DNA from: Streptomyces sp. NBC_01497
GTDB taxonomy: Bacteria; Actinomycetota; Actinomycetes; Streptomycetales; Streptomycetaceae
Direction: 5' to 3'
Assembly (NCBI RefSeq): GCF_036250695.1
Contig: NZ_CP109427.1
Span: forward strand, 6,014,001-6,078,000
Length of the DNA stretch: 64,000 nt
The notes below the pieces were generated by a model. The model was not told the DNA's origin. It worked only from the letters and a program-made list of their open reading frames with translations, and did no database searches. The translations under genes and the position numbers were made by a program. This document shows, piece by piece, positions 1-64,000 of this stretch (within the stretch, counting starts at the first letter, position 1; the number at the start of each line of letters is the position of its first letter).

Positions 1-64
1 TACCGGGCCGACCGGTCCGCCCCCGTTGCGACACCTCGTACCGCGTTGCCGTACCGAACGCGGA

Positions 65-119
65 GAACCGCAGCACCGAACACCGCAGTACCGAACCGCA
101 GCACCGAACACCGCAGTAC
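65..119. repeat. 28-bp tandem repeat upstream of efeO
   Basis: Two perfect 27-nt copies (65-91 and 93-119) lie in tandem with a 28-bp period, built from a smaller ACCG/CGCAG motif. They sit about 140 bp before efeO, in a region where I see no convincing gene. No IdeR/DmdR1-type iron box was recognised nearby. Function is unknown; this could be a promoter-region repeat or simple slippage. Confidence 0.7.
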
Positions 120-255
120 AAGGGCCGCCGCCACGGACCAACGCCCCACCGTCGTCAAGAACACGAGAAGTACAGGCGTCAAGAACCGCCGCCGTACCGC
201 ACCACGCCCGCCGTCCCGAACCGTCGTCGCACCGACCCCATCCGTGGAGCCCCGC

Positions 256-1410
256 ATGCGCCCTGTCCGTCTCTCCGTCGTCACCGCCGCCGCGGCGGTG
301 GCCGCCCTGACCGCCGTCACGGGATGCGCCGACAAAACCGACGCCGCCTCCGGCGGTGCGAAGGGCGGGGACGGCGCCGTTCACGTGACCGCCAAGGACG
401 ACTCCTGCACGGTCTCGAAGACGACCTTCCCGGCCGGCCACCTCCAGCTCGCCGTCGAGAACCAGGGCTCACGGGTCACGGAGGTCGAACTCCTCTACCC
501 CGACGGCCGGATCGCCACCGAGCGGGAGAACCTCGGCCCGAGCACCCGCGCCACCGTCACCGCCGAGGTGAAGGCGGGCACCTACAACATCGCCTGCATC
601 CCCGGCATGAAGGGCGAGGGCATACGCAAGAAGGTCACGGTCACCGGCGGGACGGCCGCCAAGCGGAACCCCGCGATGGACGCCGCGGTCAACGCGTACC
701 GCGTGTACGCGCAGGCACAGGCGGACGACACGCTGCCCAAGGTGAAGGTGTTCACGGACGCCGTGCGCGCGGGTGACATCACCGCCGCCCAGAAGGCGTT
801 CGCGCCGTCCCGCGTCGGCTGGGAGCGCACCGAGCCGGTCGCCGAGTCCTTCGGTGACATCGACCCGAAGACCGACACCCGCGCCGACGGCCTGGAGCCC
901 GGCCAGAAGTGGACCGGCTGGCACGCGCTGGAGAAGCAGCTCTGGCAGGACAAGAAGCTCTCCCCGAACGCGAAGGCGCTCGCCGACCAGCTGGACGCGG
1001 ACCTCGCGAACTGGCAGCAGCGTGTGGGCAAGGCCGTGATCACCCCCACCTCCATGGCCAACGGCGCCAAGGAACTGCTGGACGAGGTCGCCACCAGCAA
1101 GATCACCGGTGAGGAGGACCGCTACAGCCACACCGACCTGTCCGACTTCCAGGCCAACGTCGACGGCGCGCAGAAGGCGTACGAACTGCTCAAGCCGATC
1201 GCGCAGAAGAACGACCCCGCCCTCGTCACCGAACTCGACAAGCAGTTCACCGCGATCGACCAGCTCCTCGCCAAGTACCACGACACGAACAGCTCCGACG
1301 GGTTCCTGGCCTATACGAAGGTCACCGCGCCCCAGCGCAAGGGACTGTCCGACGGTGTCAACGCGCTGGCGGAACCGCTGTCGAAGCTCGCCGCAGCGGT
1401 TGTGAAGTAA
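256..1410 (+). CDS. efeO: Iron uptake system component EfeO (cupredoxin + M75/imelysin domain)
   Basis: Extracytoplasmic iron-binding subunit of the EfeUOB ferrous/ferric uptake system. The ATG at 256 was chosen because it gives a lipoprotein-type signal peptide ending in TAVTGC; longer upstream reading is low complexity. The 384-residue product has an N-terminal cupredoxin-like domain (about residues 45-130) and a C-terminal M75/imelysin domain carrying the HxxE metal motif in GWHALEKQLW. This two-domain layout is typical of full-length EfeO. efeB follows after 6 nt and efeU comes next, so the three form one operon. In the family, EfeO collects iron outside the membrane and passes it to the EfeU permease. 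Confidence 0.93.
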   Translation: MRPVRLSVVTAAAAVAALTAVTGCADKTDAASGGAKGGDGAVHVTAKDDSCTVSKTTFPAGHLQLAVENQGSRVTEVELLYPDGRIATERENLGPSTRATVTAEVKAGTYNIACIPGMKGEGIRKKVTVTGGTAAKRNPAMDAAVNAYRVYAQAQADDTLPKVKVFTDAVRAGDITAAQKAFAPSRVGWERTEPVAESFGDIDPKTDTRADGLEPGQKWTGWHALEKQLWQDKKLSPNAKALADQLDADLANWQQRVGKAVITPTSMANGAKELLDEVATSKITGEEDRYSHTDLSDFQANVDGAQKAYELLKPIAQKNDPALVTELDKQFTAIDQLLAKYHDTNSSDGFLAYTKVTAPQRKGLSDGVNALAEPLSKLAAAVVK

Positions 1411-1416
1411 GCCGCT

Positions 1417-2715
1417 GTGAACGAGACCTCCCCTCAGACGCCGGACCCCGACGACGGCCGGGACCAGCAGCGCCCCGCGCCGTCGCGGCGTGCACTGCTC
1501 GGCTGGGGCGGTGCCGGGCTCGCGCTCGGCGCCGCCGCGGCGGGTGGCGGTGTGGCGGCCGCGATGAGCGGCTCCTCCGACGCCCCCGCGCCCACGTCGG
1601 CCGCCGACACCGGCGCGGCGGTCGCCTTCCACGGCGCCCACCAGGCCGGCATCGCGACCCCCGTCCAGGACCGCCTGCACTTCGCGGCGTTCGACGTGAC
1701 CACCAAGGACCGCGCGGAACTCGTCCAGTTGCTCAAGGACTGGACGCGGGCCGCCGAGCGGATGACGGCCGGGCGCGAGATCGGCGGCGGCGCGGTACCG
1801 GCCGTCGCGGAGGCACCGCCGGACGACACGGGGGAGGCCGCCGGACTCAAACCGTCGCGGCTCACCCTCACCGTCGGCTTCGGCCCGTCCCTCTTCGCGG
1901 ACGGCCGCTTCGGGCTGGACGGCCGGCGGCCGGACGCGCTCGTCGACCTGCCGAAGTTCCCCGGCGACAACCTCGAAGCGGCCCGCAGCGGCGGCGACCT
2001 GTGCGTGCAGGCGTGCGCGGACGATCCGCAGGTCGCGGTGCACGCCATCCGCAACCTCGCGCGGATCGGGTTCGGCACGGTCGCCATCCGCTGGTCGCAA
2101 CTCGGGTTCGGCAAGACGTCGTCCACCACCCCCGGCGCCCAGACCCCACGCAACCTCTTCGGGTTCAAGGACGGCACCGACAACATCGCGAGCACCGACA
2201 CCGCGCTCCTCGGCCACGACGTGTGGGTCGGCGCGGACGAAGGACCGGGATGGATGACCGGCGGCTCCTACCTGGTGGCCCGCCGGATCTCGATGCACAT
2301 CGAGGTGTGGGACAGGGCCGCCCTGAAGGACCAGCAGGACGTGTTCGGCAGGACCAAGGGCGAGGGCGCGCCGTACGGGGGCACCCACGAGCGCGACAAG
2401 CCCGACCTCGCGAAACTGCCGCCCGCCTCCCATGTGCGGCTCGCCCACCCGGAGTCCAACGGCGGTGCGCGGCTGCTGCGCCGGGGCTACTCCTACACCG
2501 ACGGGACCGACGGCCTCGGCCGGCTGGACGCCGGGCTGTTCTTCCTCGCCTACCAGCGCGACGTACGGCACGCGTTCATCCCGGTGCAGCAGCGCCTCGC
2601 GCGCGCCGACGCGCTCAACGAGTACATCCAACACGTTGGTTCCGCCGTCTTCGCGATCCCGCCGGGCGTCCGTGACAAGGACGACTGGTGGGGCAGGGAG
2701 CTGATGACGGCATGA
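1417..2715 (+). CDS. efeB: Deferrochelatase/peroxidase EfeB (DyP-type, Tat-exported)
   Basis: Dye-decolourising-type haem peroxidase of the Efe system; family members oxidise Fe(II) or extract iron from haem outside the membrane. The GTG start lies 6 nt after the efeO stop. The N-terminus has a twin-arginine signal (SRRALLGWGGAGLALG) followed by an Ala-rich hydrophobic stretch, so folded export by Tat is expected. The DyP hallmark GxxDG is present as GFKDGTDN around residue 250. The family's proximal haem His should lie in the C-terminal third; a candidate is in SMHIEVWDR. At 432 residues the length is normal. Confidence 0.93.
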   Translation: MNETSPQTPDPDDGRDQQRPAPSRRALLGWGGAGLALGAAAAGGGVAAAMSGSSDAPAPTSAADTGAAVAFHGAHQAGIATPVQDRLHFAAFDVTTKDRAELVQLLKDWTRAAERMTAGREIGGGAVPAVAEAPPDDTGEAAGLKPSRLTLTVGFGPSLFADGRFGLDGRRPDALVDLPKFPGDNLEAARSGGDLCVQACADDPQVAVHAIRNLARIGFGTVAIRWSQLGFGKTSSTTPGAQTPRNLFGFKDGTDNIASTDTALLGHDVWVGADEGPGWMTGGSYLVARRISMHIEVWDRAALKDQQDVFGRTKGEGAPYGGTHERDKPDLAKLPPASHVRLAHPESNGGARLLRRGYSYTDGTDGLGRLDAGLFFLAYQRDVRHAFIPVQQRLARADALNEYIQHVGSAVFAIPPGVRDKDDWWGRELMTA

Positions 2716-2820
2716 CGGCCGCATGAACGACGACACGAGCAGCACGCACGACGGCACGAAGGCCCTCGTGCGGCACGGAACGCACAGCACGGTGCGTCCC
2801 ATTCGCGGAAGGAGCCCGAT

Positions 2821-3792
2821 GTGTTCGCCAACTACCTGATCGGCCTGCGCGAGGGGCTTGAGGCCAGCCTGGTCGTCTGCATCCTCATCGCGTACCTGGT
2901 GAAGACGGGCAGGCGCGACGCGCTGCGCCCGATCTGGTTCGGCATCGGGGCGGCCGTCGTGCTGGCCCTGGCCTTCGGCTGCGCCCTCGAATTCGGCTCG
3001 CAGGAAATGACGTTCGAGGCGCAGGAGGGCCTCGGCGGCTCCCTGTCGATCGTCGCGGTCGGCCTGGTGACCTGGATGGTCTTCTGGATGCGCCGCACGG
3101 CCCGCCACCTCAGGGCCGAACTGCACGGCAAGCTCGACTCGGCGCTCCAGATGGGCACCGGGGCGCTGGTCGCCACCGCGTTCCTCGCGGTGGGCCGCGA
3201 GGGGCTGGAGACCGCGCTGTTCGTGTGGGCCTCCGTCCGCGCGTCGTCCGACGGCACCCCCGCACCGCTGATCGGGGTGGTACTGGGACTGCTGACGGCG
3301 GTGCTGCTCGGCTGGCTGTTCTACCGGGGCGCCATCCGCATCAATCTCGCCAAGTTCTTCACCTGGACCGGCGGGATGCTGGTGATCGTGGCGGCCGGGG
3401 TCGTCGGGTACGGCTTCCACGACCTCCAGGAGGCCAACATCCTGCCCGGCCTCACCCACCTGGCGTTCGATATCAGCAACACGATTCCGCCCGACAGCTG
3501 GTACGGCACCCTGCTCAAGGGCGTGTTCAACTTCCAGCCGGACCCGACCCTGCTCCAGGCCGTGGTGTGGCTCGTCTATCTGGTACCGACCCTCGCGCTG
3601 TTCCTCCTCCCGGTAGGGTTCTTCGGACGGGTTGGGTCCACGAGGTCCGGGAAGCAGAAGACGACCGATGAGAAGGCCGATTCGAACGGCGTGGCTCGCG
3701 ATGGCGGCCACGACGGTGCTGTCACTGGCGGCGAGCGGATGCGTGACGGTGCACGGGGAACTGGCGGTCGTCCCGTCGGTGAAGCGGAGTGA
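2821..3792 (+). CDS. efeU: EfeU/FTR1-family iron permease
   Basis: Inner-membrane high-affinity iron permease completing the Efe operon. The GTG start has a purine-rich upstream site (GCGGAAGGAG). The protein has seven predicted membrane helices and both REGLE iron-translocation motifs: REGLEASLV near residue 10 and REGLETALF near residue 130. The polar C-terminal tail (about residues 270-323) is low complexity, and its coding sequence overlaps the next gene by 125 nt in another frame. A 105-nt gap separates it from efeB, still on the same strand. Function is confident; the end of the tail is unusual. Confidence 0.92.
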   Translation: MFANYLIGLREGLEASLVVCILIAYLVKTGRRDALRPIWFGIGAAVVLALAFGCALEFGSQEMTFEAQEGLGGSLSIVAVGLVTWMVFWMRRTARHLRAELHGKLDSALQMGTGALVATAFLAVGREGLETALFVWASVRASSDGTPAPLIGVVLGLLTAVLLGWLFYRGAIRINLAKFFTWTGGMLVIVAAGVVGYGFHDLQEANILPGLTHLAFDISNTIPPDSWYGTLLKGVFNFQPDPTLLQAVVWLVYLVPTLALFLLPVGFFGRVGSTRSGKQKTTDEKADSNGVARDGGHDGAVTGGERMRDGARGTGGRPVGEAE

Positions 3793-4648
3793 GGCCGAGA
3801 AGGCCCTGACCGCCTTCGTCGCCGCGTACAACGCCGCGGACAAGAATTACGACCCGGCCCTGGACAAGGGCCGGGTCACGGGCGCGCTGGGCGCGATCAA
3901 CCAGGCGGGGCTGCGCTCCCACGCGATCACGAGCCCGGACGGGAACAAGCAGCACCGCGATCTGGTGCTGGGCGACGCCAAGTTCACGATCCCGAAGAAG
4001 GCGGGCTGGCCCCGCTGGTTCGTGGCCGACACGGCCCCCGCGGGACAGCAGCGGACCGGCGCCGACGAGGTGCGCTGGCTCGTGGCCTTCGTCCGGGAGG
4101 GCCCCGACACCGGCTGGAAGGCCGCCTACCTCACGAGCCTGGCGGCCGGAGCGATACCCCGGTTCGCCACCGACGCCGACGGTTACGCGGTGCCCGCCGC
4201 CGGCAAGGCCGGCGCCCTCGCGGTGCGGCCGGCCGAACTGAGCGCCGACTACGCCTCGTACCTGCAGACGGGCCGGCCCGACGACTTCGCGCCCGGCCCG
4301 CACACCGACCAGTGGCGCGCCGCGCGCGCGAAGACGGCGAAGCAGACGGCCAGCACCATGCAGTACGTCGACCAGCCCCTGAACGACGGTGACTTCACGC
4401 CGCTGGGACTGGCCACGAAGGACGGCGGCGCGTTCGTGTTCTTCGCGACGCGCTACTACCAGCGCCAGACCACGGCTTCCGGCTACCGCCCCCAGGTGCC
4501 CGCCGACGTGGTGCCGCTCCTGCACGGCACGGCACGCACGAAGCTCACCAAGGAGTGGATGTCGAGCCAGGCCGCGGAGGTGCCCAAGACGGGCCGGGTC
4601 ACGATCGTCAGCCGGCTGGAGGGCGTGACCGGCGCGACGGGTTCCTGA
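3668..4648 (+). CDS. Putative lipoprotein overlapping the efeU 3' end
   Basis: Unrecognised secreted protein of 326 residues. The ATG at 3668 lies inside efeU but is needed to give a complete lipoprotein signal peptide: MRRPIRTAW, a hydrophobic core, then LAASGC. Any start after the efeU stop would lose it. The mature part has no family I can name; it is about 300 residues, soluble-looking, and reminiscent of uncharacterised actinobacterial lipoproteins. Same strand and overlap with efeU suggest coexpression with the iron operon, so an iron-related envelope role is possible but not shown. Confidence 0.75.
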   Translation: MRRPIRTAWLAMAATTVLSLAASGCVTVHGELAVVPSVKRSEAEKALTAFVAAYNAADKNYDPALDKGRVTGALGAINQAGLRSHAITSPDGNKQHRDLVLGDAKFTIPKKAGWPRWFVADTAPAGQQRTGADEVRWLVAFVREGPDTGWKAAYLTSLAAGAIPRFATDADGYAVPAAGKAGALAVRPAELSADYASYLQTGRPDDFAPGPHTDQWRAARAKTAKQTASTMQYVDQPLNDGDFTPLGLATKDGGAFVFFATRYYQRQTTASGYRPQVPADVVPLLHGTARTKLTKEWMSSQAAEVPKTGRVTIVSRLEGVTGATGS

Positions 4649-4704
4649 GCGGAGACGACGCCCGAGGCCACACGCCGAGGCCGAGGCCCGGCCCTACGAC
4701 GACG

Positions 4705-4920
4705 CCTGGCGCGTTGTCGGCACTCGGCCCGATCCGCCGCCCGACGTCCCGCCGCAAGCCTCCTGGCGCGTTGGCGGCACTCGGCCCGGGGCCGACGCCC
4801 GGCCCTACGACGACGCCTGGCGCGTTGGTGGCACTCGGCCCGGGGCCGAGGCCCGGCCCGATGCCGCCGCCCGACGTCCCGCCGCAAGCCGACGCCTGGC
4901 GCGTTGGCGGCACTCGGCCC
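4705..4920. repeat. Four dispersed copies of a 26-bp repeat
   Basis: The 404-bp stretch 4649-5052 between two convergent genes holds no gene I can support. It carries four near-identical 26-bp units (4705-4730, 4762-4787, 4816-4841, 4895-4920; core GGCGCGTTGGCGGCACTCGG), separated by 28-53 bp of similar GC-rich sequence. The larger block containing GACGTCCCGCCGCAAGCC also recurs before copies 2 and 4. It looks like a duplicated intergenic element rather than coding DNA. Confidence 0.75.
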
Positions 4921-5052
4921 GGGGCCCGGTTTGGCGCAGCGGCTTCGTGAAGTCGCTGGGCGCGCACCCGCTGGGCACGGGCCCGGCGCGATCGCGCCCC
5001 GCCACGGTGCCGGCGCACAGCCGGGACCCTCGGCGCCGCGCCGCGCCCCGCT

Positions 5053-5844
5053 TCAGCGGCGGGCCCCCGCCCGCCTGCCGCTGCCCGCCTCCTCGGCCGC
5101 CTCCTCCGCCGCGGCCCGGTCCGCCTCCCGCGCCGCGTACCACGCGCACGCGTCGGTCAGCGCGCCCAGCAGGGTCAGCGGGTCCGGACGCGGGTGCCCG
5201 GGGCCGCGCAGCCACGCCACACCCCCTTCCCCCGGCAGCCGGGAGGGCGGCAGCAGGACGTAGCTGCCCCGGCAGTGCCAGCGCAGCCCCGGATGCTCCG
5301 CCATCGTCTCCGGATGGCAGTCCAGCGCGCACGGCCACCACTCGTCCTCGTCCTGCGGCCTCCCGCGCGTCTGCGTGAAGAACAGCATCCGGTCCCCGCC
5401 CGCGGCCGCGACCGGGCCCACCTCGACGCCCCGCGCCACCAGCCGCTCCAGCGCCCGCGCTCCGGCCTCGGCCGGCACGTCGAGCACGTCGTGCGTCCGG
5501 CCCGTGGCCGTGACGAAGTTCGCGGCCGGAAACGCCCGCGCCCAGCGCTCGACCTGTGCGGGCTCCGTCGTCGACTGGCTCCCCCAGGCCGACGACACCG
5601 GGTGCGCGGCCGGTGCGGGGCACCCGACCCGGTCGCACGAGCAGCGGTGGCCCAGCGGGTGCGCGGCCGGGGCGAGCGGCAGCCCCGCCGCGGCGGCGGC
5701 CAGCAGTAGTTCCTCCCGCGCCGCGGCCCCGCCCGCCGCAACCTCCCCGTCCCGCCCGCCTGCCCGCCCGCCCGGCAGCGCGCGCCGCAGCCGCCGCGTC
5801 CAGTGCTCCCCCGACCACCGGGAAGTCCCCCTACCGCCGTCCAT
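5053..5844 (-). CDS. Bifunctional DNA primase/polymerase-like (prim-pol domain) protein
   Basis: The 263-residue protein resembles the stand-alone actinobacterial prim-pol N-domain proteins: an N-terminal helix region, CSCDRVGCPAPAAHP with paired Cys, the segment AANFVTATGRTHDVLDVP, and GSYVLLPPSRLP followed by a C-terminal helix. The ATG at 5844 begins just before conserved-looking sequence; upstream residues in the same frame are Arg/Pro-rich noise. I cannot point to an intact catalytic acidic triad, so enzymatic activity is doubtful. The C-terminal tail is Ala/Glu/Arg-rich. It diverges from the dimethylargininase gene. Confidence 0.65.
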   Translation of the reverse strand: MDGGRGTSRWSGEHWTRRLRRALPGGRAGGRDGEVAAGGAAAREELLLAAAAAGLPLAPAAHPLGHRCSCDRVGCPAPAAHPVSSAWGSQSTTEPAQVERWARAFPAANFVTATGRTHDVLDVPAEAGARALERLVARGVEVGPVAAAGGDRMLFFTQTRGRPQDEDEWWPCALDCHPETMAEHPGLRWHCRGSYVLLPPSRLPGEGGVAWLRGPGHPRPDPLTLLGALTDACAWYAAREADRAAAEEAAEEAGSGRRAGARR

Positions 5845-6065
5845 GGGTCCCCTCACCACTCGCCGCCTGTGATGCCCGGCATCGTCGCACCCTCCGGCCC
5901 CGGCCCAGCCGCCCTCCCGGCGCCGCCGGGGGGCCGACCAGCCCGCCCGTCCCGGCCCCGTGCCCCGGAACCACCCGAACGGATGGCAGCGCGGGGCGGG
6001 GTGCGCGGCGGACCATGGCGGTGACGCACAACGACGTGCGCCACCACTGTCCGTGAGGAGACCCC

Positions 6066-6881
6066 GTGTCCCGTGACGCCTCGCCACGCCGCTATCTGAT
6101 GTGTCCGCCCACCCACTTCAGGGTCAGTTACTCCATCAATCCCTGGATGGACCCGGCCAAGCCGGTGGACGTGTCGCTCGCCGTCGCGCAGTGGGAGGAC
6201 CTGCGCGACCGGTACACCGCCCTCGGGCACACCGTCTCGCTCCTGGACCCGCACCCGGACCTGCCGGACATGGTGTTCGCGGCGAACGGCGCCACCGTCG
6301 TCGACGGCCGGGTCCTCGGCGCGCGCTTCGCCCACCAGGAACGTACGGCGGAGGCGCAGGCGCACCTCGCCTGGTTCCGGGCCCGGGACTACGCCGACAT
6401 CCACGAACCCGCCCATGTCAACGAGGGCGAGGGCGACTTCGCGGTGACCGCGTCGTTCATCCTCGCCGGGCGCGGCTTCCGCTGCTCGCCGCTCGCGCAC
6501 GACGAGGCGCAGGAGTTCTTCGGCAGGCCCGTCATCGGCCTGGACCTGGTCGACCCGCGCTACTACCACCTCGACACGGCGCTGTGCGTGCTCGACGACG
6601 CGGCCGACGAGATCATGTACTACCCGGAGGCGTTCTCGCCCGGCAGCCGGTCCGTCCTCGCCCGCCTCTACCCCGACGCGCTGGTCGTGGACGGCGACGA
6701 TGCCGCCGTCCTCGGCCTCAACGCCGTCAGCGACGGCCTGCACGTCCTGCTGCCGACCGCCGCGACCGGGCTCCTGCGGCCCCTGCGTGAGCGGGGGTTC
6801 GAGCCGATCGGCCTCGACCTGTCGGAGCTGCTGAAGGGCGGCGGCAGCGTGAAGTGCTGCACGCAGGAGCTACGCATCTGA
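6066..6881 (+). CDS. ddaH: Dimethylargininase (DDAH / amidinotransferase fold)
   Basis: Hydrolyses N(omega)-methylated arginines to citrulline and methylamines; the fold is the five-bladed amidinotransferase propeller. GTG start 7 nt after a GAGGAG ribosome site. Visible family landmarks: CPPTHFRVSYSINPWM at the N-terminus, FAANGATVV (substrate loop), HVNEGEGDFAVT, DPRYYHLDTALCVLDD with the catalytic His region, and the active-site Cys near the end in GGSVKCCTQELR. Length (271 aa) is normal. The 3' end overlaps the convergent Rsm22-like gene by 12 bp. In other streptomycetes it often sits beside an ornithine aminotransferase; here it does not. Confidence 0.9.
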   Translation: MSRDASPRRYLMCPPTHFRVSYSINPWMDPAKPVDVSLAVAQWEDLRDRYTALGHTVSLLDPHPDLPDMVFAANGATVVDGRVLGARFAHQERTAEAQAHLAWFRARDYADIHEPAHVNEGEGDFAVTASFILAGRGFRCSPLAHDEAQEFFGRPVIGLDLVDPRYYHLDTALCVLDDAADEIMYYPEAFSPGSRSVLARLYPDALVVDGDDAAVLGLNAVSDGLHVLLPTAATGLLRPLRERGFEPIGLDLSELLKGGGSVKCCTQELRI

Positions 6882-7961
6882 GTCGCCCGCGGACCCCGGC
6901 TCCCCGGGGGTGTGACGGGGCGGCGGCCACGCGTCGCCCCAGTCCGTGTCCCGCGCCGCCCGGTACAGCGCGCCGTGGCGCTTCGTCACCGTCTCGCGGC
7001 GCAGTCCGTCCTCCACCGTGCACAGGTCCAGCAGCACCTGCCCCTTCCTGAGCTGTGGCCTGCGCACGACCCGGGCCGGCGCCGGCGCGGGGGAGAGCCC
7101 ACCGGCGGCGGCATCCGCGTGCCCGCCGTCCGTCCCGCCCTCGTCGTCGCCGCCCGCGCGCACCGCCGCCACGTAGCTGAACTTCTCGTCCTCGTACGGC
7201 AGTGAGCCGCCCTTGACCTGCCGGTGCAGCGAGGACCTGCCGACCCGTGCCGCGAAGTGGCACCAGTCGGCGCCGCGCTCGATCGGGCAGGCGCCGTCGT
7301 GCGGGCACGGCGCCGCGACGGTGAAGCCCGCCGCGATCAGCAGGTCGCGTGCCGCCATGATCCGCTCGTACCCGTCCGGGGTGCCCGGCTCCACGATCAC
7401 CACCGCCCGCGCGGCCCGTGCCGCGCCCGCCACCAGCGCCTCGCGGTCGGGCGGCGCCAGCTCCTTGAGTACGTAGCCGACGGTGAGCAGGTCGCTCGGC
7501 GGCAGCTCCCCGCCCTGCGCACCGATCCGGGCCCGCCGCCACGCGGTACCCACGAGCGCGGGCACGCCCGCCGCCAGGTCCCTGCCCACCGCGAGCGCGG
7601 GCTCCGCCCAGTCGAGGACCGTCGTCGGCCGCCCGCCGGGCCAGATCGCGCCCGCCGCCCAGACGGCGGCGCCGGTACCGCCGCCGACGTCCAGGTGGCT
7701 GCGCGGGGCCCAGCCGGGTGCCGCGTCGGCGAGGGCGCCGAGGGCCGCCCGTACGGCCTCGAAGGTGGCCGGCATCCGGTACGCGGCGTACGCGGCGGCG
7801 TCGGACGCGTCGCGCAGCACGGGCGTGTGGGTGGGGGTGGTGCCCCGGTACGTGGCGATCAGCCGGTCGACTGCCGCCGCCGCCCGCGCAGGCGGCAGTC
7901 CGTCCAGCAGGCCGGCGAGTGCGCCGCGCAGGGTTCCTGAGGTGGGGAGGATCGCGTTCAC
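6870..7961 (-). CDS. Rsm22-family small ribosomal subunit methyltransferase-like protein
   Basis: SAM-dependent methyltransferase of the Rsm22 group (mitochondrial/bacterial ribosome-associated family). Evidence: SAM-binding LDVGGGTGAAVWAA near residue 90, the acidic post-motif region, EPGTPDGYERIMAARD, and the Cys-rich patch APCPHDGACPIERGADWCHF that marks this family (an Fe-S cluster has been proposed in the eukaryotic relatives). The last 100 residues are variable. The GTG start at 7961 lacks an SD, and a TAGAAT box lies 6 nt upstream, which suggests a leaderless transcript. Confidence 0.82.
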   Translation of the reverse strand: MNAILPTSGTLRGALAGLLDGLPPARAAAAVDRLIATYRGTTPTHTPVLRDASDAAAYAAYRMPATFEAVRAALGALADAAPGWAPRSHLDVGGGTGAAVWAAGAIWPGGRPTTVLDWAEPALAVGRDLAAGVPALVGTAWRRARIGAQGGELPPSDLLTVGYVLKELAPPDREALVAGAARAARAVVIVEPGTPDGYERIMAARDLLIAAGFTVAAPCPHDGACPIERGADWCHFAARVGRSSLHRQVKGGSLPYEDEKFSYVAAVRAGGDDEGGTDGGHADAAAGGLSPAPAPARVVRRPQLRKGQVLLDLCTVEDGLRRETVTKRHGALYRAARDTDWGDAWPPPRHTPGEPGSAGDSDA

Positions 7962-7967
7962 CGCGGA

Positions 7968-7977
7968 ATTCTAGACT
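7968..7977. promoter_or_regulatory. Overlapping divergent -10 elements (ATTCTAGACT)
   Basis: On the minus strand the site reads TAGAAT, placed 6 nt before the GTG of the Rsm22-like gene. On the plus strand it reads TAGACT (7972-7977), about 60 nt before the MFS gene, which has its own SD. The two -10 boxes overlap, so the two promoters probably exclude each other. Inferred from consensus only. Confidence 0.5.
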
Positions 7978-8040
7978 CGTGGCGTACGGCGCGGGCACGA
8001 CGAGTACCGCGACGGGGACACGGCACGGAGAGGGCGGCGG

Positions 8041-9435
8041 GTGGCGGTGGCAGGTGGGGACCGTGCGGGAACGGGCGACGGCGGCACGGACGGGGGCGCG
8101 CCGGCGGCGGGCCGCCCGGTGACGGCGGGCGGCGGGAACGGCCGCCCGGCGCACGGGGCGGACGGGGGCGGGGCGCCGCACCCGGCGGGCGCCACCGGCT
8201 CCCTCGACGTCACCGCCCGGCTGCGCCCGCCGGGCGGCCCGGGGACACCCCCCGCGCCGGGCCGCTCGCTCATGACGCGCCCGCTGCTGGTGCTGTTCGC
8301 GATCGCCGCGGGCGCGGCGGTCGGCAGCCTCTACTACGCACAGCCGCTGCTCGGCGTCATCGGCGGCGACCTCGGTGTGGGAGACGGCACGGTCGGCCTG
8401 CTGGTGACGGCGACACAGGTCGGTTACGCGCTCGGCATCCTGTTCATCGTGCCGCTCGGCGACCTGCGCCAGCGGCGCCTCCTGATCCCCGTGATGATGG
8501 TCCTTTCGGCGCTCGCGCTGGGCGCCTGCGCCGTGGCGCCCGGCATCGGGACGCTGGCGGGCGCCCTGATCGCCGTCGGGGTCACGACCGTCGCCGGGCA
8601 GATACTCACGCCGCTCGCCGGTGATCTCGCGGACGACGCGTCGCGCGGCAAGGTCGTCGGGATCGTCGTCAGCGGCATCCTCACCGGCATCCTGATCGCG
8701 CGGATCTTCGCGGGGCTCGTCGCCTCCGCGTTCAGCTGGCGCGTGGTGTTCCTGGTGGCGGCGGCCGTCGCGCTCGTGCTGGCCGGGCTGCTGTACCGGT
8801 TCATCCCGAAGCTGCCGCCCCGCTCCACCACCCTGTCCTACCGCGCGCTGCTGAAGTCGGTGTTCTCGCTGATCGCGCACGAACCGAAGCTGCGCATCAG
8901 CATGGTCTTCGGGATCTTCGGCTTCGCGGTGTTCACGATGCTGTGGACGTCGCTGACCTTCCTGCTGTCGGGACCGCCCTACAACTACCCGACCGCCGCC
9001 ATCGGCTTCTTCGGTGTGGCCGGGCTCATCGGCGCGCTCGCCGCGCAGGGGGCGGGGCGGCTGCACGACCGGGGCAGGTCCGTGGTGGGCGTCGGCCTCG
9101 CCTGGGTGCTGATCCTGGTGTCGTGGGTGGTCATCGGGTTCGGCGGGCACGTCCTGGTGGTGCTGGTGGTCGGCATCATCGTGCTGGACATCGGCATCCA
9201 GGGGCAGAACATCCTGGCGCAGTCCCGCGTCTTCCAGATCTCCGCCGAGGCGCGCAGCCGCCTGAACACCGCCTACATCGCGGGCAACTTCGCCGGCGGC
9301 GCGATCGGCTCCGTCGTCGCGACGATGACCTGGGACGCGGGCGGCTGGACCGCCGTGAGCGTCACCGGCGGCGCGCTGTCACTGGCGGCGCTGCTCGTCT
9401 GGGCGCTCACCCGGCGGGGCGCGCTGCGGCCGTGA
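8041..9435 (+). CDS. MFS transporter (sugar/drug efflux type)
   Basis: Major facilitator superfamily permease with about 12 membrane helices starting at residue 78. The A-loop signature between helices 2 and 3 is visible as PLGDLRQRRLLIP. The GTG at 8041 has a GGAGAGG site at good spacing and gives a 77-residue Gly/Ala/Pro-rich N-terminal tail; the alternative ATG at 8272 (387 aa) has no SD and begins exactly at the membrane domain. The family contains efflux proteins for drugs, amino acids or sugars, and the substrate cannot be told. The 3' end lies 52 bp before the SARP gene. Confidence 0.85.
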   Translation: MAVAGGDRAGTGDGGTDGGAPAAGRPVTAGGGNGRPAHGADGGGAPHPAGATGSLDVTARLRPPGGPGTPPAPGRSLMTRPLLVLFAIAAGAAVGSLYYAQPLLGVIGGDLGVGDGTVGLLVTATQVGYALGILFIVPLGDLRQRRLLIPVMMVLSALALGACAVAPGIGTLAGALIAVGVTTVAGQILTPLAGDLADDASRGKVVGIVVSGILTGILIARIFAGLVASAFSWRVVFLVAAAVALVLAGLLYRFIPKLPPRSTTLSYRALLKSVFSLIAHEPKLRISMVFGIFGFAVFTMLWTSLTFLLSGPPYNYPTAAIGFFGVAGLIGALAAQGAGRLHDRGRSVVGVGLAWVLILVSWVVIGFGGHVLVVLVVGIIVLDIGIQGQNILAQSRVFQISAEARSRLNTAYIAGNFAGGAIGSVVATMTWDAGGWTAVSVTGGALSLAALLVWALTRRGALRP

Positions 9436-9475
9436 ACCGGGGCGCAGCGGCGTCCGTCCCCCGGGACGGCTGGGG

Positions 9476-9481
9476 GACAAT
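9476..9481 (+). promoter_or_regulatory. Probable leaderless -10 of the SARP gene
   Basis: GACAAT lies 6 nt before the ATG at 9488, and there is no Shine-Dalgarno sequence. This is the spacing expected when transcription begins at or next to the start codon. No clear -35 is visible. Confidence 0.4.
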
Positions 9482-9487
9482 GACGCC

Positions 9488-12400
9488 ATGCGCTACCGAG
9501 TCCTCGGCACAACCCACGCATTCCGCGACGACGGCGCGCCCGTCGCCGTCGGAGGCGCGCGCCTGCGTGCCCTGCTCGCGGCGCTCGCGGTGCGTCCCGG
9601 CCGTACGGTCCCGGTCCACGCCCTCGTCGCACAGGTCTGGGACGGCGACCCGCCCGCCGACGGCGTCGCCGCGCTCCAGGCCCTGATCGGCCGGCTGCGC
9701 AGGGCCCTCGGCCACACGGCGGTGGAGTCCGGCGAGGGCGGCTACCGGCTGTGCGCCGCCGAGGACGACGTCGACGCGTACCGGTTCACCCGTCTCGCCG
9801 CCGAGGGCACGCGAGCCCTGGAGGCGGGCGACCCGGTGAAGGCGAGCACGCTCCTCTCGGACGCCCTCGCGCTGTGGCAGGGCCCCGCCCTCGCCGACCT
9901 GCCGGATGGTACGAGCGAGGCCACCCGCTGGGAGACCCGCCGCAAGGAGGCGCACCGCACCCACCTGGCCGCATCGCTCGCCCTCGGCAGGGCCGACGAG
10001 GTGCTGCCCGAACTGACCGCGCTGTGCGACGAGTTCCCGCTCGACGAACGTGTCCAGGCGCTGCGGATCAGAGCCCTGCGCGACGCCGGCAGACCGGCCG
10101 AGGCGCTGGCGGCGTACGAGGGGATGCGCCAGGGGCTCGCGAGCCGGCTGGGCGCGGACCCCGGCCCGGAACTGCGCGCGCTCCACGGTGAGCTGCTCAC
10201 TCTTGCCCCCGCCTCCCCGCCGCGAACGCCCCGGGTCCCGTCGGGCGGCGGCGGGACGGGCGGTCCCGGCGGGCGGACGGCTTCCGGCTCGTCCACCGCC
10301 GGCGCCGCCGGTTCGGCCACCGCCGGCGCGGAAGGCGTCCGCACCCCCGAAGCGGGGCCCCCGCATGTCCCGGGGAACCTGCGGGCCCGGCTCACCTCGT
10401 TCGTCGGGCGTGAGGCGGACATCGCGGCCCTGCACGAGGATCTGGCGCGGGCCCGCCTGGTCACGCTGCTCGGCCCGGGCGGCGCCGGGAAGACCCGGCT
10501 CTCGCAGGAGGCGGCCGAGGCCGCGGGCAGCCCCGCCTACCCGGACGGGGTGTGGCTGGCGGAACTGGCCCCCGTCGAGGACCCCGCCACCGTCCCCGAG
10601 GCCGTTCTCACCGCGCTCAGGGCCCGCGAGACCGTACTGCGCGGCGCGGGCGCCGAGGGGCTGCGCGCCGCCGACCCGCACGCGGGCGAGCCGCTCGCCC
10701 TCCTCGCGGAGCATCTGGGCCGTCGTCGGATGCTGTTGATCCTGGACAACTGCGAGCATGTGGTGGGTGCGGCGGCGGAGGTGGCGGAGGCGCTGTTGAC
10801 CCGGTGCCCCGGATTGACGGTGTTGGCGACGAGTCGTGAGCCGCTGGGGGTGCCGGGTGAAGTGGTGCGTCCGGTGGGGGCGTTGGGCGTGGATGCGGCG
10901 TTCCGGTTGTTCGCGGAGCGAGGGCGTGCGGTGCGGCCCGGGTTCGTGGCGGGGGAGGACCGGGCGGCGGTGGGGGAGATCTGCCGTCGGCTGGACGGGT
11001 TGCCGCTGGCCATCGAGTTGGCGGCGGCGCGGTTGCGGGTGCTCTCGCCGCGGCAGATCGCGGACCGGTTGGACGACCGTTTCCGGTTGCTGAGCCGGGG
11101 GAGCCGTACGGTGCTGCCGCGCCAGCAGACGCTGCGTGCCGTGGTGGACTGGTCGTGGGATCTGCTGGACGCAAGCGAGCGGGCGGTCCTGCGGCGGTTG
11201 TCGGTCTTCGCGGGCGGGTGCGATCTCGCCGCGGCCGAGGCCGTCTGCACGGACACCCCAGATTATGCGGACACCCCGGATCATGCGGATACCTCGGAGT
11301 ATGCGGGGACCCCGGACCGTGCGGGCACCCCAGAGGCCCCGGGCAGCCGTCCCCGCGCGCACGACGACGACATCGCCACCGTCCTCGGGTCCCTCGTCGA
11401 CAAGTCCCTGGTCGTCGCCGTGCCCGCGGCCCGGCCCGACACGGGGATGCGCTACCGCCTGCTGGAGACCGTCGCCGAGTACGCAGCCGAGCGGCTGGAC
11501 GAGGCCGGCGACCGGGCCGCCACCGAGCGCGGGCACCTGGTGCACTACCGGGAACTGGCCCGTACGACCGACCCGTTGCTGCGCGGCGCCGGTCAGCGCG
11601 CCGCGCTCGACCTGCTCACGCGGGAGTACGAGAACCTGAGGACGGCCCTGCGCAGGGCGCAGGCGTCCCGCGACGAACACGAGGTGCTGTGCCTCGTGCT
11701 CTCCCTCAGCTGGTACTGGCAGATGCTCGACCAGCGCTCGGAGGCGCGGCACTGGGCCGCGGGCGCGTGTGAGCTGGGCCCCGACCCGTTCGCGGAACCC
11801 GCGCGCCCCGCTCCGCCGATCCACCAGCGGTGCATCGACGCGCCACCGCCGATGTCGGACGAGCTGCTGGAGGAGGCGCGGCGGGAGGTGCGGCTGTTCG
11901 AGATGCTCAACGCCGACCTGTCCGGCGGCGTCTGGCTGGCCGGGCACGAGGAGTGGCTGCACACGGTCGCCCGGGTCTACCGGGCCGGGCTGCCGCAGAC
12001 CTGCCGCCCTCCCGGCATGTTCTGGCTCCTGGCGCTCCTGTTCACCGGCGACGAGGACGGTGTGACCGCCGCGATGGACGAAACGGCGCGGGCGTGCGAG
12101 GAGTTCGGCCTCGAATGGGACCTCGCGAGCATCCTGCAGATGCGGGCGAACTTCCGCGCCAACCGGGGCGCCTTCGCCGAGTCGGCGGCCCGGGACGCGG
12201 AGCGGGCCCTCGCCATCTTCGAACGGCTCGGCGACGCCTGGGGCACGGCCGAGTCGCTGTCCGCGCGGGGCGAGGCGTACGAGAAGCTCGGCCGCCACGC
12301 GGACGCCGCGGCGGACTACGTGGCGGCGGTCCGCTACGCCGAGGGTCTCGGCGCGCTCCACCATGTGGAACTGCTGCGGGTGCGGCTCGCGCAGAACCTG

Positions 12401-13069
12401 GTCGAGCTGGGCCGGGGCGCGGAGGCCGAGGCCATGCTGCACGAGGTGCTGGACGCGCACGGCGCCGAGGACAGCGGCACCTCGAACCACGACGTGGTGC
12501 CGATCACCCGGGTCTTCCTCGCGACCTGGCTCGGCCGGTCGGGGCGCAGGCAGGAAGCCCGCGAACAGCTCTTCGCGGCCCAGCAGTCGTTCGGCAGCGG
12601 GCCCCTGCTGGTCTTTCAGGGGCTGGTCAGGTCGGCACTGTCCTGGCTGGACGTGGAGGACGGCGCGTTCGGCCAGGCCCTGGAGCGCATCCGCGCGTCG
12701 CTGGAGGAGCCCGTCCCGCGCCTCGCGCGGTTGATGGCCCCGGAGATGGGCGCGGTGCAGGTGCTGATCGCGGCGCGGGCCCTCGCTGGTGTCGCGCTCA
12801 CGCGTGCGGCCGGACCCCGGCCCGGAGCCGGAGCAGAGACCGGCGCGGAGGCCGGGACGGGCAGGACGGCCCGTGACGCGGCACGCCTGCTGGGTGCCTA
12901 CGAGGCACTGCTCCCGGTGGGACACGTGCGGAGCCCCTTCGAGGCGGAGGTGTTCCAGGCCGCGGAGAAGGAGACGCTGACCGCTCTGTCGGGTGACGCG
13001 GCGGCCCACGCCGAGGCCCGCGCGGCGGGCGCCGTCCTCTCCCTGGAAGAGGCGACGGCACTGGTCTGA
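9488..13069 (+). CDS. AfsR/SARP-family transcriptional activator with NB-ARC ATPase and TPR-like C-terminus
   Basis: Large 1193-residue regulator. Order: OmpR-like winged helix DNA-binding domain (residues 1-90), bacterial transcriptional activation domain with ADVYRFTRL-like start (95-240), Gly/Pro/Ala linker (240-295), NB-ARC ATPase with P-loop LLGPGGAGKTRLS near 330 and LLILDNCEHVV (Walker B) near 418, winged helix, and a long helical TPR-like C-terminus. SARPs bind direct heptamer repeats with 11-bp spacing and activate antibiotic or export genes; AfsR integrates Ser/Thr kinase signals. A D/T/P-rich insertion coded by 18-bp repeats interrupts the winged-helix/helical junction. Nucleotides about 10735-11220 use a strikingly different codon set. 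It converges on the DrrAB operon. Confidence 0.9.
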   Translation: MRYRVLGTTHAFRDDGAPVAVGGARLRALLAALAVRPGRTVPVHALVAQVWDGDPPADGVAALQALIGRLRRALGHTAVESGEGGYRLCAAEDDVDAYRFTRLAAEGTRALEAGDPVKASTLLSDALALWQGPALADLPDGTSEATRWETRRKEAHRTHLAASLALGRADEVLPELTALCDEFPLDERVQALRIRALRDAGRPAEALAAYEGMRQGLASRLGADPGPELRALHGELLTLAPASPPRTPRVPSGGGGTGGPGGRTASGSSTAGAAGSATAGAEGVRTPEAGPPHVPGNLRARLTSFVGREADIAALHEDLARARLVTLLGPGGAGKTRLSQEAAEAAGSPAYPDGVWLAELAPVEDPATVPEAVLTALRARETVLRGAGAEGLRAADPHAGEPLALLAEHLGRRRMLLILDNCEHVVGAAAEVAEALLTRCPGLTVLATSREPLGVPGEVVRPVGALGVDAAFRLFAERGRAVRPGFVAGEDRAAVGEICRRLDGLPLAIELAAARLRVLSPRQIADRLDDRFRLLSRGSRTVLPRQQTLRAVVDWSWDLLDASERAVLRRLSVFAGGCDLAAAEAVCTDTPDYADTPDHADTSEYAGTPDRAGTPEAPGSRPRAHDDDIATVLGSLVDKSLVVAVPAARPDTGMRYRLLETVAEYAAERLDEAGDRAATERGHLVHYRELARTTDPLLRGAGQRAALDLLTREYENLRTALRRAQASRDEHEVLCLVLSLSWYWQMLDQRSEARHWAAGACELGPDPFAEPARPAPPIHQRCIDAPPPMSDELLEEARREVRLFEMLNADLSGGVWLAGHEEWLHTVARVYRAGLPQTCRPPGMFWLLALLFTGDEDGVTAAMDETARACEEFGLEWDLASILQMRANFRANRGAFAESAARDAERALAIFERLGDAWGTAESLSARGEAYEKLGRHADAAADYVAAVRYAEGLGALHHVELLRVRLAQNLVELGRGAEAEAMLHEVLDAHGAEDSGTSNHDVVPITRVFLATWLGRSGRRQEAREQLFAAQQSFGSGPLLVFQGLVRSALSWLDVEDGAFGQALERIRASLEEPVPRLARLMAPEMGAVQVLIAARALAGVALTRAAGPRPGAGAETGAEAGTGRTARDAARLLGAYEALLPVGHVRSPFEAEVFQAAEKETLTALSGDAAAHAEARAAGAVLSLEEATALV
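11261..11332 (+). repeat. 18-bp coding tandem repeat inside the SARP gene
   Basis: Four in-frame 18-bp units (starting 11261, 11279, 11297, 11315) with a partial unit before them. They encode degenerate hexapeptides of the type Y/H-A-D/G-T-P/S-D/E in a flexible acidic linker between the ATPase/winged-helix part and the helical part. Unit length is a multiple of three, so copy number can change without breaking the frame. Confidence 0.75.
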
Positions 13070-13247
13070 CCGGGTGGCCCGGACCACGCCGCCGCCTCCC
13101 GGGGGCCGCCCCCGCGCGGCCGGCCCCCGCCGGTCCGCCGTACGTCCCCCTGTGACGTACGGCGGGATGCGCCCTGTCGCACGGCCGACGGCCCGCCGCG
13201 CGCCGCGCTCCCGCGCGGCCCAGGGCGGGCATCCGGCCGTTTCCCCC

Positions 13248-13289
13248 GGCCGTCCGGCGGGCGCCGTCAGAGGCGCCCGCCGGACGGCC
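13248..13289. terminator. Bidirectional terminator hairpin
   Basis: A perfect 18-bp inverted repeat (13248-13265 with 13272-13289) with a 6-nt loop GTCAGA sits between the SARP gene and the convergent ABC permease. No T-run follows on the plus strand, as is usual for very strong GC hairpins in streptomycetes. It should stop transcripts from both sides. Confidence 0.8.
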
Positions 13290-13296
13290 CGGCGAC

Positions 13297-14208
13297 TCAG
13301 GTCTTGTTGCGGAACTTGCGGACCGCCAGCGGGGCCATCACCAGCGTGATCCCCGCGGCCCAGCCGAGCGTCATCAGCGCGGAGTGCGCCACCGGTCCGC
13401 CGTCGATCAGGCCACGGGCCGCGTCCGCGAGGTTGGAGAGCGGGTTGTAGTCCGTGAAGCCCTGCAGCCAGCCCGGCATCGTCTTGGTCGGGGCGAAGAT
13501 CGAAGAGCCGAACTGCAACGGCATCAGCACGAGCATCGCCACGCCCTGCACCGCCTGCGACGTCTTCATGGTCAGGCCGAGCAGCATGAAGATCCACATA
13601 AGCGCCGCGCCGAAGGCCAGGGAGAGTCCCACAGCGGCCAGCAGGCCCAGCACCGACGTCTGCACGGTCATGCCGAGCGCGAACCCCATGCCCAGCAGGA
13701 TCGCCGTGGCGACCAGCATGCGGCCTATCTCCACCACGATCTTCGCGATCAGCACCGACGAGCGGGCGATCGGCATCGTGCGGAAGCGGTCCATGACCCC
13801 CTTGCGGAAGTCGTCGTTGACACCGCTGCCGACGGCCATGGCGATGTTCATGCCCATCATGGCCATCAGTCCCGGCACGACGTAGTTCAGGTAGTCGTGC
13901 CGGTCACCGCCGAGGCTCGCGCCGACGGAGCCGCCGAACACGTACACGAACAGCACCGTGAAGATGATCGGCATCAGCAGGACGTCGAACATCGACTCCG
14001 GGTCCTGGCGGATCTGCAGGACGTTGCGCCGCACCAGGGCGCCGATGTGCCGCAGGTTCGCCCGCAGGCCGATCCTGCCGTCGTCCGCTGCCTGGGCCGA
14101 GGCGAGCCGCGGCGCGGAGGCCGGGGCGGGTGAGGGCGAACCGGGGCCGTGCGAGGGGCCGTGGCCCGTCGCCGGCTGCGTCTGCGCGCTCGTAGACGTC
14201 GTACTCAT
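13297..14208 (-). CDS. ABC-2 type drug exporter permease (DrrB-like)
   Basis: Membrane half of a DrrAB-type exporter. After a 45-residue Ser/Pro/Ala-rich cytoplasmic tail there are six predicted helices. The region QDPESMFDVLLMPIIFTVLFVYVFGG is typical of daunorubicin-resistance permeases, and the loop VNDDFRKGVMDRFRTMPIARS is the coupling segment. The gene overlaps the ATPase gene by 4 nt (ATGA), so the two are translationally coupled. Substrate unknown; the family exports anthracyclines and other hydrophobic natural products. Confidence 0.9.
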   Translation of the reverse strand: MSTTSTSAQTQPATGHGPSHGPGSPSPAPASAPRLASAQAADDGRIGLRANLRHIGALVRRNVLQIRQDPESMFDVLLMPIIFTVLFVYVFGGSVGASLGGDRHDYLNYVVPGLMAMMGMNIAMAVGSGVNDDFRKGVMDRFRTMPIARSSVLIAKIVVEIGRMLVATAILLGMGFALGMTVQTSVLGLLAAVGLSLAFGAALMWIFMLLGLTMKTSQAVQGVAMLVLMPLQFGSSIFAPTKTMPGWLQGFTDYNPLSNLADAARGLIDGGPVAHSALMTLGWAAGITLVMAPLAVRKFRNKT

Positions 14209-15251
14209 ACGGCGACCCCCTCAGTCTCGGTCTCGGCGGTCCACGTGGTCTGCGCGCCGCCCGTCGTCTTCTCGCCCGTGATCGCCAGGAACACCTCGTC
14301 CAGGCTCGGCAGGTGCGTGCCGATGTGCGCGATCGAGAAGCCCCGTCCGCCGAGCACACCGATCACCGCCGTCAGTTGTTCGTCGCTGAGGATCGGCACG
14401 TACAGCACGCCCTCGTCGGGCACCGCCGTGGCGCCCGCGACCCCGTCGAGGCCCGTCTCGGCGAGTGCCTGCGCCATCTGCGGCAGTTCCCCGGGATCGG
14501 TCGGGGTGATCTTCAGCGTGCGGCCGCCGACCCGCGCCTTCAGGTCGTCCACCCGGCCGCCGGCGATGACCCGCCCCCGGTCGAAGACCGTCAGCTCGTC
14601 CGCGAGCTGCTCGGCCTCCTCCATGTACTGCGTGGTCAGCAGCACGGTCGCCCCCTCGCCGACCAGCCGCTGCACCTCGTCCCACACCTCGTTGCGCGTG
14701 CGCGGGTCGAGGCCGGTGGTCGGTTCGTCCAGGTACAGGACGGACGGCCGGCCGATCATGGAGGCCGCCAGGTCGAGCCGGCGCCGCATGCCACCCGAGT
14801 ACTGCATGGCCGGCTTCTTGGCCGCCTCGGTCAGGGAGAAGCGCTCCAGGAGCTCGTCGGAGCGGAGTCGGGCCTCGCGCCGGGGCAGGTCGAGCAGGCG
14901 CCCGATCATGTAGAGGTTCTCCCAGCCGGAGAGCTTCTCGTCGACCGAGGCGTACTGGCCGGTCAGGCCGATGGTGCGGCGCAGCTGCCGGGGCTGGCGC
15001 AGGACGTCGTACCCGGCGACCCTCGCGGAGCCCGCGTCCGGCTGCAGGAGGGTGGACAGGATGCGTACGAGCGTGGTCTTGCCCGCGCCGTTGGGTCCGA
15101 GTACGCCGAGGACGGTGCCCTCGCGCACGTCGAGGTCGACCCCGTCGAGAGCCTTCGTGCCCTGGGGGCCGCCGAACTGCTTGACGAGCCCCCGCACCTC
15201 GACGGCGATGCCCCTGCGGCTGGCGCTCGGGTTCTTGTCGATTCGCGTCAT
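14205..15251 (-). CDS. ABC exporter ATP-binding protein (DrrA family)
   Basis: Nucleotide-binding subunit of the exporter. Visible motifs: Walker A LGPNGAGKTTLVR, signature YSGGMRRRLDLAAS, Walker B VLYLDEPTTGLD, and the H-loop region LLTTQYMEEAEQLADEL. The DrrA-type C-terminal domain contains GRVIAGGRVDDLKARVGG. I prefer the ATG at 15251 (348 aa); ATG 15260 and GTG 15275 are also in frame, but the latter lies inside a heptamer repeat array that looks regulatory. Confidence 0.9.
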   Translation of the reverse strand: MTRIDKNPSASRRGIAVEVRGLVKQFGGPQGTKALDGVDLDVREGTVLGVLGPNGAGKTTLVRILSTLLQPDAGSARVAGYDVLRQPRQLRRTIGLTGQYASVDEKLSGWENLYMIGRLLDLPRREARLRSDELLERFSLTEAAKKPAMQYSGGMRRRLDLAASMIGRPSVLYLDEPTTGLDPRTRNEVWDEVQRLVGEGATVLLTTQYMEEAEQLADELTVFDRGRVIAGGRVDDLKARVGGRTLKITPTDPGELPQMAQALAETGLDGVAGATAVPDEGVLYVPILSDEQLTAVIGVLGGRGFSIAHIGTHLPSLDEVFLAITGEKTTGGAQTTWTAETETEGVAV

Positions 15252-15273
15252 GTCCACCATGGGACCAGCCGCC

Positions 15274-15365
15274 ACCGACAGCGCACCGACATGCCACCGA
15301 CACCCCGGGCCGGACGGGCGGTCTCACCGACATATCGCCGACAGCTCGCCGACATATGTCCGAGT
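15274..15365. promoter_or_regulatory. Heptamer direct-repeat arrays at 11-bp spacing (SARP-box-like)
   Basis: Two arrays precede the DrrAB operon. Array 1: ACCGACA at 15274, 15285 and 15296. Array 2: ACCGACA 15326, GCCGACA 15337, GCCGACA 15348, TCCGAGT 15359. Every step within an array is exactly 11 bp (heptamer + 4 bp). Such 11-bp-phased heptamer direct repeats are the classic binding pattern of SARP activators, and a SARP gene lies just beyond this operon. On the coding (minus) strand the unit reads TGTCGGT/C. I see no clear -10 at the usual 8-bp distance, so the promoter is not placed. Confidence 0.6.
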
Positions 15366-15482
15366 ATCGGCGGCAGGCCGTGCGCCGCGGTCGGCCCGGG
15401 GCCGGAATCCGACCGGGTGCGGGTATGCGGCGGCCCGCCGACGGGGGACGTTCGGCGGGCCGCCGGTGGTGCGGGCAGTGGC

Positions 15483-16370
15483 TCAGTGGAAGGTGTGCTC
15501 CTCCTGCGGGAACGTTCCTCCGACGACCTCGTCCGCGAACGCGCGCGCCGCGTCGCCCAACGTCTCGCGCAGGTTCGCGTACTGCTTGGTGAAGCGCGGC
15601 ACACGGCCCGGCGTCAGCCCGGCCATGTCCGTGTAGACGAGCACCTGCGCGTCGGTCAGGGCGCCCGCCCCGATCCCGACGGTCGGGATGTGCAGGCCGC
15701 GCGTGACCTCGGCCGCCAGCTCGCCCGGGACCAGCTCCAGCACCACCGCGAAGGCGCCGGCGTCCTGGACCGCCTTGGCGTCCCGCAGCAGCTGCTGGGC
15801 CGCCTCCTCGCCCCGGCCCTGCACCCGGTAGCCCATCGCGTTGACCGACTGCGGGGTCAGGCCGATATGCCCCATCACCGGGATCCCGGACGCCACGAGC
15901 AGCGAGATCTGCTCGTGCGAACGCTCGCCGCCCTCCAGCTTCACGGCGCCCACGCCCGCGTCCTTCACCAGGCGCGTGGCGCTGCGCAGGGCCTGCACCG
16001 GTCCCTCCTGGTACGAACCGAAGGGCAGGTCGGCCACGATCAGCGCGCGCTTCGTGCCGCGTACGACGGCGGCCGACAGCATCGCCATCTCGTCGAGCGT
16101 GACGGGCACGGTCGTCTCGTACCCGAGGTGGCAGTTGCCCATGGAGTCGCCCACGAGCATCACCGGGATCCCGGCCTCGTCGAAGACGGACGCCGTCATC
16201 GCGTCGTACGCGGTGAGCATGGGCCACTTCTCACCGCGCTCCTTGGCGGCGGTGATGTCGTGCACGGTGATCCTGCGGGAACTCTTGCCGCCGTACAGTG
16301 CCTTGCCGCTGCTGTCGGCAGGTGTCGGAGCCTGTTCGTTCCGCGCGGACTCGGCGGGGGGAAAAGTCAT
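15483..16370 (-). CDS. panB: 3-methyl-2-oxobutanoate hydroxymethyltransferase
   Basis: Ketopantoate hydroxymethyltransferase, first committed step of pantothenate/CoA synthesis; it transfers a hydroxymethyl group from methylene-THF to alpha-ketoisovalerate. The (beta/alpha)8 family signatures are clear: LTAYDAMTASVFDEAGIPVMLVGDSMG, the Mg-binding Asp region, VKLEGG, and GHIGLTPQSV. ATG 16370 gives 295 aa with a 30-residue polar N-terminal tail; ATG 16391 is an alternative. It lies alone on the minus strand, divergent from the EEP gene. Confidence 0.95.
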   Translation of the reverse strand: MTFPPAESARNEQAPTPADSSGKALYGGKSSRRITVHDITAAKERGEKWPMLTAYDAMTASVFDEAGIPVMLVGDSMGNCHLGYETTVPVTLDEMAMLSAAVVRGTKRALIVADLPFGSYQEGPVQALRSATRLVKDAGVGAVKLEGGERSHEQISLLVASGIPVMGHIGLTPQSVNAMGYRVQGRGEEAAQQLLRDAKAVQDAGAFAVVLELVPGELAAEVTRGLHIPTVGIGAGALTDAQVLVYTDMAGLTPGRVPRFTKQYANLRETLGDAARAFADEVVGGTFPQEEHTFH

Positions 16371-16669
16371 GGCCGAAGGCCCTTTCGTCATCTCAAGGCG
16401 CCCTGACGGCGTCCCTGGACCACTTCCATGGTGGCACCTGCGGGCGGGCGCGGGAAGTGCTGGGTTCCCGCGCACCCCTGTGATCCGGGCCCCATCGCGT
16501 GCCGGGAACCTCCGGGCCCCGCGCTCACGTCATGGTCTCGGTAGGCACTGTCGTGAGGCGGCGGCGAAAGCAGGGTCACATCACCTAGGGTCGGACAGAT
16601 CCGGGGCGGGTGCGCGGGCGGGATCCGGCCCGGCCACAGGACGTACGGGCGAAGTCAGCGAGGGTATTC

Positions 16670-17689
16670 ATGACGCAGGAGCACACGGCGGAGACGGTGA
16701 CGATCCCCACGGACGGGCGGAACACCGGAATCCGACGCGGCTCTGCCTACTGGCGGGGGTGGCGGCCCGGCATGTGGCGCAGGGGCTTCGTGCTCGCCCT
16801 GGTCGCCGTCCTGGCCGCTCTGGTGATGGCCCTGCACTCGCACATCCCCAACACGATCGGCAACTTGGGCAGTCTCGCCGAGACCTTCCTGCCGTGGTTC
16901 GGCATCGTCATCCCCGTGGTCCTGGTGCTCGCGCTGGTCCGCAGGTCGGCGACGGCGCTGGTGGCGCTGGTGCTGCCCGTCGCGCTCTGGCTCAACCTCT
17001 TCGGGGGACTGGTCGTCAGCAAGGAGGCCACGGGCGGCGACTTCACCGTCGCCACGCACAACGTCGACGCGGACAACCCCGATCCGGCGGGGACGGCGAA
17101 GGACCTGGCGCACTCGGGCGCCGACGTCGTCGCACTGGAGGAACTGACACCCGCCGCGCTGCCCACGTACGCGAAGGGCCTCGCCGGCGCGTACAGGTAC
17201 CACGCCGTGGAGGGCACGGTCGCGCTGTGGAGCAAGTACCCGATGAGCGGTACCCACGCCGTCGACATCCGCATCGGGTGGAAGCGCGCGATGCGCTCGG
17301 TGATCTCCACCCCGCACGGCGAGGTGGCCGTGTACGTGGCACATCTGCCCTCGGTACGGGTCAAGGTGCACGCGGGCTTCACCGCCAACCAGCGCGACAG
17401 CAGCGCGAACGCCCTCGGTGAGGCGATCTCCGCCGAGCCGCAGCACCGGGTCGTGCTGCTCGGCGACCTGAACGGCACGATGAACGACCGCTCCCTGGAC
17501 GCCGTCACGGCCCAGATGCGCAGCACGCAGGGCGCGGCGGGCGACGGGTACGGCTTCAGCTGGCCCGCGGCGTTCCCGATGGCGCGCATCGACCAGATCA
17601 TGGTGCGGGGCGTGGACCCGAAGTCGTCCTGGACACTGCCCGGCACGGGCAGCGACCACCTGCCGATCGCGGCGCGCGTCGAGCTGTGA
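16670..17689 (+). CDS. Membrane-anchored endonuclease/exonuclease/phosphatase (EEP) family protein
   Basis: The 339-residue protein begins with a cytoplasmic tail and three membrane helices (about residues 36-120), followed by an external EEP-fold domain. Catalytic landmarks: THNVDADN at the first strand, ADVVALEEL (metal-binding Glu), VYVAHLP, LGDLNGTMND, and the terminal GSDHLPIAARVEL with the Asp-His pair. Family members cleave phosphodiesters in nucleic acids, phosphoinositides or sphingolipids, and the substrate is not predictable here. The ATG at 16670 was chosen because upstream sequence lacks structure. Confidence 0.82.
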   Translation: MTQEHTAETVTIPTDGRNTGIRRGSAYWRGWRPGMWRRGFVLALVAVLAALVMALHSHIPNTIGNLGSLAETFLPWFGIVIPVVLVLALVRRSATALVALVLPVALWLNLFGGLVVSKEATGGDFTVATHNVDADNPDPAGTAKDLAHSGADVVALEELTPAALPTYAKGLAGAYRYHAVEGTVALWSKYPMSGTHAVDIRIGWKRAMRSVISTPHGEVAVYVAHLPSVRVKVHAGFTANQRDSSANALGEAISAEPQHRVVLLGDLNGTMNDRSLDAVTAQMRSTQGAAGDGYGFSWPAAFPMARIDQIMVRGVDPKSSWTLPGTGSDHLPIAARVEL

Positions 17690-17882
17690 CGCGCGCCTGT
17701 GCGCCCCGGGCCCGCCTGACGGGCAGCCAAGCGCCGCCAGGCGGAGCCCTTCAAACGGGGATCGGGCCTCCGTCCGGTGACGGCCCGGGAACTCGCCGTC
17801 GAACCCCCCGCCGCCTCGCGCGGGCCTTCCCGCGCCCCGGACGGGCCCCGGACCGGGACCCGCTGCGGCCCCGGCGCGTCGT

Positions 17883-18857
17883 TCAGCGACCGCCCGCCGC
17901 GCGCAGGACCGTACCCGAGACGTAACTCGCCTCGGGCGACAGCAGCCAGGCCACCGCCGCCGCGATCTCCGAAGGCGCGGCCGCCCGGCGCAGCGGGATG
18001 CCCGGCGCCATCCGGGCCGGACGGTCGGGGTCGCCCATCGTCGCGTGCATGTCCGTGTCGGTCAGGCCGGGCGCCACCGAGTTGACCCGGATGCCGTCCG
18101 GGCCCAGTTCCTTCGACAGGCCGAGCGTCAGGGCGTCCACGGCCGCCTTCGTGGCGGCGTAGTGCACGTACTCGCCCGGGCTGCCCAGCGTCGCCGCCGC
18201 GGACGAGACGTTCACGATCACACCCCGCGACGACCCGTGGCCGCCGCCCGACGCGCCCTCGCGGTCCGTGCCCGCCGCCGTCATCTCCCGTACGGCCCGC
18301 CGGCAACACAGCAGCGTCCCCATCAGGTTCACGTCGACCACGCGCCGCAGCACGTCCGTCGAGGCGTCGGCGAGCCGCCCGAGCGGGCCCGTGACCGCCG
18401 CGTTGTTCACCAGGCCGGTGACCGGGCCGAGCGCGGCGACCGCCGTGTCGAACAGCAGGTCCACGTCGCCCTCACGCGAGACGTCGACCCGGACGGTGAC
18501 GCACCGCGCCCCCGCGTCCTCAACGGCCTTCGCGGTGCGCGCCGCGGCGTCCGCGTCGTTCACGTACGCCAGGGCGATGTCGTGCCCGTCCGCCGCGAGA
18601 CGCTCGCAGATCGCCGCGCCGATGCCCCGGACGCCGCCCGTGACGACGGTGACGGGACGCCCGGCGGGCCGTGCGGGTGCGGCGGGGGCGGGCGCCGGGC
18701 CGGTCACCGTCCCGTTGCCGGCCCCCGGGTCCGCCTCGGCGACGGCCCGCTCGATCTCGCCGGCTTCCGGGACGCCCGGTGCGCCCGTCGCCTCGGCCCG
18801 GTCCGGCTCCGGTCGCGCGCCCGGCGCGTCCGGAGCCGCCTCGTTGTTCTCAGTCAT
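17883..18857 (-). CDS. Short-chain dehydrogenase/reductase
   Basis: NAD(P)-dependent classical SDR of 324 residues. An Ala/Pro/Glu-rich N-terminal extension of about 68 residues precedes the Rossmann fold. Motifs: TGGVRGIG (cofactor), NNAA, catalytic NVSSAAA Ser and YAATK (Tyr-Lys), and PGLTDTDM. The gene begins 10 nt after the glnA2 stop on the same strand, so the two are likely cotranscribed; an oxidoreductase would fit a polyamine or gamma-glutamyl-aldehyde pathway, but that is inference. The true start could lie after the disordered extension. Confidence 0.85.
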   Translation of the reverse strand: MTENNEAAPDAPGARPEPDRAEATGAPGVPEAGEIERAVAEADPGAGNGTVTGPAPAPAAPARPAGRPVTVVTGGVRGIGAAICERLAADGHDIALAYVNDADAAARTAKAVEDAGARCVTVRVDVSREGDVDLLFDTAVAALGPVTGLVNNAAVTGPLGRLADASTDVLRRVVDVNLMGTLLCCRRAVREMTAAGTDREGASGGGHGSSRGVIVNVSSAAATLGSPGEYVHYAATKAAVDALTLGLSKELGPDGIRVNSVAPGLTDTDMHATMGDPDRPARMAPGIPLRRAAAPSEIAAAVAWLLSPEASYVSGTVLRAAGGR

Positions 18858-18867
18858 GATCGTGTGT

Positions 18868-20229
18868 TTACAGGACCGGAAGGTTCTTCCGCAGCTCGAA
18901 TGCGGTCACCTCGGAGCGGTACTCCTCCCACTCCGCTTTTTTGTTGCGCAGGAAGAACTCGAAGACGTGCTCGCCGAGTGTCTCCGCGACCAGCTCGCTC
19001 CGCTCCATCAGCGCGATCGCCTCGCCGAGGTTCTGCGGCAGCGGCTCGATGCCCATCGCGCGCCGCTCGGCATCCGACAGCGCCCACACGTCGTCGTCCG
19101 CGCCCGCCGGCAGCTCGTAGCCCTCCTCGATGCCCTTGAGGCCCGCGGCCAGCAGCACCGCGTACGTCAGGTACGGGTTCGCGCCCGAGTCGATCGAGCG
19201 CACCTCGACCCGCGCGGAGCCCGTCTTGCCCGGCTTGTACATCGGCACGCGGATCAGCGCGGAGCGGTTGTTGTGGCCCCAGCAGATGTACGAGGGGGCC
19301 TCGCCGCCCGCGCCCGCGCTGCGGCTCGAACCGCCCCAGATGCGCTTGTAGGAGTTGACCCACTGGTTGGTGACCGCGGAGATCTCCGCCGCGTGGTTCA
19401 GCAGGCCCGCGATGAACGACCGGCCCACCTTCGAGAGCTGGTACTCCGAGCCCGACTCGTAGAACGCGTTGCGGTCGCCCTCGAACAGCGACAGGTGCGT
19501 GTGCATGCCGGAACCGGGGTGCTCGGAGAACGGCTTCGGCATGAACGTCGCGTGCACGCCCTGCTCCAGCGCCACCTGCTTCATCACCAGACGGAACGTC
19601 ATGACGTTGTCCGCCGTCGACAGTGCGTCGGCGTACCGCAGGTCGATCTCCTGCTGGCCCGGGGCGCCCTCGTGGTGGCTGAACTCCACCGAGATGCCCA
19701 TCGACTCCAGCATCGTGATCGCCGTACGGCGGAAGTCCATGCCCACGGCCTGCGGGGTGTGGTCGAAGTAGCCCGAGTTGTCGGCCGGGGTGGGCCGCGT
19801 GCCGTCGAGCGGCTTGTCCTTGAGCAGGAAGAACTCGATCTCGGGGTGCGTGTAGAAGGTGAACCCCTGATCGGACGCCTTCGCCAGCATCCGCTTCAGC
19901 ACGAAGCGCGGATCGGCGAAGGACGGCGATCCGTCCGGCATGAGGATGTCGCAGAACATCCGCGCCGTGCCGGGGGCCTCCGCGCGCCACGGCAGGATCT
20001 GGAACGTGGCCGGATCCGGCTTCGCGATCATGTCGGACTCGTAGACGCGGGCGAAGCCCTCGATCGCCGAACCGTCGAAGCCCATGCCCTCGTCGAAGGC
20101 CTGCTCCAGTTCCGCCGGAGCGACCGCCACCGACTTCAGGAAGCCGAGCACGTCGGTGAACCACAGGCGCACGAAGCGGATGTCGCGCTCTTCGAGCGTG
20201 CGGAGCACGAATTCCTGCTGCTTATCCAT
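18868..20229 (-). CDS. glnA2: Glutamine synthetase-like protein GlnA2 (gamma-glutamylpolyamine synthetase)
   Basis: Type I glutamine synthetase fold, 453 aa. Motifs: GMGFDGSAIEGFA, EIEFFLLKD, GQQEIDLRYADAL, GSGMHTHLSLF and SARVEVRSIDSGANPYL. In S. coelicolor the homologue GlnA2 acts on polyamines rather than ammonium; I assign it by the similar position between panB and nadE/glnE and by divergence from GlnA. Where GlnA has the adenylylation site DLYELAPEE, this protein has DVWALSDAE, so the target Tyr appears to be Trp and GlnE control is unlikely. A possible GlnR half-box lies about 110 bp upstream. ATG 20244 is an alternative start. Confidence 0.88.
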   Translation of the reverse strand: MDKQQEFVLRTLEERDIRFVRLWFTDVLGFLKSVAVAPAELEQAFDEGMGFDGSAIEGFARVYESDMIAKPDPATFQILPWRAEAPGTARMFCDILMPDGSPSFADPRFVLKRMLAKASDQGFTFYTHPEIEFFLLKDKPLDGTRPTPADNSGYFDHTPQAVGMDFRRTAITMLESMGISVEFSHHEGAPGQQEIDLRYADALSTADNVMTFRLVMKQVALEQGVHATFMPKPFSEHPGSGMHTHLSLFEGDRNAFYESGSEYQLSKVGRSFIAGLLNHAAEISAVTNQWVNSYKRIWGGSSRSAGAGGEAPSYICWGHNNRSALIRVPMYKPGKTGSARVEVRSIDSGANPYLTYAVLLAAGLKGIEEGYELPAGADDDVWALSDAERRAMGIEPLPQNLGEAIALMERSELVAETLGEHVFEFFLRNKKAEWEEYRSEVTAFELRKNLPVL

Positions 20230-20334
20230 CTCGATCCCACTCATCCTTGCTGGTCAGGCTGGTTGCTCCGGTGCCGTTCCGTGCCCCCGGCGGTCTGTAC
20301 GGACAGGTGGCGGAACCGAGCATGCCATTGCAGG

Positions 20335-20350
20335 GTTTCCGGTAGGTTGC
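20335..20350 (-). promoter_or_regulatory. Candidate minimal GlnR box upstream of glnA2
   Basis: On the minus strand: GCAAC-ctaccg-GAAAC, which fits one a/b pair of the GlnR consensus (gTnAC-n6-GAAAc). It is about 110 bp before glnA2. The further pairs seen at glnII are absent, so this may be a weak or chance site. The rest of the 336-bp region between glnA2 and nadE shows no gene. Confidence 0.35.
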
Positions 20351-20553
20351 GCCCCCCGGCAATCCCTTGGCGCGCCTACGCTGCCCATACTGCCGCCCCG
20401 CGGGGCCCGCGGATACCGGAGCGTGTCCGCCGGCCCGGCCGGACGGCCCGCCCGCCCGCTCGCCGACCGGCGTAAAACGCGCCGGTAGCAGGGGGCAGAC
20501 GCGCCGCGCGGGCGGGGCCGCCGGGTATCGCGTCAGAAAGACGATTAGAGGAA

Positions 20554-20559
20554 TAGACT
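20554..20559 (+). promoter_or_regulatory. Leaderless -10 (TAGACT) of nadE
   Basis: TAGACT, a good match to the streptomycete -10 consensus, lies 6 nt before the GTG at 20566. There is no SD between them. A leaderless nadE transcript is inferred; the -35 region is weak. Confidence 0.55.
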
Positions 20560-20565
20560 GGCCGG

Positions 20566-22326
20566 GTGCCTCAACTACGTCTCGCCCTGAATCAGATCGA
20601 CTCCACCGTCGGCGACCTCGCGGGCAACGCCGAGGCGGTCGTCCACTGGACCCGGCATGCCGCCGAGCAGGGGGCGCACCTTGCCGCGTTCCCCGAGATG
20701 GTGCTGACCGGCTACCCCGTCGAGGACCTGGCGCTGCGGTCGTCGTTCGTCGAGGCGTCCCGCGCGGCGCTGGTCTCGCTGGCCGCCCGCCTCGCGGACG
20801 AGGGCTTCGGCGACCTGCCGGTGATCGTCGGCTACCTGGACCGCTCGGAGACGGCACAGCCCAGGTACGGACAGCCCGCCGGGGCCCCGCTGGACGCGGC
20901 GGCCGTCCTGCACGGCGGACGGGTCGTCCTGCGGTACGCGAAGCACCACCTGCCGAACTACGGCGTCTTCGACGAGTTCCGGTACTTCGTGCCCGGCGAC
21001 ACGCTCCCCGTCGTCCGCGTGCACGGCGTCGACGTCGCCCTCGCGATCTGCGAGGACCTGTGGCAGGACGGCGGACGGGTGCCCGCCACCAGGACGGCCG
21101 GCGCAGGGCTCCTCGTGTCCATCAACGCCTCGCCGTACGAGAGGCTCAAGGACGACACCCGCCTCGAACTGGTCCGCAAGCGGGCCCAGGAGGCCGGCTG
21201 CACGACCGCGTACCTGGCGATGATCGGCGGCCAGGACGAACTGGTCTACGACGGCGACTCGATCGTCGTCGACCGGTACGGCGAGACCATCGCCCGCGCC
21301 CCGCAGTTCGCCGAGGGCAGTGTGATCCTCGACCTCGACCTGCCGGCCGCCGCGCAGGAGCCGCCGTCCGGGACCGTGGACGACGGGCTGCGCGTCGAGC
21401 ACGTGACGCTGTCGGCCGAGCCGCTGCCGCCGTACGAGCCGGAACTCACCGGCGGGTACGCGGACCGCCTCGACGACGACGAGGAGGTCTACTCGGCGCT
21501 CGTCGTCGGCCTGCGCGCCTACGTGGCGAAGAACGGCTTCTCCAGTGTCCTCATCGGGCTCTCCGGCGGGATCGACTCGGCGCTGGTCGCCGCGATCGCC
21601 TGCGACGCGCTCGGCGCGCACCACGTGTACGGCGTCTCCATGCCGTCGAAGTACTCCTCGGACCACTCCAGGGACGACGCCGCCGAGCTGGCCCGGCGCA
21701 CCGGCCTCACGTTCAGGACCGTCGCGATCGAGCCGATGTTCGACGCCTACATGGCCTCCCTCAAACTCACCGGCCTCGCCGAGGAGAACCTCCAGTCACG
21801 GCTGCGCGGCACGATGCTGATGGCGCTGTCCAACCAGGAGGGCCACATCGTCCTCGCGCCCGGCAACAAATCCGAACTGGCGGTCGGCTACTCGACCCTC
21901 TACGGCGACTCCGTCGGCGCGTACGGGCCGATCAAGGACGTCTACAAGACGGACGTCTTCCGGCTGGCCCGCTGGCGCAACCGGGCCGCGGCGGACCGGG
22001 GACAGACGCCCCCGATCCCCGAGAACTCGATCAGCAAGCCGCCGAGCGCCGAGCTGCGGCCCGGCCAGGTCGACACGGACTCGCTGCCCGACTACGACGT
22101 GCTGGACCGCCTCCTGGAGCTGTACGTCGACCGCGACCAGGGCAAGGACGCCATCGTGGCGCTGGGCTTCGACGAGGAGGTCGTCGCGAGGACGCTGCGC
22201 ATGGTGGACGTGGCGGAGTACAAGCGCCGCCAGTACCCGCCGGGCACGAAGATCTCGGCGAAGGGTTTCGGCAAGGACCGCCGCCTGCCCATCACGAACA
22301 AGTGGCGGGAGCGGACCGCGAACTGA
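20566..22326 (+). CDS. nadE: Glutamine-dependent NAD+ synthetase
   Basis: Final step of NAD synthesis: amidates nicotinic acid adenine dinucleotide using glutamine and ATP. Two domains are visible. The N-terminal nitrilase-type glutaminase (1-260) has the Glu-Lys-Cys triad in FPEMVLTGYP, KHHLPNYGVFDE and LAICEDLW. The C-terminal synthetase has the PP-loop SGGIDSALVAA, SNQEGHIVLAPGNKSELAVGYSTLYGD and a C-terminal KGFGKDRRLPI. At 586 aa it has normal length. GTG start; probably leaderless. It sits between glnA2 and glnE, i.e. among glutamine-related genes. Confidence 0.95.
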   Translation: MPQLRLALNQIDSTVGDLAGNAEAVVHWTRHAAEQGAHLAAFPEMVLTGYPVEDLALRSSFVEASRAALVSLAARLADEGFGDLPVIVGYLDRSETAQPRYGQPAGAPLDAAAVLHGGRVVLRYAKHHLPNYGVFDEFRYFVPGDTLPVVRVHGVDVALAICEDLWQDGGRVPATRTAGAGLLVSINASPYERLKDDTRLELVRKRAQEAGCTTAYLAMIGGQDELVYDGDSIVVDRYGETIARAPQFAEGSVILDLDLPAAAQEPPSGTVDDGLRVEHVTLSAEPLPPYEPELTGGYADRLDDDEEVYSALVVGLRAYVAKNGFSSVLIGLSGGIDSALVAAIACDALGAHHVYGVSMPSKYSSDHSRDDAAELARRTGLTFRTVAIEPMFDAYMASLKLTGLAEENLQSRLRGTMLMALSNQEGHIVLAPGNKSELAVGYSTLYGDSVGAYGPIKDVYKTDVFRLARWRNRAAADRGQTPPIPENSISKPPSAELRPGQVDTDSLPDYDVLDRLLELYVDRDQGKDAIVALGFDEEVVARTLRMVDVAEYKRRQYPPGTKISAKGFGKDRRLPITNKWRERTAN

Positions 22327-22348
22327 CGCCCCGTCCGCCGGCCCCGGG

Positions 22349-22443
22349 CCTCCCTGGACGGGCGGGCAGAGCGCCCCGGCCTCCGGTGGACGGTCGGGCA
22401 GAGCGCCCCGGCCTCCGGTGGACGATCGGGCAGAGCCCCCCGG
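22349..22443. repeat. 31/32-bp tandem repeat between nadE and glnE
   Basis: Three tandem units (22349-22379, 22380-22411, 22412-22443; core CTCCGGTGGACGGTCGGGCA) with a degenerate fourth following. The 386-bp gap 22327-22712 contains no gene; the repeat occupies its first third, right after the nadE stop. Confidence 0.8.
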
Positions 22444-22712
22444 CCTCCGGTCCGGGCCTCCCTGGACGGGCGGGCCCGTCAGGGGCATCGCCGCCTCCCG
22501 CCCACCCGGGCGCCGGCGTCGTTCCCGCGTCGCCGCCCGGCGCCGGGCGCGTCCTGTCAGGGCCGGCTCGCGGCGCGGCCGGTGGCCACCGGCTCCCGTG
22601 CGGTGCCCGTCGGGACTAGTCTCGATCCCAGCCCCCAAACACACCCGTCTTGCATCGCGGACACCGTCGGCATACGGACCAAGGGCAGGGCGACCGGACA
22701 AGGAGAGACCCG

Positions 22713-25700
22713 ATGACGACGGCGCCGGGCCGCCGCAGCAGCACGTTCACGCGCCTGCTGCGGCACGGGTTCACCGATCCTTCCGCCGCCGAGCGTTTCC
22801 TCGACGCGCCGGCCATCGCCGCCATACGGGCCGACCCCCTCCTCCTCGACGCGCTCGGCGCGACGGCCGACCCGGATCTCGCGCTGCGCGGGCTCGTCCG
22901 GCTCGCCGAGGCGCACGAGGACAGCACCGAGCGACAGGTGCTCCTCGACACGCTGGTGACGGCCAAGCCGCTGCGCGACCGGCTGCTCGGGGTGATGGGG
23001 GCGTCCGAGGCACTCGGCGACCACCTGGCACGGCACCCGGCGGACTGGCGGGTCCTCGCCACCTACGAGTCCGCCGATCTGCACCCCGGCGTCACCGAGT
23101 TCGAGCAGGGCCTCGCCGAGGCCGCCGACCCGGTCGAGCTGCGCGTCGCCTACCGGCGCTGCCTGCTCGCCATGGCGGCCAGGGACGTGTGCGGCACGAC
23201 GGACGTCGCCCAGACGGCGGCCGAACTCGCCGACCTCGCCACCGCGACCCTGCGCGCCGCGCTCGCCATCGCCTGCGCCGCCGCGCCCGAGGACGCCGCC
23301 GCGTGCCGGCTGGCCGTGATCGCGATGGGCAAGTGCGGCGGGCACGAGCTGAACTACGTCTCCGACGTCGATGTGATCTTCGTCGGGGATGTGCCCGACA
23401 ACAGTGCGGAGGCCGACGAGAACGCCGCCGTGCGTGCCGCCACCCGCCTCGCCTCCCACCTCATGCGGATCTGCTCGGAGACCACCGTCGAGGGCGCCAT
23501 CTGGCCCGTCGACGCCAACCTGCGTCCCGAGGGCCGCAACGGCCCGCTCGTGCGCACCCTCAGCAGCCACCTCGCCTACTACGAGCGGTGGGCGAAGACC
23601 TGGGAGTTCCAGGCGCTGCTCAAGGCCCGCCCGGTGGCGGGGGACGCCGCGCTCGGCGCCGCCTACCAGGAGGCCGTCACGCCGCTGGTGTGGCAGGCCT
23701 CGGAGCGCGAGCACTTCGTCCCCCACGTACAGGAGATGCGCCGCCGCGTCGTGCAGAACATCCCCGCCGGGCAGGCCGAACGGGAGATCAAGCTCGGTCC
23801 CGGCGGCCTGCGCGACGTCGAGTTCGCCGTCCAGCTGCTGCAGTTGGTGCACGGTCGCAGCGATGCGTCGCTGCGCAGCCCCAACACCCTCGAAGCCCTC
23901 AAGGCCCTCGCGGCCGGCGGGTACGTCGGCCGCATCGACGCCGCGCAGCTCGACGAGGCGTACCGCTTCCTGCGGACCGTCGAGCACCGCATCCAGCTCT
24001 ACCGGCTGCGCCGCACCCACCTGATGCCGGAGGACGACGCCGATCTGCGCCGCATCGGCCGCTCCCTCGGCCTGCGCACCGATCCGGTCGCCGATCTCGT
24101 CAAGGAGTGGAGGCGGCACACGACCGTCGTACGGCGGCTGCACGAGAAGCTGTTCTACCGGCCGCTCCTGGACGCCGTCGCGCAGCTCCAGCCCGGCGAG
24201 ACGCGCCTGAGCGCCAAGGCCGCGGGCCAGCGCCTCGAAGCGCTCGGCTACGCGGATCCGGTGGCCGCCCTGCGCCACCTGGAGGCCCTGTCGTCCGGCG
24301 TCTCGCGCAAGGCGGCGATCCAGCGGACGCTGCTGCCGGTGCTGCTGGGCTGGTTCGCGGACTCCGCCGATCCCGACGCGGGCCTCCTCGGCTTCCGCAA
24401 GGTCTCCGACGCGCTCGGCAAGACCCCCTGGTACCTGCGGCTGCTGCGCGACGAGGGCGCCGCCGCGGAAAACCTGGCCCGGGTGCTGTCCGCCGGCCGC
24501 CTCGCCCCCGACCTGCTGCTGCGCGCGCCCGAGGCCGTCGCGCTGCTCGGCGACCCGGAGGGGCTGATCCCGCGCGGCCGGGAGGGCCTGGAACAGGAGA
24601 TCGTCGCGGCGGTGGGCCGCGCCGACACCGCTGAGGGAGGCGTCACGGCGGCGCGCGGGGTGCGCCGCAGGGAGCTGTTCCGCACGGCGGCGGCCGACAT
24701 CGTCGGCTCGTACGGTACGGAGGAGAGCCCGGCGGAGGGCGATCACGGGGCGCTCGTCGACCGGGTCGGCCGTGCCCTGACCGACCTCAACGCGGCCACC
24801 TTCGCGGGCGCCCTGCGGGCCGCCGTGCGCGAGCGCTGGGGCGACACGCTGCCCACCCGCTTCGCCGTCATCGGCATGGGCCGCTTCGGCGGCCACGAGC
24901 TGGCGTACGGGTCCGACGCGGACGTCCTGTTCGTGCACGAACCGTGGGACGGCGTGGACGAGCACGAGGCCGCCGTCGCCGCGTCCACCGTCGTCACCGA
25001 GATGCGCAGGCTCCTGCAGGTGCCGACCGCGGACCCGCCGCTGCTGATCGACGCGGACCTGCGGCCCGAGGGCAAGAGCGGGCCGATAGTGCGCACCCTC
25101 GCCTCGTACGCGGCCTATTACCGGCGCTGGTCGCTGGTGTGGGAGAGCCAGGCGCTGCTGCGGGCCGACCCGATGGCGGGCGACCCGGACCTCGGGGCCC
25201 GGTTCGTCCAGCTGATCGACCCGCTGCGCTACCCGGAGCGCGGTCTGTCCGAGGACGACGTACGCGAGATCCGCCGCCTCAAGGCGCGCATGGAGTCGGA
25301 GCGGCTGCCCCGCGGCACCGACCCCAACCTCCATACGAAGCTCGGCAGGGGCGGCCTCACGGACGTCGAGTGGACGGTCCAGCTGCTGCAGATGAAGCAC
25401 GCCCACGAACTGCCGGCGCTGCGCACCACACGGACCAGGACGGCGCTGATGGCCGCGCGGGACGCCGGACTGATCGACCCGGAGTCCGCGGCCACACTGG
25501 ACGAGGCGTGGGTGCTCGCGACGCGCGTACGCAACGGCGCGATGCTGGTGCGCGGTCGGCCGAGCGACACGTTCCCGTCGGAGAGCAGGGAACTCGCCGC
25601 GGTGGGCCGCTACCTGGGCTACGGACCCGGCCGGGTCGGCGAGATGCTGGACGACTACCGGCGTGCCACGCGCCGGGCGCGCACCGTGATGGAAGAGCTC

Positions 25701-25724
25701 TTCTACGGCTACGACACCCCCTGA
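22713..25724 (+). CDS. glnE: Bifunctional glutamine synthetase adenylyltransferase/deadenylase
   Basis: Adenylylates and deadenylylates GlnA on a conserved Tyr to tune ammonium assimilation. The 1003-residue protein has two nucleotidyltransferase domains, GKCGGHELNYVSDVDVIF (N-terminal, deadenylylase) and GRFGGHELAYGSDADVLF (C-terminal, adenylyltransferase), each followed by its own helical domain containing GPGGLRDVEF or GRGGLTDVEW. The ATG at 22713 follows AAGGAGAG at good spacing. GlnA, its target, lies 38 kb away in the same window. In actinomycetes the nitrogen signal reaches GlnE via GlnK/GlnD, not seen here. Confidence 0.96.
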   Translation: MTTAPGRRSSTFTRLLRHGFTDPSAAERFLDAPAIAAIRADPLLLDALGATADPDLALRGLVRLAEAHEDSTERQVLLDTLVTAKPLRDRLLGVMGASEALGDHLARHPADWRVLATYESADLHPGVTEFEQGLAEAADPVELRVAYRRCLLAMAARDVCGTTDVAQTAAELADLATATLRAALAIACAAAPEDAAACRLAVIAMGKCGGHELNYVSDVDVIFVGDVPDNSAEADENAAVRAATRLASHLMRICSETTVEGAIWPVDANLRPEGRNGPLVRTLSSHLAYYERWAKTWEFQALLKARPVAGDAALGAAYQEAVTPLVWQASEREHFVPHVQEMRRRVVQNIPAGQAEREIKLGPGGLRDVEFAVQLLQLVHGRSDASLRSPNTLEALKALAAGGYVGRIDAAQLDEAYRFLRTVEHRIQLYRLRRTHLMPEDDADLRRIGRSLGLRTDPVADLVKEWRRHTTVVRRLHEKLFYRPLLDAVAQLQPGETRLSAKAAGQRLEALGYADPVAALRHLEALSSGVSRKAAIQRTLLPVLLGWFADSADPDAGLLGFRKVSDALGKTPWYLRLLRDEGAAAENLARVLSAGRLAPDLLLRAPEAVALLGDPEGLIPRGREGLEQEIVAAVGRADTAEGGVTAARGVRRRELFRTAAADIVGSYGTEESPAEGDHGALVDRVGRALTDLNAATFAGALRAAVRERWGDTLPTRFAVIGMGRFGGHELAYGSDADVLFVHEPWDGVDEHEAAVAASTVVTEMRRLLQVPTADPPLLIDADLRPEGKSGPIVRTLASYAAYYRRWSLVWESQALLRADPMAGDPDLGARFVQLIDPLRYPERGLSEDDVREIRRLKARMESERLPRGTDPNLHTKLGRGGLTDVEWTVQLLQMKHAHELPALRTTRTRTALMAARDAGLIDPESAATLDEAWVLATRVRNGAMLVRGRPSDTFPSESRELAAVGRYLGYGPGRVGEMLDDYRRATRRARTVMEELFYGYDTP

Positions 25725-25881
25725 CCGTCCGCGGGCCGGCCGGAGCCCCATGAGGGCACCGGCCCGGCCCGGGGCGGACCGCGCCAGGGCGGTCCCGCTC
25801 ACGTGAGGCCGCGTCGTCCGCGGTCGGGGGACGGCCGTGGAGCCCGCGGCCTTCGCGCCACGCGGTGGCGTCCGCCGCAGG

Positions 25882-26802
25882 TCAGGCCCGCACCGGGTGC
25901 GCCGACCGCCTCCGGGGTTCCGTCGCCAGCCGGGGCAGCCGGTAGGGCATGGTGCCGTACCAGGCGTACGAGACCGCGTAACCGAACGCCAGGCAGAGCA
26001 TCCCGCCGAGCGCGTCCAGCCAGAAGTGGTTGGCCGTCGAGACGATCACCAGCAGGGTGAACACGGGGTAGCACATGCCGAGGATCCGGGCCCAGGGCGC
26101 CTTCGCCAGGGCGAAGATCGTCAGCCCGCACCAGAGCGACCAGCCGATGTGCATCGACGGCATCGCCGCGTACTGGTTCGACACCGACTTCAGATCGCCC
26201 GAGGACACCGAGCCCCAGGTGTGGTGGACCGCCACCGTGTCGATGAAGCGGCGGCTCAACAGGCGGGGCGGCGCGAGGGGGTAGAGGTAGTAGCCGAGGA
26301 GGGCGACGACCGTCGTGGCCCCGAGGACCGTCCGGGCCGCCGCGTACCGCCCGGGGTGTGCCACGAACAGCCACACGAGCACGCCGATCGTGATGATGAA
26401 GTGCAGCGTGGCGTAGTAGTAGTTCATGGGGACGATCACCCATGTCACCGAGTTGACGGCGTGGTTGACCGACTGCTCGACGGCGATCCCGAGGTGGTGC
26501 TCGGCGCTCCACACCCAGCGCGCGTTGCGCAGCGCCTGGGTGCGCTGTTCGGGCACGGCGTTGCGGATCCTGGAGTAGATCCAGTAACCGGCCGCGATCA
26601 GCAGGATCTCGAACCAGATGCGCGGCTTGCGCGGCAGCCTGCGGCGATGCAGCCAGCCACGCGCACTCGACGCGGCAGCGCCGGTTCGCACGGCCGACGC
26701 TCCCGTGGTCGGCGGCGAGTCGGCCACCTTCGCCTCCTCGGCAACGGCGGGTGACGGCGCGGCCGTGAGACGCGTCGGCCTGTTCACGGTCGGTTCACCC
26801 AT
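25882..26802 (-). CDS. PAP2-family phosphatase / inositolphosphotransferase-like membrane protein
   Basis: Membrane phosphatase of the PAP2 (Aur1/Ipt1-like) superfamily, 306 aa. A 50-residue polar N-terminal tail precedes about six helices. Phosphatase motifs C2 and C3 are visible as YAAMPSMHIGWS (SxxH) and STANHFWLDALGG (H-D). Family members dephosphorylate lipid phosphates or transfer phospho-head groups in envelope lipids. It is a single gene, with no obvious SD before the ATG at 26802. Confidence 0.82.
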   Translation of the reverse strand: MGEPTVNRPTRLTAAPSPAVAEEAKVADSPPTTGASAVRTGAAASSARGWLHRRRLPRKPRIWFEILLIAAGYWIYSRIRNAVPEQRTQALRNARWVWSAEHHLGIAVEQSVNHAVNSVTWVIVPMNYYYATLHFIITIGVLVWLFVAHPGRYAAARTVLGATTVVALLGYYLYPLAPPRLLSRRFIDTVAVHHTWGSVSSGDLKSVSNQYAAMPSMHIGWSLWCGLTIFALAKAPWARILGMCYPVFTLLVIVSTANHFWLDALGGMLCLAFGYAVSYAWYGTMPYRLPRLATEPRRRSAHPVRA

Positions 26803-27007
26803 GACAACAGAGTTTGCCAGACCGCTTCCACCGAACCGCTCACCCCTCGGTCGCGTTCACCGCGCGTTTGCCACACCTTGGGCGTGAGATGACCAATCGG
26901 GGGGCGAGTCCGCGCGACATCGTGGTGAACGGGCGTCCCTGCTTCGCCGTCCGCCGGGGCGGCGCGGGCGGACCCCCGGGAGAAGCCGGAGAGAGCGTGC
27001 AGGTTCC

Positions 27008-28030
27008 TCACGCGTCGCGGGGGCCCGACGCCGTCGAACCCCGCACCACCAGTTCCGGCAGGAACATGAACTCGCTGTGCGGGGCCGGTGTACCGGCGAT
27101 CTCCTCCAGCAGGCTGCGCACCGCCGCCTCCCCCATCGCGGGCACCGGCTTGCGGATCGTCGTCAGCGGCGGATCGGTGAAGGCCATCAGCGGCGAGTCG
27201 TCGTACCCCACGACCGACACGTCGCGCGGCACGTCGAGGCCCCGCTGCCGGACGGCCCTGATCGCGCCGAGCGCCATCATGTCGCTCGCGCACACGAGCG
27301 CCGTGCACCCTGCGTCCAGCAGCGCCGACGCGGCGGCCTGACCACCCTCCAGAGTGAACAGCGAATGCCCGATGAGCTTTTCGGCCTCATTTTTCGGCTG
27401 CCCCAGCAACGCGCCTGCCGCGTCGAGGAAGGCCTCGGTCTTGCGGATCACGGGCACGAACCGCGTCGGACCGACCGCGAGACCGACGCGCCGGTGCCCG
27501 AGCGCGACGAGATGGGTCATGGCGAGCCGCACCGCCGCGCGGTCGTCGGGGGAGATGAAGGGCGCCCGCACCTCCGGCGAGAAGCCGTCCACCAGGACGA
27601 ACGGCACGCCCTGCGCCCGCAGTCGCTCGTAGCGGCCCATGTCGGCGGTGGTGTCGGCGTGCTGGCCGGACACGACGATGACCCCGCGGACGCCCCGTTC
27701 GACGAGCATCGCGGTCAGTTCGTCCTCGGCGGAACCTTCCTGCGCCTGCGTGGCGAGGACCGGCGTGCAGCCCTGCCGCGTCAGTGCCGTGCCGATCGCC
27801 TGGGCCAGGGCGGGGAAGACCGGGTTGTCCAGCTCGGGCATCACCAGACCGATCAGGGCCCCGCCCCGCCCGCGTTCGCGCACCGGATGCGCGTAACCGA
27901 GCGCGTCGAGCGCCGCCAGGACTGTCGTACGCGTGCCCGGGGCCACCCCCGGCCGGCCATTCAGCACCCGGCTGACGGTCGCCTCGCTCACCCCCGCGTG
28001 CGCTGCGATCCCGGCCAGTCGTGCGGTCAT
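27008..28030 (-). CDS. malR: LacI-family repressor (MalR-like)
   Basis: Maltose-type repressor. The ATG at 28030 places the HTH at the N-terminus (LAGIAAHAGVSEATVSRVLNGRPGV), followed by the periplasmic-binding-protein-like effector domain with GVRGVIVVSGQ, LVALGHRRVGL and a C-terminal SVVGYDDSPLMAFTDPPLTTIRKP. Length 340 aa. It diverges from the alpha-glucosidase gene, the arrangement expected for local control. In S. coelicolor malR is divergent from malEFG-aglA; here malEFG is absent between malR and the glucosidase. TACAGT 8 nt before the ATG suggests a leaderless mRNA. Confidence 0.85.
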   Translation of the reverse strand: MTARLAGIAAHAGVSEATVSRVLNGRPGVAPGTRTTVLAALDALGYAHPVRERGRGGALIGLVMPELDNPVFPALAQAIGTALTRQGCTPVLATQAQEGSAEDELTAMLVERGVRGVIVVSGQHADTTADMGRYERLRAQGVPFVLVDGFSPEVRAPFISPDDRAAVRLAMTHLVALGHRRVGLAVGPTRFVPVIRKTEAFLDAAGALLGQPKNEAEKLIGHSLFTLEGGQAAASALLDAGCTALVCASDMMALGAIRAVRQRGLDVPRDVSVVGYDDSPLMAFTDPPLTTIRKPVPAMGEAAVRSLLEEIAGTPAPHSEFMFLPELVVRGSTASGPRDA

Positions 28031-28092
28031 GGAAGGGGACTGTACGGGACCGGCATGCGGCGGGCGGGACACGGTGAGTGGCTGAAACTTTG

Positions 28093-28118
28093 CTGAAAGA
28101 TTGCGCAATCCCTTTCAG
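28093..28118. promoter_or_regulatory. Candidate MalR operator
   Basis: Inverted repeat CTGAAAG (28093-28099) / CTTTCAG (28112-28118) enclosing the self-complementary ATTGCGCAAT (28100-28109), in the 184-bp divergent malR-aglA region. A symmetric site with a central CG is typical of LacI-family operators. Placement relative to promoters is not proven. Confidence 0.55.
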
Positions 28119-28214
28119 GCTTGTGTCCACACTGTTACGGTCTCGTCACGGAGGGCAACGGCCTCCCGCGCGTGAAGATCGCCCGAAGAACGCCCGCAGA
28201 AAGACAGGGACGAC

Positions 28215-30050
28215 ATGACCCAACAGCCCGCCGCCTCTGCCGCCGACGCCGCTCTCCTCGCCTCCTCCGACGCCCCCGCCCGTACCCCGGGGCCCGCCGT
28301 GGCCCGACCGGCCGCGCGCACACCCGCCGAGGCGCCCGCGCAGCGCACCACCCCCGACGTCGGGACCGGCACCGCCCCCGCCGCGCTGCCCGGCGCCTCG
28401 GCGGCGGACCCGGCCCCCGACTGGTGGCGCGGCGCGGTGATCTACCAGGTGTATCCGCGCAGCTTCGCCGACGGTAACGGCGACGGCATGGGCGACCTGC
28501 CGGGCGCCCGCGCCCGGCTGCCCTACCTCCGGGACCTCGGCGTGGACGCCGTCTGGTTCAGCCCGTTCTACGCGTCGCCGCAAGCGGACGCCGGATACGA
28601 CGTCGCCGACTACCGCGCCGTCGACCCCGTCTTCGGCACGCTGCACGACGCCGACGCGCTCATCCGCGAGGCGCACGCGCTCGGCCTGCGCGTCATCGTG
28701 GACCTCGTACCCAACCACTCCTCGGTGCGGCACGAGTGGTTCCGGCAGGCCCTCGCCGAGGGGCCGGGGTCCGCGCCGCGCGCCCGGTACCACTTCCGGC
28801 CAGGCAAGGGCCCGAACGGCGACCTGCCGCCCAACGACTGGGAGTCCGTCTTCGGCGGGCCCGCCTGGACCCGCACGCTCGACCCCGACGGCACGCCGGG
28901 CGAGTGGTACCTGCACCTCTTCGCGCCCGAGCAGCCGGACTTCGACTGGGAACACCCGGCCGTCGAGGAGGAGTTCCGGTCCGTCCTGCGGTTCTGGCTC
29001 GACCTCGGCGTCGACGGCTTCCGCGTCGACGTGGCACACGGCCTGGTGAAGGCGCCCGGCCTGCCCGACATCGGCGGCAGCGGCCGGCTGCGGCTGCTCT
29101 CGGGCGAGGTCGTGCCGTTCTTCGACCAGGAGGGCGTGCACGACATCTACCGGGCGTGGCGGGAGCTGCTGGACTCGTACGCGGGGCAGCGCATCGCCGT
29201 CGCCGAGGCCTGGACCCCGACCGTCGAACGCACCGCGGACTACGTGCGCGGTGACGAACTGCACCAGGCGTTCAACTTCCAGTACCTGGAGACCCCCTGG
29301 GACGGCGCGCGGCTGCGGGCCGTGGTGGACCGCTCCCTCGCCGCGATGGGCACCGTCGGCGCGCCCGCCACCTGGGTGCTCTCCAACCACGACGTGACCC
29401 GGCACGCCACCCGCTTCGCGAACCCGCCCGGCACCGGCCCGCAGACCCGCGAGCCCGGCGACCGCGTGCTCGGCCTGCGCAGGGCGCGGGCGGCCAGCCT
29501 GCTGATGCTGGCACTGCCCGGCTCCGCGTACGTCTACCAGGGCGAGGAACTGGGCCTGCCCGACGTCACCGACCTGCCCGACGAGGTGCGGCAGGACCCC
29601 TCGTACTTCCGCAGCGACGGCCAGGACGGCCTGCGGGACGGCTGCCGGGTGCCGATCCCCTGGACCCGCGAGGGCAGTTCGTACGGGTTCGGGGCCGGCG
29701 GCAGCTGGCTGCCGCAGCCGCCCGCCTGGTCGGAGCTGAGCGTCGAGGCACAGAGCGCCGACCCCGGCTCGACACTGGAGATGTACCGCGCGGCCCTCGC
29801 CGTGCGCAGGGCCCATCCCGGGCTCGGCGCGGGCGGCGGCGTCGAATGGCTCGAAGCGCCGGCGGGCGTCGTCGCGTTCGCCCGGCCCGGCTTCGTCTGC
29901 GCGGCCAACACCACCGGCGAGCCCGTGCCGTTCGGCGCCCCCGGCCGGGTACTGCTGGCGAGCGGCGGCGGGATCGCGGCCGGCGACGCGGGCGGCTCGG
30001 TGCTCCCGCCGGACACCACGGTGTGGTTCTCGCTCCTGCCGGACGCGTAA
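28215..30050 (+). CDS. aglA: GH13 alpha-glucosidase (AglA-like)
   Basis: Glycoside hydrolase family 13 enzyme that cleaves maltose/maltodextrin ends, 611 aa. After a 65-residue Ala/Pro-rich tail come WWRGAVIYQVYPRSFAD, DLVPNHSS (region I), GFRVDVAHG (nucleophile Asp, region II), AVAEAWTP (acid/base Glu, region III) and SNHDVTRH (region IV). The ATG at 28215 follows AGGGACG. No signal peptide is evident, so it is likely cytoplasmic, acting on imported sugars. It is divergent from malR, which suggests maltose-type control. Confidence 0.9.
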   Translation: MTQQPAASAADAALLASSDAPARTPGPAVARPAARTPAEAPAQRTTPDVGTGTAPAALPGASAADPAPDWWRGAVIYQVYPRSFADGNGDGMGDLPGARARLPYLRDLGVDAVWFSPFYASPQADAGYDVADYRAVDPVFGTLHDADALIREAHALGLRVIVDLVPNHSSVRHEWFRQALAEGPGSAPRARYHFRPGKGPNGDLPPNDWESVFGGPAWTRTLDPDGTPGEWYLHLFAPEQPDFDWEHPAVEEEFRSVLRFWLDLGVDGFRVDVAHGLVKAPGLPDIGGSGRLRLLSGEVVPFFDQEGVHDIYRAWRELLDSYAGQRIAVAEAWTPTVERTADYVRGDELHQAFNFQYLETPWDGARLRAVVDRSLAAMGTVGAPATWVLSNHDVTRHATRFANPPGTGPQTREPGDRVLGLRRARAASLLMLALPGSAYVYQGEELGLPDVTDLPDEVRQDPSYFRSDGQDGLRDGCRVPIPWTREGSSYGFGAGGSWLPQPPAWSELSVEAQSADPGSTLEMYRAALAVRRAHPGLGAGGGVEWLEAPAGVVAFARPGFVCAANTTGEPVPFGAPGRVLLASGGGIAAGDAGGSVLPPDTTVWFSLLPDA

Positions 30051-30923
30051 GAGGCCGGGGAACCCCGGGCTCCGGCCGGCGGGCCCCGGTCCCCGCGGGT
30101 GCTCGCCCGGGCCGCCCCGAGCGGGCCGGGCGGACGCCCTCCGGGCCTCGACGGGGTCCGCCGGGCAGCCACCGACGGGTCAGAATGAACCCATGGTGGG
30201 TCATCTCCCGGACGAGACAACCAGTTTCGTCGGCCGCTCGGCCGAACTGGCGCGCTCGACGGGCTGCTTCAAGGCAACCGGATCGTCACCCTGACGGGCA
30301 CGGGCGGCGTGGGCAAGAGCCGGCTCGCGGTGCGCGCCGCCCGGCACGCCGCCGGCCGGTACGCGGCAGGAGCGTGCTGGGCCGACCTGTCCGTGCTCCG
30401 GGACGACCGCAGGCTCGTCGCCACCGTCTCCGAGGCGGTGGGGCTGCGCGACCACACCCTGCGCGGACCCGTCGACGCGCTCTGTGAACGCCTCACGGAC
30501 GCGCGTCTGCTGCTGGTGCTCGACGGGTGCGAGCGGGTCGTGGAGTCCGCCGCCCACCTCGTCGCCGAGCTCGCCACCACCGCTCCGGGCCTGACCGTCC
30601 TCGCCACCAGCAGGCGGCCGCTCGGCGTCAGGGGCGAACGTGTCCTCGACGTGGCGCCGCTGCCGCTCGAAGGGGAGGACGAGGAGGCACTGCGGCTGTT
30701 CCTGGACCGCGCCGCCCACGCGGCCCCGCAAACCAGCCTGGACGACCCCGACTCGCTCGCCGCCGCCGGGGAGATCTGCCGCGTCCTCGAAGGCATTCCG
30801 CTCGCCGTCGAACTCGCCGCCGCGCGGCTCGCCGACCACACCGTCGAGGAGGTCGCCGGCCGGCTCGGCTCGCGGATCGTCGCCCCCGCGGCGGCGTCCG
30901 GGACAGCGGGCCGGGCCGCGGCG

Positions 30924-30948
30924 CCCGGCCCGGCCCGGCCCGGCCCGG
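30924..30948 (+). repeat. CCCGG x5 microsatellite at a frame switch
   Basis: Five perfect CCCGG units (30924-30948) lie exactly where the coding frame of the NB-ARC gene changes. Adding one 5-bp unit would bring the downstream segment into the frame of the preceding one. Confidence 0.75.
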
Positions 30949-31242
30949 TTCGATCTGCTCGTCGACCGGACCGTGTGGCCCCAGCACCACCGCGCCCTGA
31001 GCACGGCGGTGGGCTGGAGCCACGAACTGTGCGAGCCGCTCGAACGGCTGCTGTGGGCGCGGCTGTCCGTCTTCCAGAGCGACTTCGGGATCGAGGACGC
31101 CGTGGCCGTCTGCGCGGACGGCCCACTCGGCGCGGACGACGTGGCGGGCGCACTCGCGGGACTCGTCGCCCAGTCCGTCGTCCGTCGTACGGATGCCGGT
31201 GCCGACGCGTCCACGGGTCCCTCCACGGATGCGACGACGGAC

Positions 31243-31317
31243 GTACGCACAACGGACCCTCGCACAACGGATGTACGGACAGGGGACGTACGGACAAGGG
31301 ATGTACGGGCAGGGGAC
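31243..31317 (+). repeat. 15-bp coding tandem repeat in the NB-ARC gene
   Basis: Five in-frame 15-bp units (31243, 31258, 31273, 31288, 31303; core GTACGGACAGGGGAC) encode VRTxD-like pentapeptides within a D/T/R-rich linker of about 100 residues between the winged-helix region and the helical domain. Confidence 0.7.
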
Positions 31318-32947
31318 GTGGACATCAGCCGCGTACGGACAGACGTCGGCGCGGACGCGTCGACCGGACGCTCCGCGGATGTCCGCACCGACGCGCTGCC
31401 GGACGCCTGCCCGGATGTCCTCACGGATGTCCTCACGGGTGACACCCGCAACGCCGGCGCGGACGTCCGCACGCCCGCCCCCGCCGGCGGGGACGGCTCC
31501 GCCGCGCCGGGCCCCGGCGGGAGTGGCCGCAGCGCCCGGCCCCGGTACCGGATGCTGGCCACCCTGCGCGAGTACGGCGCCATGTGGCTCGCGGAACTGG
31601 GCCAGGAGGAGTCGCTCGCCGACCGGCACGCCCGCCACTACGCGGACCTCGTCCGGCAGGCGTACGCGGGCTGGCTCGGCGCCGGGCAGGTCGCCTGGTA
31701 CCACACGATGCGTGACACCCACACCGACCTCTGCGCGGCGCTCAACCACCTGATCGCCACCGACCCCGGGCGCGCGACGGAGATGGCGGGAGCGGTCGGG
31801 TTCTTCTGGACCTGCTGCGGCCACCTGCACGAGGCCAGGCTCTACCTCGAACGCTGCCTCGCGGAGGACCCGAGGCCACGCGCGCACCGCACCCGCGCCC
31901 TGTGGGCGCTCGGCGTCACCGTCGTACTCCAGGGCGACCTGGAGGGTGCTCGCGTGCTGGGCGAGCGGTGCGCCCTCGCCGCCCGGCAGGACGGTACGAG
32001 GGAGTCCACGCTCGCGGCCTGCTACCTCCAGGGCCTCACCTGCCTGATGGCGGGCCGCCCCCTCGCGGCGCACGTCCTGACCGGGCAGGTGCTGCGCGCC
32101 CTGCCCGGGGACCTGTTCGCCTCGCAGTCCCTGCTGCGCTGCCGGGTGGGGGAGGTCTTCGCGCTGACCGCGCTCGGCCGCTTCGCCGAGGCCCGCACCA
32201 CGGCGGAGGCGCTGCGCGCCGCGTGCGTCGAGCGCGGCGAGTACTGGGCCCGGGGCTATGCCGACTACCAACTGGGGCTGATCCACCTCTTCTCCGGCGC
32301 GCCCCACGAGGCCGAGGGCTATGCCCGCTCCATGCTCGGCGGCCGCGACGTCCTGCTCGACAGCTTCGGCACGGCACTCGGCCTCGACCTGCTCGCCGCG
32401 ACGATCGCCGCCCAGGGCGACGGGGAGGGCGCGGCCCACGCCTTCGGCACGGGACAGGCGTACTGGCACACGGTCGGCCACCCGCAGCGCCGCACACCCG
32501 AACTGGCCGAGGTCCGCGCGGACTGCGAACGCCGGGCCCGGGAGACGGTGGGCGGCGCCATCTACGAGGAGGCCTTCCACCGGGGCCTCGTCGCCGAGGG
32601 CAGGACGGGGCTGAGCCGGGCCCTGGAGGGCCACCTGCCGGACGAGGACCGGGGGTCGGCGGCGGTCGGCGGGGCTGAGGAGGGCTGACGAGGGTCGACG
32701 AGGGCCGACGAGCGGCGGGAGCCGAACGCGGGCAGAGGGGCTGACCAGGGGCTTGGGCCGCCGGCAGCCGGGGAGGACCGCTGGGTGGCCGGGCCGGCTG
32801 GGAGGCCGGGGAGGGTCGTCCGAGGGCCGGTGGCGGGCGGTGTGGGGGCCCTTCAACGAGGCTCGCGTACACGGCTGTTGCAGAACGGAAGCGGAACCGG
32901 CACCCGTTCGGCGGCGTGAAGGCCGTCCGGTGGGACATCTGACAGGT

Positions 32948-33631
32948 ATGACGTCCACAGAAGCGCACCCGGAAGACGACAGGACCGGTACGCGCCCGCC
33001 GCGTACCCACCGGTGGCGCACGGCGCTCATCGCCGTCGTCGCCGTACTCGCGCTGCTGTTCCTCGGCACCCGGATCCATCTGCTCCCCGGATTCGGCGAC
33101 CTGCTGGGGGAGCAGAGCCACGACAGGACGGGACCGACGCTGCTCCAGTCCATCCAGGACCTGAACCGCTACGAGGCCGCGGAGGGCAACTTCCAGGTCG
33201 TCGTCGACTTCCAGAAGGACGCCAAGTTCCTCCCGGACGCGATCCGCGGCACCCGCACGCTGTATGTGGGAGCCGGCACCGTCGGCTCGTACGTCGACTT
33301 CAGCGGGATCGGGAAGAACGACGTGACGACGAACGCGGACCGCACCACCGCCACGATCCGGCTGCCGCACGCGCAGCTCGGCAAGCCCGCGCTCGACCCG
33401 GACCGTTCGTACACCGTCGACAAACAGCGGGGCCTGCTCGACCGGCTCGGCGACCTGTTCTCCGACAACCCGGACAGCGAACAGGCCGTGACCAAGCTCG
33501 CCGCGCGGCACATCACCGACGCGGCGAAGGACAGCCAGCTGACCAAGCGGGCCGAGACCAACACGACCGCGATGCTGGTGGGGCTCCTGCACTCGCTCGG
33601 GTTCACGAGCGTGAGCGTGAGCTACGCGTGA
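32948..33631 (+). CDS. DUF4230-like membrane-anchored protein
   Basis: Unknown function, 227 aa. One N-terminal membrane helix (about residues 24-45) is followed by an external domain with the DUF4230-like region LLQSIQDLNRYEAAEGNFQVVVDFQ and a C-terminal helical part ending LGFTSVSVSYA. The ATG at 32948 begins a polar tail just before the membrane helix. Downstream (33604-33675) CGTGAGCGTGAG-type short repeats run past the stop codon. It could be cotranscribed with the disrupted regulator, 259 bp upstream. Confidence 0.72.
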   Translation: MTSTEAHPEDDRTGTRPPRTHRWRTALIAVVAVLALLFLGTRIHLLPGFGDLLGEQSHDRTGPTLLQSIQDLNRYEAAEGNFQVVVDFQKDAKFLPDAIRGTRTLYVGAGTVGSYVDFSGIGKNDVTTNADRTTATIRLPHAQLGKPALDPDRSYTVDKQRGLLDRLGDLFSDNPDSEQAVTKLAARHITDAAKDSQLTKRAETNTTAMLVGLLHSLGFTSVSVSYA

Positions 33632-33818
33632 GCGTGAGACGGGCGTGAGCTGCGCGTCAGCGTGAGCCACGCGTGAATCCCGAGTGTTCGGCCCGCCCCT
33701 GGGGGGAGGCCGGGTGCGCTACCGGGGGCTCCGTGTGACGGGCACGTGTGACGAGGGACGCCCGCCGGTTCCCGGCGGGCGGGGCGTCCTGACCAGGACG
33801 CCCGCCCGCCGCAGCTCC

Positions 33819-34544
33819 TCAGTGAAGTCCCAGGTCCAATCGTCCGAGGCGCTCGACGAGCTCCGCGAAGGGCCCGTCGGGCGGCTCCGTGACCAGGACG
33901 CGCCGCAGCAGGGCCGCCATCCCCTCGTCGTGCGCGGCGCTGACGGCGACGAGCGCGGCGAAGTCGTGCACGAGTTGCAGCTCCAGCTCCGCGCGGGGGA
34001 CTTCGCGCCCGTCGAGCCAGGTCAGCGCCGTCGACTCGGCGAGCGACACCCACGACCTGACGACGATCCGCAGGCGGGGCGACGGGTTCTCGCCGGCGTC
34101 GAGGTGGCCGAGGATCTGCTCGTACGCCGCCTGGCGCACCTCGTCCACGACGGCTCCCGCGCCGCCCGGCCCCGCACCGGCCGCCGACGAACCGCGCATG
34201 AGGGCGGCGAAGCCGGGACCGTGCTCGTCCACGAAGTCGAAGAACCGGCCCATGACCCGCAGCAGCCGGGCGCCCAGCGGCCCCGTGCGCGGTTCCTCGA
34301 AGCGCAGGGCGAGATCGTCCGCGGCACGGCGCAGCGCGGCGGCGTACAGACTCTGCTTGCCCGGGAAGTAGTGGTAGACCAGCGGTCTGGAGATCCCGGC
34401 GGCGGTCGCGATGTCGTCGATGGAGACGTCTTCGGGGGAGCGGCGGCCGAGCAGTTCGAGGGCCACACCGATCAGCTGCCGCTTGCGCTCCTCGACGCCC
34501 ATCCTGCGCCGCGCCCGGGGCGGCGGGGTCATCACCGTGGTCAT
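33819..34544 (-). CDS. TetR-family transcriptional regulator
   Basis: 241-residue repressor. HTH: VSIDDIATAAGISRPLVYHYFPGKQSLYAAALR (residues 40-75), then a helical ligand domain. It diverges from the small membrane protein gene (52 bp between), its most likely target. AGCCTA at 34551-34556 reads TAGGCT on the minus strand, 6 nt before the ATG, suggesting a leaderless autoregulated transcript. Confidence 0.9.
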   Translation of the reverse strand: MTTVMTPPPRARRRMGVEERKRQLIGVALELLGRRSPEDVSIDDIATAAGISRPLVYHYFPGKQSLYAAALRRAADDLALRFEEPRTGPLGARLLRVMGRFFDFVDEHGPGFAALMRGSSAAGAGPGGAGAVVDEVRQAAYEQILGHLDAGENPSPRLRIVVRSWVSLAESTALTWLDGREVPRAELELQLVHDFAALVAVSAAHDEGMAALLRRVLVTEPPDGPFAELVERLGRLDLGLH

Positions 34545-34596
34545 ATGACCAGCCTAACGGGCGGGCTGGGGTGGATGTCCGTTACGCTCCCGGTTC

Positions 34597-34908
34597 ATGA
34601 GCTCATCAGACCACGAGGAGATGCCGGTGGCCGCCGAGGACGAGGCGGTCGCGGTGGGACTGACGCCCCGTCAGGCGCGCATGATCCGGGTCACGATGGG
34701 GTGGGTGGTCCTGGCCGGCATGGCCGTCCTGCTCTGGATCCGCCTCGAACAGAGCCAGTCGGTACTGGTGATGGGGGTGTACGGGCTGGCGATGGTGCTG
34801 TGCGGCGTGGTGATCGAACTGAGCCGCCACGGCAGGACGCGGCTCGGCACCTACCTCCTGGGCCTGGTCCTGGTGGCGGCACTGGGCGCGGACTGGCTCC
34901 TCCCGTAG
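34597..34908 (+). CDS. Small integral membrane protein
   Basis: 103 residues with three predicted membrane helices (WVVLAGMAVLLWI, VLVMGVYGLAMVLCGVVI, YLLGLVLVAALGADWLL) after a 30-residue acidic cytoplasmic tail. Not recognised. Its divergent placement beside a TetR gene suggests it is regulated by it, but there is no indication of substrate. Confidence 0.75.
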   Translation: MSSSDHEEMPVAAEDEAVAVGLTPRQARMIRVTMGWVVLAGMAVLLWIRLEQSQSVLVMGVYGLAMVLCGVVIELSRHGRTRLGTYLLGLVLVAALGADWLLP

Positions 34909-34988
34909 CCGACGGGCCCCCTGGTATCCACCGCCGCTCGCGGGCGGGAGTGGTCCGGGGTATCCGCGCGTCCTCGCGCTGTTGGGAC

Positions 34989-35040
34989 GGGCCCGAGGTG
35001 CGGGCCCGAGGTGCGGGCCCGAGGTGTGGGCCCGAGGTGT
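34989..35040. repeat. 13-bp tandem repeat x4
   Basis: Four units GGGCCCGAGGTGC/T (34989, 35002, 35015, 35028) with two degenerate copies to about 35069. The 313-bp stretch 34909-35221 between convergent genes has no gene; each unit contains the palindrome GGGCCC. Confidence 0.8.
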
Positions 35041-35221
35041 GGGACCCGACGTGCGCCGACCCGACGTGCGCGGACCCGGGGCGCGGGGGGCGAGCGGCGG
35101 GAGCCGGGCACCGTGCGTGCGGAGGCCGGTTGGTGGGCCCGGGGTTCCCGGCGCCTGACGGTGGACGACCGGGCGGGCGCCGACGGTTGCCGACGGCCCC
35201 GCGACGGCCCCGCGACGGCCG

Positions 35222-37309
35222 TCAGTGCAGCGTGTCCAGTGAGTCGCCGTTCTCCAACGTGCCCTTCAGGCGCGTCCGGCTGCCCTCCTTGGCCGGCAGG
35301 GCCATCAGGCGGCCCGGTACGGTCGCCCGGGCCCCGCCCGAGGCCGTCAGCGACGTGACCTGCTCGCTGCCCGCCCCCAGCAGGTACCAGTTGCCCGCCT
35401 TCGACTTCCAGAGCGCGCCCGCGAGCGCCTCGGGCGCCTTCGGGCCGCACGCCGGGGACCCGGTCGCCGTCGCCGTGATCGCGCCCGGGTTGCCGCCCTG
35501 TCCCGAGGCGGACGAGGCCGACGGCGCCGACGGCAGCGGTGCCTGGAACTGCGCCAGGATCCTGCTGTCCGCCCCCTGCCACGTCTCGCCGCGCGTGCAG
35601 ACCCAGTTCGCGGTGCCCTCGCCGTCCGGCAGCTCCTGCTGCGCGAACCGCCACGAGTTGACGGACATCACGCCGTGCCCGCCCATCGTCGGCAGCAGGC
35701 AGGCCGTGCGGGACCAGGACGCGCGGGCCGTCTCGGACGTGACGTCCTGGGGCGACGCGGGGGACCCCGCCGTCAGCCGCGCGGGCAGTAGTTCCCCGAG
35801 ATCGCTCAGCAGCCGCCGGTCTCCCGTGCCCCCGTCCCCGCTTCCCGCCGTGCCGTCGCCGCCGTCCCGTACCTCCAGGGTCTCCCACGACGTGCAGGTG
35901 CTCGCCATGGCCGGACTGCGCAGCGCGTCCGTCACGCCGTCCGCGGCGCGGTGCAGCGGCAGCGCGGCGGCGTCGGGTGCCAGCAGGTCGCGCTCGGTCG
36001 TGCCGGAGACCCACGGCGCGGTGAGGTAGCGCACATTGCCGTCCGAGCGGTCCACGACGACCGCGTCGGACGCGCCGTCGCCTGCCTCGCCCGCCCGTGC
36101 GAAGTCGATCGCGGCGGCCGACGTGCCCTGGACGGGCTCCGCGTACCGCACGACCCGCAGGCCGTCGAAGAACAGGACCACGCGCGCCCGGTCCACCGTG
36201 CCCGCGTACAACAGCTGCGGCGGGCCCATCGGCGGCCCCGACGGCGTGCCCGGCGTGGTCGAGACCTCGACCGAGCCGCCGGGACGCGCCCACACCGCGA
36301 GCGCCCTGCGCAGCAGCTCGGTGTCCTTGACGAGCGGGCCGCGCGCCGGCCACACCGAGAAGTCCGCACGGGGTGCCTCGCGCCACGCGGTGGGCGCGAC
36401 CCGGACCACCTTCGCAGGGTCGAGGGCCGCCTGGGCCGCCGGGTTGAGCGCGTAGGAGGGGGCGGCGGGCCCGTCGGGGCCCCAGCCGTCGCCCGGCAGC
36501 CCGAGCAGCGCCCCGCACACCACGAGTGCGGCGACGGCGGCGAGCGCGGCCTTGCCGTGCTGGCGGCGCCGGATCAGGTCCGTGGGGCGCGCCGTCAGGG
36601 CACACGGGTCGAACTCGGGCGAGCGCAGCAGCGAGGGATCGACGCACCCCGTGCCCCCGCCGCCCGGGCCGTCGCCCGCGGCACGCGCCGCCGAGGCCAC
36701 CGTGGTGGCCGGGTCCGCGATCCCCGCGGCGTCGAGCACGCGCCGCACCTCGGCCTCCGGCAGGCGCTCCAGACCGCGCAGCACGAACGCGGCGCGCACC
36801 GGCCCCGGCATACTCGCGAGCCGGTGCTCCAGGGCGAGTTCGCCGGCGCCGCCACCCTGGCGGGGCGCCAGCCGCAGGCCCCAGACGCGCGGCAGGACGG
36901 GCGGCAGTTGCGACCGTTTCGGCAGGGCGAACCGCAGCAGCGGCAGGTCCGCGTCGAGGGCCTGGCGCACGACCCGGTCACGCAGCAGCGCGTACCCCGG
37001 ATCCTGCGCGGCGTCCACGGGTGTGCGTCGTGGCGCGGGCAGCGCGGGCCGTACGTCCTTGTCCCGGCCGCGCGGCAGCGAACGCTGCACGATCGCGTGC
37101 GCGGTGAGCACCCGGCGTCCGCGCCCCAGCGACGGCGCGAGCACGAGGTACGCGAGCCGCACCAGACGCGGGTAGTGCGCGACAAGGGCGGCCTCGGCCT
37201 CGTCGATGCCGACCGCGGACAGCGGGTGCGCGGGGTCGACGGCGGCGCCGGTGCGGCCGTTGGGGCCGGGGACGGCTGACGGGGCGGTTGAGGCATCGTG
37301 GGAACGCAC
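35222..37309 (-). CDS. Sigma-factor-like N-terminus fused to a membrane-anchored extracytoplasmic domain
   Basis: 695-residue protein of unknown function. The N-terminal 240 residues look like a degenerate ECF-sigma: AEAALVAHYPRLVRLAYLVL (region-2-like) and VRAAFVLRGLERLPEAEVRRVLDAAG (region-4-like). One membrane helix follows (AALAAVAALVVCGALLGLPG, about 252-272), then a roughly 400-residue external domain with several Cys (STCTSW, RTACLLP, WVCTRG, PACGPK). I do not know a named family. The topology would allow signalling from outside to an attached, possibly non-functional, sigma-like domain. Confidence 0.7.
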   Translation of the reverse strand: MRSHDASTAPSAVPGPNGRTGAAVDPAHPLSAVGIDEAEAALVAHYPRLVRLAYLVLAPSLGRGRRVLTAHAIVQRSLPRGRDKDVRPALPAPRRTPVDAAQDPGYALLRDRVVRQALDADLPLLRFALPKRSQLPPVLPRVWGLRLAPRQGGGAGELALEHRLASMPGPVRAAFVLRGLERLPEAEVRRVLDAAGIADPATTVASAARAAGDGPGGGGTGCVDPSLLRSPEFDPCALTARPTDLIRRRQHGKAALAAVAALVVCGALLGLPGDGWGPDGPAAPSYALNPAAQAALDPAKVVRVAPTAWREAPRADFSVWPARGPLVKDTELLRRALAVWARPGGSVEVSTTPGTPSGPPMGPPQLLYAGTVDRARVVLFFDGLRVVRYAEPVQGTSAAAIDFARAGEAGDGASDAVVVDRSDGNVRYLTAPWVSGTTERDLLAPDAAALPLHRAADGVTDALRSPAMASTCTSWETLEVRDGGDGTAGSGDGGTGDRRLLSDLGELLPARLTAGSPASPQDVTSETARASWSRTACLLPTMGGHGVMSVNSWRFAQQELPDGEGTANWVCTRGETWQGADSRILAQFQAPLPSAPSASSASGQGGNPGAITATATGSPACGPKAPEALAGALWKSKAGNWYLLGAGSEQVTSLTASGGARATVPGRLMALPAKEGSRTRLKGTLENGDSLDTLH

Positions 37310-37480
37310 GTGGAGGACAACGAGGCCATGGTCGGATGGTCACTCCAGCGGGTGCGCACACCAGTGCGGCGGGGGCGCGGGGGCGCGGGACGCGGTGCCG
37401 GAACCACGAAGCCGCCTCCGTCCGCTCCCGCTCGGGCTGGTTCGCCGGCCGGGTCTCCGCCGGCCGCGGGCGCCCCGGCG

Positions 37481-38146
37481 TCAGCCCGGTCCCTGTCCCT
37501 TGCCGTGGTCGAGGTAGGCCAGGACGGCGAGTACGCGGCGGTTGTCGTCGTCCGACACCGGAAGGCCCAGCTTCGCGAAGATGTTGGAGGTGTGTTTGGC
37601 CACTGCCCGCTCGGTGACGACCAGTTGTGCGGCGATGGCCGCGTTGGAGCGGCCCTGCGCCACCAGCTCCATCACCTCGCGTTCACGCGGTGTGAGGCTG
37701 CCGACCGTGGAGTCCTGCGAACGCCTGCTCAGCAGCTGCTGGATGACCACCGGGTCCATCGCCGTGCCCCCGCCGGCCACCCGGCGCACCGCGTCGATGA
37801 ACTGGTCCGCGTCGAACACCCGGTCCTTGAGGAGGTACCCCACGCCGCCGTTGCCGTCGGCCAGCAGTTCGCGCGCGTAGAGCTGTTCGACGTGCTGGGA
37901 GAGCACGAGCACCGGGAGCCCGGGGCGTGCCCTGCGGGCGGCCAGGGCGCACTGAAGGCCCTCATCCGTGCCCGAGGGCGGGAGCCGGACGTCCACCACC
38001 GCCACGTCGGGATCCAACTCCGCGAGAGCCTTGGTGAGTTCGGGCCCGCTCTCCACCGCGGCGAGGATCTCGAAGTCGTACGCCTCCAGCATCCTGACCA
38101 GGCCGTCCCGCAGGAGGAAGAGATCTTCGGCTAGGACAACTCGCAA
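37481..38146 (-). CDS. LuxR/NarL-type response regulator
   Basis: Receiver domain with phospho-acceptor Asp in VAVVDVRLPPSG and a C-terminal LuxR-type HTH (LTPREREVMELVAQGRSNAAIAAQLVVTE region). It pairs with the histidine kinase just upstream: reading starts at TTG 38146, 16 nt inside the kinase gene, with GGAG at ideal spacing before it. TTG is a rare start, but the encoded MRVVLAED is the normal receiver N-terminus. 221 aa. Confidence 0.9.
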   Translation of the reverse strand: MRVVLAEDLFLLRDGLVRMLEAYDFEILAAVESGPELTKALAELDPDVAVVDVRLPPSGTDEGLQCALAARRARPGLPVLVLSQHVEQLYARELLADGNGGVGYLLKDRVFDADQFIDAVRRVAGGGTAMDPVVIQQLLSRRSQDSTVGSLTPREREVMELVAQGRSNAAIAAQLVVTERAVAKHTSNIFAKLGLPVSDDDNRRVLAVLAYLDHGKGQGPG

Positions 38147-39390
38147 GGGATCTCCATGGTCACCAGCGTGGGACCGCCCGCGGGGCTGCTGACGGCCAGT
38201 ACGCCGTCGAATGTACCGAGCCTGCGCTCAAGTCCGCCCAGTCCCGAGCCTTTTCCGATCGTGGCACCGCCCTGCCCGTTGTCGGTGACCGACGCGCGCA
38301 GCATGCCCCCGGAGTGGGAGATGTCGATCCATATCCGGTCCGCGCCCGAGTACTTCGCGGCGTTGGCGAGGGCCTCGCTGACAGTGAAGTACGCCGCCGA
38401 CTCGACCGGGGCCTGGGCACGTCCCGGCAGGTCCACCGTGACCTCCGTCCCGACCGGCATGCGCAGGGCCAGCGCCCGTACCGCGTCGCCGAGACCGCGC
38501 TCGGCGAGCACCGGCGGATGGATGCCGCGCACCAGGTCGCGCAGCTCCGTCAGCGCGTCGGCGGAGGAGCGGCGGGCCTGCCCGATCAGTTCCCTGGCCT
38601 TGGCCGGGTCCTTCTCGATGAGGGCCTCGATGGTGCCCAGGTCCATCCCGACGGCGACGAGACGGGCCTGCGCGCCGTCGTGCAGATCCCGCTCGATACG
38701 GCGCAGTTCGCTCGCCGAGGCGTCCACGGCGTCGTGCCGCGTCTCGGTCAGGCGCTCCACGCGCCGGGTCAGCGCCGCGTCACGGCCCGGGTCGAGCATC
38801 GACCGTGTGAGGACGAAGTGGCCCCGCAGCACGGCGGGTGCGTAGCGGACCATGAGGGCGAGGAGGACCGTCCCGAGCGCCGCCGCGCACAGCGCCGACA
38901 CCGGCGTCGAGACCGGCAGGAACCCGTACCAGTAGGGGTCGTGCCGGAAGACCCGCCACAACCCGCCCAGGAGCACGAATCCTTGCAGTCCGTAGCCGAG
39001 GAGTACGGGCGCGACGAAGGCGCTGAGGCACCCCGCGGTCATGTCCACCAGGAGCCAGCGCAGATCACGCCACGTACCGGGGTCCCTCATCAGCAGCCAC
39101 GTGCGTTTCAGCCGCCCGGCGAACCCGCCTCCGGCAGCCGGCGGGAACGGTCCGTACGGATCGGGGATCCGCAGCCCTGTCCACTCCACCGCCCAGGCCC
39201 TGCGCCGGTTCGCGTGTCTGCGCACGGCGGCCAGGATCGCGGGCGTGGTGAACAGGCCGACGCCCAGCGGGATGAAGGCGATGGACAGGACGGCGACGAC
39301 GAACAGCGTGATCGAGCCCACGAGCGAGGCGAAGCACACCAGCAGCCCGCGGCCCACCGCACGCAGCGATTCCCGGATCATCTTCCCCAT
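38131..39390 (-). CDS. Sensor histidine kinase (NarL/DesK class)
   Basis: Membrane sensor kinase of 419 aa. The N-terminal half has about five helices (residues 15-60, 130-210) in a streptomycete-type sensor domain. The HisKA_3 phospho-His is in ELRRIERDLHDGAQARLV, and the HATPase part has EALANAAKYSGA (N box) and GKGSGLGGLERR (G box). I chose ATG 39390 because GGAGGGG lies at sensible spacing; ATG 39399 and ATG 39381 are alternatives. Its gene overlaps the response regulator by 16 nt. The ligand is unknown. Confidence 0.88.
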   Translation of the reverse strand: MGKMIRESLRAVGRGLLVCFASLVGSITLFVVAVLSIAFIPLGVGLFTTPAILAAVRRHANRRRAWAVEWTGLRIPDPYGPFPPAAGGGFAGRLKRTWLLMRDPGTWRDLRWLLVDMTAGCLSAFVAPVLLGYGLQGFVLLGGLWRVFRHDPYWYGFLPVSTPVSALCAAALGTVLLALMVRYAPAVLRGHFVLTRSMLDPGRDAALTRRVERLTETRHDAVDASASELRRIERDLHDGAQARLVAVGMDLGTIEALIEKDPAKARELIGQARRSSADALTELRDLVRGIHPPVLAERGLGDAVRALALRMPVGTEVTVDLPGRAQAPVESAAYFTVSEALANAAKYSGADRIWIDISHSGGMLRASVTDNGQGGATIGKGSGLGGLERRLGTFDGVLAVSSPAGGPTLVTMEIPCELS

Positions 39391-39424
39391 GCCGACCATC
39401 CCCTCCCGCGCGGGAGGGATCCTC

Positions 39425-39468
<44 letters not shown>

Positions 39469-39740
39469 CGTACTCGGATCCGGCCCCCGGATCCGCGTCC
39501 CAGTCTGTCGGCTGGGACGGGGCCCCGTCAGCCGTGCAGCCCCCCGGAGTGATGGTGTAGCTGGCAACACCGTCGCGTCATCGGCGGTTGACGTCCTCAC
39601 GTTCTCGCAGGTGGAGGGCCGTAGCGACGGCGTCGCACGAAGGGGCGCATGAGTGTGGGGGGTGACCGGTGCAGGCGGCCACCCCCCACGTACCCCGGGG
39701 CCCCCACGGCCCCCACGGCTCCCGCCGCGTCTTGGTGGTG

Positions 39741-40760
39741 TCAGGCCTGTCCGGCCTTCTCCAGAGCGGTGCAGCAGGTGTCCGTGATCAGGCGGGTCAC
39801 CACGTACGGGTCGACGTTCGCGTTCGGCCGCCGGTCCTCGATGTAGCCCTTGCCGTCCTGCTCGACCTGCCACGGGATGCGGACCGACGCGCCCCGGTCC
39901 GAGACGCCGTAGCTGTACGCGTTCCACGGCGCGGTCTCGTGCAGGCCGGTGAGGCGCTCGTCGATGCCGGCGCCGTAGGACTTCACGTGGTCGAGCGGCT
40001 TCGAGCCCTCGCCCAGCGCCTCGCACGCGGTGATGATCGGCGCGTACCCCTCCCGCATGGCACGGGTCGAGAAGTTGGTGTGCGCGCCCGCACCGTTCCA
40101 GTCGCCCTTCACGGGCTTCGGGTCGAGGGTCGCCGACACCCCGAAGTCCTCCGCCGTGCGGTACAGCAGCCAGCGCGCGATCCACATCTGGTCCGCGACC
40201 GCCTCCGGCGCCAGCGGGCCGATCTGGAACTCCCACTGCCCCGGCATGACCTCCGCGTTGATGCCGCAGATGCCGAGCCCGGCCCGCAGGCAGTTGTCGA
40301 GGTGCGCCTCGACGATGTCCCGGCCGAAGATCTCGTCCGCGCCCACCCCGCAGTAGTAACCGCCCTGGGCCGCGGGAAAGCCGCCCTCGGGGAAGCCGAG
40401 CGGACGGGAGCCCTTGAAGAACGTGTACTCCTGCTCGATGCCGAAGACGGGCTCCTGCGCGGCGAAACGCGCGGTCACCTCGGTCAGCGGCGCGCGCGTG
40501 TTGGACGCGTGGGGCGTCATGTCGATGTCGAGGACCTCGCACAGGACGAGGACGTCGGCGCCACCCCGGATCGGGTCCGGGCAGGTGAACACCGGCTTGA
40601 GCACCCGGTCCGAGGCGTGGCCCAGGGCCTGGTTCGTGCTCGAACCGTCGAATCCCCAGACCGGCGGCTGGTCTCCGTCCCGCAAAACCTTCGTCTTCGA
40701 ACGGAGCTTCGCGGTCGGCTGAGTGCCGTCGATCCACAGGTACTCGGCCTTGAACGTCAC
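39741..40760 (-). CDS. glnII: Glutamine synthetase type II
   Basis: Eukaryotic-type GS (GlnII), unadenylylated, ATP + glutamate + ammonium to glutamine. 339 aa. Landmarks: KAEYLWIDGTQPTAKLRSKTK, WGFDGSSTNQA, FGIEQEYTFF, GINAEVMPGQWEFQIGP, WNGAGAHTNFST, RGASVRIP and IEDRRPNANVDPY. GTG start with GAAGGAAG at good spacing. A full GlnR box lies about 114 bp upstream and an imperfect hairpin lies in the leader. In Streptomyces, GlnR activates glnII under nitrogen limitation. Confidence 0.96.
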   Translation of the reverse strand: MTFKAEYLWIDGTQPTAKLRSKTKVLRDGDQPPVWGFDGSSTNQALGHASDRVLKPVFTCPDPIRGGADVLVLCEVLDIDMTPHASNTRAPLTEVTARFAAQEPVFGIEQEYTFFKGSRPLGFPEGGFPAAQGGYYCGVGADEIFGRDIVEAHLDNCLRAGLGICGINAEVMPGQWEFQIGPLAPEAVADQMWIARWLLYRTAEDFGVSATLDPKPVKGDWNGAGAHTNFSTRAMREGYAPIITACEALGEGSKPLDHVKSYGAGIDERLTGLHETAPWNAYSYGVSDRGASVRIPWQVEQDGKGYIEDRRPNANVDPYVVTRLITDTCCTALEKAGQA

Positions 40761-40786
40761 GGGCTGCTTCCTTCGTTCTGCATGGT

Positions 40787-40842
40787 GTGCACGTACGTAC
40801 GCATGTTCGGTGGCGCGGACGGCCGGCGTACGTACGGTGCAC
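40787..40842 (-). promoter_or_regulatory. Leader hairpin of glnII
   Basis: GTGCACGTACGTACGC (40787-40802) is nearly the perfect inverse of GCGTACGTACGGTGCAC (40826-40842), with a 23-nt loop. It lies 27 nt before the start codon, outside the SD. It could be an mRNA structure or a DNA operator rich in GTACGTAC. No known riboswitch class is recognised. Confidence 0.5.
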
Positions 40843-40873
40843 CGCGGCTCTCCACGCAGCTTCGCAATGCGCC

Positions 40874-40911
40874 ATTTCAGGGCCGTTGCCCGGTGGTGAA
40901 CCATGTGTTAC
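40874..40911 (-). promoter_or_regulatory. GlnR box upstream of glnII (four half-sites)
   Basis: Minus strand: GTAAC-acatgg-TTCAC-caccgg-GCAAC-ggccct-GAAAT. All four 5-mers sit at exact 11-bp steps, matching the GlnR pattern gTnAc-n6-GaAAc-n6-GtnAC-n6-GAAAc. It explains nitrogen-responsive expression of glnII. Confidence 0.85.
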
Positions 40912-41050
40912 CCGCGTCCCTCCCAGTCGGCTTCGCGTCGCGCGCGCTGTCCTCGTGCCGCTCCGGGCCGCCCCCGCGTGGTTCTCGCACCGCCGCCGTG
41001 CCGGGGTCGCCCCGCCCCCCGCCGGACCGCCGGCACGCGGGGGCGGGGCG

Positions 41051-41087
41051 TACCGCCGGTACAGATGAAGGGCCTACCGCCGGTACA
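41051..41087. promoter_or_regulatory. Duplicated TACCGCCGGTA operator-like site
   Basis: Two identical 13-mers TACCGCCGGTACA (41051-41063, 41075-41087) lie 24 bp apart; each holds the near-perfect inverted repeat TACCG-C-CGGTA. They sit just upstream of the probable promoter (CAGACT 41123-41128, 7 nt before the ATG at 41136) of the oxidoreductase gene. The binding protein is unknown. Confidence 0.5.
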
Positions 41088-41135
41088 CGGGTGCCGCGCG
41101 ACCGGGCCGGGCGCGGACACGGCAGACTGAGCGGC

Positions 41136-42041
41136 ATGAGTAAGTCACGCATCGGACTTTTCGGTACAGGACCGTGGGCCCAGATGACCCACGGCCCAGC
41201 GCTCGCCGCCCACCCCGGGATAGAGCTCAGCGGTGTCTGGGGGCGCCGCCCGGACGCCGCCGCCTCTCTCGCCGACACGCTCGGCACCGCCGCGTACTCG
41301 GGTGACGACGGTGTCGACGCGCTGATCGCCGCGAGCGACGCCGTCGCCTTCGCCCTGCCGCCGGACATCCAGGCGCCGCTGGCGGTCCGCGCGGCCGCGG
41401 CCGGCAAGCACCTGCTCCTCGACAAGCCGGTCGCCACGACGGTGGAGGGCGCGCGCGAGGTCGTGGAGGCGGCCGAGCGTGCGGGAGTCTTCTCCACCGT
41501 GTTCTTCACCGCACGCTTCGAGACGATCACGTCACGGTGGATCGACGAACAGGCCGCGGCCGGCGACTGGTTCACCGCGCACGCGCAGTGGCTCGGCTCG
41601 CTGTACTCCGACGGCTCGGACAGTCCGTTCGCCGCGTCCCCGTGGCGGCGCGACAAGGGGGGCCTGTGGGACGTCGGTCCGCACGCCCTGTCGGTGCTGC
41701 TGCCGATCCTCGGTGACGTGAGGGATGTGACGGCCGTACGCACGGAGCCCGACCTCACCCATCTGGTGTTGCGCCACGCGTCGGGTGCCTCCAGCACGGT
41801 GTCCCTCAGCCTGAGCGCCCCCCAGGCGGGCGCCGGCAACGTGTTCGAGCTCAGCGGCCGGCACGGCGTGCAGCGCATGCCCGAGGGCACGGGGAGCGCC
41901 CAGGAGTCGTTCGAGTCGGCGATCGACGGCCTGCTCGAAGCAGTACGGACCGGCAGGCCGCACGACGTGGACGTACGTTTCGGCGCACGGGTCACGGAGA
42001 TCCTCACGGACGCCGAGCGCAGCATCGCGGCGCACGCGTAA
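41136..42041 (+). CDS. Gfo/Idh/MocA-family oxidoreductase
   Basis: NAD(P)-dependent oxidoreductase of 301 aa. N-terminal Rossmann fold: SRIGLFGTGPWAQMTHGPAL; the EKP-type motif appears as LLLDKPVATTVEGA (Asp replacing Glu). The C-terminal dimerisation/substrate domain contains RRDKGGLWDVGPHALSVLLPILG with the catalytic-region His. It resembles the second MocA gene at 50759-51703, which shares the GTGPWA/GAGPWA start. Substrate unknown, probably a sugar or cyclitol derivative. The start is leaderless-looking. Confidence 0.85.
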   Translation: MSKSRIGLFGTGPWAQMTHGPALAAHPGIELSGVWGRRPDAAASLADTLGTAAYSGDDGVDALIAASDAVAFALPPDIQAPLAVRAAAAGKHLLLDKPVATTVEGAREVVEAAERAGVFSTVFFTARFETITSRWIDEQAAAGDWFTAHAQWLGSLYSDGSDSPFAASPWRRDKGGLWDVGPHALSVLLPILGDVRDVTAVRTEPDLTHLVLRHASGASSTVSLSLSAPQAGAGNVFELSGRHGVQRMPEGTGSAQESFESAIDGLLEAVRTGRPHDVDVRFGARVTEILTDAERSIAAHA

Positions 42042-42416
42042 CCGGACGGGGAGTTGGTGCTCCCGGGCCCCCCGGGGGGCGGCTCCCCGGGCGTCCTCCT
42101 CCGCCGGGTCACGCCGAGGGCGGCACTCGCGGCCCGTCGTCCGGCCGGCCCCCGGGACCCGGCCGGCGGCGAGGGACCGGGTGCTCCCCGGCGTACGGAC
42201 CGGGACGACTGCGGGGGGCGGTCACCGCGCTCCGCGGGTCGGGGCGCATGCCCGGCACGGACGCGTTGCCGACCCCGTTCCGCACCGTTCGACGCAGGTG
42301 TCACGTCAGCCCCAAAACCCTTCTGGCCAGGGCTGATTGTCAGTGGGGAGCAGTAAAATGGAGGGAGTTCGGGAGAGCTGGACGACCGCGCGCCAGCCAC
42401 CGCTAGGAGGTCACCG
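42042..42416. other. Gene-free stretch with promoter of the next small gene
   Basis: 375 bp without a supported gene. The first 250 bp is GC-rich spacer. A TAAAAT box at 42354-42359 gives an expected leader of about 50 nt to the ATG at 42417. The -35 is weak. Confidence 0.45.
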
Positions 42417-42791
42417 ATGGCCGCTGCCGCGATGCCGGAGACGGCGAACGACCACACCACCGAGACAACCCACTCCGATCAGGTTCACCCCACCGAGAGC
42501 CCGGCGAAGCCGCGCCGCACGAGGGCGAGCGCCCGTCCCACGACCCGTCCTTCGGGGCCGTCGCTGCCGCCGCTGAAGCGTCTGCCCCTGCCCGCGAACC
42601 AGCCCCGCGAGTGGTACGAGGAGCACAACCGCAGGCTCAAGGCCATGCGCCTGGCCATAGCCCTGCTCGACACCGGCGTCTACCACCCGGCCAACGCCGA
42701 CAACAGCCGGATCAGGGCCACGGCGGCCCGCATCGGTGTGCACCCGCCGTCCGACAGGACCTGCGGAATGGTCCGTTCGCTGATCCGCTGA
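42417..42791 (+). CDS. Small conserved-looking hypothetical protein
   Basis: 124 residues. The first 60 are Thr/Pro/Arg-rich and probably disordered; the remainder (NQPREWYEEHNRRLKAMRLAIALLDTGVY...) is a compact helical segment rich in Arg. The start at 42417 has a strong TAGGAGG site. No family recognised. Its stop codon lies inside an octanucleotide repeat array that continues downstream. Confidence 0.72.
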   Translation: MAAAAMPETANDHTTETTHSDQVHPTESPAKPRRTRASARPTTRPSGPSLPPLKRLPLPANQPREWYEEHNRRLKAMRLAIALLDTGVYHPANADNSRIRATAARIGVHPPSDRTCGMVRSLIR

Positions 42792-42843
42792 TCCGCTGAT
42801 CCGCTGATCCGCCGGTCCGCTGATCCGCCGGTCCGCTGATCCG
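42780..42843. repeat. CTGATCCG octanucleotide array
   Basis: Eight 8-bp units from 42780: four perfect CTGATCCG, then CCGGTCCG and CTGATCCG alternating. A related GGTGATCC x3 run follows at about 42878-42902. The first unit and a half encode the C-terminus LIR-stop of the upstream gene. Confidence 0.85.
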
Positions 42844-43021
42844 CCGGGCGGCCGATGCGCCGGCGGCTCAGTGGATTCGGTGATCCGGTGATCCGGTGAT
42901 CCGCCGGGGCGTCGGTCTCCCGTTGACCGGCTGGTCCGGTGGTCGCGGCCGTTGGGGGTGGGGCCTGCACGGTCCTGCTCCCACGGCGCCGCCCGGGCGG
43001 CGCCGACCACCGTGGCGGCGC

Positions 43022-43360
43022 CTACCTGGCCAGCCCGACCTGACCGCCCACGCCGTCCCGGTCCGCCGCCGTGATGACGGCGTCCAGCAGGCCGGGAAAG
43101 CGCGCTTGTGACTCCTGGCGCCGCAGGACGACGAAGCACCGGGTGCCCTCCTCGCGGGTACGCGTCAGACCGGCCGCCCGCAGGACACGCAGATGGTGGC
43201 TGAGCGTCGACTTGGCCACCGGGGCCCGCAGTTCGCTCCAACCCCGCTCCACGCCGTCCGACAGCACTCGGACGATCCCCATCCGGATGGGGTCGCTGAG
43301 CGCGGACATCACGTCGGTGACGCTCACCTCGTCCATGCCGGGGTGCACCGCATTCCTCAT
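43022..43360 (-). CDS. ArsR-family HTH regulator
   Basis: 112-residue winged-helix regulator: MSALSDPIRMGIVRVLSDG, then recognition helix in VAKSTLSHHLRVLRAAGLTRTREEGTRCFV. No metal-binding Cys motif (ELCVCDL) is present, so it is not a classical metal sensor. Start at ATG 43360; an in-frame ATG at 43411 would add 17 residues. It sits upstream of the GNAT gene on the same strand, 131 bp gap before that gene's end at 43491. Confidence 0.85.
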   Translation of the reverse strand: MRNAVHPGMDEVSVTDVMSALSDPIRMGIVRVLSDGVERGWSELRAPVAKSTLSHHLRVLRAAGLTRTREEGTRCFVVLRRQESQARFPGLLDAVITAADRDGVGGQVGLAR

Positions 43361-43490
43361 GCGGTCAGCATAGTTGTTCGACGGTATGTCCGCTTCCGTC
43401 TGCTGTGCCACCCGGAGCGGGGCGGCGGCGTCCTCCCGGCCGGCGCCCGACGTCAGGCGGGGCCCCTCACGTCCACCCCGCCCGGCCGGG

Positions 43491-44180
43491 TCACCCGCCG
43501 TCCGGACGCCGCTCCCACCGGTCCTCTCCGTCGTACATCACACCGGTCCGTACGAGCCCGACGGCGCGCGCGACCGTGGCCGACGCGACGTGGCCCGGGG
43601 CCACATGGGCGACGAAGGTGCGCACGCCACGGCCCTCCAGCCACTCGGCCATCCCCCGGGCGGCCTCCGTCGCGATGCCCCGCCCCTGCCACGCGCTGCC
43701 GATCACCCACGCCAGCTCGGCCGTGCGACCCGGGTGGAGTCCCGCCTTCGACGCGGTGACGGTCGCCTGCACCGTGCCCACCAGCCGCCCACCGCCGGCC
43801 CCCTCCTCGACGCCCGCGCGGACGCCATCACCGTCCGGCTCCCGTTCACCGCTCGGCTCGCCGTCATCGACCGGCGGCCCGCCGTCCTCGACGGGCTCCG
43901 GGTGAGTGCCCGGCTCTCCGCCATCCCCTCGCTCACGAAGCTCGATCACCCAGTTGCACCAGGACACCGCCGGGTCGTCCGGCCCGGCCAGCATGCGCCC
44001 GTACCGCGCCCGCAGTTCCTCGGCCGACAACGGCTCGCCGCCGATGAACAGGTGGAGGGCGGGGTCCGACAGCACGCGCGCCATCTCCGTCGCGTGCGCG
44101 ATCCGCAGCGGCCTGAGCGTCAGCCTCCTGGTCCGGATCGGCGCGGCGACCAGCGGCCGGCTGAACTCATCGCCCGGCAT
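43491..44180 (-). CDS. GNAT-family N-acetyltransferase (RimJ-like)
   Basis: 229 residues: N-terminal IRTRRLTLRPLR, acetyl-CoA loop in WVIGSAWQGRGIATEAARGMAEWL, and C-terminal RAVGLVRTGVMYDGEDRWERRP. An acidic, Gly/Glu/Asp-rich insertion (about residues 84-130) interrupts the fold between two strands; it is low complexity and may be a flexible loop. The start overlaps the end of the SMI1-like gene by 14 nt, so the two are translationally coupled. Confidence 0.82.
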   Translation of the reverse strand: MPGDEFSRPLVAAPIRTRRLTLRPLRIAHATEMARVLSDPALHLFIGGEPLSAEELRARYGRMLAGPDDPAVSWCNWVIELRERGDGGEPGTHPEPVEDGGPPVDDGEPSGEREPDGDGVRAGVEEGAGGGRLVGTVQATVTASKAGLHPGRTAELAWVIGSAWQGRGIATEAARGMAEWLEGRGVRTFVAHVAPGHVASATVARAVGLVRTGVMYDGEDRWERRPDGG

Positions 44181-46131
44181 GGTGACCCTGACCCTCCACG
44201 AGGCGCGGCCCGTCCTGCGCGGGCGGCAGCAGCCAGGCCGGCGGGGCGGTCGCGGCCAGTCGCCCCCGCGTGAGCGCGAAGCGCGGCAGTGATATCCCGA
44301 ACACGGTCCCTATGGCGAGGAGCGCCTCGAACTCGTCGTCCGGGTCGAGCGTTCGGACGCCCGCCCCCGGGAACAGTGTCCGGGGGTCGAGTCCCGGGGG
44401 CAGCTCACCCCACTGCTCGAACCCGCCGTCGCGCCAGGTGAACCCGTACGCGGGCCGCCCGTCGCGCGCGGCGGAGAAGTGGAAGACCCCACCAGGACCG
44501 TCGCTCCCGCGGTCCCGCTCCACCCAGACGGCAAGCGCCCGCCCGGCGCCGGTCGCGGAGGCCGCCTCCTCGGGAACAGCGAGCCGGCCGGGCCGGAAGC
44601 GCTCCGTCGGCGCGCCGTCAAAGGCGAAGCCCCAGCCCGGACCCGCGTGCCCCAGCCTGACCGGGGCGGGGTCCCCGGCCGGCCGTGCCCCGCTCAGGTC
44701 GCAGGCCCCGTACGGGACGGGCAGCGGGCCGCCGCCCAACCGGTCGGCCAGCGCGGCGGGCCCCATTCCCTCGACGCACAGGAAGCGGTAGCCGTGGGGG
44801 TGCTGCCCGTCCTCGTCCACCAGCCAGGTCAGCCCGTCGGGGTCCCCGCCGCCTTCGTCTTCCGTCACCGCGCCCGCGTCTGCCCCCAGGCGTCTCCCCG
44901 CCGTCGGCGTCTCCAGGATGAGGCGACCCCGCTCGGGCGTGATCAGCGGGCCGAGTACCGGGTCCGCGAGCAGGCCGACCGCCGCCACCTGGTCCTCGCC
45001 GTACGGCTCCCACTGCGGCAGGGCGGCCGCGAGCGTGCGCCAGGCGCCGTCCGTGTCGCCCCAGCGCGCCTGTTCCCGGGCCGCGTCCGCTGCCTGGCCG
45101 AACCCGCCGGCCCCCTCGTAGCGGTACGTACGCTCCCGCACGGCCCTCAGCGTCGCGGTGACCACCGAGACCCGTTCCTCGGTGCCGGTGCCGCTGCCGG
45201 TGCCGGTGTCCGTGCCGTCCTCGCCCGCAGCGGTCACCAGCGACCTTGCGAACAGGGTGTCCGGAGCGGCGTCCGGGGCGTGTCCGGCCCGGGTCCACGC
45301 CGCCAGGGGCAGGAACTCCCTGACCAGCAGCGGGTCGTCCCACCCCGATGCCACGCCCGCCATCCACCCCGGAGCCGTGACGGCGGCGAAGGAGCGGGGG
45401 CGCGCGTCGAGCAGGGCAGCCACTTGCGCGTGCAGGACCCGCGCCCGGGGCCTGCCGTGCTCCGCCGCGTCGCTCAGCGCGGGCAGCCACGTATCGACGT
45501 CCTCCCCGGCCAGCAGCGCGAGCCGGGCGTCCTCCGTGTCCGTGTCGAGCTCACGCGTCGTCTCCGAGACATAGGCGGCACCGAGGTGGTCGCTCCACTG
45601 TCGCTGGGCCGTCCGGAACAGCCCCTGCATCAGATCGAGGAAGGACGCGTACCGCTCCGGGGCGACGCCGGAGCGGTGCCGGTACAGGTACGCGGCCCAC
45701 TCGCCGTCCGCGTCCACGTCCCCCGGATCGAGCAGTACGTCCGTCGTGTCCGATCCCACCGCCAGCTGCAGCGCGCGCCCCCACATCCGGGCCGGCGGGA
45801 CCTGCTCGCCGGACGCGTCCTCGTCCGCGACGCCCGTGGCGAGCTCCGCAGGCTCCGCGCCCTCGTGCCACCTGCTGCCGTCCGCCGTGCCGAGCAGCGC
45901 GACCTCTGTGCCCAGCGGCCGCCAGCCGTCGCTCGCGGCCAGGAACGAGCGGAAGCTCGGCGGCAGCTCCGCGCCCAGCAGCTCCTCCAGCGCGCCGACG
46001 CGCGCCGCGTCGGCGGGCGGGAACCCCGGCTCCCGCACCGGACCGACCGGCTCATCCCCCGAGGCGTCCCGTGCCGCGGACGCGTCCGCGCGCCACCGGT
46101 CGAGGAAGGGACGCCAGTTGTAGATCTTCAT
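44167..46131 (-). CDS. SMI1/KNR4-family protein
   Basis: 654 residues. The N-terminal 200 residues form a SMI1/KNR4 (SUKH) domain: ADAARVGALEELLGAELPPSFRSFLAASDGW, then the acidic strand region and YASFLDLMQGL. The rest is helical plus a C-terminal beta region with repeated acidic loops. SUKH proteins are common immunity or scaffold proteins in toxin systems, but no toxin gene is adjacent here. ATG at 46131 with a GAGG site. It overlaps the GNAT gene by 14 nt. Confidence 0.72.
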   Translation of the reverse strand: MKIYNWRPFLDRWRADASAARDASGDEPVGPVREPGFPPADAARVGALEELLGAELPPSFRSFLAASDGWRPLGTEVALLGTADGSRWHEGAEPAELATGVADEDASGEQVPPARMWGRALQLAVGSDTTDVLLDPGDVDADGEWAAYLYRHRSGVAPERYASFLDLMQGLFRTAQRQWSDHLGAAYVSETTRELDTDTEDARLALLAGEDVDTWLPALSDAAEHGRPRARVLHAQVAALLDARPRSFAAVTAPGWMAGVASGWDDPLLVREFLPLAAWTRAGHAPDAAPDTLFARSLVTAAGEDGTDTGTGSGTGTEERVSVVTATLRAVRERTYRYEGAGGFGQAADAAREQARWGDTDGAWRTLAAALPQWEPYGEDQVAAVGLLADPVLGPLITPERGRLILETPTAGRRLGADAGAVTEDEGGGDPDGLTWLVDEDGQHPHGYRFLCVEGMGPAALADRLGGGPLPVPYGACDLSGARPAGDPAPVRLGHAGPGWGFAFDGAPTERFRPGRLAVPEEAASATGAGRALAVWVERDRGSDGPGGVFHFSAARDGRPAYGFTWRDGGFEQWGELPPGLDPRTLFPGAGVRTLDPDDEFEALLAIGTVFGISLPRFALTRGRLAATAPPAWLLPPAQDGPRLVEGQGHHAGR

Positions 46132-46212
46132 GACCTCATCGTGCCAGCCGCCACCGACAACCGTCCCGGCCTGTGGACAAGAGCGTCCCGCCGCTCCGAC
46201 GTGCGGCTGCGT

Positions 46213-46218
46213 CATACT
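46213..46218 (+). promoter_or_regulatory. Probable leaderless -10 of the second GNAT gene
   Basis: CATACT ends 6 nt before the ATG at 46225; the intervening sequence has no SD. Confidence 0.45.
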
Positions 46219-46224
46219 TCTCCC

Positions 46225-46728
46225 ATGGCACAACGCGTCACCCGCGGGGCGGGAGTCGCGATCCGGCGGGCGACCGCACGCGACGCGAAACGGCTCACCG
46301 CCCTGGTCACCTCGTCCCGTGCGTACGAGGGCCCGTACGCGTCGATGATCGCCGGGTACCGCGTGGGCCCCGACTACATCGAGGCACACCAGGTCTTCGT
46401 GGCGGTGGAGGCCGCCGGGACGGGAGAGGCGACCACGGGGGGCCGGATCCTCGGGTTCTACGCCCTGCTGCTCACACCCCCCGAGCCCGAACTCGACCTC
46501 CTCTTCGTCGCGGACCCGGCGCAGGGACGCGGGATCGGCCGCCGGCTCGTGGAGCACATGAAGGCGACGGCACGCGCCGCCGGCGCGGACCACGTCCACG
46601 TGGTGTCGCACCCCCCTGCGGAGGGCTTCTACACGAGCGTCGGCGCGAGGCGCACCGGCATCAGCAGGGCCCACCCGCCCGCGGTGCTGTGGGACCGCCC
46701 GGAACTGAGCATTCCGACGGGCCCCTGA
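46225..46728 (+). CDS. GNAT-family N-acetyltransferase
   Basis: 167-residue GNAT: AIRRATARDAKRLTALV start, core strands with ILGFYALLLTPPEPELDLLFV, acetyl-CoA loop DPAQGRGIGRRLVEHM, and the C-terminal VSHPPAEGFYTSVGARRTG. Substrate unknown. It is divergent from the SMI1-like gene. An 18-bp direct repeat (46724-46741, 46742-46759, containing CACGTG) begins at the stop codon. Confidence 0.88.
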   Translation: MAQRVTRGAGVAIRRATARDAKRLTALVTSSRAYEGPYASMIAGYRVGPDYIEAHQVFVAVEAAGTGEATTGGRILGFYALLLTPPEPELDLLFVADPAQGRGIGRRLVEHMKATARAAGADHVHVVSHPPAEGFYTSVGARRTGISRAHPPAVLWDRPELSIPTGP

Positions 46729-47007
46729 CACGTGCCGAGCGCCTGACACGTGCCGAGCGCCCGACGCGGCCGGGCACCGCCCGGCACGCTCCAGGCCCGA
46801 GACTCCCGCCCCGCGACTCCCACCCCGAGCGTCCCGCCCGGCGCGTTCCGGTCGGTACGTAAATCGGTAAACGCCAGTCGGTGCGCGTCAGTTGGTACGC
46901 GTCAGCCGGTACGGTCCGTCCGCGGGTCCCCGGCAGTACGGCCGCACGCGATACCTCGCACGCTCCGGTCGGCCGCCGGGCGCTCACCGCGTCGGGAGAG
47001 GTGCGCG

Positions 47008-47919
47008 ATGGTTCCGGCGCGGTACACACTGCACCGTATGGATCTGCCCAGACTCCTCGCGCCGGCCGACGAGGAGCCGGGAGTGCGCGCGGTCCGCCAT
47101 GTCGCGTCCCTCGCACGGGGCGGGCCCCTCGATCCCGCGTGGCGGGTCACGCTGAACTTCCATCCCGACCGGCTCGCGCGTGACGGCCTGTCCGTGCTCG
47201 CGTCCATTGCCGGGGACGGCATCTACTACGCGCAGTTCGTCACCGGTACCAGCAACGGCGGCCTCACCGCCCGTCCGGGCGGCGACCGTTGGCGCTGGGA
47301 GAGCCGTATCTTCGACGGCGCCTACGACACGGCACGGCCCGACGAGCGGCCCGTCCACGGTGCGTTGGACTTCCTGGAGTCGGGTGCCGGGGGTGCCCCG
47401 CGCTTCGGTTCTTCGTACTTCCGGCTCACTGCCGCCACACTCGCCCGCACCACCTTCTGCTATCCGGACAGCTCGACCGGCCCGGTGGACTTCGGGATCG
47501 TGGAGCGCGGCGACCGGCTGGTGGCGAAGTCGGTGGCGGAGGGTCGCGACCCGCTCGACAGCCACGTCGAGGCGCAGATCCACGGCCCGGTGCGCATCGG
47601 CACCGACGTCGAGGCGCTGGTGCTCGACGCGTGCTACCGCGGTACGCCTGTCGAAGCGGCGGCGCGGCACCTGCCCTGCCCGCTCGTGTGGCACCCGGGC
47701 TACCGGCTGCCGGTGCGCGTGCTGCGGGAGCATCCGGAGTTCCGGGGCCGGGAGTACGTGGTCCTGGGAGTCAGGATCGCGCGGGAGGGTGTACTGGATC
47801 CGGGCGTCGTGGGTGAGGCGGCACGGTCGGGGTGGTATGACCCGCAGGCAGTGAAGAAGGTCTGGCACTACGTGGCACGCTTCGGCGCCCCGCAGCCCCC
47901 GCAGCCCCGTGACCCGTGA
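47008..47919 (+). CDS. DUF3626-like protein
   Basis: 303 residues, function unknown. The central part resembles DUF3626: RVTLNFHPDRLARDGLSVLASIAGDGIYYAQFVTGTSNGG, SRIFDGAYD, HGALDFLESGAGGAPRFGSSYFRL and the C-terminal DVEALVLDACYRGTPVEAAARHLPCPLVWHPGYRL. HxDR and acidic residues suggest an enzyme fold, but no activity is assigned. ATG 47008 has GGGAGAGG upstream; 47038 is an alternative start. Confidence 0.65.
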   Translation: MVPARYTLHRMDLPRLLAPADEEPGVRAVRHVASLARGGPLDPAWRVTLNFHPDRLARDGLSVLASIAGDGIYYAQFVTGTSNGGLTARPGGDRWRWESRIFDGAYDTARPDERPVHGALDFLESGAGGAPRFGSSYFRLTAATLARTTFCYPDSSTGPVDFGIVERGDRLVAKSVAEGRDPLDSHVEAQIHGPVRIGTDVEALVLDACYRGTPVEAAARHLPCPLVWHPGYRLPVRVLREHPEFRGREYVVLGVRIAREGVLDPGVVGEAARSGWYDPQAVKKVWHYVARFGAPQPPQPRDP

Positions 47920-48024
47920 TCCGAAAACCCGTGGAACGTGGCCGGGCCGCGCCCCCGATCGACGCAGCCCGTACCCGCTCGCGTATACGTACCCGCCCCC
48001 GTATACGTACCCGCGACTGCCGGC

Positions 48025-49023
48025 TCAGCCCGAGGTGCCGCTCGGCGCCGCCGACCCGCCGGCCGTACCCTCCGTCGCACCCTGGGCGAGCTTCGCCGTG
48101 ACGTCCGCGGTCTGCGCGGCCGGCGGCGCGCTCACGTCGGCCTTCGTGCCGAAGTCGGTGAACTGGAGCTTCGAGTCGAGCGCGACCTTCCCGGCCGCGG
48201 CGGACGGCGCCGGGGACGCCGAGGAGGAAGCGGACGCACCGGCACCGGTCTTCACCGTGGCCCTGACCTCCTCCTGCCGGATCCGGCCCTGGTCGTCGAG
48301 CCAGAGGTCCACGGGCAGCCGGTCACCGAGCTGCTGCCGCAGCTGCCGCGACTCCGCGGTGTTGCCGGGTGTCAGCTTCCCCACGTCGACCGAGGCCCGG
48401 TAGTGCGTGGTCCGGGTGCCGTTCACCGTCTCCGTTCCGACCTTCGTGACGTCCGTGCCGCTCAGGCCCTTGACGTACGTGAAGGGGGCGGCCGGATCGG
48501 TCATGCCGGCGGTGGCGCCCGAACTGCCGCCGAGGGCTCCCGCGACCTTCTTCAGGTCGAGCTTCAGCCAGGTCTTGCCCGCGGGCAGCAGCTGGCGGGA
48601 GGTGGTCGCCGGCAGCTTCTCGTAGAGCATGCCGTCCAGCGTCCGCTCCTCGATCTGCTGGTCGCCGATGTTCATCGTGACCTGGCTCCCGCCGTTCGCG
48701 AGGTCGATCACGCCGGAACCGTGCAGGGTCATCGAGCCGTTGCCGCCGACCCCGCCGACCATCGTGCTCATGGTCAGCTTCGCGCTTTTCTCGTCGGCGG
48801 TCTTCTGGTACGCGGACCGCACGGCGGCCGCGTCCTGCCCGCCGCCGGACCCGCTGCCCGCGCCCGGCGCGGACGCCGAACCCGAGGGAGCGGGGGAAGT
48901 GGACCCGTCACCGGCGCTGTTGGCGTTCCCGCCGGTGGGACCGCAGCCCGCCAGTACGCCCACGGCCGCCACGCCACTGATAGCGAGGGCCGCCGTGCGA
49001 CGCCCCATACCCTTGCGGACCAT
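48025..49023 (-). CDS. Secreted lipoprotein (LprG/LppX-like fold)
   Basis: 332 residues with a lipoprotein signal (RKGMGRRTAALAISG...GVLAGCG) followed by a Gly/Ser/Pro linker and a domain with SAYQKTADEKSAKLTMSTMV, TLHGSGVIDL, TYVKGLSG and GTRTTHYRASVDVGKL. This resembles mycobacterial LprG/LppX-type carrier lipoproteins. ATG 49023 chosen to give the signal peptide. Downstream (47980-48012) two copies of CGTATACGTACCCG lie in the gap to the convergent gene. Confidence 0.7.
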   Translation of the reverse strand: MVRKGMGRRTAALAISGVAAVGVLAGCGPTGGNANSAGDGSTSPAPSGSASAPGAGSGSGGGQDAAAVRSAYQKTADEKSAKLTMSTMVGGVGGNGSMTLHGSGVIDLANGGSQVTMNIGDQQIEERTLDGMLYEKLPATTSRQLLPAGKTWLKLDLKKVAGALGGSSGATAGMTDPAAPFTYVKGLSGTDVTKVGTETVNGTRTTHYRASVDVGKLTPGNTAESRQLRQQLGDRLPVDLWLDDQGRIRQEEVRATVKTGAGASASSSASPAPSAAAGKVALDSKLQFTDFGTKADVSAPPAAQTADVTAKLAQGATEGTAGGSAAPSGTSG

Positions 49024-49204
49024 GCCATCTCCCGTTGTGCGTCTGCCTGTTTGCATGCCCTGACAGGGGTCGGCTACCCGCCCCCGTGATCCGCATACGC
49101 GGCACGCGCCGCGCGAAGGCACCCCGCAGCCGCTACCGGTACCGGATGGTCCGCCGTTGCGGCTGTCGCGGGACGGCGCCTGATGCGGCCGGGCGGTGCG
49201 ATCG

Positions 49205-50413
49205 TCATGCCGAGGGGGCCCGCCACTCCACCAGCAGGAGAGTCGCGTCGTCGCGGAGCGCGTCCTGCTGGCGGTCCAGCAGCGAATGGATGAGCTGCCG
49301 CAGCGCCTCGGCGGGGACGGTGCCCGCGGCGGTCGCCCGGATGATGGAGTCGGTGAACCGCTGGAGCCCGAGCTGCACGTCCCCGACGATGCGGGACTCG
49401 GTCACACCGTCGGTGTACAGCAGCACCCGGTCACCGGGCCGCAGCCGCTCCTCGTGGACCGTGCGGGCCCCGTCGAACAGTTCGGACGGCATGCCCATCG
49501 GCGGTTCCGGCGGCCGCTCCAACGCGCCCTCCAGCACCCGCTCGTCCCGGATCAGCAGGGGCGGTGGGTGGCCGCAGTTGCACCACCGCAGGATTCCCTC
49601 GTCCGTGTCGAGCTGGGCCAGGACGCCGGTGCAGTACTGCTCCGGCAGCCAGCGGGCGAGCGCCCGGTCGACGGACTCGACCATCTCCGGCAGGTCCGCC
49701 GCGGCGCGGCGCGCGCTGCGGCAAGCGGCCATGGACACCGCCGTGGCCAGACCCGAGGCGAGGTTGTGACCCATGGCGTCGAAGATCGTCGCGTGCAGCG
49801 TCGACTCCGTCAGCGAGTGGTCGAACGCGTCACCGCCCAGTTGGTACGCGGGCTCCAGCACGGCCGTCGAACTGGCACGCAGGTTCGCGATGCTGCGCGG
49901 AGGCAGGAAGGCGCGAACCAGTTCGGCGGGCAGCCGCATCGTCTCCCTCCGGGTGAGGCGGGCGAAGGCCTCGCTGTACGCGCGCTTCGACGTGATCACC
50001 ATGGCCAGCAGGGACGCGAGGATGCGGCAGCGGCGCAGCACCACCGAGTCGATCCGCACGGCGCTCACGCCGAGTACCCCGAGCCGCTCGGCACCGTCGA
50101 CGAGGGGCAGCCAGGCCGTCAGCCGGTCGTGGGGGCTCTCCTCGATGCGCAGAGTGAGGGTCCGGTAGGTGCGTCCCGCCATGGTGGAGTCGATGTCGAG
50201 CGTGGGCCGCCCGTTCACGAGGGGCACGAGTGGGACGAGGAAGCGCTGCTGGAGGTCGACGAGGTACACGTCGATCCGTTCCACCCCTATGATCCCGGCG
50301 AGCCGGCCCACCAGCAGCGGCAGGTCCATGGGCGCGGCGTCGTGCGCCTCGGCCAGCATCTCGTCGAGCATCCGCTCGTCGAAACCGCCGTCCTGTGCCT
50401 CTCCCGCCATCAT
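49205..50413 (-). CDS. GAF/PP2C-type serine/threonine phosphatase (SpoIIE-like)
   Basis: 402 residues: an N-terminal sensory domain of GAF type (residues 25-150), then a PP2C/SpoIIE phosphatase domain with metal-binding Asp in YQLGGDAFDHSL and IFDAMGHNLASGL, WCNCGHPPPLLI, and DRVLLYTDGVTESR; the terminal DDATLLLVEW is also typical. Such proteins usually dephosphorylate anti-anti-sigma factors. The 345-bp upstream gap contains an 18-bp repeat array. Confidence 0.9.
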   Translation of the reverse strand: MMAGEAQDGGFDERMLDEMLAEAHDAAPMDLPLLVGRLAGIIGVERIDVYLVDLQQRFLVPLVPLVNGRPTLDIDSTMAGRTYRTLTLRIEESPHDRLTAWLPLVDGAERLGVLGVSAVRIDSVVLRRCRILASLLAMVITSKRAYSEAFARLTRRETMRLPAELVRAFLPPRSIANLRASSTAVLEPAYQLGGDAFDHSLTESTLHATIFDAMGHNLASGLATAVSMAACRSARRAAADLPEMVESVDRALARWLPEQYCTGVLAQLDTDEGILRWCNCGHPPPLLIRDERVLEGALERPPEPPMGMPSELFDGARTVHEERLRPGDRVLLYTDGVTESRIVGDVQLGLQRFTDSIIRATAAGTVPAEALRQLIHSLLDRQQDALRDDATLLLVEWRAPSA

Positions 50414-50585
50414 CGGTCACCGCCCACCTCGGCAGTCTCACAGAGCCCCGCTTCCGCCGCCCGTCCACGCACCTCCGAATGGCGGCGGCCCCGGGATGCT
50501 CCCCAGGGCCCGGGACGACGCGGTCGCGTACGGCCGTGACACCCCGTACGGCTTGCCTGCGCCGTCGTGCCGTGCTCGCCGCCTG

Positions 50586-50711
50586 CCTCCCGTACGTCCC
50601 CGGCCTCCCGTACGTCCCCGGCCTCCCGTACGTGCCCGACCTCTCGTACGTGCCCGACCTCTCGTACGTCCCCGGCCTCCCGTACGTGCCCGGCCGTCGG
50701 CACGTCCCCGC
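50586..50711. repeat. 18-bp tandem array (six plus one degenerate)
   Basis: Units at 50586, 50604, 50622, 50640, 50658, 50676 and a degenerate one at 50694, core CCTCCCGTACGTCCCCGG. Each unit holds a CGTACG palindrome. Read as protein it would give LPYVPG hexapeptides, but no ribosome site or plausible gene surrounds it. It lies between the PP2C gene start and the MocA gene end. Confidence 0.85.
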
Positions 50712-50758
50712 GGCCTCCCGGCCCTGGATCCCGCCTCACGCACCCGCGGGCGGCCCGG

Positions 50759-51703
50759 TCAGGCGGCCTGGGCGATGAGCCGCTGGAGGTGGAGCCCGCG
50801 AGCGGCGTCCAGGGTCGTCGGTGTGCCGGAGCGCACCGCCGCCGCGAACTCCCGGCGCAGGACGGGCCAGCACTCCTCGTGGTCGAGCTCCGCCGTGTCG
50901 TAGACCAGGGATTCGGCACCGGGGCCGTACAACTCGACGCGAGTGCTGGCACGGGGGAGGCGCACGGCGCCGGAAAGTGATGCCTGGCTCACCGCACCGT
51001 TCTCGTGTTCGCAGGTCAACTCGATCCAGCGGCGCGGGTCGCCGGTGCCGCGTACGGACACGATGGGGCCCACCGCGGCGTCCAGCAGGTCAAGCAGGTG
51101 GGGGCCCAGGTCGTGCAGCGCACCCTGTTCCAACCGCCACGAGGTCGCGAACTCACCACCCAGGAAGGCGCCGTGGAGGTAGCAGGAGCGCGCCCCCGTG
51201 ACGTCGAGGCCCGCGGCGTCGCGCAGGAACGCCCGCGTGACGGGGTGGTATCGCTTGGTGAGGACCATCTGGGACACGACGCCCTGCTCGGCGACGGCGT
51301 CGGCGAGCCGCCTCGCCGTGTCGAGGTCGGCGGCCAGTGGCTTTTCCAGGAGGACGGCCTTCCCCGCCCGGACCGCCCGCAGAGCCAGGTCGCCCTGGAC
51401 GGCGGGCGGGACGGCGAACGCGACGGCTTCGCTGTGTTCGAGGAGTTCGTCGAAGGACGCGGCGACGGCGGCGCCGTAGGGGGCGGCGGTCGCGGCGGCG
51501 GCTTCGGGCCGCCTGGCCCAGACGGCGCTCAGGCGGGTCTCGGGACCGGCGGCGAGCATCCGGGCGTGCATGGTGCGGGCCCAGGGCCCCGCACCGACCA
51601 GACCGACGCGCAACGGTTCCGGGGACCGTGTGTGGACGTCCCGGGGTGCGGTGTTCCGCGTGGGGGAGCTGTGCGGGGGCGGGGGCACGTTCTGCGGTGG
51701 CAC
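50759..51703 (-). CDS. Gfo/Idh/MocA-family oxidoreductase (sugar island)
   Basis: 314 residues, NAD(P)-binding RVGLVGAGPWARTMHARML; EKP motif VLLEKPLAAD; substrate domain with EQGALHDLGPHLLDLLDAAVG (catalytic His) and RWIELTCEHENG. GTG 51703 was chosen because GGAG lies 5 nt upstream; sequence further upstream is a proline-coding purine tract. It is read in the same direction as the ROK gene and ABC transporter, 214 bp behind them. Likely oxidises a sugar or cyclitol hydroxyl taken up by this system. Confidence 0.85.
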   Translation of the reverse strand: MPPQNVPPPPHSSPTRNTAPRDVHTRSPEPLRVGLVGAGPWARTMHARMLAAGPETRLSAVWARRPEAAAATAAPYGAAVAASFDELLEHSEAVAFAVPPAVQGDLALRAVRAGKAVLLEKPLAADLDTARRLADAVAEQGVVSQMVLTKRYHPVTRAFLRDAAGLDVTGARSCYLHGAFLGGEFATSWRLEQGALHDLGPHLLDLLDAAVGPIVSVRGTGDPRRWIELTCEHENGAVSQASLSGAVRLPRASTRVELYGPGAESLVYDTAELDHEECWPVLRREFAAAVRSGTPTTLDAARGLHLQRLIAQAA

Positions 51704-51718
51704 GGGGTCTCCGGGCTC

Positions 51719-51826
51719 GGGGGAGGAGGGGGAGGGGATACGAGGAAGGCGGGAGAGAGGGAAGGCGGGAGGGGCGAAAGCGGGAGGGCGGAAGGCGGGC
51801 GGGAGGGGGTGGAGACGGGAAGGCGG
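51719..51826. repeat. Polypurine/G-rich tract
   Basis: About 108 bp with G/A in nearly every position of the plus strand (runs of GGG, GGGG, GGGGG). This is the template strand of the MocA gene leader. It could form G-quadruplexes. Ungapped coding of this region would give only Pro/Ser-rich sequence. Confidence 0.65.
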
Positions 51827-51917
51827 CAACGCGGTGACGCCGGAATGGGGTAGAGCGGAAGAGCCGACGAGCTGACAGCTGACAGTTGACAGCGGACAGT
51901 GCAGAAAAAGGCGGTGG

Positions 51918-53117
51918 TCAGCCCCCGTTGAGGTCGGCCAGCCGGGTGTCCGCGCGGTCGGGGGCGTAAAGGTGCTCGACCACCATGGCGCCCGCGCCGC
52001 TCAACGCGGCGAGGTCGCCCAGCCGGGACGTGACCACGTTCAGGTGGGCCGTGGTGCGGGGCATGGCGCGCTGGTAGAGGAGTTCGCGCACGCCGGTGAG
52101 GAAGGGTGTGCCGGCGAGGTCCCCGGCGAGGACGAGCACCCCGGGGTTGAGCACGGTCACGACGGTCACGAGGACGCCCCCGACCCGGCGGCCCGCCTCA
52201 CGGGCGAGGCGCACCGCGTCGGGCTGCCCCGCGGCGAGGTGTTCGCGCACGTCCGAGCCGGACGCGGTGGGGACGCCGGCGGCGGCGAGCTGCGCGGCGA
52301 TGGCGCCGCCGCTGGCGACGGCGGCGAGGCAGCCGTAGGAACCGCACATGCACAGGGCGTCGGGTGCGTCGTGCAGCCGGATGTGCCCTATGTCGCCCGC
52401 GCCGCCGTCGATGCCCCGGTAGGGCTCGCCGCCCACGACGACACCCGCGCCGATGCCGGTGGAGATCTTGACCAGGACGAAGGCCGAACAGTCCGGGTAG
52501 TGCAGCCGTTGCTCCGCGTACGCCATGAGGTTGGCGTCGTTGTCGACCAGGACGGGGATATCGCCGCGTTCGGCGTCGACGTGCCGGACGTAGGCCTGCC
52601 GCATCCGGGCGGGCACCGGGAACTGGTCCCAGCCGGGCATGATCGGCGGCTGGACGATCTGCCCGGTGCCCCAGTCCACCGGCCCCGGTACCGACAGGCC
52701 GATCCCGCACACCTGTGACACGTCGGCGCCCGCCCTCTCAAGGAGCGGGCGGAACCAGCGGGCCAGGGTGTCGAGGACGGTGTCGGGGCCCTCGGAGATG
52801 AGCAGCGGCGCCGACCGCTGCGCGAGGACCTCCCCGTCGAGCGAGAGCACGGCGGCGGTGGCGTGCCGGGTCTCCAGGTCCACGGCGAGCACGACGCCGT
52901 GCGAGGCGTCGAACTCCAGGCGAGCGGAGGGGCGTCCGCCGGTGGAGGAGGCGGTGGTGGTGTCACGCAGCCAGCCGGCGCCGAACAACTGGTCCAGCCG
53001 GTGCCCGATCGTGGACCGTGACAGGCCCGTGGCGTGCTGGAGTTCGCCCCGGGTGGTGGCCTGTCCGCTGCGGATCAACCGCAACAGGTGTCCCGCGCTC
53101 GCCTGGTTGGCCGGCAT
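51918..53117 (-). CDS. ROK-family transcriptional repressor
   Basis: 399 residues. Winged-helix HTH at the N-terminus (TTRGELQHATGLSRSTIGHRLDQL) joined to a ROK sugar-kinase-like domain: GIGLSVPGPVDW, DNDANLMAYAE, ISTGIGAGVVV and the zinc motif CMCGSYGCLAA. ATG at 53117 follows GAGGAGAAC. Sugar-responsive repressor of the surrounding ABC/glycosidase genes by analogy with XylR/NagC types. It is likely part of the same transcript as the ABC genes. Confidence 0.9.
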   Translation of the reverse strand: MPANQASAGHLLRLIRSGQATTRGELQHATGLSRSTIGHRLDQLFGAGWLRDTTTASSTGGRPSARLEFDASHGVVLAVDLETRHATAAVLSLDGEVLAQRSAPLLISEGPDTVLDTLARWFRPLLERAGADVSQVCGIGLSVPGPVDWGTGQIVQPPIMPGWDQFPVPARMRQAYVRHVDAERGDIPVLVDNDANLMAYAEQRLHYPDCSAFVLVKISTGIGAGVVVGGEPYRGIDGGAGDIGHIRLHDAPDALCMCGSYGCLAAVASGGAIAAQLAAAGVPTASGSDVREHLAAGQPDAVRLAREAGRRVGGVLVTVVTVLNPGVLVLAGDLAGTPFLTGVRELLYQRAMPRTTAHLNVVTSRLGDLAALSGAGAMVVEHLYAPDRADTRLADLNGG

Positions 53118-53168
53118 GGTCGTCCGTTCTCCTCGCTGTCGCTGTGCCACGGCGTGCTCGCTGCGCCC

Positions 53169-54035
53169 TCAGCCCTTGTCGGCGCCGCTGGTCAGACCTT
53201 CCGTCAGCAGCCGCTCCGCAGCGTAGAACAGCAGGACCACGGGGATGGTGAGGATGACGGAGCCGGACATCAGCACGGTCTTCGGCACCTCGATGCCGTT
53301 CGACAACTGCTGCAGGCCGAGGGAGACCGTCCACTTGTCGGGGTCCGCGGCGAGGAACAGCAGCGCGAAGAGGAACTCGTTCCACGCGATCATGAAGACG
53401 TAGAGCCCGGTGGCCATGAGGGACGGCAGGGCGAGCGGCAGCACCACCTTGCGTACGGTCTGCAGGCGCGAGGCGCCGTCGAGCGCCGCGGCCTCCTCGA
53501 CGCTGGCGGGGATGGTGACGAAGTAGTTCTTCAGCATGTAGATCGACACCGGCACGGTCTGCGCGATGTAGACGATCGCCAGGCCCACCAGGCTCCCGGA
53601 GAGGCCGGCCTTCGCGAACATCACGAACAGCGGCACGGCGAGGAGCGTGGAGGGGAAGAGGTACACCGCCAGAAACAGTGCGCTGACGTGCCGCCCGCCG
53701 AAGAACCGCAGCCTGCTGATGGCGTAGGCGCCGGGGACGGCCGCCGCGAGTGTCAGCACGACCGTACCCAGCGACACGAGCGCGGAGTTGAGCAGGAGCT
53801 TCAGGAAGCCCTGGCCGCCGTCGGAGGTCGGCTGCAGCACGTTCTCGTAGGTGGAGAGCGTGAATTCCTTGGTCGAGACCCACAGCGAGCCGGGGTCGAG
53901 CAGCAGGGCGTCGATGGGTTTCACCGACAGCAGCAGCATGTAGTAGAAGGGCACCAGGGTGATGAGGCCGAGCAGGACGATGACGACCCAGCGGGCCGTC
54001 CCGAAGAAGCGCTCCTCGAACTGTGCGCGGGTCAT
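53169..54035 (-). CDS. Carbohydrate ABC transporter permease (MalG type)
   Basis: 288 residues, six helices, with the EAA loop in SVEEAAALDGASRLQTVRKVVLPLALPSL. The start ATG shares one base with the stop of the MalF-type gene (TGATG), so coupling is tight. Together with the binding protein and MalF-type partner it imports an oligosaccharide or glycoside; no ATPase gene is present, so a shared MsiK-type ATPase is likely (known for Streptomyces). Confidence 0.9.
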   Translation of the reverse strand: MTRAQFEERFFGTARWVVIVLLGLITLVPFYYMLLLSVKPIDALLLDPGSLWVSTKEFTLSTYENVLQPTSDGGQGFLKLLLNSALVSLGTVVLTLAAAVPGAYAISRLRFFGGRHVSALFLAVYLFPSTLLAVPLFVMFAKAGLSGSLVGLAIVYIAQTVPVSIYMLKNYFVTIPASVEEAAALDGASRLQTVRKVVLPLALPSLMATGLYVFMIAWNEFLFALLFLAADPDKWTVSLGLQQLSNGIEVPKTVLMSGSVILTIPVVLLFYAAERLLTEGLTSGADKG

Positions 54036-55006
54036 CACGCCTCCTCCTGCACCTTCTTGGCGAAGAACTTGAAGTAGATGCCCAGCAGCACCATCAGGAC
54101 GACGGCCAGGACCAGGGCCTGCGCCGCGGCGGCGCCGACGTCGAAGTTCGCGGTGAGGAAGTCGTACACGCGCACCGCGACCACGTCCGTGCCGGAGCCG
54201 CCCCCGGTCAGCAGGTACACGTCGTCGAACTTGTTGAACGTCATGATGAAGCGCAGCACGCACAGCAGCGCGATCACCGGCATCAGCTGCGGCAGCAGGA
54301 TGTACCGGAAGCGCTGGGTGGGGGTCGCCCCGTCCACGCGCGCCGCCTCTTCGAGGCCTGACGGTACGGCCTGGAGCCTGGCCAGCAGGAAGAGGAAGGC
54401 GAACGGGAAGTACCGCCACGTCTCGAAGGCGATGACGGTGAGCAGGGCGAGCGGTATGCCCACGTGCCATCCGAAGACGTCGACCTCGTAGGACCGGGTG
54501 GAGAGGAAGGCGATGGGGTGGTCCCAGCCGAGCAGCTTGCTGCCCCACTGGTTGACGATGCCGTACTGGGGGCTCAGCGCGGTCTGCCAGACGAAGGCGA
54601 CGGCGACGACCGGCGCCACATAGGGCAGGAGCATGGTGCTGCGCATGAGGCCCCGGCCCCGGAAGGGTTTGCGCAGCGCGAGCGCGGCGACGAGGCCCAG
54701 TACGACGGAGCCGAGGGTGCCGCCGACGGTGTACGCGAGCGTGGTGAACAGGCTGGACCAGAAACCGGGCGAGGTGAAGACCTCGGTGAAGTTGTCCAGC
54801 GACCAGTTCCCGAACAGCCCCATGCCCTGGATGTCGACGAGCTTGGCGTGCTGGAAGGCCAGCAGCACGGTCCACAGGATCGGGATGACCACGACGACGA
54901 GGACCACCAGGAAGGTGGGGCTGACGAAGGCCAGACCGGCCCGGTTCTCCCGCTGGGCGGTGGTGAGTCGGCGTCGCTTCTTCGCGACGCCCGGTGCAGT
55001 GCTCAT
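54035..55006 (-). CDS. Carbohydrate ABC transporter permease (MalF type)
   Basis: 323 residues with about six helices; EAA loop in SGLEEAARVDGATPTQRFRYILLPQLMPV. ATG 55006 lies 31 nt after the binding-protein gene. The pair of permeases is typical of CUT1 sugar importers for di- and oligosaccharides or glycosides. Confidence 0.92.
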   Translation of the reverse strand: MSTAPGVAKKRRRLTTAQRENRAGLAFVSPTFLVVLVVVVIPILWTVLLAFQHAKLVDIQGMGLFGNWSLDNFTEVFTSPGFWSSLFTTLAYTVGGTLGSVVLGLVAALALRKPFRGRGLMRSTMLLPYVAPVVAVAFVWQTALSPQYGIVNQWGSKLLGWDHPIAFLSTRSYEVDVFGWHVGIPLALLTVIAFETWRYFPFAFLFLLARLQAVPSGLEEAARVDGATPTQRFRYILLPQLMPVIALLCVLRFIMTFNKFDDVYLLTGGGSGTDVVAVRVYDFLTANFDVGAAAAQALVLAVVLMVLLGIYFKFFAKKVQEEA

Positions 55007-55037
55007 GATGCGTCTTCCTCGGGGGACGGCCGGCGGC

Positions 55038-56456
55038 CTACTGGAGGGACTTCTGGAGTGCGGAGACCTCGTCCTGGGACTGGTGTGCCGCCTGGTCGGG
55101 GGTGATCTGGCCGCCGGTGAGGGCACTGATGGCCTTGGGGACGGGCAGTTGGCCGTTGGTGGCGCCGACGAGCGCGCCCTGGCCCTGCTTGAAGCCCCAG
55201 CGCTGCATGTTGCCGACGCCCGCGATCAACTGGTCGAGCAGCGCCTTCGGGTAGGCCTGGTCGAGCCGCTTGCGGGTGTCCACGCCGATGGTGCTGGCGC
55301 GCCAGGCGTCGAGGTACTTGTCGGTGTCGGTGGCGGTGCCGTGGCGGACGGGGATCTGGCCCTCGGGCGACATGCCGAACCAGCTGGTGTACCCCTGGTC
55401 GAGCATGTAGCGGACGAACTTCTCCGAGGCGCCGGTCTCGGCGGTCTTGGTCACGGCCCAGGAGGCCACCTCGCCGAACTGGGCCGGCTTGCTGCCCGGC
55501 GCGGCGGCCAGCGAGGTGACGACGCCGCTGTTGCGGGCGAGGAACTGCTTGTCGTCCTTGCACTGCGGGCAGCTCGGCAGCGCGTCGTTCCTCAGGCCCG
55601 CCAGCTCGTCGAGCAGGAAGGTCGACCAGAGGATCATTCCGGACTTGCCCGCGAAGTAGGTGGCACGGGTCGAGTCGACGGTCTGCGTGCCGGGTTCGCC
55701 GTAGGTGTTGCCGAGACGGTCGTACAGGCCGAAGGAGGTCCGGCAGGCGGGTGAGTCGAGGGCCACCTTGCCTGCCCCGTCGACGAGTTGGCAGCCGCCG
55801 GCCAGGGCGATGTCCTCGAAGCTCTGCTGGGTGAAGACGTCCCCGGGGTCGGTGGCGACCGAGATGCCGTCGCGGCTCGGCGTCTTCATCGCCTTGGCGG
55901 CCTTCTCCAGACCGGCGTACGTGGTGGGCGCGGGCAGCCCGGTCTTCGCCAGCAGGTCCTTGCGGTAGACGAGCAGTTGCAGCCAGGCGTCGGAGGGGAC
56001 CGCGAGGTCGCGGGCGCCGTCACTGGTGAGGCTGAGTGCGTTCGCGTCGAAGGTGCCCCGGCCGAGGCCGTCGACGACGTCGCGTGCCGCGTCGGTGTTG
56101 AGCAGGCCGTTGGTGTACATCTGCCAGACCTGGCCGATGGGTACGCCGCCGATGACGTCGGGCAGGGTGCCGGACGCGGCGGCGGACATGATCAGCTGCG
56201 GGAGCTGGTTCTCGTCCACGCCGACGACCTTGACCTGGACGCCGGACTGCTTCTCGAACCGGTCGACGATCTTCTGTGTCGCGGCCATCTGCGGTGGCAG
56301 GTTCTCCTGCGACCACACGGTGATCTTGTTGTCCGGCCGGGCCGGACCGGTCCGCCCGGCGCATCCGGCGAGCAGTCCCACGCCCACCGCCGCCGCCAGG
56401 CCTGCCGCCAGGGTCGGGCGCACGCGGCGCCCGATGGGGCGGATCCACTTGTACAT
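55038..56456 (-). CDS. Extracellular sugar-binding lipoprotein (CUT1 type)
   Basis: 472 residues. Lipoprotein signal: RVRPTLAAGLAAAVGVGLLAGC. Mature part begins ITVWSQENLPPQMAATQKIVDRFEKQSG, then LPQLIMSAAASGTLPDVIGG and further binding-protein features. It has an unusual CPQC pair (SCPQCKDDKQF) and a second disulfide-like GGCQLV/ACRTSFG, suggesting stabilising disulfides. First gene of the minus-strand operon; the divergent promoter region lies upstream. Confidence 0.9.
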   Translation of the reverse strand: MYKWIRPIGRRVRPTLAAGLAAAVGVGLLAGCAGRTGPARPDNKITVWSQENLPPQMAATQKIVDRFEKQSGVQVKVVGVDENQLPQLIMSAAASGTLPDVIGGVPIGQVWQMYTNGLLNTDAARDVVDGLGRGTFDANALSLTSDGARDLAVPSDAWLQLLVYRKDLLAKTGLPAPTTYAGLEKAAKAMKTPSRDGISVATDPGDVFTQQSFEDIALAGGCQLVDGAGKVALDSPACRTSFGLYDRLGNTYGEPGTQTVDSTRATYFAGKSGMILWSTFLLDELAGLRNDALPSCPQCKDDKQFLARNSGVVTSLAAAPGSKPAQFGEVASWAVTKTAETGASEKFVRYMLDQGYTSWFGMSPEGQIPVRHGTATDTDKYLDAWRASTIGVDTRKRLDQAYPKALLDQLIAGVGNMQRWGFKQGQGALVGATNGQLPVPKAISALTGGQITPDQAAHQSQDEVSALQKSLQ

Positions 56457-56486
56457 GGCTTGTCCTCACCCTACTTATGCTGACTA

Positions 56487-56543
56487 CTGAGGCATCTCAG
56501 CACCACTTTTGCGTATTGACAAGACGTAACTCTGAGATATCTT
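56487..56543. promoter_or_regulatory. Divergent promoter and operator-like palindromes of the sugar island
   Basis: The 160-bp region between the binding-protein gene and the dehydrogenase gene is AT-richer than its surroundings. Plus-strand promoter: TTGACA (56516-56521), 16-bp spacer, TATCTT (56538-56543). Operators: CTGAG-GCAT-CTCAG (56487-56500) and AGATATCT (56535-56542), the latter overlapping the -10. Two ACGTAA-containing direct repeats flank it. Binding by the ROK protein is plausible. Confidence 0.6.
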
Positions 56544-56616
56544 CGACGTAAATCGTCGGCCGGCCCTCCCCGGCCGCGACCCCCGCACCCCTACGCACCC
56601 TTTCTCGGAGCCCCAC

Positions 56617-57663
56617 GTGGAACGCGTCGTCCAATTCACCGGCCCCCGACAGGTCGAGGTCGCCGAGCACCCCGCTGCTCCGCTGCCCGCAGGCCACCTC
56701 CGCCTCCGTACGCGGTACTCCGGGGTGTCGGCGGGCACGGAACTCACCGCCTACCGCGGCACCAACCCGTACCTGACACGGACCTGGGACGCCGAGGCCC
56801 GGATGTTCCGCGAAGGAGCGGCGGGCATGGAGTACCCGGTCGCCGGCTGGGGCTACTCCGAGGTCGGCGAGGTCACCGAGGTCTCACCCGAACTGGCCGG
56901 CACCCCCGGACTGCCCGCCGTCGGCGACCTGGCCTGGGGCATCTGGGGCCACCGCAGCGAGGGCGTCGTACCGGCCGAGCGCATGATCGGGCACACCCTG
57001 CCCGCCGGGCTCGCGCCGCTCGCCGGCACCTTCGCCCGTGTCGGCGCCATCGCGTACAACGCGGTACTGGCCTCCGACCTCCATGTCGGCGAGGACGTGG
57101 CCGTATTCGGCCAGGGCGTGATCGGCCTGCTCACCACGCGGCTCGCCCAGCTCAACGGGGCCCGCGTCACCGCCGTCGACGCGCTGGAGGGACGCCTCGC
57201 CACGGCCCGTGCCCACGGCGCCACCCACACCCTCAACGCCCGCACGGACGAGGTCGCCGAGGCCGTCCGCGCCGCGACGGACGGACGCGGCGCCGACGTC
57301 GCCATCGAGATCAGCGGCGTCTACCCCGCCCTGCACGAGGCCCTGCGCTGCGTCGCCGTGGGCGGCCGGGTCGTGGCCTCCGGCTTCTACCAGGGGGACG
57401 GCGTCGGGCTGCGGCTCGGCGACGAGTTCCACCACAACCGTGTCCAGCTCATCTGCTCCCAGATCGGCGGTGTCCCGCCGCAGCTGTCCGGCCGCTGGAG
57501 CGTCGAACGGCTGCAGCGCACCTTCCTCGCCCTCGTCGCCGAGGGCCGAGTCGACGTGGAGTCCCTGGTCACCCATGTCATACCGGTGGCCGACGCCGCC
57601 GACGCCTACACCCTGCTGGACGAGCGTCCCGCCGACGCCCTCCAGGTCGTCCTCGAGTTCTGA
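56617..57663 (+). CDS. MDR-superfamily dehydrogenase (zinc-site degenerate)
   Basis: 348-residue medium-chain dehydrogenase. N-terminal YSGVSAGTELTAYRG replaces the usual catalytic Cys motif GxCGSD, so it belongs to the zinc-poor subgroup that includes BchC-like enzymes. Rossmann part: VAVFGQGVIGLLTTRLAQLNGARVTAVD and GADVAIEISGVYPALHEAL. GTG start with GGAG 6 nt upstream. First gene of a four-gene plus-strand operon. It probably oxidises a polyol or sugar hydroxyl. Confidence 0.85.
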   Translation: MERVVQFTGPRQVEVAEHPAAPLPAGHLRLRTRYSGVSAGTELTAYRGTNPYLTRTWDAEARMFREGAAGMEYPVAGWGYSEVGEVTEVSPELAGTPGLPAVGDLAWGIWGHRSEGVVPAERMIGHTLPAGLAPLAGTFARVGAIAYNAVLASDLHVGEDVAVFGQGVIGLLTTRLAQLNGARVTAVDALEGRLATARAHGATHTLNARTDEVAEAVRAATDGRGADVAIEISGVYPALHEALRCVAVGGRVVASGFYQGDGVGLRLGDEFHHNRVQLICSQIGGVPPQLSGRWSVERLQRTFLALVAEGRVDVESLVTHVIPVADAADAYTLLDERPADALQVVLEF

Positions 57664-57677
57664 GAGGCTCCACCACC

Positions 57678-58478
57678 GTGCTCAAGACCGCATGCCAGGA
57701 GCAACTGCTGCCCGGCGACACCCTCCAGGAAAAGTGGGACTTCGCGCAGGCCGCCGGGTACGACGGCATCGAACTGCGCGGCAAGGGCGACCTGAGCTTC
57801 GAGGAGCGGCTGCCCGAACTGCGCCGGGCGCTCGCCGACGGCGTCGTCATGCCGACCGTCTGCGTCGACATGCTCCACTTCTTCGGGGCCTTCGACGACG
57901 ACCTGCGCCGGGACGCCGTCCGCCAGATGAAGTCCCAGCTGTCCGTGATCGCCTCGCTCGGCGGCCTCGGCGCGCAGACCCCCGCCTCGTACGGGATGTT
58001 CTCGCGGCGCCTGCCGCCCTTCGAGCCGCCGCGCGGCGAGGAGCAGGACCGGGCGGTCCTCCTCGAAGGCCTCGCCGAACTCGGCGAGCACGCCGCGTCG
58101 GAGGGCGTGGCGCTCTTCCTGGAGCCGCTGAACCGCTACGAGGACCACATGGTCAACCGCCTCGAACAGGCCGCCGGCCTGATCCGGGAACTCGGCCTGG
58201 ACTCGGTCAGGATCGGCATCGACAGCTACCACATGAACATCGAGGAGAGCGACCCCGCCGGAGCGATCGTCGCCGCCGCGCCCTACATCGGGCACGCGCA
58301 GGTCAGCGACTCCAACCGGTTCCAGCCCGGCGCCGGCCACCTCGACTGGTCCGCCTGGCTCGGCGCCCTGCACGCCATCGGCTACGACGGCTACCTCGCC
58401 GTGGAGTGCCGTCTCACCGGCGACCCGCTGGACGCCGTCCGCTCGATCCCCGCCCACCTGCGCCGGAACGGCGCATGA
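57678..58478 (+). CDS. Sugar phosphate isomerase/epimerase (TIM-barrel, AP-endonuclease-2 fold)
   Basis: 266 residues. The fold is indicated by GYDGIELRGKGDLSFEERLPEL, LFLEPLNRYEDHMVNRL (metal-binding Glu), IGIDSYHMNIEE, and HAQVSDSNRFQPGAGHLDW, YLAVECRLTGD at the end. Homologues include xylose isomerase-like and 3-keto-glycoside-processing enzymes. It starts 14 nt after the dehydrogenase and its end overlaps the next gene by 4 nt. No substrate can be proven. Confidence 0.85.
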   Translation: MLKTACQEQLLPGDTLQEKWDFAQAAGYDGIELRGKGDLSFEERLPELRRALADGVVMPTVCVDMLHFFGAFDDDLRRDAVRQMKSQLSVIASLGGLGAQTPASYGMFSRRLPPFEPPRGEEQDRAVLLEGLAELGEHAASEGVALFLEPLNRYEDHMVNRLEQAAGLIRELGLDSVRIGIDSYHMNIEESDPAGAIVAAAPYIGHAQVSDSNRFQPGAGHLDWSAWLGALHAIGYDGYLAVECRLTGDPLDAVRSIPAHLRRNGA

Positions 58479-59830
58479 CGGCGCTCGCCCACGAAGAGTC
58501 CATGACCCTCACCGCCGACCGCGGCCCGCTCCACCGGGACCTGCTCGCCCGCGAGGCGGCGCGCGTCCTGTTCGGCAACTGGACCGGGGCCTCCACGGTC
58601 CCCTCCCATGCCCTCTACCCGCACCAGTGGAGCTGGGACTCCGCGTTCATCGCGATCGGGCTGCGCCACGTCTCGCCCCGGCGTGCCCAGCGCGAACTCG
58701 AATCGCTCCTCGGCGCGCAGTGGGACGACGGCCGGGTCCCGCACATCGTCTTCAACCCCGAGGTGCCGCACGCGGCCTACTTCCCCGGCCCGGACTTCTG
58801 GCGCTCCAGCCGCACCGCCGGCACACCCCGCGGCCTGGAGACCTCCGGCATCGTCCAGCCGCCGGTCCACGCGCTCGCCGCGCTACTGGTCCACGAGGCC
58901 GATCCGGACACCTCCCGCGCCCGCGGCTTCCTGCGGAGGCTGTACCCGCGTCTGGCGGCCTGGCACGCGTACCTCGCGACCCGGCGCGACCTGGGCGGGC
59001 GGGGCCTCGTGTCGATCGTCCACCCGTGGGAGGCCGGGATGGACAACAGCCCCTGCTGGGACGGCCCGCTGTCCAGCGTGGACCCGGTGCCCGTATCGGC
59101 GTTCCGCCGGGCCGACCTCGTGGCGGGCACCGCGTCCGACCGTCCGACGGACGTGGACTACGGACGCTACGTACGCCTCGCCACGGACTATCGCGACGGC
59201 GGCTACCGCGACGACGTGCCGGGGGCGTTCGCCGTGGAGGACCCCGGGTTCAACGCCCTGCTGATCGCCTCCGAGCAGGCACTCGCCACAATCGCGGAGC
59301 TTGCCGGCGCCGATCCTCATCCGCACCGCGCCCGCGCGGCCGCGCTCTCCGCGGCCCTGGTCGAGCGGCTGTGGGACCCGGAGTACGGCATGTTCCTCTG
59401 CCACGACGTCCGGGCCGGCCGCCCGGTGCGCCGGCGCAGTGTGACGGGACTGCTGCCGCTGATGCTGCCGGACCTGCCCCCCGAGGTGGCCGGGACGCTC
59501 GTGGGCACGGTGGGCGGAGCGCACTTCGGCCTCGGCACCGACACGGCCATGGTGCCGAGTTTCGACCTGCTCTCCGACGCGTACGACCCGGCCCGCTACT
59601 GGCGCGGACCCGCCTGGTTCAACACCAACTGGCTGCTGCAGAGGGGCCTTGGGGCGCACGGCGCCGAGACCGAGGCGCGTGCGCTCGGCGAGGCCATGCT
59701 CGACGCGGCCGGCGCGTCGTCCTTCGCCGAGTACGTCGACCCGCGCACCGCGCAGGGCCGGGGCACTCGCCGCTTCAGCTGGACGGCCGCGCTGGTCCTG
59801 GACGTACTCGCCGGGACGAAGGCGCCGTGA
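58475..59830 (+). CDS. MGH1-like/GH63-type glycoside hydrolase
   Basis: 451-residue (alpha/alpha)6-barrel glycosidase resembling glucosylglycerate/mannosylglycerate hydrolases and GH63. Signatures: PHQWSWDSAFIAIGLRH, HPWEAGMDNSPCWDGPL, and C-terminal YWRGPAWFNTNWLLQRGL. The start ATG overlaps the previous stop (ATGA). No signal peptide is seen, so it acts on imported substrate. Candidate acid residues lie in WEAGMDNSP (Asp) and the C-terminal FAEYVDP region (Glu). Confidence 0.82.
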   Translation: MTALAHEESMTLTADRGPLHRDLLAREAARVLFGNWTGASTVPSHALYPHQWSWDSAFIAIGLRHVSPRRAQRELESLLGAQWDDGRVPHIVFNPEVPHAAYFPGPDFWRSSRTAGTPRGLETSGIVQPPVHALAALLVHEADPDTSRARGFLRRLYPRLAAWHAYLATRRDLGGRGLVSIVHPWEAGMDNSPCWDGPLSSVDPVPVSAFRRADLVAGTASDRPTDVDYGRYVRLATDYRDGGYRDDVPGAFAVEDPGFNALLIASEQALATIAELAGADPHPHRARAAALSAALVERLWDPEYGMFLCHDVRAGRPVRRRSVTGLLPLMLPDLPPEVAGTLVGTVGGAHFGLGTDTAMVPSFDLLSDAYDPARYWRGPAWFNTNWLLQRGLGAHGAETEARALGEAMLDAAGASSFAEYVDPRTAQGRGTRRFSWTAALVLDVLAGTKAP

Positions 59831-61797
59831 CAGCCGAACATGCGGGCCGACTGCTCGTGCACGCCGCCACGTTCGCCGCGCTCGGCCCCGGCGGGGACAT
59901 CACCGGGACCCGGGGCCGCTCCCCGGACGGCCTGTTCGTCCGCGACGCCCGCCACCTGAGCCGCTGGCGGCTCCTCGTCGACGGCAGCGCCCCCGGGATC
60001 CTGACGCCCGGGGGCCGGTCGGGCGGGCCCGCGGTCCTCGCCCCGGACGGCACGAGGGACGAACCCCCGGCGTACGTGATCTTCAGGCGCCAGGCGCTGT
60101 ACGAGGGCACCCTCACCGAACACACCACGGTGACCAGCAACGTCGCGCACGATATGACGCTGACGCTCGTCCTTGAGGCCGACGCGGACTTCGCCGACCA
60201 GTTCGAACTGCGCTCCGACCGGCGCACCTACGACAAGACCGGCGCGGTACGCGAGGTGGAGGAGTCCGGGGGAGACGTCACATTCCACTACCGGCGTGCG
60301 GAATGGCACTCCGCGACGACCCTCTCCGCCCGTCCCCTGCCCGACGAGGTCCGCCCGCTCGGCACGAGTGGCCGGGCCCTGACCTGGCGCCTGGCGCTGC
60401 CCGCGGGCGGCGAAGCGCACCTGGCCGTGACGGTGACCGCCCGCCCGCACGGGGCGCCCGCCCCCCGCCGGCCGGGACCCGCGAGTCCGGACGAGGTCGC
60501 GCACCGCGTGCGGTCCGAGGAGGCGGACATCCGCCGCGACGACCTCCCGCCCCCGCCGCAGGGCACGGGCAGCGCCCTGCGGCAGGCCTGCGCGCAGGGG
60601 CTCGCCGACCTCGCGGGGCTGCTCGTGCCCGCACAGGGACCCGACGGGGAACGCGTGTCGCCGCCGGGTGCCGGAGTGCCCTGGTTCCTCACGCTGTTCG
60701 GCCGGGACTCCCTGATCACCTCGTTCTTCGCGCTGCCCTACCGCCCCGCACTCGCCAGGGCCACCCTGCTGGGACTCGCGGCCACCCAGGCGCAGGCATA
60801 CGAACCCGGGCGCGTCGCACAGCCCGGCAAGATCGTGCACGAGGTCAGGCACGGCGAACTGGCCCACTTCGGCCAGGTGCCCTACGGCCGCTACTACGGC
60901 TCCGTCGACAGCACCCCGCTCTTCCTCGCACTGCTCCACGCGTACACCGAGCACACCGGGGACCCGGCGGTGGCCCGGCGCCTCGAAGGGCACGCCAGGG
61001 CCGCTGTCGCCTGGCTGCTGGGGGACGGCGGACTCGGCGGCCGGGGCTACCTCGTCTACGAGGCGGACGAGGCGGGCCTGCTCAACCAGAACTGGAAGGA
61101 CTCCGCCGGTGCCGTCTGCTTCGCCGACGGCACTCAGCTGACCGGGGCCGTGGCGGTCGCCGAGGCGCAGGGATACGCGTACGACGCCCTGCGCCGTACC
61201 GCCGCCCTGGCCCGCGCCGTGTGGCAGGACACGGCCTGGGCACGGGAGTTGGAGGCGCTCGCCGGGGATCTGCGGGAACGCTTCCACCGCGACTTCCTCC
61301 TGCCGGAGTCGGCCTTCCCCGCGCTCGCCCTGGACGAGGGGGGCCGCCGCGCCGACGTGCTGGCCTCCGACGCGGGCCACCTGCTGTGGTCGGGCATCCT
61401 CGACGCCGACATCGGACGGCGCGTGGGCCGGCGGCTGACCGAGGACGACTTCTTCTCCGGCTGGGGCATCAGAACACTCGCCGCCGGCCAGCACCCCTAC
61501 CACCCGCTGTCCTACCACCGGGGCAGCGTCTGGCCGCACGACACCGCGCTCGCCGTGCTCGGCATGGCCCGCTACGGTCTGCACGACGAGGCGGCGGTCG
61601 TCACCCGGGGCCTCCTCGCGGCCTCGGAACACGTCGGCCACCGGATGCCCGAGGTGTTCTCCGGCCACGCCCGCCCGGGCCCGGGCGACCCCGGTGGCCC
61701 GGTGCCCTATCCGCATGCCAACTCCCCGCAGGCGTGGGCGGCGGCGACGCCGCTCGCCCTGCTCACCGCCGTACGGACCGGACACCCGGGGGCCTGA
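59827..61797 (+). CDS. Amylo-alpha-1,6-glucosidase / glycogen-debranching-like protein
   Basis: 656 residues: N-terminal beta-sandwich debranching-enzyme domain (GLFVRDARHLSRWRLLVDG; about residues 1-200) and a C-terminal (alpha/alpha)6 glucosidase domain with PWFLTLFGRDSLITSFF, PGKIVHEVRHGELAHFG, YYGSVDSTPLFLALL, NQNWKDSAGAV and SYHRGSVWPHDTAL. The GTG start overlaps the previous stop (GTGA). It probably removes alpha-linked glucosyl units in the same pathway as the other genes of the operon. Cytoplasmic. Confidence 0.85.
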   Translation: MTAEHAGRLLVHAATFAALGPGGDITGTRGRSPDGLFVRDARHLSRWRLLVDGSAPGILTPGGRSGGPAVLAPDGTRDEPPAYVIFRRQALYEGTLTEHTTVTSNVAHDMTLTLVLEADADFADQFELRSDRRTYDKTGAVREVEESGGDVTFHYRRAEWHSATTLSARPLPDEVRPLGTSGRALTWRLALPAGGEAHLAVTVTARPHGAPAPRRPGPASPDEVAHRVRSEEADIRRDDLPPPPQGTGSALRQACAQGLADLAGLLVPAQGPDGERVSPPGAGVPWFLTLFGRDSLITSFFALPYRPALARATLLGLAATQAQAYEPGRVAQPGKIVHEVRHGELAHFGQVPYGRYYGSVDSTPLFLALLHAYTEHTGDPAVARRLEGHARAAVAWLLGDGGLGGRGYLVYEADEAGLLNQNWKDSAGAVCFADGTQLTGAVAVAEAQGYAYDALRRTAALARAVWQDTAWARELEALAGDLRERFHRDFLLPESAFPALALDEGGRRADVLASDAGHLLWSGILDADIGRRVGRRLTEDDFFSGWGIRTLAAGQHPYHPLSYHRGSVWPHDTALAVLGMARYGLHDEAAVVTRGLLAASEHVGHRMPEVFSGHARPGPGDPGGPVPYPHANSPQAWAAATPLALLTAVRTGHPGA

Positions 61798-61916
61798 CAC
61801 CCCGGGTGCCCGGCCCGTACCCAGGGCGACGGCACATGCCTCGCCGCAACCCCCAGCCGAGGCCTTCCCCGGTGCGGGCGACGAGCGCCGGGCAGCCTCG
61901 GCTCACCGAGAGCGCG

Positions 61917-62837
61917 TCAGCCGTACACCAGCAGGTAATCGCAGGTGCTCGTACCGTCGTGGAGCGACGTGTCGCTGTTGAGGACGTAGAAAGTGCCCGC
62001 GAACCCGGCCGCCGTCATCTTCGGCACCACGATCAGCGTCTGACGGGCCATGTCCAGCCCGGCCGGGACCACTACGTTCCGGTACAGCAGCGTGAACAGG
62101 TTCTGCCCGAGGCTGTTCAGCCTGAGTGCGCGGTACGTGCGATCCCCGGCGCCCGGCGGACCCGAGATGGCCACCTGATTGGCCGGGGCTCCCCACTGCG
62201 AGGGCTGGGTGGCCATGCGGCCCATCATTTCCAGTTCCTGCAGACGCCTCTGCGTACTCGCCCGGACGCCCGCCATGTGAAGGTGCAACTGGTCGAAACG
62301 CCGGGCCGTCTGCGAGTTGATCCCGATTCCGATATTGGGGTACTGCACCGGCACACTCCCCCCGCTCCGCGCGTTCTCCCAGGCGTCGTTCCAGTAGTTC
62401 TCCACTCCCGAGGTCTCCAGGAACGGGCATTCGATACCCGTGATCCGGCAGCTCGGGGTGAGGAGATAGTTGTGCAGAGTCTCGGGCCGGCCGTGCAGTA
62501 CGACGTAATTCGTCGTCACTTTCAAGCAGTCGGGCTTGTGCTGCGGCGGTGGCGGGACGATTCCCTGGGTGCAGTACTGGACGTCGTGCCACAGTGGATC
62601 ATCGTCGGTGGGACGGCCGCAGAGGGGCTGGAACTGCGCCGGGGGACAGGGCGCGGCTCCTGATCCGGGAGGCGCGGGAGCGCACGGGTCGGGCAGGGGG
62701 CCGGGGGGCACCGGATCGGTCGCGGCGGTCGCGCTCCCACTCCCCGGCACACCGGCCAGGAGTGCCGCCGCACCCACGGCGGAGAAAGCGACGAATTTAC
62801 GCCTGGGCACCTCGTTCTGATTCTTCTGGTCAGTCAT
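61917..62837 (-). CDS. CDP-diacylglycerol pyrophosphatase-like protein, Tat-exported
   Basis: 306 residues. Tat signal: EVPRRKFVAFSAVGAAALLAG. After a Pro-rich linker with several Cys comes a domain like E. coli Cdh: TTNYVVLHGRPETLHNYLLTPSCRITGIECPFL, WNDAWENAR, IGINSQTARRFDQLHLHMAGVR (HxHxH-like catalytic His motif of the HIT-type fold). It would hydrolyse CDP-diacylglycerol or a related diphosphate outside the membrane. ATG 62837 is preceded by GGAG. Not part of the sugar operon, with which it converges. Confidence 0.75.
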   Translation of the reverse strand: MTDQKNQNEVPRRKFVAFSAVGAAALLAGVPGSGSATAATDPVPPGPLPDPCAPAPPGSGAAPCPPAQFQPLCGRPTDDDPLWHDVQYCTQGIVPPPPQHKPDCLKVTTNYVVLHGRPETLHNYLLTPSCRITGIECPFLETSGVENYWNDAWENARSGGSVPVQYPNIGIGINSQTARRFDQLHLHMAGVRASTQRRLQELEMMGRMATQPSQWGAPANQVAISGPPGAGDRTYRALRLNSLGQNLFTLLYRNVVVPAGLDMARQTLIVVPKMTAAGFAGTFYVLNSDTSLHDGTSTCDYLLVYG

Positions 62838-63204
62838 GCGTGATCTCCGGTGGTGATGACCGATGCTCGGATCTACTGGCCATGGCAGCGACAGGGAAAT
62901 ACCGCCCGGCGTCAGCGCCGGCTGATGCGATCACAGGGTAGGCGGTGACGAAGACGTTGCCCATCGACTGAATGGGTGGCCGTCCTACGTCTGCCTTATT
63001 GCCCTGCCCCGTGCGATCGGTCCGCGGAATTCCTTTGTCGCGGACGGAGGCGCGGAATCGGATTTCGTCGCGGGCGGGAGGACGGAAAGCGGACGCGGGG
63101 CGATATCCGCAACGGGTCACCTGCCCATGACGGGCCACCTTCCCGTGCACCGCGCCGCGCTTCTCCTCGCGCGGCGAACAGGACCGGGCGGAACCGGTTC
63201 ACCA
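62838..63204. other. Gene-free stretch upstream of the CDP-DAG pyrophosphatase-like gene
   Basis: No gene is supported. A perfect palindrome TCAGC-GCCG-GCTGA (62912-62925) lies about 80 bp before the start codon and may be an operator. The stretch 63020-63090 has GTCGCGGACGG-type short direct repeats. Confidence 0.45.
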
Positions 63205-63255
63205 CGAAAAAGACCGCCGGCCGTGCCTTCCGGACAGGGAAGAACACGGCCGACG
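63205..63255 (-). terminator. Rho-independent terminator of glnA
   Basis: GGCCGTG (63219-63225) pairs with CACGGCC (63245-63251), and CTTCC (63227-63231) with GGAAG (63238-63242), giving a strong stem with a 6-nt loop. Read on the minus strand, a T-run (complement of the A-run near 63207-63211) follows. It lies 51 bp after the glnA stop. Confidence 0.85.
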
Positions 63256-63305
63256 GCCCACGGAAGGCCCGGGAGAGCAGAACCCTGCCCTCACCGGCGG
63301 CGATC

Positions 63306-64000
63306 CTAGATGTCGAAGTACAGCTCGAACTCGTGCGGGTGCGGGCGCAGCTGGATGGGGGCGATTTCCTTGGTGCGCTTGTAGTCGATCCACGTCTCGA
63401 TCAGGTCCGACGTGAAGACACCGCCCGCCTGGAGGTACTCGTTGTCCTCCTCCAGAGCGGTCAGGACCGCCGGGAGGGACGTCGGGACCTGGGAGACGCC
63501 CGCGTGCTCCTCGGGGGCGAGCTCGTAGAGGTCCTTGTCGATCGGCTCGGCCGGCTCGATCTTGTTCTTGATGCCGTCGAGGCCCGCGAGGAGGAGCGCG
63601 GAGAAGGCCAGGTACGGGTTGGACGACGGGTCCGGCGCGCGGAACTCGACGCGCTTGGCCTTCGGGTTGGAGCCGGTGATCGGGATGCGCATGGCCGCGG
63701 AGCGGTTGCGCTGCGAGTACACCAGGTTGACCGGGGCCTCGAAGCCGGGGACCAGGCGGTGGTAGGAGTTCACCGTCGGGTTGGTGAAGGCGAGGAGCGA
63801 CGGGGCGTGCTTCAGGATGCCGCCGATGTAGTAACGCGCGGTGTCCGAGAGGCCCGCGTAGCCCTGCTCGTCGTAGAACAGCGGCGTGCCGCCCTGCCAC
63901 AGCGACTGGTGGACGTGCATGCCCGAGCCGTTGTCACCGAAGATCGGCTTCGGCATGAAGGTCGCCGTCTTGTTGTTGCGCCAAGCGACGTTCTTGACGA
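63306..64000 (-). CDS. glnA: Glutamine synthetase type I (3' part)
   Basis: C-terminal 231 codons of GlnA; the 5' part lies beyond the window edge. Visible: [57 protein letters not shown] and the adenylylation loop [17 protein letters not shown] with Tyr at codon 63525-63527. The enzyme makes glutamine from glutamate and ammonium. It is the target of GlnE in this window. Its own GlnR promoter is outside the sequence. Confidence 0.97.

Follow-up and report, generated by a model that had tools for sequence, protein, structure and literature searches.

The drrAB locus and its repeat arrays

The window analysed here is a 64,000-nucleotide stretch of the Streptomyces sp. NBC_01497 genome (NZ_CP109427.1, positions 6,014,001 to 6,078,000). 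On its minus strand lie the genes of a DrrA-type ABC exporter ATPase of 348 amino acids (14205..15251; Pfam ABC_tran, NCBIfam TIGR01188 drrA) and of a DrrB-like ABC-2 permease that overlaps the end of drrA (13297..14208; Pfam ABC2_membrane). As in DrrAB-type exporters of the daunorubicin resistance family, the ATPase scores above the NCBIfam cut-off (372.9 bits against 312.45 for TIGR01188) and an ABC-2 permease adjoins it. Unlike in those exporters, the permease stays under the DrrB cut-offs (94.4 against 146.9 bits for TIGR00025 and 67.9 against 223.05 bits for TIGR01247) and the gene pair adjoins panB. This upstream neighbour (15483..16475, minus strand; Pfam PF02548) encodes ketopantoate hydroxymethyltransferase and is followed by a perfect 14-bp inverted repeat (15428..15465, minus strand), a probable terminator. 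Because the inverted repeat probably ends the panB transcript, the arrays between it and drrA sit in a promoter region of their own.

Convergent with drrAB, on the plus strand, is a gene for a large SARP of 1193 amino acids (9488..13069) with an OmpR-type DNA-binding domain, a BTAD, a putative STAND-like ATPase part and a weak TPR part. Membership of the SARP family rests on Pfam Trans_reg_C (27.4 bits, cut-off 26.2) and BTAD (135.4 bits, cut-off 22.1), and the AfsR structure 8hvr matches the DNA-binding domain plus BTAD at 4e-32, with the AfsR structures 8k60 and 8jke also similar. The matches to AAA_16 (31.0 bits, cut-off 32.6), nSTAND1 (25.1, cut-off 27.1) and TPR_12 (28.2, cut-off 30.1) have significant E-values and fall under the curated cut-offs. 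The protein is not an AfsR ortholog by NCBIfam NF053617 (170 bits against a cut-off of 1430). The genome holds 11 SARP domain matches, the next-best of which is only 38% identical to the SARP of the window, and the nine open reading frames scanned by Pfam in the window include no other recognised regulator. A GACAAT hexamer stands 6 nt before the SARP start codon (window 9431-9490), with GA(C/G)AAT at this place in the 25 relatives read, which suggests a leaderless regulator message.

Upstream of drrA, heptamers start on the plus strand at 15274, 15285 and 15296 (array 1) and at 15326, 15337, 15348 and 15359 (array 2). The step is exactly 11 bp within each array, and 30 bp separate the two. 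Read on the minus, transcribed strand, these are six TGTCGG units in two groups of three plus one weak unit. The proximal operator (15275..15302) comprises the units 15302-15297, 15291-15286 and 15280-15275, and the distal array (15327..15354), 30 bp upstream, the units 15354-15349, 15343-15338 and 15332-15327. Hence the coordinates bear out the earlier note in its description of two arrays with exact 11-bp steps upstream of the exporter, except that the seventh unit, ACTCGG (15360..15365, minus strand), has two mismatches, is doubtful and may be due to chance. With up to two mismatches allowed, TGTCGG-N5-TGTCGG matches 15 times in the window against 14.8 in shuffles, so only exact pairs stand out; all four exact pairs of the window fall in the two arrays.

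Array 1 had been thought to touch a possible start codon, GTG 15275. We reject this codon, given that an MTRIDKN-like N-terminus begins at the codon matching ATG 15251 in most orthologs, and place the likely start of drrA 24 nt downstream, at this conserved ATG (15249..15251, minus strand), 23 nt past the last hexamer. The layout upstream of drrA then reads (TGTCGG-N5)2-TGTCGG-N10-TCCCAT-N7-ATG, so that the array does not touch the start. TCCCAT (15259..15264, minus strand), 10 bp past the last TGTCGG, is the predicted -10 hexamer, and the drrA transcript is predicted to be leaderless or nearly so. SARP promoters are described as having repeats spaced by 11 or 22 bp, the 3' one lying 8 bp from the -10, and AfsR is described as contacting 8 bp in each repeat (PMC10936776, excerpt). 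The drrA promoter shares this layout: its direct repeats are spaced accordingly upstream of the predicted -10, and the 10 bp between TGTCRG and this predicted hexamer become 8 bp if the unit is taken as TGTCRGTG.

Conservation of array and regulator

To obtain orthologous loci, genome contigs were scanned with DrrA, which confirmed at least 580 relatives, of which the best 80 by similarity to the DrrA of the window were kept (79 titled Streptomyces and one titled 'Actinobacteria bacterium'). As these loci are related and were chosen for DrrA similarity, the counts that follow are not independent trials. Among these best 80 of at least 580, panB lies beside drrA in all 80, and a phased array of at least two units precedes drrA in all 80. 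The number of in-phase units, with at most one mismatch each, is two in 4 loci, three in 52, four in 17, five in 4 and six in 3. From the last TGTC(A/G)G to the start there are 23 nt in 63 loci and 22 nt in 16; the remaining locus, L147, was misplaced by the alignment start, and its sequence gives 22 nt. In several loci (L099, L101, L102, L119 and others) the hairpin that probably terminates panB has a 3' arm ending in TGTCGG, and this hairpin-borne unit is the outermost repeat of the array.

When 79 of these best 80 loci were aligned on the last repeat, which is thereby invariant, the two hexamers preceding it stood out strongly in 11-bp steps and a further one weakly, and the 5-bp spacers between the kept hexamers were poorly conserved. 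A TCNNAT-like hexamer begins 10 bp past the last repeat, with its final T in 79 of 79 aligned loci. Spacings of TGTCRG pairs across 81 intergenic regions show the same phase (162 at 11 bp and 90 at 22 bp, against 4 at 10 bp and 3 at 12 bp). Three drrA orthologs (L033, L034 and L044) carry CACTGT at the -10 place, and CACTGT is the weak -10 of afsS (PMC10936776, excerpt). Orthologous drrAB operons thus keep the upstream hexamers, their 11-bp phase and their distance to the -10, and the spacers drift. The earlier note had named loss of the periodicity in relatives that keep the operon as evidence against its proposal; the comparison was run and did not refute it, some relatives having drifted units. 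By the same comparison, conservation centres on the proximal array. The 30-bp phase break, which had been noted as unusual, is real in the window but not conserved: an extra upstream array, counted if it had at least two exact units and leaving out L147 as an artefact, occurs in 5 of the 80 other loci (best 80 of at least 580), at gaps of 9, 10, 22, 22 and 41 bp, and with such varying gaps we assign the break no conserved meaning.

The regulator travels with the array. Its N-part is present in 55 of the best 80 loci (of at least 580), always convergent to drrA; the remaining 25 contigs stop at most 4,670 bp past the drrA start, short of the outermost N-part match in any of the 55 (4,755-6,064 bp), and 21 of these shorter contigs show the SARP C-part. 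Of 24 genomes of the same genus, 21 have the N-part in position and all 24 show at least the C-part, convergent beside drrB. Two of these genomes (G017 and G008) have the C-part at a contig end, that of G008 being only 40% identical. In G012 the C-part (ATPase) is in place beside drrB, the N-part (DNA-binding domain and BTAD) is remote, and the drrA array is kept and unusually long. The G012 gene appears split in the linker, with its parts 1.6 Mb apart on the same strand of C1 (L226 and L227, at ~7.286 Mb and ~8.890 Mb), which may reflect a genuine break or an assembly error.

The idea that the SARP gene regulates itself through these repeats was rejected, given that a TGTCRG pair occurs in 0 of 50 SARP upstream regions. 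Several relatives have paralogous SARPs with a near-identical recognition helix, as seen in 11 of 13 paralog loci, and the 13 paralog loci (~17 kb each, with 841 unread bases in one) contain no clear array of their own, only two triplets with two mismatches. A role of recognition-helix residue 68 (Gly or Ala) in setting the G or A of the repeat was also set aside as weak after many positions had been tried; repeats with A occur in 5 of 7 loci with Ala at this position and in 12 of 46 with Gly, counts that are uncorrected for relatedness.

Beyond the genus, ten genomes of f3, a second family of the order, fetched around DrrA all have drrAB and a convergent SARP (the N-part in nine, the C-part at a contig edge in G030). 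Their units are TGTCAG, TATCAG or CGTCAG, and the arrays are imperfect, with a weak middle unit TGTGCG in genus g3 and 9- or 10-bp steps further upstream in several. The hexamer 10 bp past the last unit fits NANNNT in 10 of 10, its register having been placed by eye. In the six g3 genomes a ribosome-binding-like GAGGGGA stretch precedes the start codon, which is 55-66 nt away, and the repeat-to-hexamer distance is unchanged; hence the constraint acts on the promoter. G254, from another order, has drrAB, a convergent SARP (N-part 42% identical) and, at unchanged spacing, three perfect TGTCAG units. Two further genomes (G025 and G040) have DrrA homologs of 53-55% identity, which may be paralogs, with no SARP and no array in the stretch examined; a genome-wide SARP search of G025 also gave no match. 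Separately, within genus g41 of family f21 (L338-L345, L358-L362), 8 of 12 genomes have an exporter-like gene preceded by three TGTCAG units in 11-bp steps, with the start codon 22-23 nt past the last unit in 7 of the 8 and an MMPL domain confirmed in one, L362. The SARP of the window had no match in five g41 stretches searched, a search that a distant SARP could escape.

A nearly unique predicted operator and a possible second target

Besides drrA, only two other places in the 9.08-Mb genome carry exact TGTCGG-N5-TGTCGG, namely C1:7705347 and C1:3165080. If one mismatch is tolerated, the pattern matches 80 times and its reversed control 67 times, which is hardly an excess, and the weight therefore rests on exact arrays only. 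The site at C1:3165080 was rejected as a regulon member: this perfect tandem of an 11-bp unit lies upstream of a gene for a solute-binding protein, shows neither the -10 nor the start spacing, and has ~150 bp to the next start. Several mirror-paired matches were seen near both ends of the large contig (C1), as expected for the long terminal inverted repeats of a linear chromosome.

A strict pattern, defined as three TGTCRG units, then 22-23 nt, then ATG, gave 97 matches in 96 of 150 genomes of the genus, and the reversed control gave none. All but one of the 97 are at drrA, the exception being an alpha/beta hydrolase gene of the NBC_01497 genome itself. All 80 matches fetched from previously unseen genomes encode a DrrA that is 69-90% identical to that of the window; of the other 17, 16 coincide with DrrA places by coordinates and one is the hydrolase. 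The strict match is absent in 54 of the 150 genomes, including 9 of the 24 same-genus close relatives, which fail because their units have drifted: drifted units, for instance TGTAGG, are readable before drrA there. A class-level pattern, lacking the start-codon condition, matched in 54 of 394 genomes and is noisy, given that the reversed control also matched in 12; many of the 30 class-level loci read proved, outside Streptomyces, to be plain tandem repeats.

The hydrolase gene (C1:7705347-7706219; L052, L197) has the same operator and spacing as drrA. Close orthologs occur in 2 of 40 relatives (G033, 71% identity, and G039, 66%; next-best E-value 7e-18), and in both, which belong to another family, repeats of the TGTCAG/TATCAG form stand 22-23 nt before the ATG, although in G039 the units are imperfect and the -10 register is one base off. 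As the repeats at drrA and at the hydrolase both follow the code of the host, one shared regulator for the two genes in each host is suggested, from a sample of three genomes.

A probable SARP-gated exporter

We consider it highly probable that drrAB has a SARP-type promoter whose operator is the proximal array, and that the convergent SARP encoded at 9488 binds there and is gated by its STAND/TPR part. The repeats, their phase, their distance to a -10-like hexamer, their conservation, the linkage to the SARP gene and the near-uniqueness of the operator are read directly from the genomes. The proposal of the earlier note that the AfsR-like gene at 9488 acts as the activator of the exporter is well supported by this comparison of repeats, phase, linkage and near-unique operator, and gene 9488-13069 is the predicted activator of drrAB. 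Mechanistically, two or three SARP protomers would occupy adjacent TGTC(G/A)G repeats on the upstream side of the -10. With the -35 absent, they would recruit RNA polymerase with the main sigma factor to the weak -10 TCCCAT, and the output would be a leaderless or nearly leaderless drrA message. The STAND ATPase and TPR part would hold the SARP off until a signal arrives, perhaps the compound exported by the pump. That the SARP binds here and activates, and does not repress, is inferred, as are the point where transcription starts and the nature of the signal and of the substrate.

The closest precedent is AfsR/afsS of Streptomyces coelicolor, which likewise combines a SARP with a DNA-binding domain, BTAD and ATPase-like part with 11-bp direct repeats upstream of a weak -10 and a poor -35. 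In that system, two AfsR protomers sit side by side on the 11-bp repeats, and sigma region 4 rests on the protein and not on the -35 (PMC10936776, excerpt). By analogy, the convergent SARP would activate drrAB as AfsR does, with a third repeat added. The differences are that the repeat is TGTC(G/A)G here against CGTT(T/C)ATCG for AfsR, that the target is an exporter operon, and that the SARP of the window is no AfsR ortholog, with AfsR R87 and T88 aligning, by our reading, with Q and A. In Streptomyces natalensis, PimR/pimM has a main operator of three heptamers and a second of two in one promoter (PMC5930380, excerpt), a precedent for two arrays at one promoter from which the distal array is best read as an accessory operator. 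PimR differs in its heptamer, CGGCAAG, in an operator that does not overlap the -35, and in its target, the regulator gene of an antifungal cluster.

Another SARP, either a paralog or AfsR itself, could be the main activator at this SARP-type operator, with the neighbouring gene a co-regulator or unrelated. SARP domains are numerous (11 matches in the genome), and the near-identical recognition helices of paralogs in several relatives could share the site. We nevertheless hold this to be unlikely, because the array and the convergent SARP travel together in Streptomyces, in the ten f3 genomes and in G254, whereas close paralogs are patchy and the NBC_01497 genome, with none above 38% identity, keeps its array; in addition, the repeat reported for AfsR, CGTT(T/C)ATCG (PMC10972967, excerpt), differs from TGTCRG.

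It is less likely still, and to our judgement quite improbable, that the repeats bind a repressor, or a PhoP-like response regulator that uses 11-bp direct repeats, and so silence the exporter or place it under phosphate control. Sites between -10 and -35 are able to repress. The repeat sequence is presumably not a PHO box. At afsS the PhoP-bound region overlaps the AfsR site, and the SARP Atr32 is reported as a negative regulator (both PMC10972967, excerpt), but here position and spacing fit SARP activation and no other regulator was recognised among the nine scanned open reading frames. It seems extremely unlikely that the array arose through slippage of an 11-bp unit during replication and has no regulatory role. 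Perfect TGTCRG 11-bp tandems do occur alone, at C1:3165080 and in several other genomes; slippage, however, fits poorly with hexamers that are kept while the 5-bp spacers vary, with a distance to the -10-like hexamer that is kept across families, and with a strict pattern that is found at drrA and nearly nowhere else in the genus.

Activation of drrAB by the convergent SARP is hence our preferred reading. The kind of promoter is already known; no description of the SARP-drrAB pairing or of the TGTCRG motif was found in one open-access library, judged mostly from listings. A wider view, which we offer tentatively and consider doubtful as a whole, is that the SARP-STAND protein and drrAB form an ancient signal-gated efflux module of actinomycetes outside antibiotic clusters. 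Its regulon would be one or two promoters, and its repeat code would differ between lineages, reading TGTCGG in Streptomyces and TGTCAG-like in relatives, with both promoters changing together. On this view, control of export, not of biosynthesis, could be an ancestral job of this SARP branch, and the MMPL exporter of another family, preceded by a promoter of similar form, hints at such a role too.

Most of what is known of SARPs concerns the switching of antibiotic clusters, and they serve to activate silent clusters. In the present case, what a large SARP appears to control is a conserved exporter beside panB, through a compact and nearly unique operator. If so, the locus would be well suited to learning what the STAND part of large SARPs senses, as it combines a single regulator with one main promoter, has an exporter as its output and comes in natural variants that differ in repeat code and number.
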